Assembly: GCA_016935695.1 (NCBI GenBank)
Contig: JAFGQL010000176.1
Location: 1-45,703 of the forward strand
DNA from: Spirochaetales bacterium
Lineage (GTDB): Bacteria; Spirochaetota; Spirochaetia; JC444; Marispirochaetaceae
Reading direction: 5' to 3'
DNA: 45,703 nucleotides
The position numbers and the translations under genes were made by a program. Below, piece after piece: positions 1 through 45,703 of the stretch. The notes beneath the pieces are model-generated. The model was not told where the DNA came from, searched no databases, and worked only from the letters and a program-made list of their open reading frames with translations. Position 1 is the stretch's first letter. Each line of letters begins with the position of its first letter.

Positions 1-360
1 GAAATCCTTCAAGGTGCGGTTGTCGGGACACACATCATTCCCGGCGAGAAAATATCCGGCAGGCGCCGGTGGATACAGAACTCTCAGGTGAGCGGAAAAA
101 TTATCGTTGACGAAGGTGCTCTTAACGCCCTTCATAACCGTAAAAGCCTCCTTCCCAGCGGTATAGTGCATGTGGAGGGGGTTTTCTCTGAGGGGGATGT
201 GGTGTCTGTAAATGATGCATACAAGATTGTTACGAGTTTCAACAGCGCCGAACTGCGGAACATCATGGGAAAACACAGTACAGCCATCAGAGAAATTTTA
301 GGAAAAGAACGGAGGGATGTCATTGCTCCTCCAGAAGATATCATTGAGTTTCCCGGTTGA
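1..360 (+). CDS. proB: Glutamate 5-kinase, C-terminal fragment (5' end outside window)
   Basis: The reading frame is open from base 1 and ends at a TGA at 358-360, so only about the last 119 residues are seen. Glutamate 5-kinase phosphorylates glutamate in the first step of proline synthesis. The visible part covers the end of the kinase domain (GTHIIPGEKISGRRRW) and the PUA domain, with the family-typical stretch IIVDEGALNAL and KSLLPSGI followed by the SAEL/IMGKHS region. The GTG at 88 is an internal valine codon, not a start. The gene converges with the methyltransferase at 367, leaving only six bases and no visible terminator. The family call is firm; the kinase core cannot be checked here. 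Confidence 0.9.
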   Translation, partial: EILQGAVVGTHIIPGEKISGRRRWIQNSQVSGKIIVDEGALNALHNRKSLLPSGIVHVEGVFSEGDVVSVNDAYKIVTSFNSAELRNIMGKHSTAIREILGKERRDVIAPPEDIIEFPG

Positions 361-366
361 CTGGGA

Positions 367-1464
367 CTATCTTTTCAAAACGCACAAAGACTCAATATGA
401 GGAGTCTGCGGAAACATATCAAAACCCGTCAATGTTTCGATATGATAACCGGTTTTGATGAATTCAAGAATATCAGTCCTTAAAGTAAGGGGATTACAGC
501 TTACATACAGTACCAACGGAATATGCAGGGCGGCCAGAAAAGACGCATCCTTTCGCAGGCCGCGGCGCGGAGGATCAAGAATCATACAGTCGGTTGTTTT
601 TGAATAGGTGCGGATGTGTGAATGTGCGTTTTCCACGGGGATTTCGTAAAAATGAAAATGTTCCAGACCCAAACTGGATGATTTTTCTTTAGCTCGTGCG
701 ATTGAAAGATAGGAACTGTCAATACCGATCACTTCTTGTGCAATATCAAACAGCGGGAAGCTGAAGTTTCCGTTACCACAGTACAGATCAAGTATTCTGG
801 ATCCAGCGCCGATTTTTTTGAGTCTGGCACGAATGGAATTGATAATCTTTGTGTTTATTCCGCCGTTTATCTGTATGAAAGACGGTGAATCGGCCTGGTT
901 TTTAAGATAGAAGGTCTGCATATCATCACCATCTTCGTAAACACACACGCCGTAGTATCCCGGGGGAATTCCGCTTTCCACAAGTTCCAGGGCCTTTTGT
1001 TCAACCCGTTCACTTGCTATCCTGCACTCTTTGAGGTTAAAGACCGTATGTGAGCCCCGGGACGAGAATCCTATGGCAGAGCCATGGGATTGAAGGGTTA
1101 TTCTATTGCGGTAGCGGTACCTGAGATCGCTCGGGACAAAGCTGATATTGGTTTTTGGAAGAATTTTGTCATAGATATCCTGAAGCTGCCGGTGCTTAAG
1201 GGAAGTCTGGGTATCATACGCGATATGCTGGTATGTGCAGCCGCCGCATACTCCAAAGTGGCCGCACTCAGGAGATACCCGGTTCAAAGAAGGAGTTACA
1301 AGGCTGAACTGCTCCGGGTGATTGGTTGATGAAGGGGAGCGGTACTCGATTATATCGCCGGGACAGCCGAAGGGCGCATATACCTGTCGGCGGTTTCCTG
1401 AGGTATCGGTAACGATCCCGATCGCATCGCCTTTAAGACTCATTCCGGTAAGTTCTATCTTCAC
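367..1464 (-). CDS. 23S rRNA/tRNA (uracil-5-)-methyltransferase, TrmA/RlmD family
   Basis: 365 residues. An S-adenosylmethionine-dependent enzyme that methylates C5 of a uridine in RNA. An N-terminal TRAM-like domain (about 1-55) is followed by an iron-sulfur cluster set, Cys67, Cys73, Cys76 and Cys147 (CGHFGVCGGC and LKEC). Then come the SAM-binding motif DLYCGNGNFSFPL near 226-238, LDPPRRG at 296-302, the catalytic nucleophile Cys323 in YVSCNPLTL, and the proton-abstracting Glu358 in PHIES. All key residues are present. The start is GTG at 1464 with AGGA about ten bases upstream; an ATG seven codons later is an alternative. The cluster suggests RlmD/RumA type, but whether rRNA or tRNA is the substrate cannot be told from sequence alone. 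Confidence 0.92.
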   Translation of the reverse strand: MKIELTGMSLKGDAIGIVTDTSGNRRQVYAPFGCPGDIIEYRSPSSTNHPEQFSLVTPSLNRVSPECGHFGVCGGCTYQHIAYDTQTSLKHRQLQDIYDKILPKTNISFVPSDLRYRYRNRITLQSHGSAIGFSSRGSHTVFNLKECRIASERVEQKALELVESGIPPGYYGVCVYEDGDDMQTFYLKNQADSPSFIQINGGINTKIINSIRARLKKIGAGSRILDLYCGNGNFSFPLFDIAQEVIGIDSSYLSIARAKEKSSSLGLEHFHFYEIPVENAHSHIRTYSKTTDCMILDPPRRGLRKDASFLAALHIPLVLYVSCNPLTLRTDILEFIKTGYHIETLTGFDMFPQTPHIESLCVLKR

Positions 1465-1535
1465 GCTGGGGTATTCCTGTCAAAAACATGGAAAAGCTTG
1501 TGCTGTCAGGAGACAATGAAACACGGGAAGAAGGA

Positions 1536-1985
1536 TCATTCTTCTGGTTCTTCACGAAAAAGAAAATGATATTCTTCCTGGGATATGACATCGCTGTCAT
1601 CTTCGCTGCCGGAGTTGTCAAACAGCTCCTGCAGGGACGCATTGTCCTTGCTGTGTAACGAAAGTATGTCCTGGAACTTTTCTAAAAACGGGCTGAAAGG
1701 CAGGTGTGATGAATCAGGATTGTTAATGAGTTTGACTACTATATCAATAAACCGGCTTTGTGTAAGGAACAGGTTCCTGTAGACGGTGTCCATATGCGGT
1801 GTTTTAGGATTTTCTTTAAGTTGTAAACTCAATTTGCCAATGACGGCATCAAAGAAGAGGATATCCTCTACAATTTTGTCAAAAAAGAATGTTTCGTCGA
1901 TTTCTATATCGAATATGTTCAGAAGGACTGACAGTCCCTCATTGATATAGTATAAATCATTATCAAAATGAACAATTTCCGCCAC
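1536..1985 (-). CDS. Conserved-looking hypothetical protein, acidic
   Basis: 149 residues of unknown function, not recognised as any family. The sequence looks helical and rich in Phe, Ile, Leu and Asp, with no signal peptide or membrane segment and a strongly acidic last 30 residues (SGSEDDSD, EEPEE). The GTG start at 1985 is supported by CTGGAG eight bases upstream. A perfect-looking -10 (TATACT, minus strand, 2015-2020) lies about 30 bases before the start, without a clear -35. It is the upstream neighbour of the RNA methyltransferase (71-base gap) and may be co-transcribed with it. It is divergent from the rpsF operon. The length and start signals make it a likely real gene. Confidence 0.65.
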   Translation of the reverse strand: MAEIVHFDNDLYYINEGLSVLLNIFDIEIDETFFFDKIVEDILFFDAVIGKLSLQLKENPKTPHMDTVYRNLFLTQSRFIDIVVKLINNPDSSHLPFSPFLEKFQDILSLHSKDNASLQELFDNSGSEDDSDVISQEEYHFLFREEPEE

Positions 1986-2088
1986 TAGTGATTCTCCAGT
2001 ACTACCTTATTTATAGTATAGAAACTCATTCAGGATCAATGATATCGCGCAGGTTCTACAATAATTTACGGCCTGTACAATAGTTATC

Positions 2089-2117
2089 TTGACCTTTTTG
2101 TGGACAAGTGATACGTT
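2089..2117 (+). promoter_or_regulatory. Candidate promoter of the rpsF operon
   Basis: TTGACC at 2089-2094 is followed after 17 bases by TACGTT at 2112-2117. The -35 is strong and the -10 weak. The predicted transcript would begin near 2124, leaving a leader of about 58 bases that contains the hairpin at 2132-2157. Confidence 0.4.
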
Positions 2118-2131
2118 ACCGTGACCTCTTT

Positions 2132-2157
2132 ATCCGGCAGAAATATATCTGTCGGAT
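2132..2157 (+). promoter_or_regulatory. Leader hairpin before rpsF, candidate ribosomal-protein autoregulatory element
   Basis: ATCCGGCAGA at 2132-2141 pairs with TCTGTCGGAT at 2148-2157. This is a ten-base-pair stem with one G-U wobble and the loop AATATA. It lies 14 bases before the rpsF ribosome-binding site (AGGGAGG at 2171-2177) and has no T-run, so it is not a terminator. In several bacteria the S6:S18 complex binds the rpsF leader; this hairpin sits where such an element is expected, but whether it matches that motif was not established. Confidence 0.5.
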
Positions 2158-2181
2158 CAATAATGTCCACAGGGAGGAACG

Positions 2182-2457
2182 ATGAACACCTATGAATTAA
2201 CGGTCATAACAAGACCGGAAGATGATCAGTACAAAGCAGGTCTGGAGATCATCAAAGCGGAAATCGATAAAGAGAAAGGCAAGATTGTAAAGCAGGATGA
2301 CTGGGGCGTCAAAGATCTTGCGTATGAAATCAAAAAACAGCAAAAGGGCCACTATACCTTTTACAATGTTACTCTTGAACCGGAATCCCTCGCAAAGCTT
2401 GATGAGAGACTGCGCATTAAGACGGAATTACTGAAATATCTCTTTGTAAAAGCCTAA
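2182..2457 (+). CDS. rpsF: 30S ribosomal protein bS6
   Basis: 91 residues, the usual length for bS6, which binds 16S rRNA as a heterodimer with bS18 in the platform of the small subunit. Recognisable features are the start MNTYELTVITRPE, the central DDWGVKDLAYEIKKQQKGHY strand-helix region and the C-terminal RIKTELLKYLFVKA. The ATG at 2182 follows a strong AGGGAGG with four bases between. It is the first gene of the canonical rpsF-ssb-rpsR cluster, and ssb starts 16 bases after its stop. Confidence 0.97.
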   Translation: MNTYELTVITRPEDDQYKAGLEIIKAEIDKEKGKIVKQDDWGVKDLAYEIKKQQKGHYTFYNVTLEPESLAKLDERLRIKTELLKYLFVKA

Positions 2458-2473
2458 ACACAAGGATATTCAC

Positions 2474-2908
2474 ATGGCGGCAAACCTGAATGTAGTAGTA
2501 TTAATCGGTCGGTTAACACGGGATGCGGAGCTTAAGTATATAAGTTCCGGTATTGCGGTAAGTAAATTCGCTATTGCAGTAAACCGAAGGAAGAGGTCTG
2601 GTGAGCAATGGGTGGATGAAACCGATTTTTTTGATATTACATTATGGGGAAAAACCGCAGAAACCCTCAACCAATATTTGGTAAAAGGTAAAGAAATCGG
2701 GGTTGAAGGGGAACTCAGGCAAAGCCGGTGGGAACAGGATGGTCAGCCGCGAAGTCGTGTGGAAATACACGCGAAAAATATCCAGCTTCTTGGCGGAGGC
2801 GGCGGTACCAGAACCGAATCCAACCAGAATGACAACCAGAAACAGTCATTCGATCGTTTTCAGAAAGAAGAATATTCAAACGATTTCGAGGACGATATTC
2901 CATTCTAA
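2474..2908 (+). CDS. ssb: Single-stranded DNA-binding protein
   Basis: 144 residues. SSB coats single-stranded DNA in replication and repair and recruits partners through its C-terminal tip. The OB-fold starts at NVVVLIGRLTRDAELKY and includes KFAIAVNRR and FFDITLWGKTAE. A short glycine-rich and glutamine-rich linker follows from about residue 112 (GGGGGT). The protein ends in the acidic tip DDIPF (140-144), the canonical interaction motif. It lies between bS6 and bS18, as in many bacteria, where its dose follows the ribosomal operon. Confidence 0.96.
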   Translation: MAANLNVVVLIGRLTRDAELKYISSGIAVSKFAIAVNRRKRSGEQWVDETDFFDITLWGKTAETLNQYLVKGKEIGVEGELRQSRWEQDGQPRSRVEIHAKNIQLLGGGGGTRTESNQNDNQKQSFDRFQKEEYSNDFEDDIPF

Positions 2909-2923
2909 TAGAGGAGCATTTAC

Positions 2924-3223
2924 ATGTCGGATAAACAAGATTACGACGGAAGAAATTCAGATAACGATAAAAATTATGACGACAGGAAAGACCGCGGGTT
3001 TAAGCGGGGAAAACCGTTTTTTAAGAAAAAGGTCTGCCGGTTTTGTGTGAATAAAAACAAACCGGATTACAAGGATATAGAGGTACTGAAACGTTTTGTT
3101 ACCGAACGCGGGAAAATTCTGCCAAGGAGAATAACCGGGACCTGTGCAAAACACCAGCGGCATCTGGCTCAGGAAATAAAGAAGGCGAGGGTTATCGCGC
3201 TTCTGCCCTTTGTAAAAAAATAA
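2924..3223 (+). CDS. rpsR: 30S ribosomal protein bS18
   Basis: 99 residues. The conserved bS18 core begins about residue 36 ([11 protein letters not shown]) and includes [22 protein letters not shown] and [11 protein letters not shown]. The CxxC near the start of the core (C38, C41) recalls the zinc-binding form of bS18. The N-terminal extension of about 30 residues is highly charged ([18 protein letters not shown]), longer than in most homologues. GAGGAG at 2911-2916 supports the ATG at 2924. The stop overlaps the next start as TAATG, indicating translational coupling to the membrane protein gene. Confidence 0.95.
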
Positions 3224-4185
3224 TGGATGCAGTAAAGAAGAAATGGAGCGATTTTTCCGGTACGGTAATACTTGCAGTGCTGCTGTACAAAATAAGCCCC
3301 GTATTCTTCTTGTTTATACTACCCCTCATGTGGGCGTATTATAACCGTGGTGAAAAATGGTTTGTGCATACAGGTATAGTTGCCTTAGCGGGAATATTGA
3401 TTATCAGCATGTTTGCAATAACAGGTATTCCTCCCGGGCTGAAATCCAGGCTTGTACTGTTGGAAGTCGCTCTTCCAGCTGCAGTCTACGCCGGTGTATG
3501 GTTTATACTGCATGATTTTCGTACAACACGGCTGATTGCCTCGCTGTACGGTATCGCAAGTATCGCTTTTATGTCGGTACCGTTCCTGCTCTTCATGGGA
3601 AGTAATCAGGAACTGTCGGATTTTTTTCGGGAACAGCTTAAGACGATTCTGGATGGAATGGTCAACGGGGAACTCCTTAGTGAGTATGGTATAGACAGCG
3701 GCAGTATATATAAGTTTACGATAGAAGCGGTGTTTAAGAATTTTCTTGCGTCGTTGTATATGATGAGTACGCTTGCATATTACCTGTCTAAAAAGCTGTT
3801 TTACCGCTTTAAAATGGGCGTGGCGGTTTCATTGAAATCGTTTACCTTTGATGACCGTTTTGTGTGGTTTTTCATTATCGGCTGGTCCGGTGTGCTGGTT
3901 ACTTCTTATTTGCAATATGATGTAGCCGGGTATATTTTTTGGAACACAGCAATGCTGTTTACCTATTTATTCGCGGTACGGGGTATCGCTATTGTTGAAG
4001 AATTATATGATAAATATTCTGTGAGCAAAGGAGCCAGGTTAGCCATTGCTATTGGTTGTATCATTGGTATTTTTACACCGGGAATCAATCTATTGATAAT
4101 TTTTGGTGTACCTGTTTTCGGCGTTTCTGAAATATGGATTCATTATCGAGAAAGGAGAAAAGGACATGAAAATCATATTGAATGA
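3223..4185 (+). CDS. DUF2232 (YybS-like) integral membrane protein
   Basis: 320 residues with about eight hydrophobic segments spread from residue 14 to 305, so a polytopic inner-membrane protein. Its place between rpsR and rplI and its overall pattern match the DUF2232/YybS family, whose role is not established. The start overlaps the rpsR stop (TAATG), and its last 20 bases overlap the start of rplI, whose ribosome-binding site lies inside this gene. The coupling suggests its level follows the ribosomal operon. Family assignment rests on context and topology more than on motifs. Confidence 0.75.
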   Translation: MDAVKKKWSDFSGTVILAVLLYKISPVFFLFILPLMWAYYNRGEKWFVHTGIVALAGILIISMFAITGIPPGLKSRLVLLEVALPAAVYAGVWFILHDFRTTRLIASLYGIASIAFMSVPFLLFMGSNQELSDFFREQLKTILDGMVNGELLSEYGIDSGSIYKFTIEAVFKNFLASLYMMSTLAYYLSKKLFYRFKMGVAVSLKSFTFDDRFVWFFIIGWSGVLVTSYLQYDVAGYIFWNTAMLFTYLFAVRGIAIVEELYDKYSVSKGARLAIAIGCIIGIFTPGINLLIIFGVPVFGVSEIWIHYRERRKGHENHIE

Positions 4186-4813
4186 AGATGTCACTAATCT
4201 TGGAGAAGAAGGCGATGTAAAAACGGTTAAAAACGGTTTTGCAAGAAACTTTCTTATTCCCAGAGGGTTGGCAGTTCCTTTTACAAAAGGAAATGTAAAG
4301 ATATTTGATGCAAGAAAAGAAATCATTGCAAAGAAGAAAGAAGAGAAAAGAAAAGCCGCGATGGGGCAGAAGGAAAAAATCGAAGCTCTTGAGATTGTCA
4401 TTCCAATGCCTGCGGGAGATAACGGCAGACTCTTCGGCTCTGTAACGAACGCTATGATCAGCGATCACCTGGCGAAAAACGGTGTACAGATAGAACGCCG
4501 GAAGATCGAATTGACTGACCATAGCATAAAAACAGTGGGCAAATTCTCTGCGAAAATCAAACTGTATGAGAATGAAACTGCCGAACTTGTTTTTACCATT
4601 GTGAGCGACAAGGAAAGCACGGAAGCAAAATCCGCAAAAGCTGAAGCCGCAAAAGCTGAAGCCGCAAAAGTCGAGCCAGTTTCGAAACCAGAAGCAGCGG
4701 AAGTTGCACCCGAAGAAGAAATCGTGGAAGAAGCTGTTTCAGAAACTCCAGACGTGACAGCGTCTGCAGACACAGAAGAAACCGCAGAAGACGAAGAAAC
4801 TGACGAAGCATAA
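4166..4813 (+). CDS. rplI: 50S ribosomal protein bL9 with an acidic C-terminal tail
   Basis: 215 residues. The bL9 body (1-148) is complete: N-terminal MKIILNEDVTNLG with the signature GDVKTVKNGFARNFLIPRGLA, the long connecting helix around 45-75, and the C-terminal domain with GRLFGSVTNAMISDHL. Residues 149-215 are an extra tail of Ala, Glu, Lys then almost pure acidic character (repeated AKAEA, then EEEIVEEA and AEDEETDEA). bL9 is normally near 148 residues. The start is the ATG at 4166, just after AAAGGAGAAAAGGAC; an upstream in-frame ATG at 4103 would prepend 21 unrelated residues. The gene overlaps the DUF2232 gene by 20 bases. Confidence 0.95.
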   Translation: MKIILNEDVTNLGEEGDVKTVKNGFARNFLIPRGLAVPFTKGNVKIFDARKEIIAKKKEEKRKAAMGQKEKIEALEIVIPMPAGDNGRLFGSVTNAMISDHLAKNGVQIERRKIELTDHSIKTVGKFSAKIKLYENETAELVFTIVSDKESTEAKSAKAEAAKAEAAKVEPVSKPEAAEVAPEEEIVEEAVSETPDVTASADTEETAEDEETDEA

Positions 4814-4830
4814 CAGACTCGGTTAGTCTG
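4814..4830 (+). promoter_or_regulatory. Small hairpin directly before the dnaB start
   Basis: CAGACT at 4814-4819 pairs with AGTCTG at 4825-4830, with a five-base loop. It fills almost the whole 19-base gap between rplI and dnaB and ends two bases before the dnaB ATG. No Shine-Dalgarno is visible in the gap. It may limit or shape dnaB translation in the operon; a chance repeat of this size is possible. Confidence 0.4.
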
Positions 4831-4832
4831 TC

Positions 4833-6173
4833 ATGGAACCTGTAAAACTGAAAGACAGAATAACTCCCCATAATGATGAAGCGGAAGTCGCTACATTAGG
4901 GGCTATACTTATCGATCCAGAGTGCCTGGGGAATGTATTACAATTCCTCAGGCCTTCTGATTTTTACAAAACTGCTCATAAGAAAATATTCAAAGCTATA
5001 ATCGATTTGTTCAATAAGGGCGAAGTTATCGACTTGATAACTCTGACGGAAGAACTGAAGCTGAACCAGGAACTGGATAAGGCGGGTGGAGCTTCTTACG
5101 TTTCTAAACTGACTTCAGCGGTTCCTACGGCCGCAAATGTCCAGTATTATGCCCAGCTGGTACAAGGGTCCAGCATACGACGGACCATCCTGCGTGTGGC
5201 CGATGAGCTGGTCGCGGAAGCTCACGACGAATCGATCGAACCGCGTGTTATTATAGAAGAAGCGGAAAGAAAGATATTTGAGGTTACGGATAAAAACCCA
5301 TCCGGCAGCTATAAAGCAGCGAATGAGATAATCCCCAAAACTATTGAAGCTATCGAAAAACTCTTTCATACAAAAGAACATTATACCGGCGTTCCAACAG
5401 GGTTCCCTGACCTTGATAATATGACAAGCGGTTTTCAGAACAGTGAGTTCATCATCATAGGAGCCCGGCCGTCAGTCGGAAAAACCGCTCTGGCATTGAC
5501 GATGGCGGCAAACATGGCCATCAAGCAGCATATTCCGGTCGGATTTTTCACCCTTGAAATGGCTGATATGCTGCTGATGCAGCGTCTTGTAGCTGCAGAA
5601 GCCCGTATAAATTCAGAGAAACTGCGTACTGGAATGTTAAAACCGTCTGACTTTCATAACCTGACCGAAGCGGCAGGACGAATATACGAAGCGCCACTTT
5701 TCATAGACGACACACCGAACATGAAACTTCTGGATTTGCGGGCGCAGGCCAGACGGATGAAATCGCAGCAGAATATCCGGGCCTTATTTGTCGATTATAT
5801 AGGTCTAATAGAACCGGAAAGCAAAGGAAACACGCCCCGCTATGAACAGGTAGGTGAGATTTCAAGGTCTCTCAAATCCTTGGCTCGTGAGCTGGAAATT
5901 CCGGTTATTTGCCTTTCTCAGGTTGGACGGCAGGTAGAGGGGAAAGCTCCGACCTTAGCAGATCTTCGTGAATCAGGATCAATTGAGCAGGATGCAGATG
6001 TCGTATTATTTCTTCACAGAGACAGAGGGGAGAGAGACGGCACAAAAGATGTGAACAATATAGAGACGGAACTTATTTGCGCAAAACAAAGGAACGGTCC
6101 TGTCGGCACAATAAAACTTGCTTTTATTCCAAGATTTACAAAGTTTGAGAACCTATCCTACGACGCGCCCTAA
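4833..6173 (+). CDS. dnaB: Replicative DNA helicase DnaB
   Basis: 446 residues, normal length. It is the hexameric 5'-3' helicase of the replication fork. The N-terminal collar domain starts with DEAEVATLGAILIDPE (15-30). The RecA-type domain has the DnaB entry motif TGVPTGFPDLDNMTSGF, Walker A GARPSVGKTA at 210-219, TLEM, the Walker B LFVDYIGLI and the RESGSIEQDADVV motif. No intein is present. The ATG at 4833 lacks a clear Shine-Dalgarno and is preceded by a small hairpin. The gene converges on and overlaps the beta-propeller gene by four bases, so no terminator separates them. Confidence 0.96.
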   Translation: MEPVKLKDRITPHNDEAEVATLGAILIDPECLGNVLQFLRPSDFYKTAHKKIFKAIIDLFNKGEVIDLITLTEELKLNQELDKAGGASYVSKLTSAVPTAANVQYYAQLVQGSSIRRTILRVADELVAEAHDESIEPRVIIEEAERKIFEVTDKNPSGSYKAANEIIPKTIEAIEKLFHTKEHYTGVPTGFPDLDNMTSGFQNSEFIIIGARPSVGKTALALTMAANMAIKQHIPVGFFTLEMADMLLMQRLVAAEARINSEKLRTGMLKPSDFHNLTEAAGRIYEAPLFIDDTPNMKLLDLRAQARRMKSQQNIRALFVDYIGLIEPESKGNTPRYEQVGEISRSLKSLARELEIPVICLSQVGRQVEGKAPTLADLRESGSIEQDADVVLFLHRDRGERDGTKDVNNIETELICAKQRNGPVGTIKLAFIPRFTKFENLSYDAP

Positions 6174-8155
6174 AACGGTGCGGATCGCAGGAAACCGGCT
6201 GTGTTATTCAGGTTGGTGTTCTTCTCGTTAAAGTATTTAATGTATGGGCTCAGGCCTTGGTTGGAATAAAACGTTCCGTCCGAAAATGTCATGACATAAT
6301 GAGTCGGATCTGCAATATACAGGTCAAAAAGGAAATTCCCGGATTTTTTATTCCAGAAGGATAATGAATAGTTATTGTTCAGGGTGAGTACATAATCAGT
6401 TGAAAGAAACAGTTCGGTAGCTAAATGGGACCCCTTCTGTAAAACGGTGAAACCTTCCCAGGAATACATCTGCAGCCCTTGCGTGCCGGTAAAAATGAAG
6501 AAACGGGAGCTGATGGGATCTGAAATATACGAAATGGTAGTATCAATACCCTTGAATGTAGCAATGGGACTTGAGTTGGTATAGTCGTTTTTAAGAATCT
6601 CGCTAATGACCGTGTATTGGATTCCGCGTCGCTCTTGAACCCCCAGAGTGTAAATAGAACCTGTGCTTGTATTGCACGACATATCTACAATCATCATGTT
6701 TTTGTTGTCCAGCCCGATAATTTCTCCGGTCTGAGCATTGATTTGAATGAGGGAAGTATTGAATGAGCCGCCTATATTCCTGCCGCCAAGAATGGTTGAT
6801 TCATCGGGCATGATGATGGCATTAAGCTCTTTGGTGGGATACCTTCGCGGCTCAATGTCACCGCTTACAGATACGACGTGAAGGGTTCCGCTGTTTTCTA
6901 AAACAGCAAAACGGTCGCCGAATGAAGTTGCTGCCTTCACTGGTTCTGATAAGGAAAGCAGCTGTATAAGATTTTCTGAAACAAGATCGTAGCTAAACAG
7001 CGTGAACGAGTCATCCCAAAACAGCAGATGGTTATCTTGAATATGAAAACCCTCTATCCGCCGATCAGGGAAAAATGTCTGAACATCTGAAAAATCACTG
7101 GAAAAAATGAGTATAGTCCGGTCAAACAGACAATAGAGCTGATCATTGTGAAACATGACGTTTGAAACGGAAACCGGGACTAACGGGTCATAACTTACGT
7201 TATGAAGATTACCAGTATCATAAATATAAATATTGCCTTCTATCCCGGTGAGAATTATATGAGAAGAAGATGCAAGTATGTCATAGGAAAACGGGATGTT
7301 CCTGTCGTTTGATACGGTTTCAATGAGTCTGTTTTCTGTCAGATTGAATTTTTGAATGTAATAGTAATTGTTATTTTTCACATAGGCGTAAAGTGAATCA
7401 TCATACAACGAAAAATGCTGTATTTCGCCAACTGCTCTTCGTTCAACAATTGAACCGTTGACCAGGTCCACAATATAAAGATCGCTATCTTTTGTACCGA
7501 ACAAAAAACGCCCTTTTTGGTGAAACAAAACGTTCTGCAGATTATTTACGGTTGCGATCGGAGTGTTTTCTTTTTGTCTGCCGGTTTTCACATCAACGTA
7601 AAAAATCTTTCCCGAGGGACCGTATGCTACAACTGTTTTCTCACTTGACGAAATGAAAAGGGAGGGGATGATACCGAAACCTTCTGAAATCAACGGTTTG
7701 ATTTCCCCGGTTTTGGTCTCAAGAAAATGAATACTGTTCCATTCGGTTGTTGTATAGACGATGTAGGTTCCTTTGGGTGAAAAGTCCATATACAAAGGTG
7801 TTTCCGATACACTGTAGGTATACAGTTTTTGCCATTTACTGATATCCCATACACTAATTTGATAGGTATGAAGATTATCGGTTTCGAATACAGCAATGAT
7901 TGAATCTGAGGGATGCTTTACAATCTTCTTAATATACATCGATGACAGCTGTTTCTGTTCAATGACATATCCGTGTTCAATATCATGAATGATCAGTTTG
8001 CCGTCGTCTGCGACTGAAAGGACATTACCTGTCGTATCGTCTATATCAATTGAGTTGGCGGTTTTAGCGTGACCGCGATTCATTGTAAAACGAACATCAG
8101 AAAAAAGAGAAAAGGAAACAATAAATAGGAGGCAAAAAATACTCGCTGATTTCAT
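6170..8155 (-). CDS. Secreted beta-propeller (WD40-like) protein of unknown function
   Basis: 661 residues with a clear N-terminal signal peptide (about 1-19, SASIFCLLFIVSFSLFS), so probably exported to the periplasm or anchored outside. The rest is made of repeated beta-rich blades with patterns such as VLSVADDGKLIIHDIEHG, AVFETDNLHTYQISVWDISKW and IYIYDTGNLHNV, typical of WD40 or quinoprotein-like propellers. Individual repeats are degenerate and I did not fix their number; the length would allow two propellers. Its ATG overlaps the stop of the CpXC gene (four bases), so the two are translationally coupled. Role unknown; a scaffold or binding protein is the natural guess. Confidence 0.75.
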   Translation of the reverse strand: MKSASIFCLLFIVSFSLFSDVRFTMNRGHAKTANSIDIDDTTGNVLSVADDGKLIIHDIEHGYVIEQKQLSSMYIKKIVKHPSDSIIAVFETDNLHTYQISVWDISKWQKLYTYSVSETPLYMDFSPKGTYIVYTTTEWNSIHFLETKTGEIKPLISEGFGIIPSLFISSSEKTVVAYGPSGKIFYVDVKTGRQKENTPIATVNNLQNVLFHQKGRFLFGTKDSDLYIVDLVNGSIVERRAVGEIQHFSLYDDSLYAYVKNNNYYYIQKFNLTENRLIETVSNDRNIPFSYDILASSSHIILTGIEGNIYIYDTGNLHNVSYDPLVPVSVSNVMFHNDQLYCLFDRTILIFSSDFSDVQTFFPDRRIEGFHIQDNHLLFWDDSFTLFSYDLVSENLIQLLSLSEPVKAATSFGDRFAVLENSGTLHVVSVSGDIEPRRYPTKELNAIIMPDESTILGGRNIGGSFNTSLIQINAQTGEIIGLDNKNMMIVDMSCNTSTGSIYTLGVQERRGIQYTVISEILKNDYTNSSPIATFKGIDTTISYISDPISSRFFIFTGTQGLQMYSWEGFTVLQKGSHLATELFLSTDYVLTLNNNYSLSFWNKKSGNFLFDLYIADPTHYVMTFSDGTFYSNQGLSPYIKYFNEKNTNLNNTAGFLRSAPF

Positions 8156-8742
8156 TCGCCTGCCTCATCGGCTAAGTGTTTGCGAACGGATATATAGGGT
8201 TTTTCTACAATAGTTTTATACGGATCATTCTGTATCAGCTTTCTGAAATCCTTTTCTATTGATTGATAGAGGGAGTAAGGAATTTTCATAACAGCAATTT
8301 CATTGTCTTTCAGACCATGTATGTGGAATATCAATCTGGAATCGACATAATCCTGGAAGAGTATTACAGTTTTTGACGGATCGGGTACTTTCTGGATAAT
8401 TTGCAATTTAATGATTTCGATTATCTCTTTTTTAAAATCTTTCGAAAGGATGTGTATGTATTCAATAAGTTCAGGATAACCGATTACATAGAGTGAATTA
8501 CTATCCAGTTGCTGCGTTTCAAATGTTGAGAATCTTTCATTTTCCGGGATAAATGATACATGCTCGTTGTCCAGGGTGCGGAAAGTAAGAGGTATTTCAG
8601 GTTTGAGTATTTTCCCGCAGCGATCACAGCTGGTGGAAAGGAATTCACCCTGTAAAATAGAGGTAATTGTGTCGTCATCTAAAATGTATTCGTCTTTAAC
8701 GGGTATTTCTACTGCATTATTACAATAACACTGAAACTGCAT
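8152..8742 (-). CDS. CpXC-domain protein
   Basis: 196 residues. The N-terminal part has CxC (Cys5, Cys7) and CDRC (Cys39, Cys42), the arrangement of the CpXC domain, a predicted metal-binding zinc-ribbon-like module of unknown function. Residues 75-196 are a helical and strand mix without a recognised family. There is no signal peptide, so the protein is cytoplasmic, unlike its coupled partner. GGAGAGG about eight bases before the ATG at 8742 supports the start. It lies 13 bases after rseP and overlaps the propeller gene by four bases. Confidence 0.7.
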   Translation of the reverse strand: MQFQCYCNNAVEIPVKDEYILDDDTITSILQGEFLSTSCDRCGKILKPEIPLTFRTLDNEHVSFIPENERFSTFETQQLDSNSLYVIGYPELIEYIHILSKDFKKEIIEIIKLQIIQKVPDPSKTVILFQDYVDSRLIFHIHGLKDNEIAVMKIPYSLYQSIEKDFRKLIQNDPYKTIVEKPYISVRKHLADEAGE

Positions 8743-8755
8743 GATTAACCTCTCC

Positions 8756-10132
8756 TTACTTAAACAAAAAATAACGGATATCGTTGAACAGACTCGTAGT
8801 TAGCAGCAGCGCAATTACGATTACTCCTGCCATTTGATAACGATAAAAAGTTTTCATGGAAAGGGGTTTTTTACGTATCCATTCAACCACATTATACAAA
8901 ATCATGCCACCATCTACAGCCGGCAGTGGTAAAAGATTCATGAAACACAAGGCGACACTTATGAAAGATATGAACTGAAAAATTGTTGTTAACCCGGTTT
9001 TGATACCGTGAGAAAAACCGTATACAGCGTATTGACCGACTGTATAGGTGATGCGCAATGGCCCGGATACAGTCTCTTTAAGATCAATCCCTTTAAAAAG
9101 CAGTCCGATTCCGCGGACGGATATAATCAGCACATCGATTGTTTCAGATATACCCTGATAAACCGCTTTAATGGGATTGCGTTCAACGTCTGTGAATGTA
9201 GTGGACTCCAGCTGTAAACCAAAACTGTCTTCGGTTTCAGATGGATGTACAGGAACTGTTACCGTTATAACTTCACGGTTACGCATATACGTGATTGTAG
9301 GGACCGTACTCACATGAAATGAGTTTTCCAAAGCCGACAAAAAATCGTAATTATTGTAAACAGATGTGCCGTTGACCTCTGTTATCAGGTCTCCTTTTCT
9401 TAACCCGGCGGCATGAAAAGGAGAGCCTGTTGTGAGAGACGAGATCTTGAGAGGAATCCATGGTGCAATGCCTATGAAGCCAGTCCCGTTCCGTTTGTTT
9501 AATTCGGGGGTTATTTGTGTTTCGATAATTTGATTATCACGCAGATACCTTACAGGTAAGGGTGTATCAGGATTCCTGGAAATTATCTCCTGCAAATCAC
9601 GGTAATTATGTACTTGTTTTGCGCCTATACTGAGGATCTCATCTCCAGTTTGTAGTCCTGCAATATCTACCGGGTAGTTATCCCTTTCTTCAAAAAGTGC
9701 GGGATAATCGGAGATTACTACTATTTTACTTTCCCATGACTGATAATCAGTACCAATTATCCACACTATACTGAATAAAAGTATTGCAAAAACTGCATTA
9801 AATAATGGACCTGCAAGATAGGTAACAATTCTGCGCTGTGGAGATACTCCGAAGAGACTGTTTTTTATATCGCTCTGAGGTACTTCCTGTCCTTCAAGTT
9901 TCTTTTCAATTATCTGTTCCCCCTTCATTTTGCAATACCCGCCAACCGGGAAAAGACACAGCCGATATTCAGTGCGTCCTTTTTGAAATGAAAAAACAGG
10001 AGGACCCCAGCCGAGGGCGAAGGCTTCCACTTCAATGCCAACGAGTTTCGCGGCTGTGTAATGGCCGAGTTCATGAATGAAAACAATTATTCCAAGCCCT
10101 AATAAGCCGGTGACGATATACAAAAATACCAC
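8756..10132 (-). CDS. rseP: RIP metalloprotease RseP (site-2 protease family)
   Basis: 458 residues. A zinc intramembrane protease that cuts membrane-anchored regulators or leftover signal peptides. The active-site HELGH is at 20-24 in the first membrane helix, and the third zinc ligand region reads LLPLPAVDGG near 395-405. Between them are two PDZ domains, the first around VDIAGLQTGDEILSIG and the second around FHAAGLRKGDLITEVNG. The start is GTG at 10132, with GAGG ten bases upstream inside the end of cdsA. The gene follows cdsA with a 12-base gap, the canonical position, but dxr is missing between them. Which substrate it cuts here is unknown. Confidence 0.95.
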   Translation of the reverse strand: MVFLYIVTGLLGLGIIVFIHELGHYTAAKLVGIEVEAFALGWGPPVFSFQKGRTEYRLCLFPVGGYCKMKGEQIIEKKLEGQEVPQSDIKNSLFGVSPQRRIVTYLAGPLFNAVFAILLFSIVWIIGTDYQSWESKIVVISDYPALFEERDNYPVDIAGLQTGDEILSIGAKQVHNYRDLQEIISRNPDTPLPVRYLRDNQIIETQITPELNKRNGTGFIGIAPWIPLKISSLTTGSPFHAAGLRKGDLITEVNGTSVYNNYDFLSALENSFHVSTVPTITYMRNREVITVTVPVHPSETEDSFGLQLESTTFTDVERNPIKAVYQGISETIDVLIISVRGIGLLFKGIDLKETVSGPLRITYTVGQYAVYGFSHGIKTGLTTIFQFISFISVALCFMNLLPLPAVDGGMILYNVVEWIRKKPLSMKTFYRYQMAGVIVIALLLTTSLFNDIRYFLFK

Positions 10133-10144
10133 TTATACTTTACC

Positions 10145-10978
10145 TCAAAAAAAACTAAGGATAAATAAATACACAGGTCCTGATAAAAGAACGGAATCTA
10201 TGGAATCCAGGATACCGCCTCTGCCAGGAATAATATCACCTGAATCCTTAATCTGCGCGCTCCGTTTCAGTGCAGATTCAGACAGGTCGCCGATTATACC
10301 GCTGAAGCCCATAGCAATACCCAGCACGATACTTACAGGTATGGATCTGAATGCCTGGGGAAATATAATCTGCCAGAGGACAGCAAAGATAATAGTGAAG
10401 GAAAATCCCCCGATAAACCCTACAAGACTCTTTTTAGGGCTTACCACCGAGAAATTTTGACTGTTTCTTCCAAAGAGCATGCCAATAAGGTAAGCAAAGG
10501 TATCGTTGGCAAACACAAGCCAGAAAAAAAGGAAAAAATGAAGACCGGGGTCCTGGAGTGTAGAAATTGACAGAGTGAAAATGGAAAGAAATCCTGGATA
10601 TACTATAATTCCAATTCCTCCCATTATCCGCAATATGACATCCTTCAGCTGCTCCTCTTTCTTAATAAAGGCTTCGATTGTTATGGGATATGCGAATAGA
10701 AGAAAAAGAAAATAGGGGAAATACTCGGAGGGAATGATGCCTATATTCTGAAGGTATATATAGACAGGGAAAATACCAGGAAGAAAAGATATGCCCGGGA
10801 CAACATATATGCCTTTGTTTGCAAGGAGGAGTTTCATTTCTTTCCCGGCCAGAACCAAAAATGGTATACCCAGCAGGTGAAAGACAAGATGATTATAATG
10901 AGGCAGCAGTAAGAGTATGGAAAAAATGCTGGGAACTGCTACAAAAAACATTGCAAGGCGAGTTTTCAAGTTACTCAC
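10145..10978 (-). CDS. cdsA: Phosphatidate cytidylyltransferase
   Basis: 277 residues. A membrane enzyme making CDP-diacylglycerol from phosphatidate and CTP for phospholipid synthesis. It has about seven hydrophobic segments and the C-terminal family signature ALKRSAQIKDSGDIIPGRGG followed by ILDSIDS, where the usual PGHGG is PGRGG. I chose the GTG at 10978: it overlaps the uppS stop as GTGA, and GGAGG (10985-10989) lies six bases upstream. An ATG at 11011 would add 11 residues and overlap uppS by 37 bases without a good ribosome-binding site. It is third in the frr-uppS-cdsA-rseP run. Confidence 0.93.
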   Translation of the reverse strand: MSNLKTRLAMFFVAVPSIFSILLLLPHYNHLVFHLLGIPFLVLAGKEMKLLLANKGIYVVPGISFLPGIFPVYIYLQNIGIIPSEYFPYFLFLLFAYPITIEAFIKKEEQLKDVILRIMGGIGIIVYPGFLSIFTLSISTLQDPGLHFFLFFWLVFANDTFAYLIGMLFGRNSQNFSVVSPKKSLVGFIGGFSFTIIFAVLWQIIFPQAFRSIPVSIVLGIAMGFSGIIGDLSESALKRSAQIKDSGDIIPGRGGILDSIDSVLLSGPVYLFILSFF

Positions 10979-11679
10979 AAAACACCTCCGAATTTCCTGA
11001 CCCGGCCGCAATAAGAATCCAATGCGGCGTCTAAGTCAGCCTCTGTCCAGTCTGGCCAAAATTTATCAGATATGAATATTTCAGAATATGCGCTTTGCCA
11101 TAGCAGGAAATTGCTTAAGCGGCAATCACCGCCTGTACGGATAATCAGATCGGGATCTGGAAATCCGTGTTGATCCAAATAGGCAGAAATAAGGGTTTCC
11201 GATAATTCATTGATGACCCCTGCCTCAACTATTCGCTGAACACTCCGGACTATTTCATCACGGCCCCCATAGTTTATGGCGAGATTGACTGTTGTACCAG
11301 TAAATCCGGAAGTTGCGTTAACTACTGTCTGAATTTCATTCAGAATAGCCTTGGATAGACCATGAGGGTTCCCGGTGTGAACTACCCGTATTTGATTATC
11401 AATATAAAACTGCATTTCCTTTTTTAGGTGCAGACGGATGAGATCCATAAGGAAGCCTACTTCATCCTTTGTCCGTTTCCAGTTTTCCGTAGAAAAGGCA
11501 TACAGGGTGATATAAGGAATCTGCAGATATGATGCGTGTTTGACAATGCGTTTGGCAGTATTCAACCCTTCTCTATGACCAAATGTTCTGGGTTTCTTGC
11601 GTGTGACTGCCCACCTGCCGTTCCCGTCCATTATGATACCAACATGAGAAGGAAAAGCTCGCTTTTTGCTGGACTTCAT
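10975..11679 (-). CDS. uppS: Isoprenyl (undecaprenyl) diphosphate synthase
   Basis: 234 residues, normal for the cis-prenyltransferase family that makes the undecaprenyl carrier for cell wall synthesis. The motifs are in order: HVGIIMDGNGRWA with the magnesium ligand Asp18, GHREG, TLYAFSTENWKR, NLAINYGGRDEIV and the C-terminal PDLIIRTGGDCRLSNFLLWQ with SEIFISDKFWPD. The ATG at 11679 comes nine bases after the frr stop; the ribosome-binding site is weak and coupling to frr is likely. cdsA starts within its stop codon. Confidence 0.96.
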   Translation of the reverse strand: MKSSKKRAFPSHVGIIMDGNGRWAVTRKKPRTFGHREGLNTAKRIVKHASYLQIPYITLYAFSTENWKRTKDEVGFLMDLIRLHLKKEMQFYIDNQIRVVHTGNPHGLSKAILNEIQTVVNATSGFTGTTVNLAINYGGRDEIVRSVQRIVEAGVINELSETLISAYLDQHGFPDPDLIIRTGGDCRLSNFLLWQSAYSEIFISDKFWPDWTEADLDAALDSYCGRVRKFGGVL

Positions 11680-11688
11680 GGCTGGCTC

Positions 11689-12243
11689 TTATATTTCTAG
11701 AATCTCTTTCTCTTTGTCTTCCAACAAAGTGTTTATGTCCTTTACGTATTTGTCTGTCAGTTTCTGAATTTCATCAGCACCGCGCTTTTCATCATCTTCG
11801 GTGATGTCACCGTTTTTCTGCATTTTTTTCAATTCATCGTTTGCGTCACGCCGGATATTGCGTATTGAAACCCGTGATTGTTCTGCAATATTTTTCACGT
11901 GTTTTACTAATTCTTTTCTGCGGTCTTCTGTTAGAGGAGGGATGTTAATGCGGATTACTTTACCGTCGTTATTAGGATTGACCGACAGTTCAGATTTTAA
12001 AAGAGCTTTTTCAATTTCCGGTAATACCCCTTTATCCCAGGGCTGAATGACAATAAGCCGTGCTTCCGGGGTGGATACGGTGGCTACTTGATTGAGGGGA
12101 GTAGGGCTGCCGTAATAATCAACCCTGATTTTATCGAACAAGGAGGTTGAAGCCCTGCCTGTGCGCACGCCGTTAAAATCATCCTTCAGGGAGGAGAGGC
12201 TTTTACCCATTCGCTCTTCTGTCGTTAATAGTAATTCATCCAT
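11689..12243 (-). CDS. frr: Ribosome recycling factor
   Basis: 184 residues, the standard size. RRF splits post-termination ribosomes together with EF-G. It begins MDELLLTTEERMGKSL and has the conserved VRTGRAST, VDYYGSPTPLNQVA, PPLTEDRRKELVKHVK and RNIRRDANDELKKM blocks. The ATG at 12243 follows AGGGAGC (12251-12257) at a good distance. An upstream in-frame start at 12288 would lie inside the terminator hairpin and add 15 unrelated residues, so it was rejected. No promoter is visible between the tsf terminator and this gene, so expression probably depends on read-through or a promoter within tsf. Confidence 0.96.
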   Translation of the reverse strand: MDELLLTTEERMGKSLSSLKDDFNGVRTGRASTSLFDKIRVDYYGSPTPLNQVATVSTPEARLIVIQPWDKGVLPEIEKALLKSELSVNPNNDGKVIRINIPPLTEDRRKELVKHVKNIAEQSRVSIRNIRRDANDELKKMQKNGDITEDDEKRGADEIQKLTDKYVKDINTLLEDKEKEILEI

Positions 12244-12272
12244 TCTATAAGCTCCCTTATTCCGTTGAAGGT

Positions 12273-12304
12273 AAAAAGGGCCCGGCAACCGGGCCCCTTT
12301 TTTT
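12273..12304 (-). terminator. Intrinsic terminator after tsf
   Basis: GGGCCCGG at 12278-12285 and CCGGGCCC at 12289-12296 form an eight-base-pair GC stem with a three-base loop. On the minus strand a T5 run follows (12273-12277), and an A-run precedes, overlapping the tsf stop. The plus strand also has a T7 run, but no rightward gene is there. It separates rpsB-tsf from frr-uppS-cdsA-rseP, so some read-through is implied. Confidence 0.85.
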
Positions 12305-13139
12305 ATTTGCCAATACGATAGTAAATAAATTCTTTAACGAATACTTTACCGCCGGCTTCTTTTGAAACCATCTCGGCCTTTTTCTGGACGCTCACTTTGT
12401 CGTCTTTCACAAAGGGCTGATCCTGAAGGCATATTTCAGACATATGTTTATTGATCTTGCCTTTTACGATACCAGCAACAACATTCTCGGGTTTACCGAG
12501 GTTTTTTGCCTGCGTGGTAAAAATCTCTTCCTGCTCTTTCAGATAGGCCGGATCAACAGATTGCTGATCCAGGTACTGGGGATTGAACGCAGCAACGTGT
12601 AGAGCTGTATCGAAAGCAAATTCCTTAACAGTCGCATGTGACTTCAGGCTGTTGTTTTCCAGTCCGAGCTTGACCAGTACGCCTATGGTGCCTTCTCCGT
12701 GCACATAATCGACAACATATTCAGACTCGGAAATACTCATAAGAGCAAATTTGGAAATGGTGATATTTTCCTTGATAATTCCAACAGCTTCTTTAATCAT
12801 ACCGTCGATTTCATCATTCGCTTCAGTGAGGCTGTTGTCGATTATCTTTTCGAGTATTGAGTTACCGTACCTGATGAAATCATTATTACGGGCAACGAAG
12901 TCGGTTTCACAGGCCAGCTCAAGAATTGCCGCTTTATCCGTCTTCAACATGGTGAATACACGGCCTTCATTGGTTTCCCTGTCGCTGCGTTTCGCCGCGG
13001 CAGCTAATCCCAGCTCCTTAAGAATACGCTCGGCCTGAGCAAAGTCTCCGTTCGCATCGGTCAAAGCTTTTTTGCAGTCCATCATGCCTGCGCCAGTTTT
13101 ATCTCTTAGTGCTTTAACATCACTTGCACTGATAGCCAT
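12303..13139 (-). CDS. tsf: Elongation factor Ts
   Basis: 278 residues, normal length. EF-Ts exchanges nucleotide on EF-Tu. The N-terminal UBA-like domain reads VKALRDKTGAGMMDCKKAL, followed by the family signatures RETNEGRV and ELACETDFVARNNDF. The C-terminal dimerisation-like part contains IVKGKINKHMSEICLQDQPF, the EF-Tu contact region. The start is three bases after the rpsB stop, and the ribosome-binding site GAGGAG overlaps the last codons of rpsB. A strong terminator follows directly after the stop. Confidence 0.97.
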   Translation of the reverse strand: MAISASDVKALRDKTGAGMMDCKKALTDANGDFAQAERILKELGLAAAAKRSDRETNEGRVFTMLKTDKAAILELACETDFVARNNDFIRYGNSILEKIIDNSLTEANDEIDGMIKEAVGIIKENITISKFALMSISESEYVVDYVHGEGTIGVLVKLGLENNSLKSHATVKEFAFDTALHVAAFNPQYLDQQSVDPAYLKEQEEIFTTQAKNLGKPENVVAGIVKGKINKHMSEICLQDQPFVKDDKVSVQKKAEMVSKEAGGKVFVKEFIYYRIGK

Positions 13140-13142
13140 TTT

Positions 13143-14081
13143 TTACTCCTCGTAAAGTTTATCCTCATCAATGAGATTTTCTGCAGTATCTTCAGATTCT
13201 GCCGCAGCGGTTGACACATGCTTGGTGTCATCTTTCTCGGGTTCATAATCCGAATAATCTTTGTCTGCAAAACTCTCGCTGTCGTCACCCCTGACGTACA
13301 GATCCTCTGCCGGTTCCGCCGCAGGCTCTTTAGATGCCTTTTCTTCCTTTGTCCCTGTTGATTCATCATCCTGTAGGGTTTCAATGACCTCGAGTCCGAC
13401 TTCATTATCAGCCTCTATAACCGCGTTTGCGATAATCTGGGTGAAAAGGGTAATCGCGCGAATCGCGTCGTCATTACCGGGGATGGGATAATCAATTCCT
13501 TCAGGATTACAGTTGGTGTCTACCACTGCAATGATGGGAAGACCCATTCTCCGCGCTTCTGCAACGGCTATTGCTTCGGTTTTTGTGTCGACAATGAACA
13601 CAAGGCCGGGCAGTTCCTTCATTTCCTTAATTCCGCCCAGGTTTTTTTCCAGACGGGATTTTTCTTTATTCAGTCTCGACACTTCTTTTTTTGTTAAATT
13701 GTCAAAAGTGCCGTCGATCTCCATCTTTTCAATTTTCTTAAGCCTGAGAATTGATTGCTTAATGGTAGAGAAGTTGGTAAGCATTCCGCCCAACCAACGG
13801 TTATTCACATAAAACATGCCGCAGCGTTCAGCTTCTTTCTGAATAGCCTGCTGAGCCTGTTTCTTTGTACCAATAAAAAGCACGGATTTTCCGTCGTGGA
13901 CATTTTTCTGAACCACACGGTATGCTTCCTTGATACTTGCGATAGTTTTCTGGAGATCGATGATATGGATCCCGTTTCGCTCCGCGAAGATGAAGCGTTT
14001 CATCCTGGGGTCCCATCGGCGGGTCTGATGCCCGAAATGTACACCTGATTCCAACAGGTTTTTCATGGTTACAACTGCCAA
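13143..14081 (-). CDS. rpsB: 30S ribosomal protein uS2 with an acidic C-terminal tail
   Basis: 312 residues. The uS2 body (1-230) has [52 protein letters not shown] and the [24 protein letters not shown] block. Residues 231-312 form an extra, strongly acidic tail; most bacterial uS2 proteins end near 240-255. The start is TTG at 14081: AGGAGG (14088-14093) is six bases upstream, and the residues MAVVTMK match the usual MATVSM opening, while an ATG five codons later is too far from the ribosome-binding site. A rare TTG start on such a highly expressed gene may hold translation in check. It is co-transcribed with tsf. Confidence 0.96.
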
Positions 14082-14095
14082 AGCAATCCTCCTAC

Positions 14096-14113
14096 ATGCG
14101 GATATATCCGCAT
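14096..14113. promoter_or_regulatory. 18-bp perfect palindrome before the rpsB ribosome-binding site
   Basis: ATGCGGATATATCCGCAT is its own reverse complement. In the rpsB leader RNA it would fold into a seven-base-pair hairpin ending two bases before AGGAGG. It could gate access to the ribosome-binding site, fitting the known autoregulation of rpsB by uS2 in other bacteria, or act as a DNA operator. Confidence 0.5.
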
Positions 14114-14130
14114 CCTTCTCTGTGTGATCT

Positions 14131-14149
14131 CGGTTTCATGGTGAAACCG
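14131..14149 (-). promoter_or_regulatory. Leader hairpin near the predicted 5' end of the rpsB transcript
   Basis: CGGTTTCA at 14131-14138 pairs with TGAAACCG at 14142-14149 around a three-base loop. It would sit at or very near the 5' end of the rpsB mRNA if the promoter at 14155-14185 is used. There is no T-run, so it is unlikely to terminate maf transcription. Confidence 0.45.
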
Positions 14150-14154
14150 GAAAT

Positions 14155-14185
14155 TTTATAACCTGTTTTAAACAGATTATGTTAA
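14155..14185 (-). promoter_or_regulatory. Candidate rpsB-tsf promoter with an inverted repeat in its spacer
   Basis: On the minus strand TTAACA (14180-14185) and TATAAA (14155-14160) are separated by 19 bases. Within the spacer is the perfect repeat CTGTTT-T-AAACAG (14163-14175), a possible operator. The -35 overlaps the last bases of maf. Confidence 0.45.
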
Positions 14186-14752
14186 ATAGTGTTGCCTTAA
14201 AATGCCATAAATTTTATGAATAGGCAAGCCCATCACCGTGTAGTGCGACCCCTTGATCTGACGGATAAGACAAGCTCCGGCTCCCTGGATACGGTATGCG
14301 CCGGCCGCCGACTTCCATTCACCAGTGCCCAAATACCACTGTATGGTCCCATGGGAAAGAGGCAGGAATCTAACCCTGGTTTTGTCAAAGCCGCTGTGGA
14401 ATTTGCCGGTGAGCGGATTATAGACACAGAATCCGGTGAATACCCAATGAGTTTTTCCCGAAAAATCAGACAACATACGGTTTGCTTCTGTTTTGTCTGC
14501 AGGTTTTCCAAGAATGTTGTTCCTGAAATAAATCATAGTATCAGCCGCTACAATGAAATGGTTTTTATAGTGCTTAGAGGCAGCTTCGGCTTTTTTGATG
14601 GACAGCCTGACACAGTTTTTCTGAGGATCGGTTCCGATGAGTGTCTCGTCAATATCGGCATCGTACACGGTAAAGGGTATGTTCAACAGCGATAGAATCT
14701 CTTGGCGTCTTGGACTTGCCGACGCAAGCAGCAAGGGATGGCTATTCGTCAT
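14177..14752 (-). CDS. maf: Maf-family nucleoside triphosphate pyrophosphatase
   Basis: 191 residues. Maf proteins hydrolyse non-canonical or methylated NTPs, or dTTP/UTP, and are linked to division arrest. The opening LLLASASPRRQEILSLL is diagnostic. DADIDET, KKAEAASKH and VAADTMIYF follow, with the catalytic Asp in the last. The C-terminal part has SAAGAYRIQGAGACLI and VMGLPIHKIY. The ATG at 14752 has AGGA upstream; a longer frame to 14809 adds 19 unrelated residues that overlap the neighbour. It follows the small membrane protein gene by ten bases and precedes the rpsB promoter. Confidence 0.93.
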   Translation of the reverse strand: MTNSHPLLLASASPRRQEILSLLNIPFTVYDADIDETLIGTDPQKNCVRLSIKKAEAASKHYKNHFIVAADTMIYFRNNILGKPADKTEANRMLSDFSGKTHWVFTGFCVYNPLTGKFHSGFDKTRVRFLPLSHGTIQWYLGTGEWKSAAGAYRIQGAGACLIRQIKGSHYTVMGLPIHKIYGILRQHYLT

Positions 14753-14762
14753 GGGGAAGTTC

Positions 14763-15002
14763 CTACTGAAGTTTAGCGCAGATAAATGAACCGGCTGCAA
14801 TACCTGCAAGGGTTCCCGGATTCAGGCGCACGACACATGATACGATGTATACATCGAAGCCGATTGTACCGGCAACAAAGGAAAGATCAATGCCGATTCT
14901 TAATAGAATAATGGCAATAATGGCCCATGACAGAGTACCGACGATCGCCGATAATGAAAAAATCTGGATAAACAGAGGCAGGTTGTTCTTATTGAATTTC
15001 AT
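14763..15002 (-). CDS. Small membrane protein, DUF4321-like
   Basis: 79 residues with two hydrophobic segments, about 10-34 and 57-77. The C-terminal half (IGFDVYIVSCVVRLNPGTLAG) resembles small DUF4321 proteins, which precede maf in several anaerobic bacteria, so both sequence and context point there. Function unknown. The start at 15002 is 16 bases after the ABC-F stop; starting at 15068 would overlap that gene by 50 bases. The ribosome-binding site (AAAGGA) is a little far from the ATG. Confidence 0.6.
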   Translation of the reverse strand: MKFNKNNLPLFIQIFSLSAIVGTLSWAIIAIILLRIGIDLSFVAGTIGFDVYIVSCVVRLNPGTLAGIAAGSFICAKLQ

Positions 15003-15018
15003 AGTATCAGGTATCCTT

Positions 15019-16971
15019 TTAGAAATCTTGAGATGTGCCAAGACAGCTCTTGAGTTCAGATAATTCAAGTTCAGTGCTTTCCCAGGCTGCGTGAAGCAGT
15101 TCTTCTTCTTTTTCCGCCGAGGAAAGACGGGTCAAAAGTGTTTTTGTAGTGTCGCCGTCGGCATAGACGGAGGGGAGGGCGAGTTGGTGATTTATTTCTG
15201 TTTTTTCCTTGTCCAGATCTTCCAGCCTGTCCATAATGCGGGTTTCTTCCTCGATAAGCCGCCGAATTTTCATTTTCATTCTTTTACGCTGTTCCCGGGA
15301 CAGCTGATTATCGGTCAATTCCGGGGTTTTATTTGATGCGTAATCATTTTGAAGTACTTGAGTTTTTGACCATTGGGAAAGAAAGTATTCGTAATCACCG
15401 GGATACAGTTTCGGGGGTTCTTCGTTCAGATTTAATACTTTGGTCGCGAGTTTATCTATGAAATCGCGGTCATGAGAAACAAATACTACTGTTCCTGTAT
15501 AAGATGTCAGCGCTTTCAAAAGTACATCCTTGCTGTGTAAATCCAGATGGTTGGTAGGCTCGTCCAATACAAGAAAATTACTGGGAGACAAAAGAAGGGT
15601 TAAAAGGGCAAGGCGGCTTTTCTCTCCGCCGGAAAGGACATCAAGCTGTTTATACACGTCATCGCCTTGAAAAAGAAATGCACCGAGCATGTCCCTTAGA
15701 TGGGGATGCAGATGCAGCGGACTTTTTGATTCCATGTACTCGAGAATAGTATCACTGCCGCAGATGAGACGGTCGAAGTCCTGGGCAAAGTAACCTGTGG
15801 TTACACCGGTTCCATATTTGCAGAAGCCTTCATACTCCTTGTCTTTTTCTGCAAGAATGCGCATCAGGGTAGACTTTCCTGTTCCATTTTGACCAACAAT
15901 GGCAATTTTTTCTCCCCTCAGTATTTCCAATGACAAGGAGGAAAGAACCGTAAGTGATCCGTACCGTTTGGTAATATCAGTCAACTGAACCATATGTTTT
16001 CCGGAATGGGGCGGCTGCGGGAAACTGATTACCGCTTTACGGTAGGCTGGTGGAATTTCTACCGGTATGATTTTTTCCAGAGTCTTGATGCGGCTTTGGA
16101 CTAAGGCAGCTTTGGATTGGTTGTACCGGAATCGGGAAATGAAATCTTCAAGACTCTTTATTTCCTGCTGCTGTTTTTCATATTCCTTCTCCAGGAGCAG
16201 CAGTTTCTGACTTCTTTCCTTTTCGAATCCGGAGTAATTGCTTTTATAAAGAAGTATACGTCCAAGAAATATTTCTGCGACTTTGGTTACGGTTGCGTCA
16301 AGAAAGAACCGGTCATGGGAGACAACACAATAGCCTCCTTTAAAGGTACAGAGGAATTCTTCAAGCCAGGTACGTGCTTCAAGATCAAGGTAATTGGTTG
16401 GTTCATCTAAGAGAAGAAAGTCCGGGTTGCTTAAAAGGATTTTCGCCAATGCAATGCGCATTTGCCAACCGCCGGAGAAGTGCTCTGTATGTTTCTCAAA
16501 ATCATCAGCACTAAATCCGAGTCCTGAAAGGACAGTCTCTATAAAGCGTGTTCGCTGGAAGTAGTCGGCGTTCTCAAGCTGTTCCATGATAAAGGAATGT
16601 TTCGCCAGAAGCTCAGACAAGGTGAAATGTTCTTCTTCGTAGGTCGATATTTCCTGTTCCAGCCGGATACGCTCGGCATTTATACCATGGAAGTATGTAA
16701 ATGCGGTATCTGCCTCGGAAAGGAGGGTTTTCCCCGTATGGACTATTCCCTGCTGCGGCAGATATCCGATTCTGGTACCTGGCGAAACGTCCCGGTCACC
16801 GCTGTCCGGAGAGGATAAACCCGCAATTATTTTTAATAAAGAAGATTTTCCGCTGCCGTTTACCCCGGCGACAGCGACTTTATCGCCGGTATGAAGAGAA
16901 AAATGTACGGCTTTCAATACATCCCGGTCGCCATACGCTAATGAAATATCATGTAAGTGGACAAAGGACAC
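15019..16971 (-). CDS. ABC-F family ATP-binding protein
   Basis: 650 residues with two ABC domains and no membrane segments, the ABC-F layout of ribosome-associated ATPases that act on translation. Domain 1 has Walker A GVNGSGKSS at 36-44, the signature FSGGWQMRIALAK and LLLDEPTNYLDLEA. A charged linker of about 80 residues follows (KEYEKQQQEIKSLEDF). Domain 2 has GQNGTGKST, LSGGEKSRLALL and LVLDEPTNHLDL. The last 90 residues are a charged coiled-coil arm (RRLIEEETRIMDRLEDLDKE), as in Uup or some EttA relatives. The GTG start at 16971 has AAGGGA about ten bases upstream and lies six bases after the lipoprotein stop. The subfamily cannot be fixed. Confidence 0.93.
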   Translation of the reverse strand: MSFVHLHDISLAYGDRDVLKAVHFSLHTGDKVAVAGVNGSGKSSLLKIIAGLSSPDSGDRDVSPGTRIGYLPQQGIVHTGKTLLSEADTAFTYFHGINAERIRLEQEISTYEEEHFTLSELLAKHSFIMEQLENADYFQRTRFIETVLSGLGFSADDFEKHTEHFSGGWQMRIALAKILLSNPDFLLLDEPTNYLDLEARTWLEEFLCTFKGGYCVVSHDRFFLDATVTKVAEIFLGRILLYKSNYSGFEKERSQKLLLLEKEYEKQQQEIKSLEDFISRFRYNQSKAALVQSRIKTLEKIIPVEIPPAYRKAVISFPQPPHSGKHMVQLTDITKRYGSLTVLSSLSLEILRGEKIAIVGQNGTGKSTLMRILAEKDKEYEGFCKYGTGVTTGYFAQDFDRLICGSDTILEYMESKSPLHLHPHLRDMLGAFLFQGDDVYKQLDVLSGGEKSRLALLTLLLSPSNFLVLDEPTNHLDLHSKDVLLKALTSYTGTVVFVSHDRDFIDKLATKVLNLNEEPPKLYPGDYEYFLSQWSKTQVLQNDYASNKTPELTDNQLSREQRKRMKMKIRRLIEEETRIMDRLEDLDKEKTEINHQLALPSVYADGDTTKTLLTRLSSAEKEEELLHAAWESTELELSELKSCLGTSQDF

Positions 16972-16977
16972 GTGCTG

Positions 16978-18255
16978 CTATTCCCTTACATAGGAAAAAA
17001 ACATTATGACAGGATCATCACTTTGTTTTTCGAATATTTTTCCGCGGGGATTGACCCCGTTAAGAGTGGTAAACTGGATACCGGTATCACGGATCTGGTA
17101 GAGGAAGTATATATGTCCGCCAACGGCCTCGTTGAAGGAAAAAGCAACCACACCATCATAATTGGAAAGGAGCTCATTTTTAAGGAAATAATTGAATTGG
17201 ATCGTTCCCTGGGTACCGTAATCAGCAGGTATGATGTTTGGACTCAGGCGGGCGTATCCGTCCCATTGGAAATTACCTTCTTCGTCCAGTACGAGTGTTC
17301 CGTACGCGTCGCTTTGCAGAATTTTTGAGGTTTCTATGAAAGCTTCCAATACTGCTCTACGCCGTTCCTGCTCTTCCGCGATGATGGCTTCTACATCATT
17401 CAGTACGACAAAGTCATGTGATTCTTCTTTTCCGTTCCGCTTGAAAGTTGCGTTAATATAGGTGGACCGGAAAAATTGAATTTTCAAATCGGTTCCTTCA
17501 AAAACATACTGATCCCGTGATGGAGAAGAAATATCATCAAAGCTGAACTCATTCTGGAAATTCTCGATCACAATGCTGATCGTTTTGTTATCCAGATCAG
17601 GAAAAAGTCCGTACTGGACCTTGAAACGGTCAAGGTCTATCGCATTATTGGCTATCATGTTGCGGTAATAATCCGGTACATAACTGGATTCAAAGAATTT
17701 GATCAAATTTTGGCTGAGAACTTCATCATCGTTTTCGTTGTGAGCGGTGATGTCATAAATCTTCAAATACACATCAAAGCAGAAACCCTGCACACCTTCT
17801 TTTGTGAGGACCTTATACCAGTATCCGGTATACTGACCTACTTCAGACGGTTCATCTAGACGTGACAGTATTTTTACATCCTCTCCAAGGCGGAGACGGT
17901 ATACACGTTCCGACTGGGCATCTGGTTTTTCCCGAACGGGAAGTCCGTTTTGGAGCGTTTTTCCAAACAGATGTTTATTCACTTCATAATCAAGGGCAAA
18001 GGCTTCCGCATCTTTTTTCTTTTCAAAAAAGAGGACCCTCCAGCGCTTAATTTCCTGCATTTCTTCACGGCCGTTGGGTGTGAAGGTATAGGTGTCTCGG
18101 ATACTCGAGTCAATGTAAATATCTAGTAGCTGGTTGGCAGTCAAAGAGGATTCAGATTCCTGCCATAATAAAATACCGTAGCCAATTTTTCCGGGTCCGC
18201 AGGCGGCAGCAAGGAGTAGAATGACGGTAAAACAAAGCATGATTTTCGTTTTCAT
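16978..18255 (-). CDS. Lipoprotein with an SH3-like domain
   Basis: 425 residues. The signal peptide ends in a lipobox, LLLAAAC, with the lipidated Cys19. Residues about 103-170 form a bacterial SH3-like domain (GLPVREKPDAQSERVYRL, then GYWYKVLTKEGVQGFCFDVYLK), a fold that often binds peptidoglycan or peptides. The C-terminal 250 residues are not recognised. GGAGG eight bases before the ATG at 18255 is a strong start signal. It stands between a secreted unknown and an ABC-F ATPase in an envelope gene run that includes a lytic transglycosylase, suggesting a cell wall role; this is context only. Confidence 0.8.
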   Translation of the reverse strand: MKTKIMLCFTVILLLAAACGPGKIGYGILLWQESESSLTANQLLDIYIDSSIRDTYTFTPNGREEMQEIKRWRVLFFEKKKDAEAFALDYEVNKHLFGKTLQNGLPVREKPDAQSERVYRLRLGEDVKILSRLDEPSEVGQYTGYWYKVLTKEGVQGFCFDVYLKIYDITAHNENDDEVLSQNLIKFFESSYVPDYYRNMIANNAIDLDRFKVQYGLFPDLDNKTISIVIENFQNEFSFDDISSPSRDQYVFEGTDLKIQFFRSTYINATFKRNGKEESHDFVVLNDVEAIIAEEQERRRAVLEAFIETSKILQSDAYGTLVLDEEGNFQWDGYARLSPNIIPADYGTQGTIQFNYFLKNELLSNYDGVVAFSFNEAVGGHIYFLYQIRDTGIQFTTLNGVNPRGKIFEKQSDDPVIMFFSYVRE

Positions 18256-18293
18256 ACGCGAGACCTCCGCTTGCTGTAATACTGCATATATCG

Positions 18294-19124
18294 TTAAGGT
18301 AGGTCAAGGATAACCGCAACCCGTCCGGTTGTAAGGAGTTTTATAACGCTCTCGTCTGATAAAAGACGGTGGGTATCAGTTTGAGAAAGAACAATGTCCG
18401 TTCTATGAATGCCGAAAATTTGAGATGTATAGATACGAAGGGGTACGAGGCCTACACGATCATCCACTACCGGGTCTTCAGAAGAATCAGTGTAATATAC
18501 CATGCCGTCAGAGATGATGTCGTCATAGGACATGTTTTTATATTCAAACAACACTTCACTTTTGTAGTCTCTCAGTTTTGGGAAAAGGCAGGGTTTCAGC
18601 TCATCCTTTGTGTTTTCTCCATACACGTCAAAAACACCCTTTGCATAGATGAGAATACCGGAAAAATTTCCCGATGCGGCGGGTTCCATGAGAGGACGTA
18701 TGGGACGAGGAGATGTATGAGTAAGGAATGCTTCCGCAATTGAAGGATAAAACCCTACTATATAAGAATTTTTCATACTTTTGAAATCGCGGGTAAGAAC
18801 GCTCGCTTCAAGAACCGCTGAAGAAAAGAGGCGCTCGACTTTTTTCAGGGTTCCTGAATCAAGCAGGAGAGCGTCAAGAACGGTAGTGCTTGAGTCAACT
18901 GTCATATCGAGCAAGGCGGTCTTCAATAAACCGGGAAATGCTTTTTCAAGTTCCCGCTGGGCCTTTAAACGAAGCTGGGGTTGGAAAGGCTGGGCAAAAT
19001 CATACATCGCGGTCACTACCACCTGTGATTCATTCCAGTCGATAACTTTTTCAAAGCTGATTAATTCCTGACAGATAAGAGGCCGGACAAGCAGAATGGC
19101 ACTAACAAGAATGAAGGCTTTCAT
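18294..19124 (-). CDS. Secreted protein of unknown function
   Basis: 276 residues with an N-terminal signal segment (ILVSAILLVRPLICQE). The cysteine at 18 is not in a good lipobox, so a periplasmic location is more likely than lipidation. The rest is a mixed alpha/beta domain without recognised motifs. A strong GGGAGG lies five bases before the ATG. The start codon overlaps the stop of the transglycosylase gene (four bases), so it is translationally coupled to it. A 38-base gap separates it from the SH3 lipoprotein gene downstream. Confidence 0.7.
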   Translation of the reverse strand: MKAFILVSAILLVRPLICQELISFEKVIDWNESQVVVTAMYDFAQPFQPQLRLKAQRELEKAFPGLLKTALLDMTVDSSTTVLDALLLDSGTLKKVERLFSSAVLEASVLTRDFKSMKNSYIVGFYPSIAEAFLTHTSPRPIRPLMEPAASGNFSGILIYAKGVFDVYGENTKDELKPCLFPKLRDYKSEVLFEYKNMSYDDIISDGMVYYTDSSEDPVVDDRVGLVPLRIYTSQIFGIHRTDIVLSQTDTHRLLSDESVIKLLTTGRVAVILDLP

Positions 19125-20440
19125 TCAGTCCTCCCAGGTAATGGAACCTTTAAAAGCTGCCCCGGCTGAATGGTGTGCAAAAGGCTTATGTCATTCCAGT
19201 ACGCCAGGTATTCAGGGTAGGTTTCGTATTTTTTTGCGATATTCCAGAGTGTATCACCCGGCAGTACCACGTAATAGCTGTATTCCTTAAGGGTTTCATA
19301 GCTAAGTCTGGATTCCGGAGGTTTAAAACCGCTGTGTTTAGGTATAAGAACGGTGCCGCCTACAGTAAGGGATTCAGGTTTTAAAGAGGGATTATGTTCG
19401 AGCAGCTGGCTGACCGTCGTGCCTGATGCCTGTGCTATTGAAAACAGGGTGTCACCTCGTTCAATTGTTTTGACAAAGTATTCCATACCTGAAAAATCAG
19501 GAGAATTGACTGTTCTTATTACAATATCGGAATAATGTGAAGGTACTTTCAGCATAAATGTACCGTTAGTCAGGGGGCTTATATCGTTACGCAGTTCAGG
19601 ATGCCAGAACCGTAAACGGGATAGAGGTATCTGTGTCCGCTCGGAAAGAATTCTCAGATTGATTGTCTTATCGTAAGCAATGAAGCTCCATGTAACCGGT
19701 AAAGCCTTTGTGCTTGAATATCCGTATCGCTCCGGATACATGCCGATCCTTGCAAATGCAAGAAATTTGGGGATATAGTTCTGAGTTTCTTTCGGGAGAA
19801 GGTGGCGGATGTCCCAGAAATCCCTGCTGCCGGCAGCTGTAATGGTCCTTTCCATACAGCCAAGACCGCAGTTATATGCTGCAACGGCTAGGAGCCAGTC
19901 CCCAAGCGTCCGGTAATTCAAGGTGAGTTTTTCTAATGCCCCCTTTGTTGATTTAACCAGGTCCAGACGTTCGTCTATTTCACTGCTGACTGTCATACCA
20001 TAGGGAGAAATACTGTTCAACATAAACTGCCAGAGCCCGGCGGCGCCGGATTTACTGACTGCAGTGGATTTGAATCCTGATTCTATTCCGGGGAGGTAGA
20101 TGAGTTCCATTGGAAGGTTCCGGACAAGAACTTCCTCGCGTATATACAAAGTGTAGTGCGCGGATCTGTCAATAATTGCCTGTACCCACGCCCTGTTTTC
20201 TTCTTTTGTGAAATGCATCAGCCATTGGTTTACAAGATCGTTGTCTTTATCAAAAACGGTGCGCCGTTCTACAGGGGGATAGAGGTTTGCTGAGGGCAGC
20301 AGACCCGCGGCATATACCCCCGGATGACTGTCAGTCCGGGAATAATAAAGCTCACTTAACGGTACGGAAAAACAGAAAGTACCTGACAAAAAGATCAGTA
20401 TGCTATGAATCCGCTGAAGCGCTGAAAGGCTTGTCGCCAA
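19121..20440 (-). CDS. MltD-like membrane-bound lytic transglycosylase with two LysM domains
   Basis: 439 residues. It cleaves peptidoglycan glycan strands in the periplasm. The SLT domain contains the catalytic Glu120 in YLPGIESGFKSTAVS, then SGAAGLWQFM, AVAAYNCGLG and TQNYIPKFLAFA. Two LysM domains follow at about 321-368 (IERGDTLFSIAQASG) and 389-433 (VLPGDTLWNIAKKY), which bind the glycan. I chose the TTG at 20440 because GGGAGG sits nine bases upstream and it gives a proper signal peptide (SILIFLSGTFCFSVPLS); a start at 20500 would lose that. The gene overlaps the end of the TPR lipoprotein by 38 bases. Confidence 0.88.
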   Translation of the reverse strand: MATSLSALQRIHSILIFLSGTFCFSVPLSELYYSRTDSHPGVYAAGLLPSANLYPPVERRTVFDKDNDLVNQWLMHFTKEENRAWVQAIIDRSAHYTLYIREEVLVRNLPMELIYLPGIESGFKSTAVSKSGAAGLWQFMLNSISPYGMTVSSEIDERLDLVKSTKGALEKLTLNYRTLGDWLLAVAAYNCGLGCMERTITAAGSRDFWDIRHLLPKETQNYIPKFLAFARIGMYPERYGYSSTKALPVTWSFIAYDKTINLRILSERTQIPLSRLRFWHPELRNDISPLTNGTFMLKVPSHYSDIVIRTVNSPDFSGMEYFVKTIERGDTLFSIAQASGTTVSQLLEHNPSLKPESLTVGGTVLIPKHSGFKPPESRLSYETLKEYSYYVVLPGDTLWNIAKKYETYPEYLAYWNDISLLHTIQPGQLLKVPLPGRTE

Positions 20441-21515
20441 AATAAATGCCTCCCCATTCCCATCTTCCGTGAATCTCCGGGTCTGCAGGAAAATCCACAC
20501 GCCGGAAATACAGATACCAGCTGCTTATACGGTGGGACCATCCCCAGGTTTTCAAATATGCTTCCCTGGAATTTGAACTGGTATCAAGGGTTCTGCTGAA
20601 ATGAACTCTGGAGCGAAGGAAAATATCGATATCCGAAATGAAATCATCAGGAGTTATTTCCTGTTGGTCTGAGGGGTCGGAGGCCGCCCACACCTGGGCA
20701 AAGAAATTAACTCCAGACCGGTAACCCAGCAATCGATTGGCATTTCTTTGCCAGATGGCGCTTTTTATTCCGCTAACCAGATCGTCCAGGTTTTCCCAGA
20801 CCCAATCCTTGTCCTTCCGGTCATAATAGGCAACCATTTTTGTAATATCATCTTTGGCATCGGGTGCTCCGTCGATTTTTGCGTCGGGGAAGCTGAGGAA
20901 TTTTTTATAGGCCTGTATGCTCAAATCCCAGTCGCCGAGCTCTTCATAGGTTTTTGCCAGATAATAATATATTGGACCCTGGTCTACCTTGTCAGGGAAT
21001 CTGGCAAGAATATCTTTATAATAGTTAATTTTTATGGAGGGCTCTTTTACCATGCGGATGAGGTTTTCCAGGCTTCTCATATGTACTGAATGGCCTTGAA
21101 CGAGGAGATCGCCGTAATTCTTCAGAAGCCGTTCATAATACATGACAGCAACAGGGTATGCCCCGCGGAGCTTGTAATTATCGGCTACCACCAACAGGTA
21201 ATACGCGTTGAAGGGATCATCAATATGCTGTTCCACATAGGTGCTCAAAAAAACATTGAGACGCTCAAGCGCGTTCTGGGAATGAAGGATTTTTATTATC
21301 TGATATATGATGATGTAATGTTCTTCCGGTGTCTGTGCGCTGGTTTCCTGCCGGTGGAATAACTCTTCCAGTTTTTGGCGCTGCGTATCGTTTCCCACAA
21401 TAAAATAACGGTATGGCGATGAAACCTTTTCCTTAACCAGGCTGCATCCCCATAACACGGGAATTACAGCGGCTGCAAGTAGAAGGAGCGGCAGGACCCG
21501 TATGCGTATTTTCAT
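20403..21515 (-). CDS. TPR-like lipoprotein
   Basis: 370 residues. The signal peptide has the lipobox LWGC with Cys24. Helical repeats resembling tetratricopeptide repeats occupy about 95-230 (DPFNAYYLLVVADNYKLRG, then GPIYYYLAKTYEELGDWDL). The C-terminal part is Trp-rich and aromatic (WGWSHRISSWYLYF), without a known family. It is the first gene of the leftward envelope run, overlapping the transglycosylase gene, so it may act as its partner or scaffold. No Shine-Dalgarno precedes the ATG, and the candidate promoter ends only seven bases before it. Confidence 0.75.
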   Translation of the reverse strand: MKIRIRVLPLLLLAAAVIPVLWGCSLVKEKVSSPYRYFIVGNDTQRQKLEELFHRQETSAQTPEEHYIIIYQIIKILHSQNALERLNVFLSTYVEQHIDDPFNAYYLLVVADNYKLRGAYPVAVMYYERLLKNYGDLLVQGHSVHMRSLENLIRMVKEPSIKINYYKDILARFPDKVDQGPIYYYLAKTYEELGDWDLSIQAYKKFLSFPDAKIDGAPDAKDDITKMVAYYDRKDKDWVWENLDDLVSGIKSAIWQRNANRLLGYRSGVNFFAQVWAASDPSDQQEITPDDFISDIDIFLRSRVHFSRTLDTSSNSREAYLKTWGWSHRISSWYLYFRRVDFPADPEIHGRWEWGGIYFGDKPFSASADS

Positions 21516-21521
21516 GAAAGC

Positions 21522-21551
21522 ATTTTATCATAGGGATTTACCGAATTACAA
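21522..21551 (-). promoter_or_regulatory. Candidate promoter of the TPR lipoprotein gene
   Basis: On the minus strand TTGTAA (21546-21551) and TAAAAT (21522-21527) are 18 bases apart. The predicted start point falls on or next to the ATG at 21515, implying a leaderless mRNA. An overlapping TATGAT (21527-21532) is an alternative -10. Confidence 0.4.
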
Positions 21552-21645
21552 CTGATAGGGGCAGAGGAAACCACGGTTTGTTGCTCATGGCATGAGAATA
21601 GTGTACAGTGAAAACCTAATACTATGGGATTTTGAGGTTGTTACT

Positions 21646-22176
21646 ATGGAACCACACAAAAAGGTCAGATTTCCTCATAAGTCTAAAATTTTCGGCGTTC
21701 TTTTTATGCTCATCGGATCGGCTATGCTTTTATACACCACAGGTGTGCTTCCGAAAATGTATGATCTGTGGCCTGTTATCGTTCTGCTTTTTGGATTAGT
21801 GCTTCTTTACTTCGTATTTGCCAAAGGCGCATATGAAGTCTATTTATTCCCCGGGTTCCTGTTCGTCATAATTGGGGTTTCGTTTATCATTATAAATATT
21901 TTACCGCCATCGGTGGAGCTTAGAAGAATTTGGCCTGTATTCATGATCAATGCCGGTGTATCCTTGCTCCTGTACGGTTATTCCATGAAGAAAGAAAAAC
22001 GGATTAATCTTGTCATACCCGCATGGAGCATAATCCTGCTTGCCTTAATATTCCTGCTGTTCAGCCTGGATATCATTAAAATGTCGTTTTTGTCGGTAGT
22101 CCGGGTCTGGTGGCCTCTCATATTTCTGGTATTCGGAGGCTTTCTTTTAGGTGAATCTCTGCTGCGGAAAAAATGA
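21646..22176 (+). CDS. LiaF/DUF5668-type transmembrane protein
   Basis: 176 residues built almost wholly of paired hydrophobic segments (about six), in a twice-repeated layout: FGVLFMLIGSAMLLYTTGVL, LWPVIVLLFGLVLLYF, then WPVFMINAGVSLLLYGY and WWPLIFLVFGGFLLGE. Repeated WP-I/V-LLFG blocks are typical of the LiaI/LiaF-like transmembrane region. No soluble C-terminal domain follows; a protein with that domain type is encoded at 41323. The ATG at 21646 follows GAGG by eight bases; a start at 21592 is less likely. The next gene starts four bases after its stop. The function is unknown; envelope-stress sensing is a family-based guess. Confidence 0.7.
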   Translation: MEPHKKVRFPHKSKIFGVLFMLIGSAMLLYTTGVLPKMYDLWPVIVLLFGLVLLYFVFAKGAYEVYLFPGFLFVIIGVSFIIINILPPSVELRRIWPVFMINAGVSLLLYGYSMKKEKRINLVIPAWSIILLALIFLLFSLDIIKMSFLSVVRVWWPLIFLVFGGFLLGESLLRKK

Positions 22177-22180
22177 CCCT

Positions 22181-22657
22181 ATGAAGATATCAGCAACCAA
22201 TTTTTCAATAAAACGTTTATATTCAATTTTTGCCTTGTGCTTTCTATATGTTTCCATGGCGGCAGAAGAACAATTATTCGATCCCGCAGCTCTCATAGGT
22301 GCCAGTCCGGAAATGGTATTATCACTTACAGGCCCGCCTTCAGAGATTACCGCAACCCGCGGTGACAAGAGTGAATGGGACACGGTAGTGTTTTATAAAG
22401 ACGGTTTTTATGTTTTCTGGGTGCAGAATACCGTGTGGCAGATACGGTTCGATGCCCATTATACCGGAGAGTGGAAGGGGTTGAAAGCAGGGACCCCCTA
22501 TCCGGCAGTAGACAGCATCCTTGGCCGGCCGACGCTTCAACCTGATGGTTCCAGGATATATTCGCTGACTGGATATTCCTATCCCATACAGGTACGTTGT
22601 TTCTTCGAAAACGATTCCTTGTCCGATGTGTATATCTACAGGAGCAACGGTTTATGA
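22181..22657 (+). CDS. Secreted protein of unknown function
   Basis: 158 residues with a signal peptide (about 1-29, LYSIFALCFLYVSMAAEE). The mature part has a repeated, small beta-rich unit: IGASPEMVLSLTGPPSE and then GTPYPAVDSILGRPTL, reminiscent of BamE/SmpA-like small folds in which a G-x-P loop precedes a helix. That resemblance is weak. It lies four bases after the LiaF-like gene and overlaps aroDE by four bases (ATGA), so it is within an operon. The ribosome-binding site is poor. Confidence 0.65.
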   Translation: MKISATNFSIKRLYSIFALCFLYVSMAAEEQLFDPAALIGASPEMVLSLTGPPSEITATRGDKSEWDTVVFYKDGFYVFWVQNTVWQIRFDAHYTGEWKGLKAGTPYPAVDSILGRPTLQPDGSRIYSLTGYSYPIQVRCFFENDSLSDVYIYRSNGL

Positions 22658-24126
22658 TATGTGTGTGTGCCACCTGCGGTTCCATAAGAGAAAATAAACA
22701 TCTCACTGCTGAATATAGTCGTATAGCAGATATGTTTGAACTGCGCTATGACAAACTCACCCTGGATGAACCGCTGCCGAATCCCTGTGATTTTACAGAT
22801 AAACCGGTGATATTCACTATCAGGCTTCCGCAGGATGGTGGCGGCCGCGTCATACACAAAGACGTATTCATCAGGAAATATCGGGAGGCGATAAGCCTGG
22901 GATATGCCTATGTGGACATTCATGTGCCCATGGATGAGGATGACGATATAGGCAGTGATGAACTGGACCGTCTTGCCGAATACGCACGCGGGGAAAATGT
23001 CGCTGTGGTACGTTCAATCCACTTTATGGATTCCATGCCCCGGAACCTGGAAATGGTATTTGACAAAATTGCAGAAAAAACGGGTGACATCTTAAAAATC
23101 GCCGTTTTGCCCAAGGGCTGCGATGATACCAGGCGCCTGTTTGCCTTTGCAGATGCTCATTCGAGTGTAAAGAAGGTTGTTGTCGGTATGGGTGACTACG
23201 GGTTCCCGACACGGATTCTGAGCCGCCGCATGGGCAGCTTGTGGACATATTCAACACCCGCCGGGGCCAGCCTTGCTGCTCCTGGACAAATCACTCCGGA
23301 ACTTCTTGAATCTGTTTACCGTTTCAAGTCAATACAAAAAACCGATACAGTGTACTGTGTCATTGGTAATCCCATCATGCATTCCAAGTCTCCCCACATT
23401 CATAATGCCGCATTGCGAAAACAGTCTCTATCTGCGGTGTATATTCCCGTTACCGTTGACAAGCTGGATGATTTTTTCCGTCTTGCCGGATATCTGGACA
23501 TACGAGGGGTTTCTGTTACGGTACCGTTCAAAGAAGAGGTGGTTCGGCATTGCAGTTCCGTTTCACAGGAGGTGGATACCATCGGGTCGTGCAACACCAT
23601 GGTAAGCTCACATGATGGATGGAAGGGATACAATACGGATATAGACGGGTTTTTGGTTTCTTTCCGAAAATTCCTGAATAAAAAAGATCTGAGCGGTACG
23701 AGGATCGTGGTAATCGGCGCAGGAGGAAGCGCCAAAGGCATTGCCTACGGATTGCGGCGGGAAGGGGCGCAGCTGCTTATTGTAAACAGGACATTAAAAA
23801 AAGCTAAGGACCTGGCAGCGGAGCTTGAATGTGAAGCCCTTCCGCTGACGGCTGATTCCTTTTCTGGCTTTGAACAGTATCCTGACGCATTTGTACAGAC
23901 CACCAACTGCGGTATGCGAGGGTACGAGGACCTTGATCCTCTGGAAGGTTATGAATTCCATAAGCATCAAAAGCTTTACGATATTGTGTATAATCCCCCG
24001 GTGACAAAGATAATGAAAAGGGCTGTCGATGCCGGCTGTAAAGTATCCAACGGGGAAGAAATGCTGCTGGAGCAGGCCAGGCTGCAGTACCGGTATTTTA
24101 CCGATAGATGTTTCCCTTCATCCTAA
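22654..24126 (+). CDS. aroDE: Bifunctional 3-dehydroquinate dehydratase / shikimate dehydrogenase
   Basis: 490 residues joining two consecutive steps of the shikimate pathway. The N-terminal type I dehydratase (about 1-220) keeps the catalytic His123 in RSIHF and the Schiff-base Lys148 in ILKIA. The C-terminal dehydrogenase (about 232-490) has CVIGNPIMHSKSPHIHN, the catalytic Lys293 in VTVPFKEE, the NTDIDG substrate loop near 327 and the NADP loop GAGGSAKG at 355. Start: ATG at 22654 with GGAG nine bases upstream, overlapping the previous stop. Fusions of this type are best known from plants and chlamydiae. It converges with the XPB partner gene, leaving seven bases. Confidence 0.93.
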   Translation: MICVCATCGSIRENKHLTAEYSRIADMFELRYDKLTLDEPLPNPCDFTDKPVIFTIRLPQDGGGRVIHKDVFIRKYREAISLGYAYVDIHVPMDEDDDIGSDELDRLAEYARGENVAVVRSIHFMDSMPRNLEMVFDKIAEKTGDILKIAVLPKGCDDTRRLFAFADAHSSVKKVVVGMGDYGFPTRILSRRMGSLWTYSTPAGASLAAPGQITPELLESVYRFKSIQKTDTVYCVIGNPIMHSKSPHIHNAALRKQSLSAVYIPVTVDKLDDFFRLAGYLDIRGVSVTVPFKEEVVRHCSSVSQEVDTIGSCNTMVSSHDGWKGYNTDIDGFLVSFRKFLNKKDLSGTRIVVIGAGGSAKGIAYGLRREGAQLLIVNRTLKKAKDLAAELECEALPLTADSFSGFEQYPDAFVQTTNCGMRGYEDLDPLEGYEFHKHQKLYDIVYNPPVTKIMKRAVDAGCKVSNGEEMLLEQARLQYRYFTDRCFPSS

Positions 24127-24133
24127 CCGGAAT

Positions 24134-26125
24134 CTATGAAGCATAAAGAGATTTCCTCATCCGTTTTACCTTAGCCAGCTGATGCACAGGAAAGATGTGT
24201 ATTCCTTCTCCCGGGAGAATGCGGGCCTCCAAAACATGGTTGTTTGTATCCTTTTTCAGGCGGAGAGGAACCACGAGATATGACTGCACTTCGTAGGATT
24301 CATCATACATTTCAAGCGACAGCAGATCAGTGCCGTTTTTTAAAGCTTGTTGAATAAGGTTTATTTTCCCCTGGAAATCAACGCCCCGTGCTTCCGATTT
24401 GTCTTTTCTGCAAATTTCAGCGGATATCTGGTCCGGAAACAGAATCATCCCGCTTTTGATCTTGCCGTCGATTTCATCCCGCTCACTTCTTGAAAGTTTT
24501 TGTTTAGCCAGTTGTTCGTAGAGAGAATCCATGAACTCCGGCTTGGTGTCATTGCGGTCATGGTCCGCCAAATGGAGTTCTATGGGCTGGTAGGCGAGTT
24601 TCTTCAATGTAGTAAGCCGTGAGGTTAAAAGTGACGGAGATGTTTTGGGTTCGCGGATACCGGGCACAAGAATACCGTGATGCTCCAGGAGGGCCTGAAG
24701 TGACGAGAGGGCGTCGAGGGGGACAACATATATATCGCCGCTGATTTTTTCGTGTGGCAGGCCTTCCAGAACACTTTCAAATATATGCTGTACTTTTGGT
24801 TTTACCTTTATGGTGATGCCTGAATACAAAAGGATGTCATCCAATTGTTCCGCCCATTGCCGGATGGTAAAACCGGCGCCCTGAGAAATGCCGGCAGAAA
24901 AGCTTTCATATATATCAATGAGGGGAGTGTCAAAAAACTGTGCTCCCCGGTGAATGGAAGCACGGGTAATTTCAAACTGGGCAATATAGTCAACCGAACG
25001 GCACTCGGCGCTAAAAACAGATAAAAGAAGAGCGCCAAAAGGATAGCGTGTGTCCAGAGTAAAAGAAACTCCTTCGGTGAACCGTATCGACCCGTTTAGC
25101 TGTTCTTCATGCTTGTCTGGCGAAATCTGCAGATAAGGTGACAAGCCAATGATTCCATCTTCCTGCACAAGGACATGAAGTTCAAGGAGGGCATCAATGA
25201 TCAGATTACGGAATCGGTGTTCAAGATCCGGTGAAACCATGCCAAGTATGTAATTGAGGGATTTTCGGTCAAATCCTTTGTGTAAGGGAAGCGAGATCAG
25301 GAAGGAAGACAGCGTATCGGCTATACGAGCAACAGGATATACATGTTCATCGCTGATAATGACATTGATGCAGGCCGCCCATATATACAGCAGCCGGTCA
25401 TGACTTGATAAACGGCCGAAATCACGTATCCTGCTCATTTTCACCCGTACATGGGGCCCTGCTGCCTGAAAGAAATGAAGTGCTGCAAGTCCTCTGCACA
25501 TCTGGTTAATGCGGGCTTCATAAAGAGCCATGTCTGTTTCGTCGCGGCTTCCCGGAAAAAGAATCACAATACATTCTTCCATGATCTTTTTTTTGAGACT
25601 CTGATCTTTTCCAAACACACTTCCCCGGTGATACAGAATGCCAAGAAGAGCAAAAAAACGATGTTCACTCAGCCAGGGTGCATTGAGTTCTTTCGGCGAA
25701 AAGGGCGTTGAGCGTATGTTCCAGCAGATCCCGAGTACTTTCTGAGACAGCTCATTAATGAGGATTGGATTAATGTACAGACGATCCTCGTATTCAAAAA
25801 TTAACAGCCGTTCCTCAAGGTTGAGGACAGCTGAATGGAGTTCGAAATAGGAGAAATCTCCTGAAAGGTGGTCCAGGAGACTGTCTACAGTGGGGAAATG
25901 AAACTGGAAAACCGCGCTTAATATCACACGGTCACGGTGATCAAGGAGGGACAGAATCCTCTCCTTGGTCGCAGGCTGCATAAGGAATTTACAAAGACGC
26001 TGAATGAGACTGGGCTTATGAAACGGGGTTTCGATTTTGCCGAGGTAGTTTTTTACAATACTGAAAAATGCGGAATCTTCCAGAGTCAGCAGGGCCTTTT
26101 CCAATGTTTCCGGGTGGTGATGCAT
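24134..26125 (-). CDS. XPB-associated protein with XPB/Ssl2 N-terminal-like and WYL-like regions
   Basis: 663 residues, coupled to the XPB helicase (the helicase stop TGA and this ATG share a base; GAGG lies ten bases upstream). The N-terminal half is helical and winged-helix-like (LLDHRDRVILSAVFQF). The middle (about 340-500) resembles the helicase-associated XPB/Ssl2 N-terminal domain, with the pattern ISGDIYVVPLDALSSLQALLEHHG. Residues about 585-655 look like a WYL domain (NLIQQALKNGTDLLSLEMYD, then SYLVVPLRL and ILPGEGIHIF). Such a partner next to bacterial XPB is also known in actinobacteria. It may load or regulate the helicase in DNA repair; its biochemical role is inferred only. Confidence 0.75.
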   Translation of the reverse strand: MHHHPETLEKALLTLEDSAFFSIVKNYLGKIETPFHKPSLIQRLCKFLMQPATKERILSLLDHRDRVILSAVFQFHFPTVDSLLDHLSGDFSYFELHSAVLNLEERLLIFEYEDRLYINPILINELSQKVLGICWNIRSTPFSPKELNAPWLSEHRFFALLGILYHRGSVFGKDQSLKKKIMEECIVILFPGSRDETDMALYEARINQMCRGLAALHFFQAAGPHVRVKMSRIRDFGRLSSHDRLLYIWAACINVIISDEHVYPVARIADTLSSFLISLPLHKGFDRKSLNYILGMVSPDLEHRFRNLIIDALLELHVLVQEDGIIGLSPYLQISPDKHEEQLNGSIRFTEGVSFTLDTRYPFGALLLSVFSAECRSVDYIAQFEITRASIHRGAQFFDTPLIDIYESFSAGISQGAGFTIRQWAEQLDDILLYSGITIKVKPKVQHIFESVLEGLPHEKISGDIYVVPLDALSSLQALLEHHGILVPGIREPKTSPSLLTSRLTTLKKLAYQPIELHLADHDRNDTKPEFMDSLYEQLAKQKLSRSERDEIDGKIKSGMILFPDQISAEICRKDKSEARGVDFQGKINLIQQALKNGTDLLSLEMYDESYEVQSYLVVPLRLKKDTNNHVLEARILPGEGIHIFPVHQLAKVKRMRKSLYAS

Positions 26126-27804
26126 CAGGCGCTTTCCTCGTCCCAAATTTCGATATGATATTCATACCCCTGTTCTGTCAGAAATTTCTGACGGTTCAGG
26201 GCAAAGGTTTCTTCCAGGGTGTAGTGAGAGACAATTGAATAGAAGAAGGAATTTTTTTGTTTGGGGCGCAATATCCTTCCCAGGCGCTGGGCCTCCTCCT
26301 GGCGGGAACCGAAACTGCCGGAAATTTGAATTGCCACAGACGCGTCGGGCAGGTCGATGGCAAAATTCGCCACTTTCGAGACGACAATGACCTTTATGCT
26401 CCCTTCTCTGAAACGGGCATAGATAAGTTCCCGTTCTTTGTTGGGTGTCGACCCGGTAATCAATGGAACCTTGAGGGTTTTTGCGATTCTTGTCAGCTGT
26501 TCAACATATTGGCCGATGACAAGTACAGAATCCTCCGCATGATTTTCCAGAATGGAGAGTACTATCTTTTCTTTTCTGTAGTTTTCGGAAGCTATGCGGT
26601 ATTTACCACGGTTTTCTGAAGCAGCGTAGCGGGATTTCAGATCATCTGGCAGTTCCACACGGATTTCACGGCAGTAAGCCTCAGCGATCCACCCTTTCTG
26701 TTCCATTTCTTTCCAGGGAACATCATAGCGCTTCGGACCCACAAGTGAAAAAACTTCCCGCTCCTTGCCGTCTTCCCTTATAAGGGTTGCTGTCAGTCCG
26801 AGACGGCGGACACTCTGGAGTTCGGCGGTTATGCGAAAGACCGGTGCAGGCAGCAGATGTACCTCATCGTAAATAATGAGACCCCAGTCATTGGACTTGA
26901 ACACTGAAAAATGAGGATAATCGTCGTTTTTTTTGGAATGGTAGGTAAGTATCTGATATGTTGCCACCGTCACCGGTTTTATCTGTTTCTGGTCACCTGA
27001 GTACTCTCCAATGTTTTCCCGCTGGATATCGGTTTTATCACACAATTCATCTATCCATTGATGGACAGCAGCAACGTTTGTGGTAAGAATCAGTGTCCTG
27101 GTTTGTAACAGAGACATGACGGTAAGGCCGACGATGGTTTTCCCGGCGCCGCAGGGAAGAACAATGACACCGAAGCCGCTCCCGGGCGTTCCTTTGGACC
27201 AGAAGCTCTTTGCTGCGTCCCTCTGGTAATCACGGACGTGAAATGCCCTTCCTGAAAGGGTTGTTTCCCGAAGGGTAAGCGGAAAAGGCTCTCCTTCGCG
27301 TAAGGAACCTGTATCCTGTACTGGATAACCAATTTTAATCAGTTCTACTTTGACAGTCCCGCGGTGAAGAAGATGTACAAGGAAATGATCGCCGTCGGGA
27401 ATCAGGTATCGGTGGAGCTGTTTCCGGTGGTTAAGTTCGTCGCGGATAAATGGGTCCGATACGGAAAGACGCAGTATCATTGGATCGACTGTATCTTCAA
27501 GAACGATGGACCCGTACCGGCCGATAATATCCTGTATGAAACGGATGATGTTTTGAGGAACTGGAAAACGGGAAAAGTCGGACAGACGCTTCTGAATCTC
27601 TTCTGTACCGATACCGCTTGAGGCAGCATTCCACAATGAAAGAGCGGACAAGCGGTAGGTATGAATGTGTTCAGGACTTTTTTCGAGCTCACAAAACGGG
27701 GCAATGGCATCCCGGGCCTGTTCAAAAAGTGGGTGGTAGGTTTCAAGGAGTATCGTTTGATCTCCCTGGACAATAAGAGGTTTTGCCTGATCGCCGATTA
27801 TCAT
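26125..27804 (-). CDS. DNA repair helicase XPB (ERCC3 type)
   Basis: 559 residues, superfamily 2 helicase. An N-terminal damage-recognition-like domain (about 1-185) is followed by the motor core. This has Walker A LPCGAGKT (216-223), motif Ia LTTNVAAVHQW, the DEVH box (313-316) and LGLTATLIREDG with the RED motif typical of XPB (343-345). The second RecA lobe has LITGSTPNKERE, VVSKVANFAIDLPDA and the motif VI QEEAQRLGRILRPK. The start at 27804 lacks a Shine-Dalgarno; a candidate promoter predicts a leader of about 11 bases. It is the first gene of a two-gene operon with its partner protein and is divergent from prs. Confidence 0.93.
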   Translation of the reverse strand: MIIGDQAKPLIVQGDQTILLETYHPLFEQARDAIAPFCELEKSPEHIHTYRLSALSLWNAASSGIGTEEIQKRLSDFSRFPVPQNIIRFIQDIIGRYGSIVLEDTVDPMILRLSVSDPFIRDELNHRKQLHRYLIPDGDHFLVHLLHRGTVKVELIKIGYPVQDTGSLREGEPFPLTLRETTLSGRAFHVRDYQRDAAKSFWSKGTPGSGFGVIVLPCGAGKTIVGLTVMSLLQTRTLILTTNVAAVHQWIDELCDKTDIQRENIGEYSGDQKQIKPVTVATYQILTYHSKKNDDYPHFSVFKSNDWGLIIYDEVHLLPAPVFRITAELQSVRRLGLTATLIREDGKEREVFSLVGPKRYDVPWKEMEQKGWIAEAYCREIRVELPDDLKSRYAASENRGKYRIASENYRKEKIVLSILENHAEDSVLVIGQYVEQLTRIAKTLKVPLITGSTPNKERELIYARFREGSIKVIVVSKVANFAIDLPDASVAIQISGSFGSRQEEAQRLGRILRPKQKNSFFYSIVSHYTLEETFALNRQKFLTEQGYEYHIEIWDEESA

Positions 27805-27821
27805 AAGCAGACAGGATACTG

Positions 27822-27852
27822 AATATAACGGTTTTCGGCAATCCGACGGCAA
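27822..27852 (-). promoter_or_regulatory. Candidate promoter of the XPB operon
   Basis: On the minus strand TTGCCG (27847-27852) and TATATT (27822-27827) are 19 bases apart. The spacing is long and the -35 weak, so this is tentative. Confidence 0.3.
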
Positions 27853-27854
27853 GG

Positions 27855-27886
27855 TTGACCAAAAACATACAAATGAATACTCTAAT
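27855..27886 (+). promoter_or_regulatory. Candidate prs promoter
   Basis: TTGACC at 27855-27860 is followed by TCTAAT at 27881-27886 (20 bases) or TACTCT at 27878-27883 (17 bases). A transcript starting near 27892 fits a protein start at 27921 and argues against starting at the TTG that is part of this -35. Confidence 0.35.
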
Positions 27887-27920
27887 GATCTATACCTTTC
27901 CTGCAGGATTACGAATTACC

Positions 27921-29069
27921 ATGAATGATCTCATAGTTGTCGGAAGCGTGGCAGATTGTCCCTTTGCATCGGATATAGGACATTACCTGGGACAGGTAGA
28001 AGATTATTCCGATATCATTTCCCTGAAAAGTTTCTTAAATACCGAGTTTTGTCCGCGTTTCATTGTCGACAGCGATAACTGGAAAAATATCGGCGATAAA
28101 CTTCACGGCAAGAAGGTCATTATTACCAGTACTGCCATGGGAGAATACAGCCGCAACGAACTGGCTATGCATAATTTTCTTGTCGCCAGGGCTGCAAAAG
28201 ACAATGGGGCAGAGAGGGTAATCCTGTTGGAACCTGATCTTTTCTACAGTGCCCAGGACAGAGGGCCGAAACCGGAACACGGGTTGACCGCGGCAGGCCG
28301 GGATGAGACCGATTACAAAAAGTTCGACGGGCAGCCCTTTTCTTCGCGTTTATATGCCGATCTGTTGAAATCTTCGGGTATAGATGAAGTAGTGACCGTA
28401 CATAATCACTCGGCAAGTGTTCAGAATGTGTTTTCACAGAAATTCCATGGTTTTTTTCACCATCTTTTACCGTCAAAAGTATATGCGCAGTATTTGACAC
28501 ACTCGGATATAGTTGATGTCGATAAGCTCATACTCTGTTCGCCGGATAAAGGAGCGTATGATTTCGTGAAACTCGTTCAGGCAGAAACGGCGCTGCCCCA
28601 TGTAAAAATACTGCGGATGCACAAGGAGCGTTCAGGAGAACGCGATGTTGATGTATATGTCGATTATGAAAGCGAACTTGATCTTGGGGATATTGAAGGG
28701 AAGGACATCGTGGTGGTCGATGATATGGTCCGTACGGGGAATACCATACTTGAATGCTGTAAACTCATCCGTAAAGGCAGCCCGCGGCGGATCATTTTCC
28801 TGGTGACTCATTTTTATTCCAGCAGGGAGGGGCGTATAACCCTGAATGATCCCGACATCGATGAAATCGTGACGACCAGTACCATCCCCAAAATACTCAA
28901 CCGCGACATGCAGGGGCGCCTTCGGCATAAAATGGTGGTTCTCCGCATCGCCCGATGGATTTCAGACTACATAACCCACATTCCGGGAGTCAACATCCCC
29001 CACATCGCGGGCCCTCTATATACCGAGGACATTTCCTCTAAAAACCCCCGCTGGAAAGGCAGGCTCTAA
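27921..29069 (+). CDS. prs: Ribose-phosphate pyrophosphokinase, divergent
   Basis: 382 residues. PRPP synthase transfers pyrophosphate from ATP to ribose 5-phosphate for nucleotide, histidine and tryptophan synthesis. Alignable blocks are LEPDLFYSAQDRGP (usual YFGYARQDR), DEVVTVHNHSASVQNVF (usual VLTVDLHA), CSPDKGAYDFVK, and the PRPP-binding loop VVVDDMVRTGNTI. It is about 65 residues longer than the usual 315-residue enzyme and many positions differ (DLHA is HNHS). I chose the ATG at 27921 because an upstream TTG at 27855 lies within a promoter-like -35. It is a single gene, divergent from XPB; no rightward terminator was seen after it. Confidence 0.82.
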   Translation: MNDLIVVGSVADCPFASDIGHYLGQVEDYSDIISLKSFLNTEFCPRFIVDSDNWKNIGDKLHGKKVIITSTAMGEYSRNELAMHNFLVARAAKDNGAERVILLEPDLFYSAQDRGPKPEHGLTAAGRDETDYKKFDGQPFSSRLYADLLKSSGIDEVVTVHNHSASVQNVFSQKFHGFFHHLLPSKVYAQYLTHSDIVDVDKLILCSPDKGAYDFVKLVQAETALPHVKILRMHKERSGERDVDVYVDYESELDLGDIEGKDIVVVDDMVRTGNTILECCKLIRKGSPRRIIFLVTHFYSSREGRITLNDPDIDEIVTTSTIPKILNRDMQGRLRHKMVVLRIARWISDYITHIPGVNIPHIAGPLYTEDISSKNPRWKGRL

Positions 29070-29145
29070 TACTGTCAATGAATAGTCATCTCTTAAGGAG
29101 AAGTATCCGGATATTACTCTATCCAGGGAACATCCTTTCTGAAAC

Positions 29146-29175
29146 AAAAAAACGCGCGCCGTTGTTCGGCGCGCG
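29146..29175 (-). terminator. Intrinsic terminator of the outer-membrane protein gene
   Basis: CGCGCGCCG at 29153-29161 pairs with CGGCGCGCG at 29167-29175, a nine-base-pair GC stem with a five-base loop. On the minus strand a run of seven T follows (29146-29152). The stem begins 23 bases after the stop of the gene at 29199. On the plus strand no T-run follows, so it does not serve prs. Confidence 0.88.
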
Positions 29176-29198
29176 CTGCAATTTATGTGGTTAACAAC

Positions 29199-30230
29199 CT
29201 ATAGTTCCAGGCGTACATTCAGCTGACCGCCGAAGGCCCGGGTAACCGGGTTTATCATAGCTGAAATGTCTACTTTCATGAGGAACAGATTCAGGCTGGT
29301 CCCTCCGAAAACACGGAAGGACGGTGCGTTTGTGTCACCGTAAAAAGAAATACCCGTGGAGGAAACATCGGGGAACTCGTCTCCCATGCCGTAGTTTTCA
29401 AACTGCTGGCGGACTTGCTCTACTGTGTAGGTGTCAGTACCATCGCTTATGACAGGATTTGCGGAAATACCGCCGCCGACATTCGACAGGCCAAAGGAAA
29501 CACCGGCGCCCACATAGGGGGTGAGAATCAGGAAACTCTTGGAAACCTGGGCTTTCAGGTCAATGATGTTTGAGGTCCATCCAAACTCAGCCGCAGGGTC
29601 GGCAAGCGTAAGAGTATAAGGGGCTGTATTTCCCATATTATCAATAGGAACTTGCCATGAATCTACAGTCTGGTCCCCGCCCAACGGAATTTTTACTTTG
29701 GTCATGAGATTGGTGTACCCGACACCGATTGACACGTTGGGAAGTACCAGATTCTGCTTAACCAGGGCGTAGCGTACATCAAAACCGAACATCTGGTATT
29801 CAAGGGATTCGATGGCGTCTCCCGAAAGATCGGTGAGTGCGCCTGGAATAAATCCTCCTTTAATGCCGACATCAAAGGGAAGGATAAATCCGCCGATCCT
29901 TCCTTCTACCGATACGGCGGGAAGGGGGATGCCGACCGACGGGAAGTCTCCAAGAACGCCGCTGTCCTGACCCATCGCGGTAAAAACATCTTCGAAGGTT
30001 TCAACGGGAACAAAGGCAGTCCCGATGGTAGCACCGACTCCAAAATGGGGAATGTTGCCTATCCAGGCGTCTGACCACTGAAGCCCTACATTGGCCAGGG
30101 TGGGAATGGTCGGGGCTATATCCGTGGCAAAATCGTCAAAGGTGGACTGCAGATCAGAGAAATCAATTGACTGACCAAAGGCCGTGACAGTGAATATAAG
30201 AATGCAGACAAACAATAATATCTTCTTCAT
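29199..30230 (-). CDS. Putative outer-membrane beta-barrel protein
   Basis: 343 residues with a type I signal peptide (1-19, cleavage after AFG). The mature protein is Gly- and aromatic-rich with alternating short hydrophobic strands (VSIGVGYTNLMTKVKI, LTPYVGAGVSFGLS, FRVFGGTSLNLFLMKVDI) and ends GGQLNVRLEL. This fits a beta barrel of DUF6588-like type, but that family call is tentative. It is a one-gene unit with its own good promoter, a strong GGAGG six bases before the ATG, and a strong terminator, which suggests high expression, as for a major outer-membrane protein. Confidence 0.7.
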   Translation of the reverse strand: MKKILLFVCILIFTVTAFGQSIDFSDLQSTFDDFATDIAPTIPTLANVGLQWSDAWIGNIPHFGVGATIGTAFVPVETFEDVFTAMGQDSGVLGDFPSVGIPLPAVSVEGRIGGFILPFDVGIKGGFIPGALTDLSGDAIESLEYQMFGFDVRYALVKQNLVLPNVSIGVGYTNLMTKVKIPLGGDQTVDSWQVPIDNMGNTAPYTLTLADPAAEFGWTSNIIDLKAQVSKSFLILTPYVGAGVSFGLSNVGGGISANPVISDGTDTYTVEQVRQQFENYGMGDEFPDVSSTGISFYGDTNAPSFRVFGGTSLNLFLMKVDISAMINPVTRAFGGQLNVRLEL

Positions 30231-30254
30231 AACTAACCTCCAGGAAAAGCATGT

Positions 30255-30284
30255 ATGATATAAATTGTACTACTTTTTAAGCAA
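30255..30284 (-). promoter_or_regulatory. Promoter of the outer-membrane protein gene
   Basis: On the minus strand TTGCTT (30279-30284) and TATCAT (30255-30260) are 18 bases apart, with an AT-rich spacer. The -10 matches consensus at five of six positions, and the ribosome-binding site follows at a normal distance. Confidence 0.55.
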
Positions 30285-30327
30285 TATTCCATCAAAGTTC
30301 ACATTTACTTAAGGATAAATACGATAT

Positions 30328-30813
30328 TTAGATCTGGTCATTTTCCAAAAGCCGGGAGAGGAAGTCCTTCATGTCAGACGCATCCTCAGCCTTGTGCGCG
30401 GAAAAAGCAGTCCGTTCCTTCATTTCTTTAAGAAAATGCTGATAATCCTTGTACAGGGGCGCGATCTCTATGAACTGGTCTTTATGTTCCGCATAGACAA
30501 AGGCGCGTTCACGTCCATCGGGAAACACGACGGTACCGGAATGACTGATTTCCTCCCAGGAAAACCGCAGAATGTCACCGTCAGGCATGTGAACGGTAAG
30601 ACCATCATCGTGAATGTGGATATATGATTGTACAGCGGCGATGGCGTACTTGATAAGCGGATAAGCGAACAATAGACCAGCGACACCGGCTATTACTCCG
30701 AATACAGGTCCTGCTGCAAGGACAAGAGAAAATCCGGCCAAAGGGAGCAGGGCAGCCGCTGTGAAAAGAATGAATATTCGGGGGTTTTTTGAAAGATTGT
30801 AGCGGTATTTCAT
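30328..30813 (-). CDS. Small membrane protein with a PH-like cytoplasmic domain
   Basis: 161 residues. Two hydrophobic segments (about 13-35 and 38-60) are followed by a beta-rich region (SYIHIHDDGLTVHMPDGD, ILRFSWEEI) that looks like a bacterial PH-like domain, and a helical acidic end. It starts 18 bases after aroC and is probably the last gene of aroK-aroC. Its function is unknown, and no link to aromatic synthesis is apparent. A small intergenic region follows, then the outer-membrane protein gene with its own promoter. Confidence 0.6.
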   Translation of the reverse strand: MKYRYNLSKNPRIFILFTAAALLPLAGFSLVLAAGPVFGVIAGVAGLLFAYPLIKYAIAAVQSYIHIHDDGLTVHMPDGDILRFSWEEISHSGTVVFPDGRERAFVYAEHKDQFIEIAPLYKDYQHFLKEMKERTAFSAHKAEDASDMKDFLSRLLENDQI

Positions 30814-30831
30814 CCCGTTTTAGCCGTTAAC

Positions 30832-31887
30832 CTATCCATGCAGAGCGGCCTGCCGTTTGTAATGGTCTTCCAGAATAATGGCAGCCATTGCCTCTACGAC
30901 AGGAATGATCCGCGGACAAATGCAGGGATCATGCCGTCCTTCGGTAATTATGTCCTGTTCCCGGCCGCTTTTATCGATGGTTTTTTGTGGAACTGATACT
31001 GAACTTGTGGGTTTCACAGCGATACGGAATACGATTTCATTTCCGTTTGAAATGCCGCCGAGAATTCCCCCGGCATTATTTGAAGAAAAACCCGAAGCAT
31101 CCATCCAGTCATTGTGTTCGCTTCCTTTCATGTCCACGCAGGAAAACCCCGCACCGAACTCGATACCCTTTACCGCTCCCAGCGACAGCATGGCTTTTGC
31201 AAGGTCTGCGTCAAGTTTGTCAAATACAGGCTCTCCCAATCCGGCAGCGACGCCCTGAATGCGGCATTCAACAACCCCCCCGGTGGAATCACCCGCATCG
31301 GCGAGTTCACGCACCCTTGCTTCCATCAACGTCGCTGCTTCAGCATCACAGGCCCTCATGGGATTTTTTTCAATCTGGTCGTAATCAACTGTTCGGCATT
31401 GAATACCAGCCGCCCTGAGGGTGTAGGCCCGAATGGTCACCCCACGGCGTGCAAGAAGTTTTTTGGCAATGGCCCCGGCAGCAACCCTGCCGGCGGTTTC
31501 ACGCCCGGAAGCACGGCCGCTGCCGCGGTGATCGCGGATGCCGTATTTTTGCAGATAGGTGAAATCGGCATGGCCGGGCCGGAACATATCCAGGATAGCG
31601 GAGTAGTCTCCAGGCCGCATATCCTTGTTCCACAGTACCATACCGACAGGAGTACCGGTGGTCTTCCCTTCGAAAATACCGGAAAGAATATGGATCTCAT
31701 CTGATTCGCTGCGCGGGGTGGTTATGTCAGACTGACCAGGTTTCCGACGGTTCATTTCAGCCTGAATGTCCGCCTTGCATAATTCCAGTCCCGGCGTAAC
31801 ACCGTCGACTATCACACCGACTCCTACACCGTGGGATTCTCCAAAGGTTGTCACGGAAAAAATGACACCAATACTACTTCCAGACAT
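30832..31887 (-). CDS. aroC: Chorismate synthase
   Basis: 351 residues, normal length. It makes chorismate from EPSP with reduced FMN. Conserved blocks are FGESHGVGVGVIVDG, RRKPGQSDITTPR-ESD, FRPGHADFTYLQKYGIRDHRG and GRASGRETAGRVAAGA, the signature region. GFSSNNAGGILGGISNG and the C-terminal RHDPCICPRIIPVVEAM are also present. The ATG at 31887 overlaps the end of aroK by 14 bases, so they are coupled. Together with aroDE elsewhere in this window, most of the pathway's end is present. Confidence 0.97.
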   Translation of the reverse strand: MSGSSIGVIFSVTTFGESHGVGVGVIVDGVTPGLELCKADIQAEMNRRKPGQSDITTPRSESDEIHILSGIFEGKTTGTPVGMVLWNKDMRPGDYSAILDMFRPGHADFTYLQKYGIRDHRGSGRASGRETAGRVAAGAIAKKLLARRGVTIRAYTLRAAGIQCRTVDYDQIEKNPMRACDAEAATLMEARVRELADAGDSTGGVVECRIQGVAAGLGEPVFDKLDADLAKAMLSLGAVKGIEFGAGFSCVDMKGSEHNDWMDASGFSSNNAGGILGGISNGNEIVFRIAVKPTSSVSVPQKTIDKSGREQDIITEGRHDPCICPRIIPVVEAMAAIILEDHYKRQAALHG

Positions 31888-32449
31888 TCGCTTCCTCCAT
31901 CAGGGCATCATATACCATAGTGACGGCCTCTTCTATCGATGCAGTGCCTAATTCAACTGAAAGAGAAGACCTGGCATTGTACACGGCGTTCCTTCGTGTA
32001 TACATGTCAAGAAAACCCGCCTCCGGGTTGTGTGCATCAAGGAACGGCGGACAACCGTGGAGCATGACTCTGTTAAAAAGGGTTTCAAAAGGAACCATTA
32101 AAAACACCATATAGGTGTTGTGATGTACAATATCCAGGGCACGGGAGTTGTCGGCGATCCCGCCACCAAGACTGAGAATACCAGGGGACTCTTCATTGGC
32201 AAGATATTCTTTCAATCCCCGCTGTTCATACTCACAAAAAAGGTCCCTGCCTTTTTCTCTGTACAGGTCTCTGAAAGAGGAAAAAGGAGAAGGATGCCGA
32301 TCGTTATAGGCGGAAAGCAGGAGTTCGTCGCTGTCGGCGAATGGAGCTGACAGCCGTTCGGCCAGCTGCTTGCCGATAGTGGATTTCCCGCAGTGTTTCA
32401 TGCCGCACAGAGAAACAGTTTGTAAAAGTTTGTGTTGAGTAGTATCCAT
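31874..32449 (-). CDS. aroK: Shikimate kinase
   Basis: 191 residues. It phosphorylates shikimate with ATP. The P-loop GMKHCGKST is at 16-24, DSDELL follows, and FRDLYREKGRDLFCEYE carries the shikimate-binding Arg-rich helix. The GGG loop is in ILSLGGGIADN. The lid reads MLHGCPPFLD, shorter than in many homologues. The ATG at 32449 has no Shine-Dalgarno, and the promoter predicts a very short leader. The gene overlaps aroC by 14 bases. It is divergent from the ROK kinase gene. Confidence 0.88.
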   Translation of the reverse strand: MDTTQHKLLQTVSLCGMKHCGKSTIGKQLAERLSAPFADSDELLLSAYNDRHPSPFSSFRDLYREKGRDLFCEYEQRGLKEYLANEESPGILSLGGGIADNSRALDIVHHNTYMVFLMVPFETLFNRVMLHGCPPFLDAHNPEAGFLDMYTRRNAVYNARSSLSVELGTASIEEAVTMVYDALMEEANVWK

Positions 32450-32462
32450 ATCAAGAGCGTAC

Positions 32463-32492
32463 AGAATAGGATACAGGCAGCGGGTACGTCAA
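32463..32492 (-). promoter_or_regulatory. Candidate aroK promoter
   Basis: On the minus strand TTGACG (32487-32492) and TATTCT (32463-32468) are 18 bases apart. The predicted start point is about seven bases before the aroK ATG. Its -35 abuts that of the divergent kinase gene. Confidence 0.4.
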
Positions 32493-32524
32493 TTGTCTGA
32501 TACATAAACGATGTATGATATAGT
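32493..32524 (+). promoter_or_regulatory. Candidate promoter of the ROK kinase gene
   Basis: TTGTCT (32493-32498) is followed by TATGAT (32514-32519, 15 bases) and the overlapping TATAGT (32519-32524, 20 bases). Both -10 boxes match five of six. The second would place the transcript start at the ATG at 32532. Confidence 0.35.
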
Positions 32525-32531
32525 ACCACAT

Positions 32532-33638
32532 ATGGCAATAAAGAAAGATAATCATGTGATTCTCACCCTTGATGCGGGTGGTACTAATTTCCGGTTTTAC
32601 GCGTGGCAGAATAAAAAGGAAATTGCGGGACCTTTGATGAAGTCCGCAGTGCCGGAAAGTATGGAAAAGACGATTACCCTCATAAAAGACGGACTAAAGG
32701 AACTTACCGCACAGCTTACCACAAAACCGTCGGCCATTAGTTTCGGTTTTCCCGGCCCCTGTGATTATAAGAAAGGTATTGTAGGGAAGCTCCCGAACTT
32801 TCCGGGATGTACCGGAGATATTCCCCTTGGGCCTTATCTGGAAAAAGAATTCGGCATACCGGTTTTTATTCGGAACGACGGCAACCTCTTTGCCTACGGA
32901 GAATACCTTGCAGGATTTCTACCCGAGGTGAATGCCATGCTTGGAATTTCGGGAAGTGTAAAACGTTACGACAACCTGATTGGGTTGACCATCGGTACAG
33001 GTCTTGGCTGCGGTATTGTAACAAAGGGTGTTGTGCTGGAAGGGGATAACGGGTCTGGCGGTGAAATATGGTGTACCCAAAGCTGTTTACATCCAGGTCA
33101 TTGCACCGAGGCATATGTGGGTAAGCTCAGTCTCAGCGGTATTTTTAACGACCTTGCAGGGAGGACAGATGAAGCATTGCTGGACCCCGTCGTTATTGCG
33201 GACATGGCCCGTTCGAAGGATAATCCTCTCAGAGCTCCAGCACTGAAAGCATTTCAGGTAATGGGCCAGGCGGCTGGAGAAGCTGCAGCGAACTGTCTTT
33301 CCGTTGCTGACGGCCTTGTGGTCATCGGCGGCGGCCTTTCCGGTACCTATGATGTGTTCATTACAGAATTTATGGCAGCGTTGAACGGATCCCTTCTTTA
33401 CAGAAACGGACATAAAGCAGGCAGGTTGCCGTATCCCTGTTATGACCTGGAAAATGACGGGCAACGAAAACTTTTCTCTGCTGATCACGTACATAACATC
33501 CCCATCCCAGGAGAAAACGGATATTGCAGTACCGGTCCCTGTATGCGTTCCGGTGTCGGCCTGTCACGGCTCGGAACAAGTGCGGCTATCTGCCGTGCCG
33601 CCTATGAAATAGCGATACAACAGATTAAAGCCGGGTGA
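32532..33638 (+). CDS. ROK family sugar kinase, glucokinase-like
   Basis: 368 residues. ROK kinases phosphorylate glucose or related sugars. The N-terminal phosphate loop is LTLDAGGTNFRF, the catalytic region is RNDGNLFAYGEY, and the ATP-binding GLTIGTGLGCGIV and VVIGGGLSG follow. The zinc site is a variant: SCLHPGHCTEAY has Cys-x-His where most ROK proteins have Cys-x-Cys. A Cys-containing insertion near the C-terminus (YCSTGPCMRSG) is unusual. The start at ATG 32532 lies in a region with promoter-like boxes and lacks a Shine-Dalgarno. Glucokinase is likely but the sugar is not proven. Confidence 0.82.
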   Translation: MAIKKDNHVILTLDAGGTNFRFYAWQNKKEIAGPLMKSAVPESMEKTITLIKDGLKELTAQLTTKPSAISFGFPGPCDYKKGIVGKLPNFPGCTGDIPLGPYLEKEFGIPVFIRNDGNLFAYGEYLAGFLPEVNAMLGISGSVKRYDNLIGLTIGTGLGCGIVTKGVVLEGDNGSGGEIWCTQSCLHPGHCTEAYVGKLSLSGIFNDLAGRTDEALLDPVVIADMARSKDNPLRAPALKAFQVMGQAAGEAAANCLSVADGLVVIGGGLSGTYDVFITEFMAALNGSLLYRNGHKAGRLPYPCYDLENDGQRKLFSADHVHNIPIPGENGYCSTGPCMRSGVGLSRLGTSAAICRAAYEIAIQQIKAG

Positions 33639-33649
33639 AAAGGTAATTA

Positions 33650-35719
33650 TCAGGCAGGGCTTTGTACGGGAAAGGTTTTTAGCGGCGCCGGTTTGCCTAT
33701 ATGATATCCCTGCGCGTAATCAACCTGCATTATCTTAAGCATGTTTATGATTTCTTGCGATCCTGCAAATTCCGCTACTGTTTGAATACCGATTACATGT
33801 GCAAGTGTGTTGATCGCTTCAACCATGGCGCTGTTTACCTTTGACTGAGTCATGTCTCTTATGAAAGAGCCGTCAATCTTCAAATAATCGACGGGCAGAT
33901 TTTTCAGGTAGTTCAATGAAGAAAAACCGCTGCCGAAATCATCAAGAGAAAACGTACACCCAAGGGCTTTCATTTCCTTAATAAAAGAGACTGCCAGGGC
34001 CATATTTGCAATAGCGGCGGTTTCAGTGATTTCAAAGCATATGTCACTTGGCTTGATGTGGTACGTATTCATGGAATCAATAATAAACGAGAGGGTCCGC
34101 TCATCCGCGATGGATGCAGCGCATAAATTAATGGAAAACATCACTTTCCGCGGAGAGCTGCCTTCTGAAAGACGGTGCAGGTAATCAAAACTTCTTTGAA
34201 TAACCCACCGGTCGATGTTGGACATAAGCTGATATCTCTCGGCGGCGGGAATGAAATCTGCCGGCATGATAAGATCGCCGGTGTCCGAACGCATGCGGAT
34301 GAGTATTTCCGCTTTAAAATGCGCTCCCGGATCATCCACCAGGGGACGGATTTCCTGGTAGTACAGTTCAAACCGGTTTTCTTCAATAGCTGAGGTGAGT
34401 TTTGATACCCACTCCATTTCTCCCCGCCGCTGTTTGAAAAGTCCGCCCTGGCTGTCGTACATCCGAATACGGTTACCGCCTTCTTCTTTAGCCACGTAGC
34501 AGGCATCGTCGGCTGCGGCCAGGAGCGACTGAACATCAACTGCGCCGGGACTGATCATTACAAGACCTATACTGCATTTTACGGTAAAGCTGTTTTTATC
34601 AAAGGAAATTTTGTGTCCGGCGAGTTTTGCCTGAAGTCGGTGCGCTATGAACTCGGCTTTTTCATCGTCAATATTCCGCAGTATCAAACCGAATTCATCT
34701 CCGCCTAAACGAGCGCAATAATCGCTTTCCCGGATCATGCTCTTAATGATCGTTGTCACTTCACGTAAAAGCTGATCGCCGGCAACGTGACCAGCCACAT
34801 CATTCACTACTTTGAACTGGTCAAGATCGATGTACAACAATGCGTGACGGACATCAGTACCGGAGGTCTGGGAGATGAGTTCATGCAGTTTCTTGCTGAA
34901 GGATTCGCGGTTGATCAGACCGGTCAGGATATCGTGATTCGCCTGGTAATTTACCTGGGCGCTTAATCGCTTCACCTCGCTAATGTCTTTGAGTACAAGA
35001 ACCTGGCCGTCTACCCGTTTGTCGGGAGAGATTATTTTGGTAATAATGCCGTTTATATACACCGGGTCCTGTCCGGCTCTGAACAGCTGCTGGTTATCCA
35101 GACTGATGTGATCATGGTCGTTCATTGTGGTGAAAATATCATCCAGATCTATGGACGGATCACCAAAATGCAGAATATCCTTCCAGCCTTTACCGTTAGC
35201 AGTCTGTTCATCAATGCACAGTATCCGCTGGGCAGCCAGATTGATCAAATCTATTTTACCTTCGGAGTTTGTGGCTATAATGCCGTCCCCTATGGACGCA
35301 AGAATGGAGGAAAGCCACTGCTTGTTGGTTTTAAGTTTTTTCTCCATCCGGTATTTGTAGATTGCTATATCAATAGTAGTGTGGAGTTCCTTCTCCTTGA
35401 AAGGTTTGAGGATGTAGCCATAGGGCTCAACGAATTTGGCTCTCTCAAGGGTGTTATTGTCCGAAAAGGCAGTAAGGAAAATAATGGGAATTTCAAAATG
35501 ATCCTTTATGTACCCGGCAGCGCTGATGCCGTCCATATCCCCTGAGAGCATGATATCCATGATGATGATATCAGGTAACTGGAGCTGGGCAGTGTCAATG
35601 GCATCCTGACCGGTCGACACGATATCCGTAACAGAGTACCCGAATTTCTCCAGTCTGCGTTTGAGGTCCAGGGCAATTATGCGTTCATCTTCTACTATAA
35701 GTATTCGTTCTGTTGACAT
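33650..35719 (-). CDS. Response regulator with PAS, GGDEF and EAL domains (cyclic-di-GMP turnover)
   Basis: 689 residues. The receiver domain (1-120) has the acidic pair Glu10/Asp11, phospho-acceptor Asp55, Thr83 and Lys105. A PAS domain (about 133-250) follows. The GGDEF domain (about 260-425) has an intact GGDEF at 339-343 and the inhibitory I-site RESD at 330-333. The EAL domain (about 437-689) has EIL at 471-473 in place of EAL, and keeps Asn531, Glu563, Asp593/Asp594 and Lys614. Both cyclase and phosphodiesterase activities therefore look possible, under phosphorylation control by an unlinked kinase. The ATG at 35719 has only a weak ribosome-binding site; a frame start at 35806 adds unrelated residues. 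Confidence 0.92.
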   Translation of the reverse strand: MSTERILIVEDERIIALDLKRRLEKFGYSVTDIVSTGQDAIDTAQLQLPDIIIMDIMLSGDMDGISAAGYIKDHFEIPIIFLTAFSDNNTLERAKFVEPYGYILKPFKEKELHTTIDIAIYKYRMEKKLKTNKQWLSSILASIGDGIIATNSEGKIDLINLAAQRILCIDEQTANGKGWKDILHFGDPSIDLDDIFTTMNDHDHISLDNQQLFRAGQDPVYINGIITKIISPDKRVDGQVLVLKDISEVKRLSAQVNYQANHDILTGLINRESFSKKLHELISQTSGTDVRHALLYIDLDQFKVVNDVAGHVAGDQLLREVTTIIKSMIRESDYCARLGGDEFGLILRNIDDEKAEFIAHRLQAKLAGHKISFDKNSFTVKCSIGLVMISPGAVDVQSLLAAADDACYVAKEEGGNRIRMYDSQGGLFKQRRGEMEWVSKLTSAIEENRFELYYQEIRPLVDDPGAHFKAEILIRMRSDTGDLIMPADFIPAAERYQLMSNIDRWVIQRSFDYLHRLSEGSSPRKVMFSINLCAASIADERTLSFIIDSMNTYHIKPSDICFEITETAAIANMALAVSFIKEMKALGCTFSLDDFGSGFSSLNYLKNLPVDYLKIDGSFIRDMTQSKVNSAMVEAINTLAHVIGIQTVAEFAGSQEIINMLKIMQVDYAQGYHIGKPAPLKTFPVQSPA

Positions 35720-35745
35720 AGTACCGCTCTTACTTAGAAGCATAC

Positions 35746-35760
35746 TATCAGAATCTGATA
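35746..35760. promoter_or_regulatory. Perfect 15-bp palindrome upstream of the GGDEF-EAL gene
   Basis: TATCAGA-A-TCTGATA lies 27 bases before the start of the cyclic-di-GMP gene, between a TTGCAA (35761-35766) and a TATGCT-like -10 on the minus strand. Its symmetry and location suggest a repressor or activator operator. Confidence 0.5.
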
Positions 35761-35834
35761 TTGCAAGGCCTATTGCGCAGAATAATAAAAAAAGCTGTAT
35801 TGACAAGGCGAATCAACTTTAGGATGGTATAGAC

Positions 35835-36968
35835 ATGGAGAATCTCTTTTTCGACAATCCACTATCCCGTGAAATGCTTCTGCAGCGAAGGAGTCCACGG
35901 CGCGAGGATGTCCGCGGTGCCTATTTCAGGGATGCAACTGCGATTCTTCATTCTTTTCCATTCCGGCGCCTGAAACACAAGACCCAGGTATTCTTTGCAC
36001 CGGAAAATGACCACATCTGCACCCGGATAGAACATGTGTTACATGTATCTACCATCGCGACCACCATCTGTAAAGCCCTTGGGCTGGATTCTGAACTGGC
36101 CTGGGCAATAGGTCTCGGCCATGACCTTGGACATACTCCTTTCGGCCATGTGGGAGAGAACATTGTGGAAAAACTTGTTCCAGGTAAGGACGGGTTTGCC
36201 CATGAAATGTACTCTCTCAGGGTAGTGGATCATTTGATTGGCTACGGCAAGGGGCTGAATCTTACCTATGCGGTCAGGGACGGTATCGTTAATCATTGCG
36301 GCGAGAAATTTGAGCAGCTTATAGAGCCTGCGTTCCATATCCGCAATCTGAGTACTATAAAAAAACGGGACCAGTATCCTGCAACCTGGGAAGGCTGCGT
36401 CGTACGGATGTCCGATAAAATTGCCTATCTTGGCCGCGACCTGGAAGACGCGCTCCAGCTCAAGATAATTACAGAAAAGGATGTTCCGCCCCAGTTAATC
36501 AAGCTGCTCGGCAGGGAAAACGGAGCAATCATCGATACCCTGGTTTCGGATATCATTCAACATAGCCTGCGTATCGGGAAGATCGGATTTAGTGATGAAA
36601 TTTATCAGGGAATAATTGATCTGAAGGATTTCAATTACCGGATGATCTACAATAATGAGCGTCTTGTTAATTACCATTCTTATTTTGAACGTATACTCAC
36701 CACTTTATATACCTACCTGGACGGGCTTTTTGTAAAATACGGGAATGACAAAAAAGGGTATAAGAGCGAACAGAATATACTTGCGTTGCGGTTTTACGAT
36801 TATATGGAGAAGATGTCGCGTTTTTACCGGGAAGTAGACGGATCTTTCGATCTTCTGGTTATTGATTATCTTGCCGGAATGACGGACGACTATGCGATTA
36901 AATCCGTACAGGAATTAATGGTACCAAGGCGATTTGAAAGCCAGTTTCACGATCTCATATTTGAGTAA
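35835..36968 (+). CDS. dgt: Deoxyguanosinetriphosphate triphosphohydrolase-like HD protein
   Basis: 377 residues. dGTPases hydrolyse dNTPs to nucleoside and triphosphate, balancing dNTP pools. The opening RSPRREDVRGAYFRDATAIL is followed by FPFRRLKHKTQVF. The HD metal site is made of His67 (RIEHVLHV), His96/Asp97 (GHDLGH) and a downstream Asp in RMSDKIAYLGRD. No N- or C-terminal extra domain is seen. AGGA ten bases before the ATG fits. TTGACA at 35800-35805 is a perfect -35 without a convincing -10. Its closeness to the ribonucleotide reductase operon is functionally suggestive. Confidence 0.85.
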   Translation: MENLFFDNPLSREMLLQRRSPRREDVRGAYFRDATAILHSFPFRRLKHKTQVFFAPENDHICTRIEHVLHVSTIATTICKALGLDSELAWAIGLGHDLGHTPFGHVGENIVEKLVPGKDGFAHEMYSLRVVDHLIGYGKGLNLTYAVRDGIVNHCGEKFEQLIEPAFHIRNLSTIKKRDQYPATWEGCVVRMSDKIAYLGRDLEDALQLKIITEKDVPPQLIKLLGRENGAIIDTLVSDIIQHSLRIGKIGFSDEIYQGIIDLKDFNYRMIYNNERLVNYHSYFERILTTLYTYLDGLFVKYGNDKKGYKSEQNILALRFYDYMEKMSRFYREVDGSFDLLVIDYLAGMTDDYAIKSVQELMVPRRFESQFHDLIFE

Positions 36969-36990
36969 GCTGTCTATCATAGGGGACAGA

Positions 36991-37019
36991 TATACGAAAA
37001 TGTCATTTTGTATATTTTT
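36991..37019 (+). terminator. Possible AT-rich terminator or operator after dgt
   Basis: TATACGAAAATG (36991-37002) and CATTTTGTATA (37004-37014) form an inverted repeat with one bulged G. A T5 run follows at 37015-37019. It is AT-rich and so weak as a terminator. As it lies 13 bases before a promoter -35, an operator role is also possible. Confidence 0.4.
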
Positions 37020-37031
37020 CGTGAATGTTGT

Positions 37032-37060
37032 TTGACTTACCGCATATTCAGCATTATCAT
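37032..37060 (+). promoter_or_regulatory. Promoter of the MshEN-like small gene
   Basis: TTGACT (37032-37037) and TATCAT (37055-37060) are exactly 17 bases apart, each matching consensus at five of six positions. The predicted start near 37067 leaves a leader of about 20 bases with AAGGG before the ATG. Confidence 0.65.
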
Positions 37061-37086
37061 TGGTGCAAACGTAAAAAGGGATTCAG

Positions 37087-37371
37087 ATGCCAGGAAGAAT
37101 CAACCGCGATGAACGTATCGGCGAAAAGCTGCTGCGTCACCGAATAATCGACACCTATCATCTCAATAATGTACTCATACGGCAGCAACACGGCGACAGA
37201 CGCCGTTTCGGCGATATTGCAGTCGACCTCGGGTACATAGCCAGGAATACCGTAGAAGGTTGTCTTCAAACATCGGGTACGGACCTTTACGACAATCAAG
37301 ACAAAGACGAACCAAACCAAAAAAAAAAACTCTCCTCCATTAAACGAGCTTCCCAGAAGAAGGCCGAATAA
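37087..37371 (+). CDS. Small protein with a tandem MshEN-type (cyclic-di-GMP binding) motif
   Basis: 94 residues. Residues 10-33 (RIGEKLLRHRIIDTYHLNN, then VLIRQ) match the 24-residue MshEN pattern RLGxxL(L/V)...LxxxLxxQ at all key positions. Residues 40-63 (RRFGDIAVDLGYI, then NTVEGCLQTS) repeat it, but the final Gln is Ser63. MshEN domains bind cyclic-di-GMP and normally sit at the N-terminus of type II secretion or pilus ATPases; here nothing follows but a basic tail (QKKKLSSIKRASQKKAE). Whether it binds the nucleotide with one degenerate half is untested. It has its own good promoter, and the GGDEF-EAL gene lies 1.4 kb away. Confidence 0.65.
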   Translation: MPGRINRDERIGEKLLRHRIIDTYHLNNVLIRQQHGDRRRFGDIAVDLGYIARNTVEGCLQTSGTDLYDNQDKDEPNQKKKLSSIKRASQKKAE

Positions 37372-37385
37372 CAGCGTGCCCTTGC

Positions 37386-38072
37386 TTATGCAAGAACGGC
37401 AGGTATTCCCGTGGTTTTACACACTTCCATGATATTGTTCATATACTCAGGAGATGTATCACCATTAAAATTTTCTTGCAGGGTGTTTCCCGGCACATAA
37501 GGGGTCAACCGGTACGACATGCAGCCTTTTATGAGCCTGCATATTTCCCTCACATCTGATATATCGACAATTTCCCTGGCCAGGGTCGTACGGAACTGAT
37601 GGGGAATTCCCGATGACAGGATATATGCAATGGATTCATTTATTTTTTCAGCCATATCATTCATTGGCGGCAAACCGTCGGTGAGCAGTTGTGAATACCG
37701 GCAGGGGCTGGTTTTTACATCCATGGCTATGAAACTCAGATTATTCAGCTTTTTGAGTACATCAGGGCGTAGTCCGTTGGTATCCAGTTTTACCTTGAGT
37801 CCAAAGGATACGGCCATATCAATCAGTTCCTGCAGCCATGGATGGATTGTGGGTTCTCCGCCGGTGATGACAACCCCGTCTAGTACACCGGCCCGCTTTT
37901 TAAGGAAAGCCCGGACTTCTTCCAGGGATAAGCCGTCCTCCGGAACAAGCCCGCGGGCAAGTTCCGGGTTATGGCAGTAGGGGCATCTAAGGTTGCAGCC
38001 GCTTAAGAACAAAACCGTGCTTACATGTTCCGGGTAGTCAATGAGGCTTGTTTTAATAATCCCCAGTTTCAT
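37386..38072 (-). CDS. nrdG: Anaerobic ribonucleotide reductase activating protein (radical SAM)
   Basis: 228 residues. NrdG uses S-adenosylmethionine and a [4Fe-4S] cluster to form the glycyl radical of the class III reductase. The cluster motif is CNLRCPYC with Cys26, Cys30 and Cys33, and TGGEPT follows. It also has MDVKTSPCRY, and is of the pyruvate-formate-lyase activase-like length. The start overlaps the stop of the thioredoxin-like gene by four bases (ATGA), so translation is coupled. The target glycine here would be on that neighbour protein rather than on NrdD itself. Confidence 0.93.
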   Translation of the reverse strand: MKLGIIKTSLIDYPEHVSTVLFLSGCNLRCPYCHNPELARGLVPEDGLSLEEVRAFLKKRAGVLDGVVITGGEPTIHPWLQELIDMAVSFGLKVKLDTNGLRPDVLKKLNNLSFIAMDVKTSPCRYSQLLTDGLPPMNDMAEKINESIAYILSSGIPHQFRTTLAREIVDISDVREICRLIKGCMSYRLTPYVPGNTLQENFNGDTSPEYMNNIMEVCKTTGIPAVLA

Positions 38073-38581
38073 CGGATGGGGCTGAGGGCTTCTCTTTGGG
38101 GCAGGTCTTTAGGCTGGCTTGCTCTTACAACCTCTTTGCCATGCTCATCGATAAAGATAACCGTCGGCGCGGCCATGATGGAATATTCTTCCGCAAGGCG
38201 GTAACCTTCATCGGTGTCTACATCTACCCAGGTGCCTTGCATGTCAAATGAACCGATAGCCTCTTTCATGGGAGGGCAGTTGGGACAGGTTTGGCGGTAG
38301 AAAAACATATACGATGCAATGTCACGTGTATGTGTTTCTTCCTCGCTGAGGGTGAGTTCGCCTTGAAGGGGCTCTGAAGGTACTGCTTCCTGCATGGTAT
38401 TCGCATAGGATGAGTTGTAGTACTGCCGGTAATTGTATTCTTCACGCTTACCCTTGTTCCAGTTATTTAAGGACCGATAGTACCCCACAATGCGGGAATA
38501 TACCTCGGTAGGCGTACCGTTTACCCTTTGGCGCTCTTCACGGAGCTCTTCAAGTCTTTTGTCAATCTCCTGTACTGTCAT
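38069..38581 (-). CDS. Thioredoxin-like protein carrying the class III reductase glycyl-radical loop
   Basis: 170 residues. Residues 1-22 form a charged helix. Residues 25-54 (TEVYSRIVGYYRSLNNWNKG, then KREEYNYR) match the C-terminal radical loop of NrdD proteins, with candidate radical Gly33 in RIVGY. A linker (about 56-86) leads to a thioredoxin-like domain (about 87-165) with the active site CPNC (Cys99, Cys102), and the cis-proline loop APT (Pro139). Start: ATG 38581, overlapping nrdD by four bases, with GGGAGG six bases upstream. Since the NrdD gene lacks this loop, the protein looks like a separate radical subunit bearing its own disulfide reductant. I know of no named family with this layout. 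Confidence 0.82.
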   Translation of the reverse strand: MTVQEIDKRLEELREERQRVNGTPTEVYSRIVGYYRSLNNWNKGKREEYNYRQYYNSSYANTMQEAVPSEPLQGELTLSEEETHTRDIASYMFFYRQTCPNCPPMKEAIGSFDMQGTWVDVDTDEGYRLAEEYSIMAAPTVIFIDEHGKEVVRASQPKDLPQREALSPIR

Positions 38582-40680
38582 TCATTTCCTCCCAGTAATA
38601 AAAGCTTTTTTTGTTCAAGATGTTCAATTTCCCTGTCAAGATCGTGCTCCCGTTCCTTCCTGCATTGGGGACACTCAAATACTTCTCCGTTCAGATAGCC
38701 GTGAATCGGACAGATGGAAAAGGTCGGCGAAATGGTAAAATAGGGCAGACGGTAATTATAGGCGATGCTCTTTACCAGATTACGGCAGCTTTTCCATTCA
38801 TTGATGGCCTCGCCCAGGTATCCGTGAAACACTGTCCCGCCGGTATAGAGGGTTTGCAGCTCGTCCTGATGGTCCAGTGCCTCAAAAATATCCTGGGTAA
38901 ACTGGACAGGAAGCTGGCTTGAGTTGGTATAGTAAGGATCTTCGCTGCCGCCGGTAATAATGCTGGGGTAGTGGGCTTTATCGTGGCGGGCAAGCCGGTA
39001 TGAAGTGCTTTCGGCGGGGGTTGCTTCAAGATTGAAGAGATCACCGGTTTTCTCCTGATAATCGGCCAGCCTGTCCCTCATGTGAGTCAGTATCTTTACC
39101 GCGAAATCCTTGCCCTGTTTTGAAATGATATCCGTTTTCATGAAATTCTGAAGGCACTCATTCATGCCGCAGATGCCAATTGTGGAAAAGTGGTTGTTAA
39201 GGTGTTTAAGATAGCGTTTTGTGTAAGGGAAAAGACCTGCATCCAGCAGTCTGTTTACTACTTTTCTTTTAATTACCAGTGATTCAGCTGCAATGTCCAT
39301 CAGGTAGTTCAGGCGGCTGAAAAACTCAGCTTCGGACTGGGATAGGTAGCCAATGCGGGGCAGGTTGATGGTGACGACACCGATGGATCCGGTAAACTCA
39401 TCGCTGCCGAAAAGGCCGCCTCCGCGTTTCCGTAATTCCCGTTTGTCCAGCTGCAGACGGCAGCACATGGAGCGGACATCACCGGGATTCAAATCGGAAT
39501 TGATGAAATTCTGGAAATACGGGGTTCCGTATTTGGCCGTCATTTCGAAAAGAAGCCGTGCGTTATCCGAATCCCAGTTAAAGTCCTTGGTGATGTTATA
39601 CGTAGGAATGGGGTACTGAAAACCACGGCCCGATGCATCGCCTTCGAGCATAAGTTCAATGAAGGCTTTGTTAATGATATCCATTTCTTCCTGGCATTCG
39701 CCGTAGGTGAAACTCTGTTCTTTTCCGCCGACCAGGGCCTTACGGTCTGCAAGGTCGGAAGGTACCATCCAATCAAGGGTGATATTCGTGAAGGGTGCCT
39801 GGCTTCCCCATCTGGACGGAGTATTGACCCCGAAGACAAAGCTCTGGATATACTGTTTTACCTGTTTGTACGACAGGGCATCGATCTTTACAAAGGGAGC
39901 TAAATAGGTATCGAAACTGGACAATGCCTGGGCACCGGCCCATTCATTCTGCATGATGCCGAGGAAATTCACGATTTGCTGTATCAGGGTGGAAAGGTGT
40001 TTCGCCGGTGTACTGGTAATTTTATCGGGGACGCCGCCCAGACCTTCCTCTATTAACTGACGAAGAGACCAGCCGGCACAGTAGCCGGAAAACATGGAAA
40101 GGTCATGAATGTGGAAATCTGCATTCCTGTGGGCATTGGCGATTTCATCTGTATAAATGTTTTTAAGCCAGTAGTTTGCGGTAATGGTACCCGAATTATG
40201 AAGTATCAGACCGCCGAGAGAAAAGTTCACATTGGCATTTTCATTCACCCGCCAGTCAGTCTGCAGCAGGTAACCGTCCATTGTCTGATTAATATTCAGC
40301 ATGAGCTTGCGGGTGTCACGCATCATTTCGTGGCTGGCCCGGTAAAGTATGAAGGCCTTTGCTGTGGCCGCGTCGCCGGATTCAATAAGGACTGTTTCTA
40401 TGATATCCTGTATTTCTTCTACTGCAGGAGCGGAGTTCGGGTGGCGTTTGACCATTATCTGGGTGATTCTTTCTTCTACTAAAAGGGTGAGTTCTTCGGT
40501 CAGATCGGGATTCTGTACTCCTGTCGCCGCTTCCATTGCTCTCCCGATAGCCGATGCAATTTTCCAGCGGTCGTATTCCTGAAGGGTACCGTCCCTTTTG
40601 ATTATTTTGCGTAAAGGCCGCGAAGCCGGTTTACGGATTTCCAAAAACTCCTGCCAGTCGTTGGATGACCGATCAGACAT
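38578..40680 (-). CDS. nrdD: Class III ribonucleotide reductase large subunit lacking its glycyl-radical loop
   Basis: 700 residues. It makes dNTPs from NTPs without oxygen. An ATP-cone (about 22-118, IIKRDGTLQEYDRWKIASAI) is followed by the barrel with Cys201 (GYCAGW), the finger loop RSMCCRLQLD (Cys406/Cys407), GSIGVVTINLPRIGY and ICGMNECL. The zinc ligands are Cys657, His660, Cys670 and Cys673 (SICPIHGY, ECPQC). After Cys673 come 27 charged helical residues (REIEHLEQKKLLLLGG) and the stop. The usual TEVYSR-VGY radical loop is missing and is found in the next gene. The ATG at 40680 has GGAGGG close upstream. It is 13 bases from nrdR, so probably co-transcribed. Confidence 0.93.
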   Translation of the reverse strand: MSDRSSNDWQEFLEIRKPASRPLRKIIKRDGTLQEYDRWKIASAIGRAMEAATGVQNPDLTEELTLLVEERITQIMVKRHPNSAPAVEEIQDIIETVLIESGDAATAKAFILYRASHEMMRDTRKLMLNINQTMDGYLLQTDWRVNENANVNFSLGGLILHNSGTITANYWLKNIYTDEIANAHRNADFHIHDLSMFSGYCAGWSLRQLIEEGLGGVPDKITSTPAKHLSTLIQQIVNFLGIMQNEWAGAQALSSFDTYLAPFVKIDALSYKQVKQYIQSFVFGVNTPSRWGSQAPFTNITLDWMVPSDLADRKALVGGKEQSFTYGECQEEMDIINKAFIELMLEGDASGRGFQYPIPTYNITKDFNWDSDNARLLFEMTAKYGTPYFQNFINSDLNPGDVRSMCCRLQLDKRELRKRGGGLFGSDEFTGSIGVVTINLPRIGYLSQSEAEFFSRLNYLMDIAAESLVIKRKVVNRLLDAGLFPYTKRYLKHLNNHFSTIGICGMNECLQNFMKTDIISKQGKDFAVKILTHMRDRLADYQEKTGDLFNLEATPAESTSYRLARHDKAHYPSIITGGSEDPYYTNSSQLPVQFTQDIFEALDHQDELQTLYTGGTVFHGYLGEAINEWKSCRNLVKSIAYNYRLPYFTISPTFSICPIHGYLNGEVFECPQCRKEREHDLDREIEHLEQKKLLLLGGNE

Positions 40681-40693
40681 ACATCCCTCCAGT

Positions 40694-41161
40694 TCACATA
40701 GTGTTGTGTTTGGTGAGTTTTTCAATTTCACGAATAAACTCATCTACATTATTAAACATTCTATATACAGAAGCGAAGCGTACATAAGCTACCCTGTCGA
40801 TCTGAAACAGTTTCGAAAGTACCAGATCTCCAAGCTCTTCTGCACGCACTTCTCTGTTATTGGTGGAAAGAATAACTGCTTCGTCTTCTATCTGGTGAAT
40901 AAGCTCTTCTATTTGCTGCTGACTGACCGGACGTTTCTGAAGGCTCCGCTGAATGCCCCGTTCCAGTTTCTCAAGGCTGAATGCTTCGCGTCTGCCGTCG
41001 CGCTTTACTACCATGAGGGGTTTTTCTTCAATTTTTTCATAGGAAGTAAAACGATATCCGCATCCGAGGCATTCCCGCCTGCGGCGTATGCTGGTGCCGC
41101 TTGCGTTTTGCCGCGATTCCACAACTTTGTCTTCAATTTCCCCACAATGCGGACATCGCAT
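40694..41161 (-). CDS. nrdR: Transcriptional repressor NrdR
   Basis: 155 residues. NrdR senses dATP/ATP through its ATP-cone and represses ribonucleotide reductase genes. The zinc ribbon is Cys3, Cys6, Cys31 and Cys34 (CPHCG and CLGCG). The sequence RQNASGTSIRRRREC is diagnostic, and the ATP-cone starts about residue 49 (MVVKRDGRREAFSLEKLERG). It heads the nrdR-nrdD-thioredoxin-nrdG operon. Two NrdR-box-like sites lie in its own upstream region, so autoregulation of the whole operon is likely. Confidence 0.96.
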   Translation of the reverse strand: MRCPHCGEIEDKVVESRQNASGTSIRRRRECLGCGYRFTSYEKIEEKPLMVVKRDGRREAFSLEKLERGIQRSLQKRPVSQQQIEELIHQIEDEAVILSTNNREVRAEELGDLVLSKLFQIDRVAYVRFASVYRMFNNVDEFIREIEKLTKHNTM

Positions 41162-41173
41162 ACTTTCTGACTA

Positions 41174-41189
41174 CTCCAATATATAGCGT
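41174..41189. promoter_or_regulatory. NrdR box, proximal
   Basis: Contains CAATATATAG, matching all ten core positions of the NrdR consensus (aca-CWATATATWG-tgt), 12 of 16 overall. It lies between the candidate -10 and the nrdR start and overlaps the GGAG there. Its distance from the distal box is 43 bases, about four helical turns. Confidence 0.6.
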
Positions 41190-41208
41190 TGTTAAAAATG
41201 ATTTTACT

Positions 41209-41237
41209 ATAATAGCACGCTATATGTTGTGGTGCAA
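41209..41237 (-). promoter_or_regulatory. Candidate nrdR operon promoter
   Basis: On the minus strand TTGCAC (41232-41237) and TATTAT (41209-41214) are 17 bases apart. The distal NrdR box fills the spacer, so NrdR binding would block RNA polymerase. Confidence 0.5.
41217..41232. promoter_or_regulatory. NrdR box, distal
   Basis: ACGCTATATGTTGTGG matches the NrdR consensus acaCWATATATWGtgt at 13 of 16 positions. It sits between the -35 and -10 of the operon promoter. Confidence 0.6.
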
Positions 41238-41271
41238 TCATTTTCTGCATAATAATCATAAAAAAAAGCTA

Positions 41272-41300
41272 TTGAAAAAAGATGTAAAACAGGCTTTAGT
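41272..41300 (+). promoter_or_regulatory. Candidate promoter of the DUF1707/LiaF-like gene
   Basis: TTGAAA (41272-41277) and TTTAGT (41295-41300) are 17 bases apart. AGGAAG at 41311-41316 then precedes the ATG at 41323 by six bases. Confidence 0.4.
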
Positions 41301-41322
41301 GAGAGAAGAAAGGAAGTATGTC

Positions 41323-41922
41323 ATGGATATGGAACATGTAAGTCTTTCCCAGCTAAGAAAAACGGTCATAGAGAAACTAAAATACCATTATGCCCATGGA
41401 AATTTGGAAGATGAAGAGTTCGAGCGGATGCTCGGCGAAGCAACCAACGCCGAAACGAAAGACGCCCTTGTTCCAATACATAAAATGCTTTCACCGGTAC
41501 CGGAAGAAGACACCGACTCGAAAAAAACATCTGCAGCATCATCGAGTGTAACAAGAAAATCCTACGGCACCTTTATGAGTATCCTCGGGGGAACTGAACG
41601 CCGAGGGATCTGGAATGTTCCAAAAAGAAACAGGTGCATCAATATACTGGGAGGGACGGAACTCAACCTTACCCAGTGTGAACTCAACAACGAAGATACG
41701 GTATTTGAAGTGGTATGTATCCTTGGCGGCATGGAAATAATCGTTCCCGATAATGTCAATGTGGTAGTGGAAAGCATCCCCATTCTGGGAGGGATCGAAG
41801 ACTCAACTCAGTCCCATTCAGTCAACGGCCCGACAATAATTATCCGCGGGATAGTCGCTTTAGGAGGTATTGAAATACGCCAGCTCACTAAGCGTGAACG
41901 AAGGAAACTGAAACGCTATTGA
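41323..41922 (+). CDS. DUF1707/LiaF C-terminal-like cytoplasmic protein
   Basis: 199 residues with no membrane segment. Residues about 5-50 (LSQLRKTVIEKLKYHYAHGN, LEDEEFERMLG) resemble the short helical DUF1707/SHOCT-like motif. Residues about 85-180 contain three or four repeats of an ILGGTE/ILGGIE strand unit (SILGGTERRGIW, NILGGTELNLTQ, CILGGMEIIVP, ILGGIEDST), characteristic of the soluble C-terminal domain of LiaF, the cell-wall stress regulator. The ATG at 41323 is supported by AGGAAG; an upstream frame to 41101 was rejected. It is divergent from nrdR and overlaps the end of the Lhr gene by seven bases. Confidence 0.72.
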   Translation: MDMEHVSLSQLRKTVIEKLKYHYAHGNLEDEEFERMLGEATNAETKDALVPIHKMLSPVPEEDTDSKKTSAASSSVTRKSYGTFMSILGGTERRGIWNVPKRNRCINILGGTELNLTQCELNNEDTVFEVVCILGGMEIIVPDNVNVVVESIPILGGIEDSTQSHSVNGPTIIIRGIVALGGIEIRQLTKRERRKLKRY

Positions 41923-44900
41923 CCAGGGCGGCCGGCAAAGCTGTACGTATCAAAGCGTATACCGCTGCGTGTTTCGATCCCGCCGAGTGTTGCCAGGGGC
42001 GCTTTAAGGGCATGGTTTCTGACCGGTTCACTATCTATGGTGTCAATCTTTATTTCGTTCAACGGCATGGCAGACAGCAGACCTGGTATCACGGATAATG
42101 TATCCTCTGTTAGGCCGGTTATACGCTTTTGGGTATGGTAGTAACATATATAGCAACCGGTACCGGTAAGTGCATAGTAAAAGGGGGATTTCAGTCCGCT
42201 GTCATCCTGCTGACGGTTTACACTGAGGGGCTCACGGGAATAACCGTATAAAATATCACTGTTATCCTGTGTTTTTTGCAAAAACCCCAGAAACGCCCTG
42301 TTTGTATACTGACGGCAGTCCATCCCTGTTATGAAACGACCGCTTACAATTTCTCCCGACAGTTCCAAAAGTCGAAGCACACGATACAGGGAAGATATTT
42401 TCAATCCTTTCATTTCTCCTGACAGAATGTCTCTCGACAGTATACCGTAGCGTTTCATCAGGTCCCGTACGCGTTGCTTTTCCTCTTCCAGTTCCTCTAT
42501 TGTATCCGGGTCAAAGACCTCGGACGGAGGAATCCTGAACCAGTTGCCCTCTATGAGCCTGTTCTGTTTCCAATCCTGGTACCTTACACGTTCTTTTTCT
42601 TCAAACAGATCTGTTTTTGCAGAAAGCAGCGTAGCTATACCGGCAAGGGAATCGCAGGAGATGTTTCCCTTGATAAATTCTTTTTTCATTGTTTTCGCCA
42701 ATTCGGCTAAGGAGAGACGGGATATCTCTTTCAGTTCCCAGAACGAATATGATCCTATCTCAGGAACCACGGAAGAACCTGATCGTGTCAGTTCCGCGGT
42801 AAGACCGTTCCCGGGTTCGATAAACATCAGTTTATTCTGGTAAAACAATGGAAAAAGCAGCCGGTCCTTATGTAAGGACTCAAATGTTTTGCGTTCAGCA
42901 CTGTTAAGACGTCGTGAAATGATCAGATCCTGCCACACCTCCAGAGGCAGGGGAATATAGAGAAATGTTCGGATTTTCTGCACAGATTCAAGGTTGCTTT
43001 CAAACCGGAGGCGAAGAGCGCGTTCGTATTCCCATGGCTGAACCTGTATATTCTCTGACGTGTAACGGCGGTAGCGAAGGAGTTTTTCCAGATTATCAAC
43101 CAGGATAAGCTGTGGATCAGGTTCATCATTTATAAGGGCGCCATGGATAATCTGGTCGTCTTTTTCGCTCAGATTTTTCGCGGTGGTTTCCAGCCAGCAA
43201 AGGTCAAAACCGTATAACCGGGCAAGCCGTTGAATGGTAACAGGTCCGTAAAATGAGAGGATGTACTTCAGAAACATGGTGTCCTCCGGCTGCTCCTGGG
43301 GAGGAGGAATCAGCTTTTGGGTAACTCCATTTCCGGAAAGACAAGTAATGTGCGCCTCTTTTGGGTTTTTTCCGAAGAGCTGACACAGAAGGGCCGCGCC
43401 CCGTGCTGTTGTTATCCCTGCGGCAAAGGATGACTGAAGCCTCAGTATTCCATCCTGTGAAGCGGGATCTTCAGGATAGAAGTGTGTAAGAAGCTTCCAC
43501 TCTTCTTCGGGAATAATGATACGGTCGTCGATATAGCGCAAAAGCGCTATGCCGCTGGATGGGCAATATTCTTCGGTAAGGTATTTCAGTTTTGCTTCAA
43601 AATCTGCAAGAATTGATGCTTGAATGGAGAGTTTTCCGGTTTTAGTAAGAGCGCGGAAATACTCAAGAGAGATGGAAGAAGAAGGACTGAGATGAGCCGG
43701 CGTGTCATCGGCATACATCAGAACGTTTGTCATTCTAAAAATGGAATCGTCACACAGCGCGGATGGATGTGTGGTACGGATGATTACTTCTTTACGTTCT
43801 CCTGAACTGACAGATTCCAGAAATGCGAGAGCCCCGTCGCAGTCAAGAACATCCTCTATCAGTTCCCGCCAGGTTTCGCGGACAACCGGATTATCTTTGT
43901 AGGGCTTCATTTTGCCATAGAATTCCTTTATTTTTGCTCTGTTTATCCACAAGGGCAGCCGTTTCCTGAATCCGGCGCTGGGTAAAAGAAGGAAACGGTT
44001 TGCAATTTCACGGAAATGTGCACCAAAAATTCCGGAGTTTTCGAGACTGTCATAGATGTTGGAGGGAAAACCGTTTGTGAGGGCGGAAAAACTGAAGTCT
44101 AAGGTGTCAAAACTCAAGATGAGGATCTGCCGGTTATTACTGAAAACCTGGGCGTGTATGCCGTTTTTCTGAAAATACCCCTGTATCGCGTAATGAAGGG
44201 CTTTATTGATCTTTCCTCCAAGAAAGGTGTGAAGGAACAGGTATGTATATTGAGATCCGGAAGACGGATGGGCTGTCTGCTCAAAATAGACGGTATTCTC
44301 CTCGAACAAAAAACCCTGCCGCAGGAATGAACCCCTCAGAGACAGCGCATCAGTCTTTTGAGATGATGAACACAGATCAGCGGATAGTGCTTCGAGTAGT
44401 TTATGTGAAGAAAGGGCAGGAGAAACAACCTCTTCGGCTTTCCAGAAGACCGTGGAATTTTCCCTTCCTTTCCATGGTTTGACGGTGACCGAATGGGCAT
44501 CTATATTCTGAATTTTCCAGGTACGGTTGCCAAAAACAAAGACATCTCCGCGTCTTCGTTCCCAGACAAATTCTTCGTCAAGTTCCCCTATATTCAGACG
44601 GTCTTCGGTTTTCATGGTAAAATAACCGCGGTCAGGAATGGTCCCGCTGCCTGCATAAAACGCAAGGCGTGTACCGTCTCTTGGTGAAATGACATCAGCA
44701 TCTCTGTCCCAGTCTAATCGTTTGACAGTCTCCTTTACCGGCAGCCCTCTGAAGGTTCCTGAAAGAATTCCTAAAAGCTGTAAATAATCTTCATAGTCAA
44801 GATCCCGGTACGGGTAGCTCTGGCTTAGTGTGTCAAACACTTCCCGGGCTTGTCGCGGACCTGAGAGTACCGAGGAAATGACAAGCTGGCTTAAAACATC

Positions 44901-45703
44901 CAGCGGTGCTTTTGGCAGCAGAAGGTTTTCCAATTCATTCTTGTCCAGGGCGTCAAGGTAACCCTGAAACTGATATACCTCAAGATCAGAGAGGGGAAGA
45001 CAGATTCCGCGGCTCACTGCCCCGACTTGATGCCCGGCTCTTCCCAGCTTTTGTATGAAGGATGATACGGTAAAGGGCGGCTGGACAAAAATGACCTGTT
45101 CAATATGTCCGATGTCAATACCGAGTTCGAGGGAATTTGTGGCAACTATGGCCTTGAGCTTACCAGTCCGCATCTGATATTCAACGTTTTTTCGCAGGCT
45201 TTTGGACAATGAACCATGGTGTGCATAGGCTACTGGGGATTTTTGCCCCGTATTCAGGGAACGTGAAAGGGTTTCACTCATTTTCCGGGAATTTACGAAT
45301 ATGAGAGAGGTCCTCTTTTCTGTAAGATACGGTATGATGCATGAAGCCACATGCTGCCAATAAAGGTCGCCGTAAGATCCTGGTGCGTATGACGGTGGCA
45401 AAATGGAAACATCGTACTTTTTTTGAATTGAAGATCGTATGAGGCGGACCGGGCGCGGTGAAAGGTTTCCCTTACCGTCGCGCAGGTACCCGCCAAGAAA
45501 GGCACATATCTTCTCTGCCGGATGAACCGTGGCAGAAAGGCCTATACGGGTAAACTCGCCTGCTGTTTTGCAAAGATATTCAAGGGATGCTGCAAGAACA
45601 GTGCCCCGTTTGTTTTCTGCGATGCTGTGTATTTCGTCGACGATAACACAGCGTATTCCTGATAAGAGATTGCGACCCTTTTCCTGGCTCAATAATAGAA
45701 AAA
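41916..45703 (-). CDS. lhr: Lhr-type large helicase, 5' end outside window
   Basis: About 1262 codons are visible, open to the right edge of the window; the N-terminus (motif I) lies beyond. Lhr is a superfamily 2 helicase of DNA repair. Motif II is VIVDEIHSIAENKRG, motif III IGLSATVHP, and motifs V and VI are VATNSLELGIDIGHIEQVIF and QKLGRAGHQVG. The core is followed by the winged-helix and beta-barrel parts, and a long C-terminal region of about 700 residues typical of Lhr-extended proteins (for example GPVTIQRLARLYGFDL). It overlaps the LiaF-like gene by seven bases at its end, so both transcripts converge without a terminator between them. Confidence 0.92.
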   Translation of the reverse strand, partial: FLLLSQEKGRNLLSGIRCVIVDEIHSIAENKRGTVLAASLEYLCKTAGEFTRIGLSATVHPAEKICAFLGGYLRDGKGNLSPRPVRLIRSSIQKKYDVSILPPSYAPGSYGDLYWQHVASCIIPYLTEKRTSLIFVNSRKMSETLSRSLNTGQKSPVAYAHHGSLSKSLRKNVEYQMRTGKLKAIVATNSLELGIDIGHIEQVIFVQPPFTVSSFIQKLGRAGHQVGAVSRGICLPLSDLEVYQFQGYLDALDKNELENLLLPKAPLDVLSQLVISSVLSGPRQAREVFDTLSQSYPYRDLDYEDYLQLLGILSGTFRGLPVKETVKRLDWDRDADVISPRDGTRLAFYAGSGTIPDRGYFTMKTEDRLNIGELDEEFVWERRRGDVFVFGNRTWKIQNIDAHSVTVKPWKGRENSTVFWKAEEVVSPALSSHKLLEALSADLCSSSQKTDALSLRGSFLRQGFLFEENTVYFEQTAHPSSGSQYTYLFLHTFLGGKINKALHYAIQGYFQKNGIHAQVFSNNRQILILSFDTLDFSFSALTNGFPSNIYDSLENSGIFGAHFREIANRFLLLPSAGFRKRLPLWINRAKIKEFYGKMKPYKDNPVVRETWRELIEDVLDCDGALAFLESVSSGERKEVIIRTTHPSALCDDSIFRMTNVLMYADDTPAHLSPSSSISLEYFRALTKTGKLSIQASILADFEAKLKYLTEEYCPSSGIALLRYIDDRIIIPEEEWKLLTHFYPEDPASQDGILRLQSSFAAGITTARGAALLCQLFGKNPKEAHITCLSGNGVTQKLIPPPQEQPEDTMFLKYILSFYGPVTIQRLARLYGFDLCWLETTAKNLSEKDDQIIHGALINDEPDPQLILVDNLEKLLRYRRYTSENIQVQPWEYERALRLRFESNLESVQKIRTFLYIPLPLEVWQDLIISRRLNSAERKTFESLHKDRLLFPLFYQNKLMFIEPGNGLTAELTRSGSSVVPEIGSYSFWELKEISRLSLAELAKTMKKEFIKGNISCDSLAGIATLLSAKTDLFEEKERVRYQDWKQNRLIEGNWFRIPPSEVFDPDTIEELEEEKQRVRDLMKRYGILSRDILSGEMKGLKISSLYRVLRLLELSGEIVSGRFITGMDCRQYTNRAFLGFLQKTQDNSDILYGYSREPLSVNRQQDDSGLKSPFYYALTGTGCYICYYHTQKRITGLTEDTLSVIPGLLSAMPLNEIKIDTIDSEPVRNHALKAPLATLGGIETRSGIRFDTYSFAGRPGQ

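Follow-up and report, generated by a model that had tools for sequence, protein, structure and literature searches.

The radical-bearing part of the spirochaete anaerobic ribonucleotide reductase (RNR) appears, from sequence comparison, to have been moved onto a small thioredoxin-carrying protein in many spirochaetes. In the window analysed here, the whole 45,703-nucleotide stretch of contig JAFGQL010000176.1 (Spirochaetales bacterium, Marispirochaetaceae; assembly GCA_016935695.1), the catalytic chain NrdD is followed by a separate gene that carries the glycyl-radical loop and a thioredoxin-like domain. The two genes very probably encode a two-subunit class III RNR, composed of a 700-aa NrdD with the ATP-cone, the active site and the zinc site, and a 170-aa subunit with the radical glycine and a tethered thioredoxin. 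The source genome is a metagenome-assembled genome (MAG) of 182 contigs and is 82% complete.

Gene cluster and catalytic subunit

The cluster lies on the minus strand, as do all features below. It begins with nrdR (40694..41161; TIGR00244, E 3.9e-53), encoding the transcriptional regulator of RNR genes, followed by nrdD (38578..40680), the small gene (38069..38581) and nrdG (37386..38072), which encodes a radical-SAM activase of the NrdG2 type scoring above the TIGR02495 cut-off (159.5 against 131.15 bits). ATGA overlaps join nrdD to the small gene and the small gene to nrdG. A GGGAGG ribosome-binding site (38588..38593) is located 6 nt 5' of the small-gene ATG, and the initial annotation was right to note this site and the overlap with nrdD.

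Read from the ATG at 40680 to the stop codon at 38578-38580, NrdD has 700 aa; an alternative in-frame ATG upstream, at 40743, would extend it to 721 aa. The protein matches PRK08270 (1092.9 bits) and contains the Pfam ATP-cone and NRDD domains, with the barrel, finger loop and zinc site. Positions 1-532 of the NRDD profile fall in nrdD (E 2.2e-178), and positions 532-562 in the next open reading frame (E 5.3e-7, 29.1 bits, cut-off 26.2); a whole-genome search recovered the same two pieces. This division of the profile confirms that NrdD lacks a radical loop, and the chain ends 27 residues past Cys673, both as originally noticed; the earlier numbering of Cys673 and Cys406/Cys407 is correct.

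The catalytic features of class III RNRs are otherwise present, namely the NRDD domain, a strand betaA cysteine (Cys201, 40078..40080, in SGYCAGW) and the finger-loop cysteines (Met405-Cys406-Cys407, 39460..39468), the RSMCCRL motif being found in 144 of 144 cores. The C-terminal residue pattern Cys657/His660/Cys670/Cys673 (38662..38712) forms a putative zinc site. The class III set, including the glycyl-radical loop, is complete only when both chains are taken together. According to section 2.5 of PMC9669993, in thioredoxin-dependent NrdD the betaA cysteine is one half of the disulfide in the active site, and an NrdD type with an extra Cys and a Glu can use thioredoxin or formate. The window protein has the double-Cys finger loop of this thioredoxin-capable NrdD2 subtype, and Glu552, within NLEATPAE, aligns with NIEQVPAE of T. 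maritima and is a candidate for the active-site Glu. Cys201 and Met405-Cys406-Cys407 thus seem to fit the thioredoxin-or-formate type; the finger-loop methionine, kept in MCCR, has been linked to formate use in the available text of PMC9669993.

The small subunit

The glycyl-radical loop domain occupies residues 25-56 of the small protein (38414..38509), and its Gly33 (codon 38483-38485) stands in the column of T. maritima Gly621 when aligned through a fused relative (L206). NRDD is the sole Pfam family above its cut-off in this protein. Among the eight Pfam families matched at E up to 1, none was Gly_radical, the family expected for similarity to the C-terminus of pyruvate formate-lyase.

The thioredoxin-like domain (residues 90-155, 38117..38314) contains the motif CPNC (Cys99-Cys102, 38276-38287), with Pro139 in the cis-Pro position. 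All Pfam thioredoxin matches are below curated cut-offs; Foldseek matches of the predicted fold are thioredoxins, the best at E 6.0e-5. The CxxC motif, the cis-Pro and the predicted fold all agree with a thioredoxin-like domain. In 41 homologues of the small protein 22 columns are invariant, including E26, Y28, R30-R36, C99, C102 and P139. Judged on these alignments, the conservation and the split profile exceed chance. Both parts of the proposal that the loop with Gly33 opens this gene, and that the gene continues into a CPNC-bearing thioredoxin-like domain, are therefore upheld by the profile match, the T. maritima alignment, the invariant residues and the fold.

A conserved Cys pair in the linker between loop and thioredoxin was considered as a relay like that of class I and II enzymes. 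It occurs in 27 of 121 thioredoxin-bearing sequences and is absent from the window, and so is not a general relay.

Helices at the break

NrdD ends in a charged 27-residue stretch with heptad-like hydrophobics (38581..38661), predicted as a helix from its length and pattern and from the AF2 model of a homologue (L065). A heptad-like helix is likewise predicted at residues 3-18 of the small subunit (38528..38575), from the AF2 model and a pattern found in 76 homologues. The tail past the last zinc Cys has a median length of 27 residues in splits of this helix type (21-39, n=80) and is 2-14, mostly 6, residues long in fused NrdD (n=32). The heptad-like hydrophobics occur in both new ends, the NrdD tail having one weak position, and the helices are missing from 32 of 32 fused sequences. 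In the AF2 model of the L065 read-through both helices mostly reach pLDDT 92-96; the radical loop is at about 62 and the finger-loop region below 50, and the placement of the loop is not confident. Tail lengths, pattern and model bear out the earlier remark that new charged helices flank the break. These helices perhaps form a coiled-coil clamp between the subunits.

Distribution among spirochaetes

All four genomes of the family that were examined, including that of the window, are split, which removes the concern that the break is a unique sequencing or assembly error. A loop-less nrdD lies upstream in 72 of 80 named loci. In a contig scan, the best 80 of 559 relatives of the small protein were all from spirochaetes. 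The small protein has matches in 219 of 392 genomes and NRDD in 241, counts that refer to matches and not to split against fused forms.

Twenty-two genomes were chosen by hand because they have few contigs and match the small protein; the NrdD core and the loop were found in separate open frames in every one. No other NrdD was detected in 21 of them; the remaining one (G383) has a fused NrdD besides the split one. The whole-genome search revealed no second nrdD in the window's own 82% complete MAG. A further RNR is present in that MAG and in 19 of the 22 genomes, and no class I or II RNR was found in the other three (G334, G235, G358; 94-99% complete). The split NrdD is the sole RNR found in these three, and the split enzyme therefore probably must work there.

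At 70 of the 80 named loci nrdG is the direct neighbour of the loop gene; six more have longer overlapping frames, and nrdG is absent from the examined stretch in four. It stands beside the loop gene in all ten loci examined where nrdD is elsewhere.

Other split and fused forms

Loop-only subunits occur in some relatives (L048-L053) and in other spirochaete families, and hence the thioredoxin is not always needed. Small loop frames are found in public annotation of Cupriavidus, Bradyrhizobium, Sulfuricurvum, Sulfuricystis and Thiothrix, and loop pieces of 57-66 aa are already annotated as nrdD in Proteobacteria and Campylobacterota; splitting alone is thus not new. In the loop-only splits of Cupriavidus necator pHG1 (H16_RS32680/H16_RS32675), Bradyrhizobium and Sulfuricurvum, a core without a loop is followed by a 57-66 aa loop frame between nrdD and nrdG (66 aa, before nrdG, in C. 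necator). Unlike the window's small protein, these have neither thioredoxin nor heptad helix, and their cores form a separate branch of the core tree. C. necator nrdDG is reported to be essential for complete denitrification in the accessible part of PMC2864759, which suggests indirectly that a split NrdD may function in vivo. No loop frame was seen at two loci of other families, L185 and L190, the latter stopping at the contig edge. A loop-less NrdD is not peculiar to the thioredoxin arrangement, being paired elsewhere with a loop-only partner.

Other spirochaete families and the phage record MT835493 have the same domain order as the window, core, loop and thioredoxin, in one polypeptide, without the helices and with a zinc-to-loop spacer of 6 residues. 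Fusion to a reductant is therefore not tied to the split. Of the initial proposal, the loop on a separate thioredoxin-like fusion is supported; the separable loop is not unique, and the reductant fusion exists as a single chain as well. A single origin of the helix-type split is compatible with the tree test and was not rejected (p-AU 0.36). Fused forms nested among splits in the core tree (L039/L040; L041, L042, L047; L156/L206) may have arisen by re-fusion, or their position may be due to weak branches.

Proposed mechanism and alternatives

As relatives are split, the genes can be unlinked and the split form is the sole RNR found in three of 22 genomes, the pair most likely represents a working two-subunit class III RNR. 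We infer a complex in which the NrdD tail and the N-terminal helix of the small subunit would pair as a coiled coil, bringing the loop to the position that it has in fused NrdD. NrdG would generate the radical on Gly33, and the loop would enter the barrel and hand the radical, in trans, to a finger-loop cysteine. After each turnover the tethered CPNC thioredoxin could reduce the disulfide between Cys201 and the finger loop, instead of or besides formate. Oxygen cleaves glycyl-radical enzymes at the glycine, so that oxygen damage would be confined to the small piece, which a fresh copy could then replace.

Programmed frameshifting or stop read-through, joining both frames into an ordinary NrdD chain, would be in line with the short overlaps of some genomes, the window's ATGA included, and with seven named loci in which both frames are in phase with a single intervening stop. 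Against this, the distance from the NrdD stop to the loop is 55-453 nt in named loci, the small gene has its own GGGAGG and ATG, and the two added helices occur only in the split form. Core and loop genes lie at least 95 kb apart on one contig in ten of the 22 hand-picked genomes, which excludes such a process as the general mechanism and agrees with the first impression that the break is not a simple frameshift. Overall, this alternative is very improbable. An assembly error or a dying gene has a negligible probability: the 182-contig MAG would allow for the former, but the same split occurs in other assemblies, cultured Treponema species among them, and the loop and CPNC residues are conserved. 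It is also quite unlikely that the small protein is a spare part repairing intact NrdD after oxygen damage, a logic known from GrcA (PMC12288474, in the part available) and suggested by lone loop proteins on viral records, given that an intact NrdD is missing from 21 of the 22 hand-picked genomes and was not seen in the window's own 82% complete genome. For the same reason the likeness to GrcA drawn initially did not hold as to role, GrcA rescuing a complete enzyme. We know of no thioredoxin in GrcA.

The alternative that deserves more weight, although it remains the less probable one, concerns the thioredoxin domain, which might serve another step, for example in the reduction of NrdG or in shielding the radical loop, while formate donates the electrons. 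The radical-loop gene stays with nrdG and not with nrdD where these are apart, the finger loop retains its Met, and loop-only relatives exist. On the other hand, the double Cys, with the Glu assigned by alignment, matches the thioredoxin-compatible type, and some chains in which core and loop are fused carry a thioredoxin as well.

If the two-subunit reading is correct and the radical subunit is free, the glycyl radical could be made, isolated and swapped apart from the catalytic body, and radical transfer in trans becomes testable. Radical and reductant on one small protein may explain how thioredoxin is delivered to the class III active site. A radical subunit that is cheap and can be replaced also hints at a way for single-RNR anaerobes to withstand short contact with oxygen.

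Relation to known systems

To our knowledge, the radical glycine is part of the catalytic chain in the class III RNRs studied to date. The window shares with NrdD/NrdG systems (PRK08270-like, NrdD2 type) the ATP-cone, barrel, MCCR, betaA Cys, zinc-ligand pattern, RIVGYYR loop and the nrdG and nrdR neighbours, and differs in having the loop on a separate thioredoxin-fused polypeptide and two added helices at the break. GrcA (YfiD) of pyruvate formate-lyase is likewise a small separate radical-loop protein; as described in the accessible text of PMC12288474, it takes the place of the piece that a damaged enzyme has lost by cleavage, whereas the partner in the window has no loop at all. Class II NrdJa/NrdJb is an RNR in two chains (PMC9669993), and phage nrdD and nrdA may be interrupted by introns, inteins or homing endonucleases; in a set of 128 RNR-bearing phage genomes, nrdD was split in six cases (PMC3653736). 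These belong to another class or involve mobile elements or fragmentation, and the available parts of either source make no mention of a separate radical-loop subunit.

No description of a separate NrdD radical subunit was found in the titles and abstract openings of the open-access literature searched, nor in the accessible portions of PMC4390871, PMC9669993, PMC9531940, PMC3019208, PMC4493059, PMC2864759, PMC3653736 and PMC12288474. The literature search likewise returned no experiment on any spirochaete protein of the split enzyme.

Viral and plasmid copies

A separate radical loop was found on 30 viral records, and 29 of these contain no NrdD core, although the records may be fragments; phage structural genes are present in four of the six examined. 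A plasmid search with the small protein gave no match at E 1e-5, and a phage search gave one, the fused form MT835493. For three loop-only viral proteins no PHROGs family matched better than E 0.0029. Going by their gene content, some phages seem to carry the gene for the radical part alone.

It is conceivable, if somewhat doubtful, that the radical part is an exchangeable cartridge, separate from the catalytic body and thioredoxin-loaded in the host. Phages would carry the cartridge alone, as helix and loop and once with the thioredoxin, and with it equip, or re-equip, the loop-less NrdD of an infected host. The viral copies, if functional, point to an unrecognised control of host dNTP synthesis.

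A use like that of GrcA suits the phage-borne copies better than the host ones.

Ribonucleotide reductase gene cluster

The minus strand of the window carries the gene order nrdR, nrdD, small gene, nrdG. NrdD, 700 aa from the ATG at 40680, matches PRK08270 with 1092.9 bits (positions 3-652 of 684) and covers positions 1-532 of the 562 of the Pfam NrdD profile (NRDD); the final 31 positions match instead residues 24-55 of the 170-aa small protein (38069-38581). The initial annotation had placed the radical loop, missing from NrdD, at the start of the next gene, and this is borne out by a profile divided between both ORFs. A GGGAGG of its own precedes the ATG of the small ORF, which overlaps both of its neighbours through ATGA. 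In an alignment made via the fused relative L206, its loop glycine occupies the column of Gly621 of T. maritima NrdD, the radical site according to excerpts of PMC4493059. Among 41 small proteins 22 columns are invariant, including E26, Y28, R30-R36, W41, N42, G44, K45, E48 and R52, the CPNC cysteines of the thioredoxin-like (Trx) domain and P139.

An HD-domain phosphohydrolase with HD_assoc (35835-36968, plus strand), resembling dGTPase, adjoins the cluster and is perhaps another dNTP-pool enzyme. A large Lhr-type helicase (41916-45692, minus strand) lies close to the window edge.

Occurrence of the two-gene enzyme

The split NrdD of the window is not an error. NrdD is split in the three other family genomes examined, and only one NRDD core, with one separate loop piece, was found in its own 82% complete MAG of 182 contigs; neither fused close relatives nor a second complete nrdD, which the initial annotation had named as grounds for rejection, were thus encountered. 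The assembly also has a single 1120-aa RNR frame of class I/II type. Of 559 relatives, the best 80 in titled GTDB species genomes were kept as named loci, among them strains of Treponema berlinense, T. lecithinolyticum, T. porcinum and T. socranskii. A loop-less nrdD lies upstream in 72, a figure that is not a frequency, because these loci are the closest to the query; seven have none in the stretch, and one (L119) resembles part of a fused protein cut off at a contig edge. L073, a record titled as a Borreliella garinii MAG, shows the usual split nrdD with loop-Trx; this title may be a misassignment.

In 22 hand-picked genomes, each with a small-protein match and 21 of them in one to three contigs, core and loop always occupy their own open frames, and no other NrdD is present except in G383, which has an additional fused one. 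The class I/II profile PF02867 matched in 19 and gave no match in G334, G235 and G358 (97, 99 and 94% complete); the split NrdD therefore appears to be their only RNR. Fused second copies alongside the split enzyme were seen in G114, G383 and others, and L204 and L205 have a C-terminus of another, E. coli-like type.

In 70 of the best 80 loci nrdG is the same-strand neighbour of the loop gene; of the others, six have longer overlapping frames and four lack nrdG in the stretch. Core and loop genes are at least 95 kb apart on one contig in ten genomes (G129, G022, G168, G034, G176, G342, G356, G371, G291, G279); in G129 the loop gene adjoins nrdG at one site and nrdR-nrdD lies at another. In all ten fetched loci with nrdD elsewhere, from nine of these genomes (not G176) and from G366, where nrdD and loop gene are on different contigs, nrdG adjoins the loop gene. 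The activase therefore accompanies its substrate loop.

Structure of the break and proposed mechanism

Past the last zinc cysteine, NrdD continues for 21-39 residues (median 27) in 80 helix-type splits, those with added helices at the break; the spacer between this cysteine and the loop in 32 fused proteins is 2-14 residues, mostly 6. Hydrophobic residues are spaced in a heptad-like manner in the tail (8, 12, 15 and 22, with position 19 weak) and before the loop (8, 11, 15, 18, 22 and 25 of 32; 76 sequences), and the two helices may form a coiled-coil clamp. One homologous pair was modelled with AlphaFold2 as a single chain across the one stop between its frames. The model matches NrdD structures overall, with pLDDT of 92-96 over most of both helices and 66-82 at their ends; with scores of about 62 in the loop and below 50 in the finger-loop region, it gives no confident docking of the loop. 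The model of the window small protein (mean pLDDT 83.8) consists of a helix, the loop hairpin, a helix, a disordered linker and a thioredoxin-like domain, with thioredoxins as top fold matches (E 6.0e-5; TM-score 0.54 by target length). The linker contains a closely spaced cysteine pair in 27 of 121 Trx-bearing sequences (e.g. L043, L066, L112, L125), which might act as a redox relay or bind a metal.

The active-site residues of the window NrdD, Cys201 and Met405-Cys406-Cys407, match by sequence the double-cysteine type, which may use thioredoxin, formate or both (PMC9669993). NrdG would generate the radical on Gly33, the loop of the small subunit would enter the NrdD barrel, and the tethered Trx would reduce the active-site disulfide. 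According to excerpts of PMC12288474, glycyl-radical enzymes are cut at the glycine by oxygen, and the part lost in this way is replaced by autonomous cofactors; a separate radical subunit would make such loss cheap.

Origin of the split

A quick maximum-likelihood tree was built from 144 cores out of 178 extracted rows, omitting duplicated or truncated cores and any row lacking a zinc motif or a loop state, with five labels set by hand and a midpoint root. All 82 helix-type splits fall within one clade of 104 rows, which opens in an unresolved three-way fork of two groups of fused rows (2 and 13, with Trx in all but L162) and an 89-row group of helix-type splits plus seven fused rows. The fewest changes are seven for fused/split and five for Trx; that the helix-type split arose once is not rejected (p-AU 0.36). 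Subject to the midpoint root and the unresolved fork, the simplest reading is that Trx first joined a one-chain enzyme, which later broke between zinc site and loop. Loop-only partners in L053 and G129-like genomes suggest later Trx loss.

Other split forms and previous annotation

The core in other spirochaete families terminates in a CPxxH-type motif, and the ORF after it carries the loop only and no heptad helix; no such ORF was seen in L185 and L190. Among the plasmid records examined, NrdD is split in Cupriavidus necator, C. metallidurans, Bradyrhizobium, Sulfuricystis, Sulfuricurvum and Paracoccus and fused in Acidiphilium, Actinomyces and Geoalkalibacter; a Thiothrix record has the small ORF annotated and its core matched in two pieces. 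Loop ORFs of 57-66 aa are annotated directly before nrdG on plasmids of Proteobacteria and Campylobacterota (L212, L213, L215, L216, L221), including C. necator pHG1 (L212, 4509-4709), and RefSeq names four of these five nrdD. At annotation level, then, the split by itself is not new.

In excerpts of the C. metallidurans genome paper (PMC2864759), NrdDG is given as Rmet_5137 and Rmet_5139; in the sequence a separate loop ORF lies near the core, plausibly the gene skipped between them. The same excerpts describe C. necator nrdDG as essential for complete denitrification, which is indirect evidence that a split NrdD works, because this essential nrdD lacks the loop. Excerpts of PMC3653736 report phage nrdD genes that are split in other ways. 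The open-access literature searched yielded no account of an NrdD radical subunit as a separate protein, whether or not joined to thioredoxin. The observation made in the initial annotation is confirmed and its interpretation supported in part. The two-chain form with loop-Trx represents a class III RNR variant.

Viral records

Scanning viral contigs yielded 49 loci, of which 15 are fused, 30 encode a separate loop (L232-L251, L253, L254, L258, L266, L268, L271, L274, L276-L278) and four are unclassed. By a rule of thumb, 18 of the separate loops have a heptad-like helix and 12 do not; 26 of the 30 frames are 46-105 aa, and 22 score above the Pfam cut-off, with L276-L278 doubtful. An NRDD core is absent from 29 of the 30 records (present in G408); none of the 30 is rated 90% complete, some may be fragments, and several are near-duplicates. 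Of six records examined with 20 large proteins, four (G396, G413, G403, G395) encode phage structural proteins (terminase, portal, tape-measure or tail) and two (G400, G407) replication-type proteins only. G395 encodes a loop-Trx protein; L232 is the one such protein among the 30. The simplest reading is that a phage may supply the radical subunit to the host NrdD. A fused NrdD-loop-Trx was also seen in the unannotated phage record MT835493 from human faeces (L211), its NrdD being 61.5% identical to that of the window.
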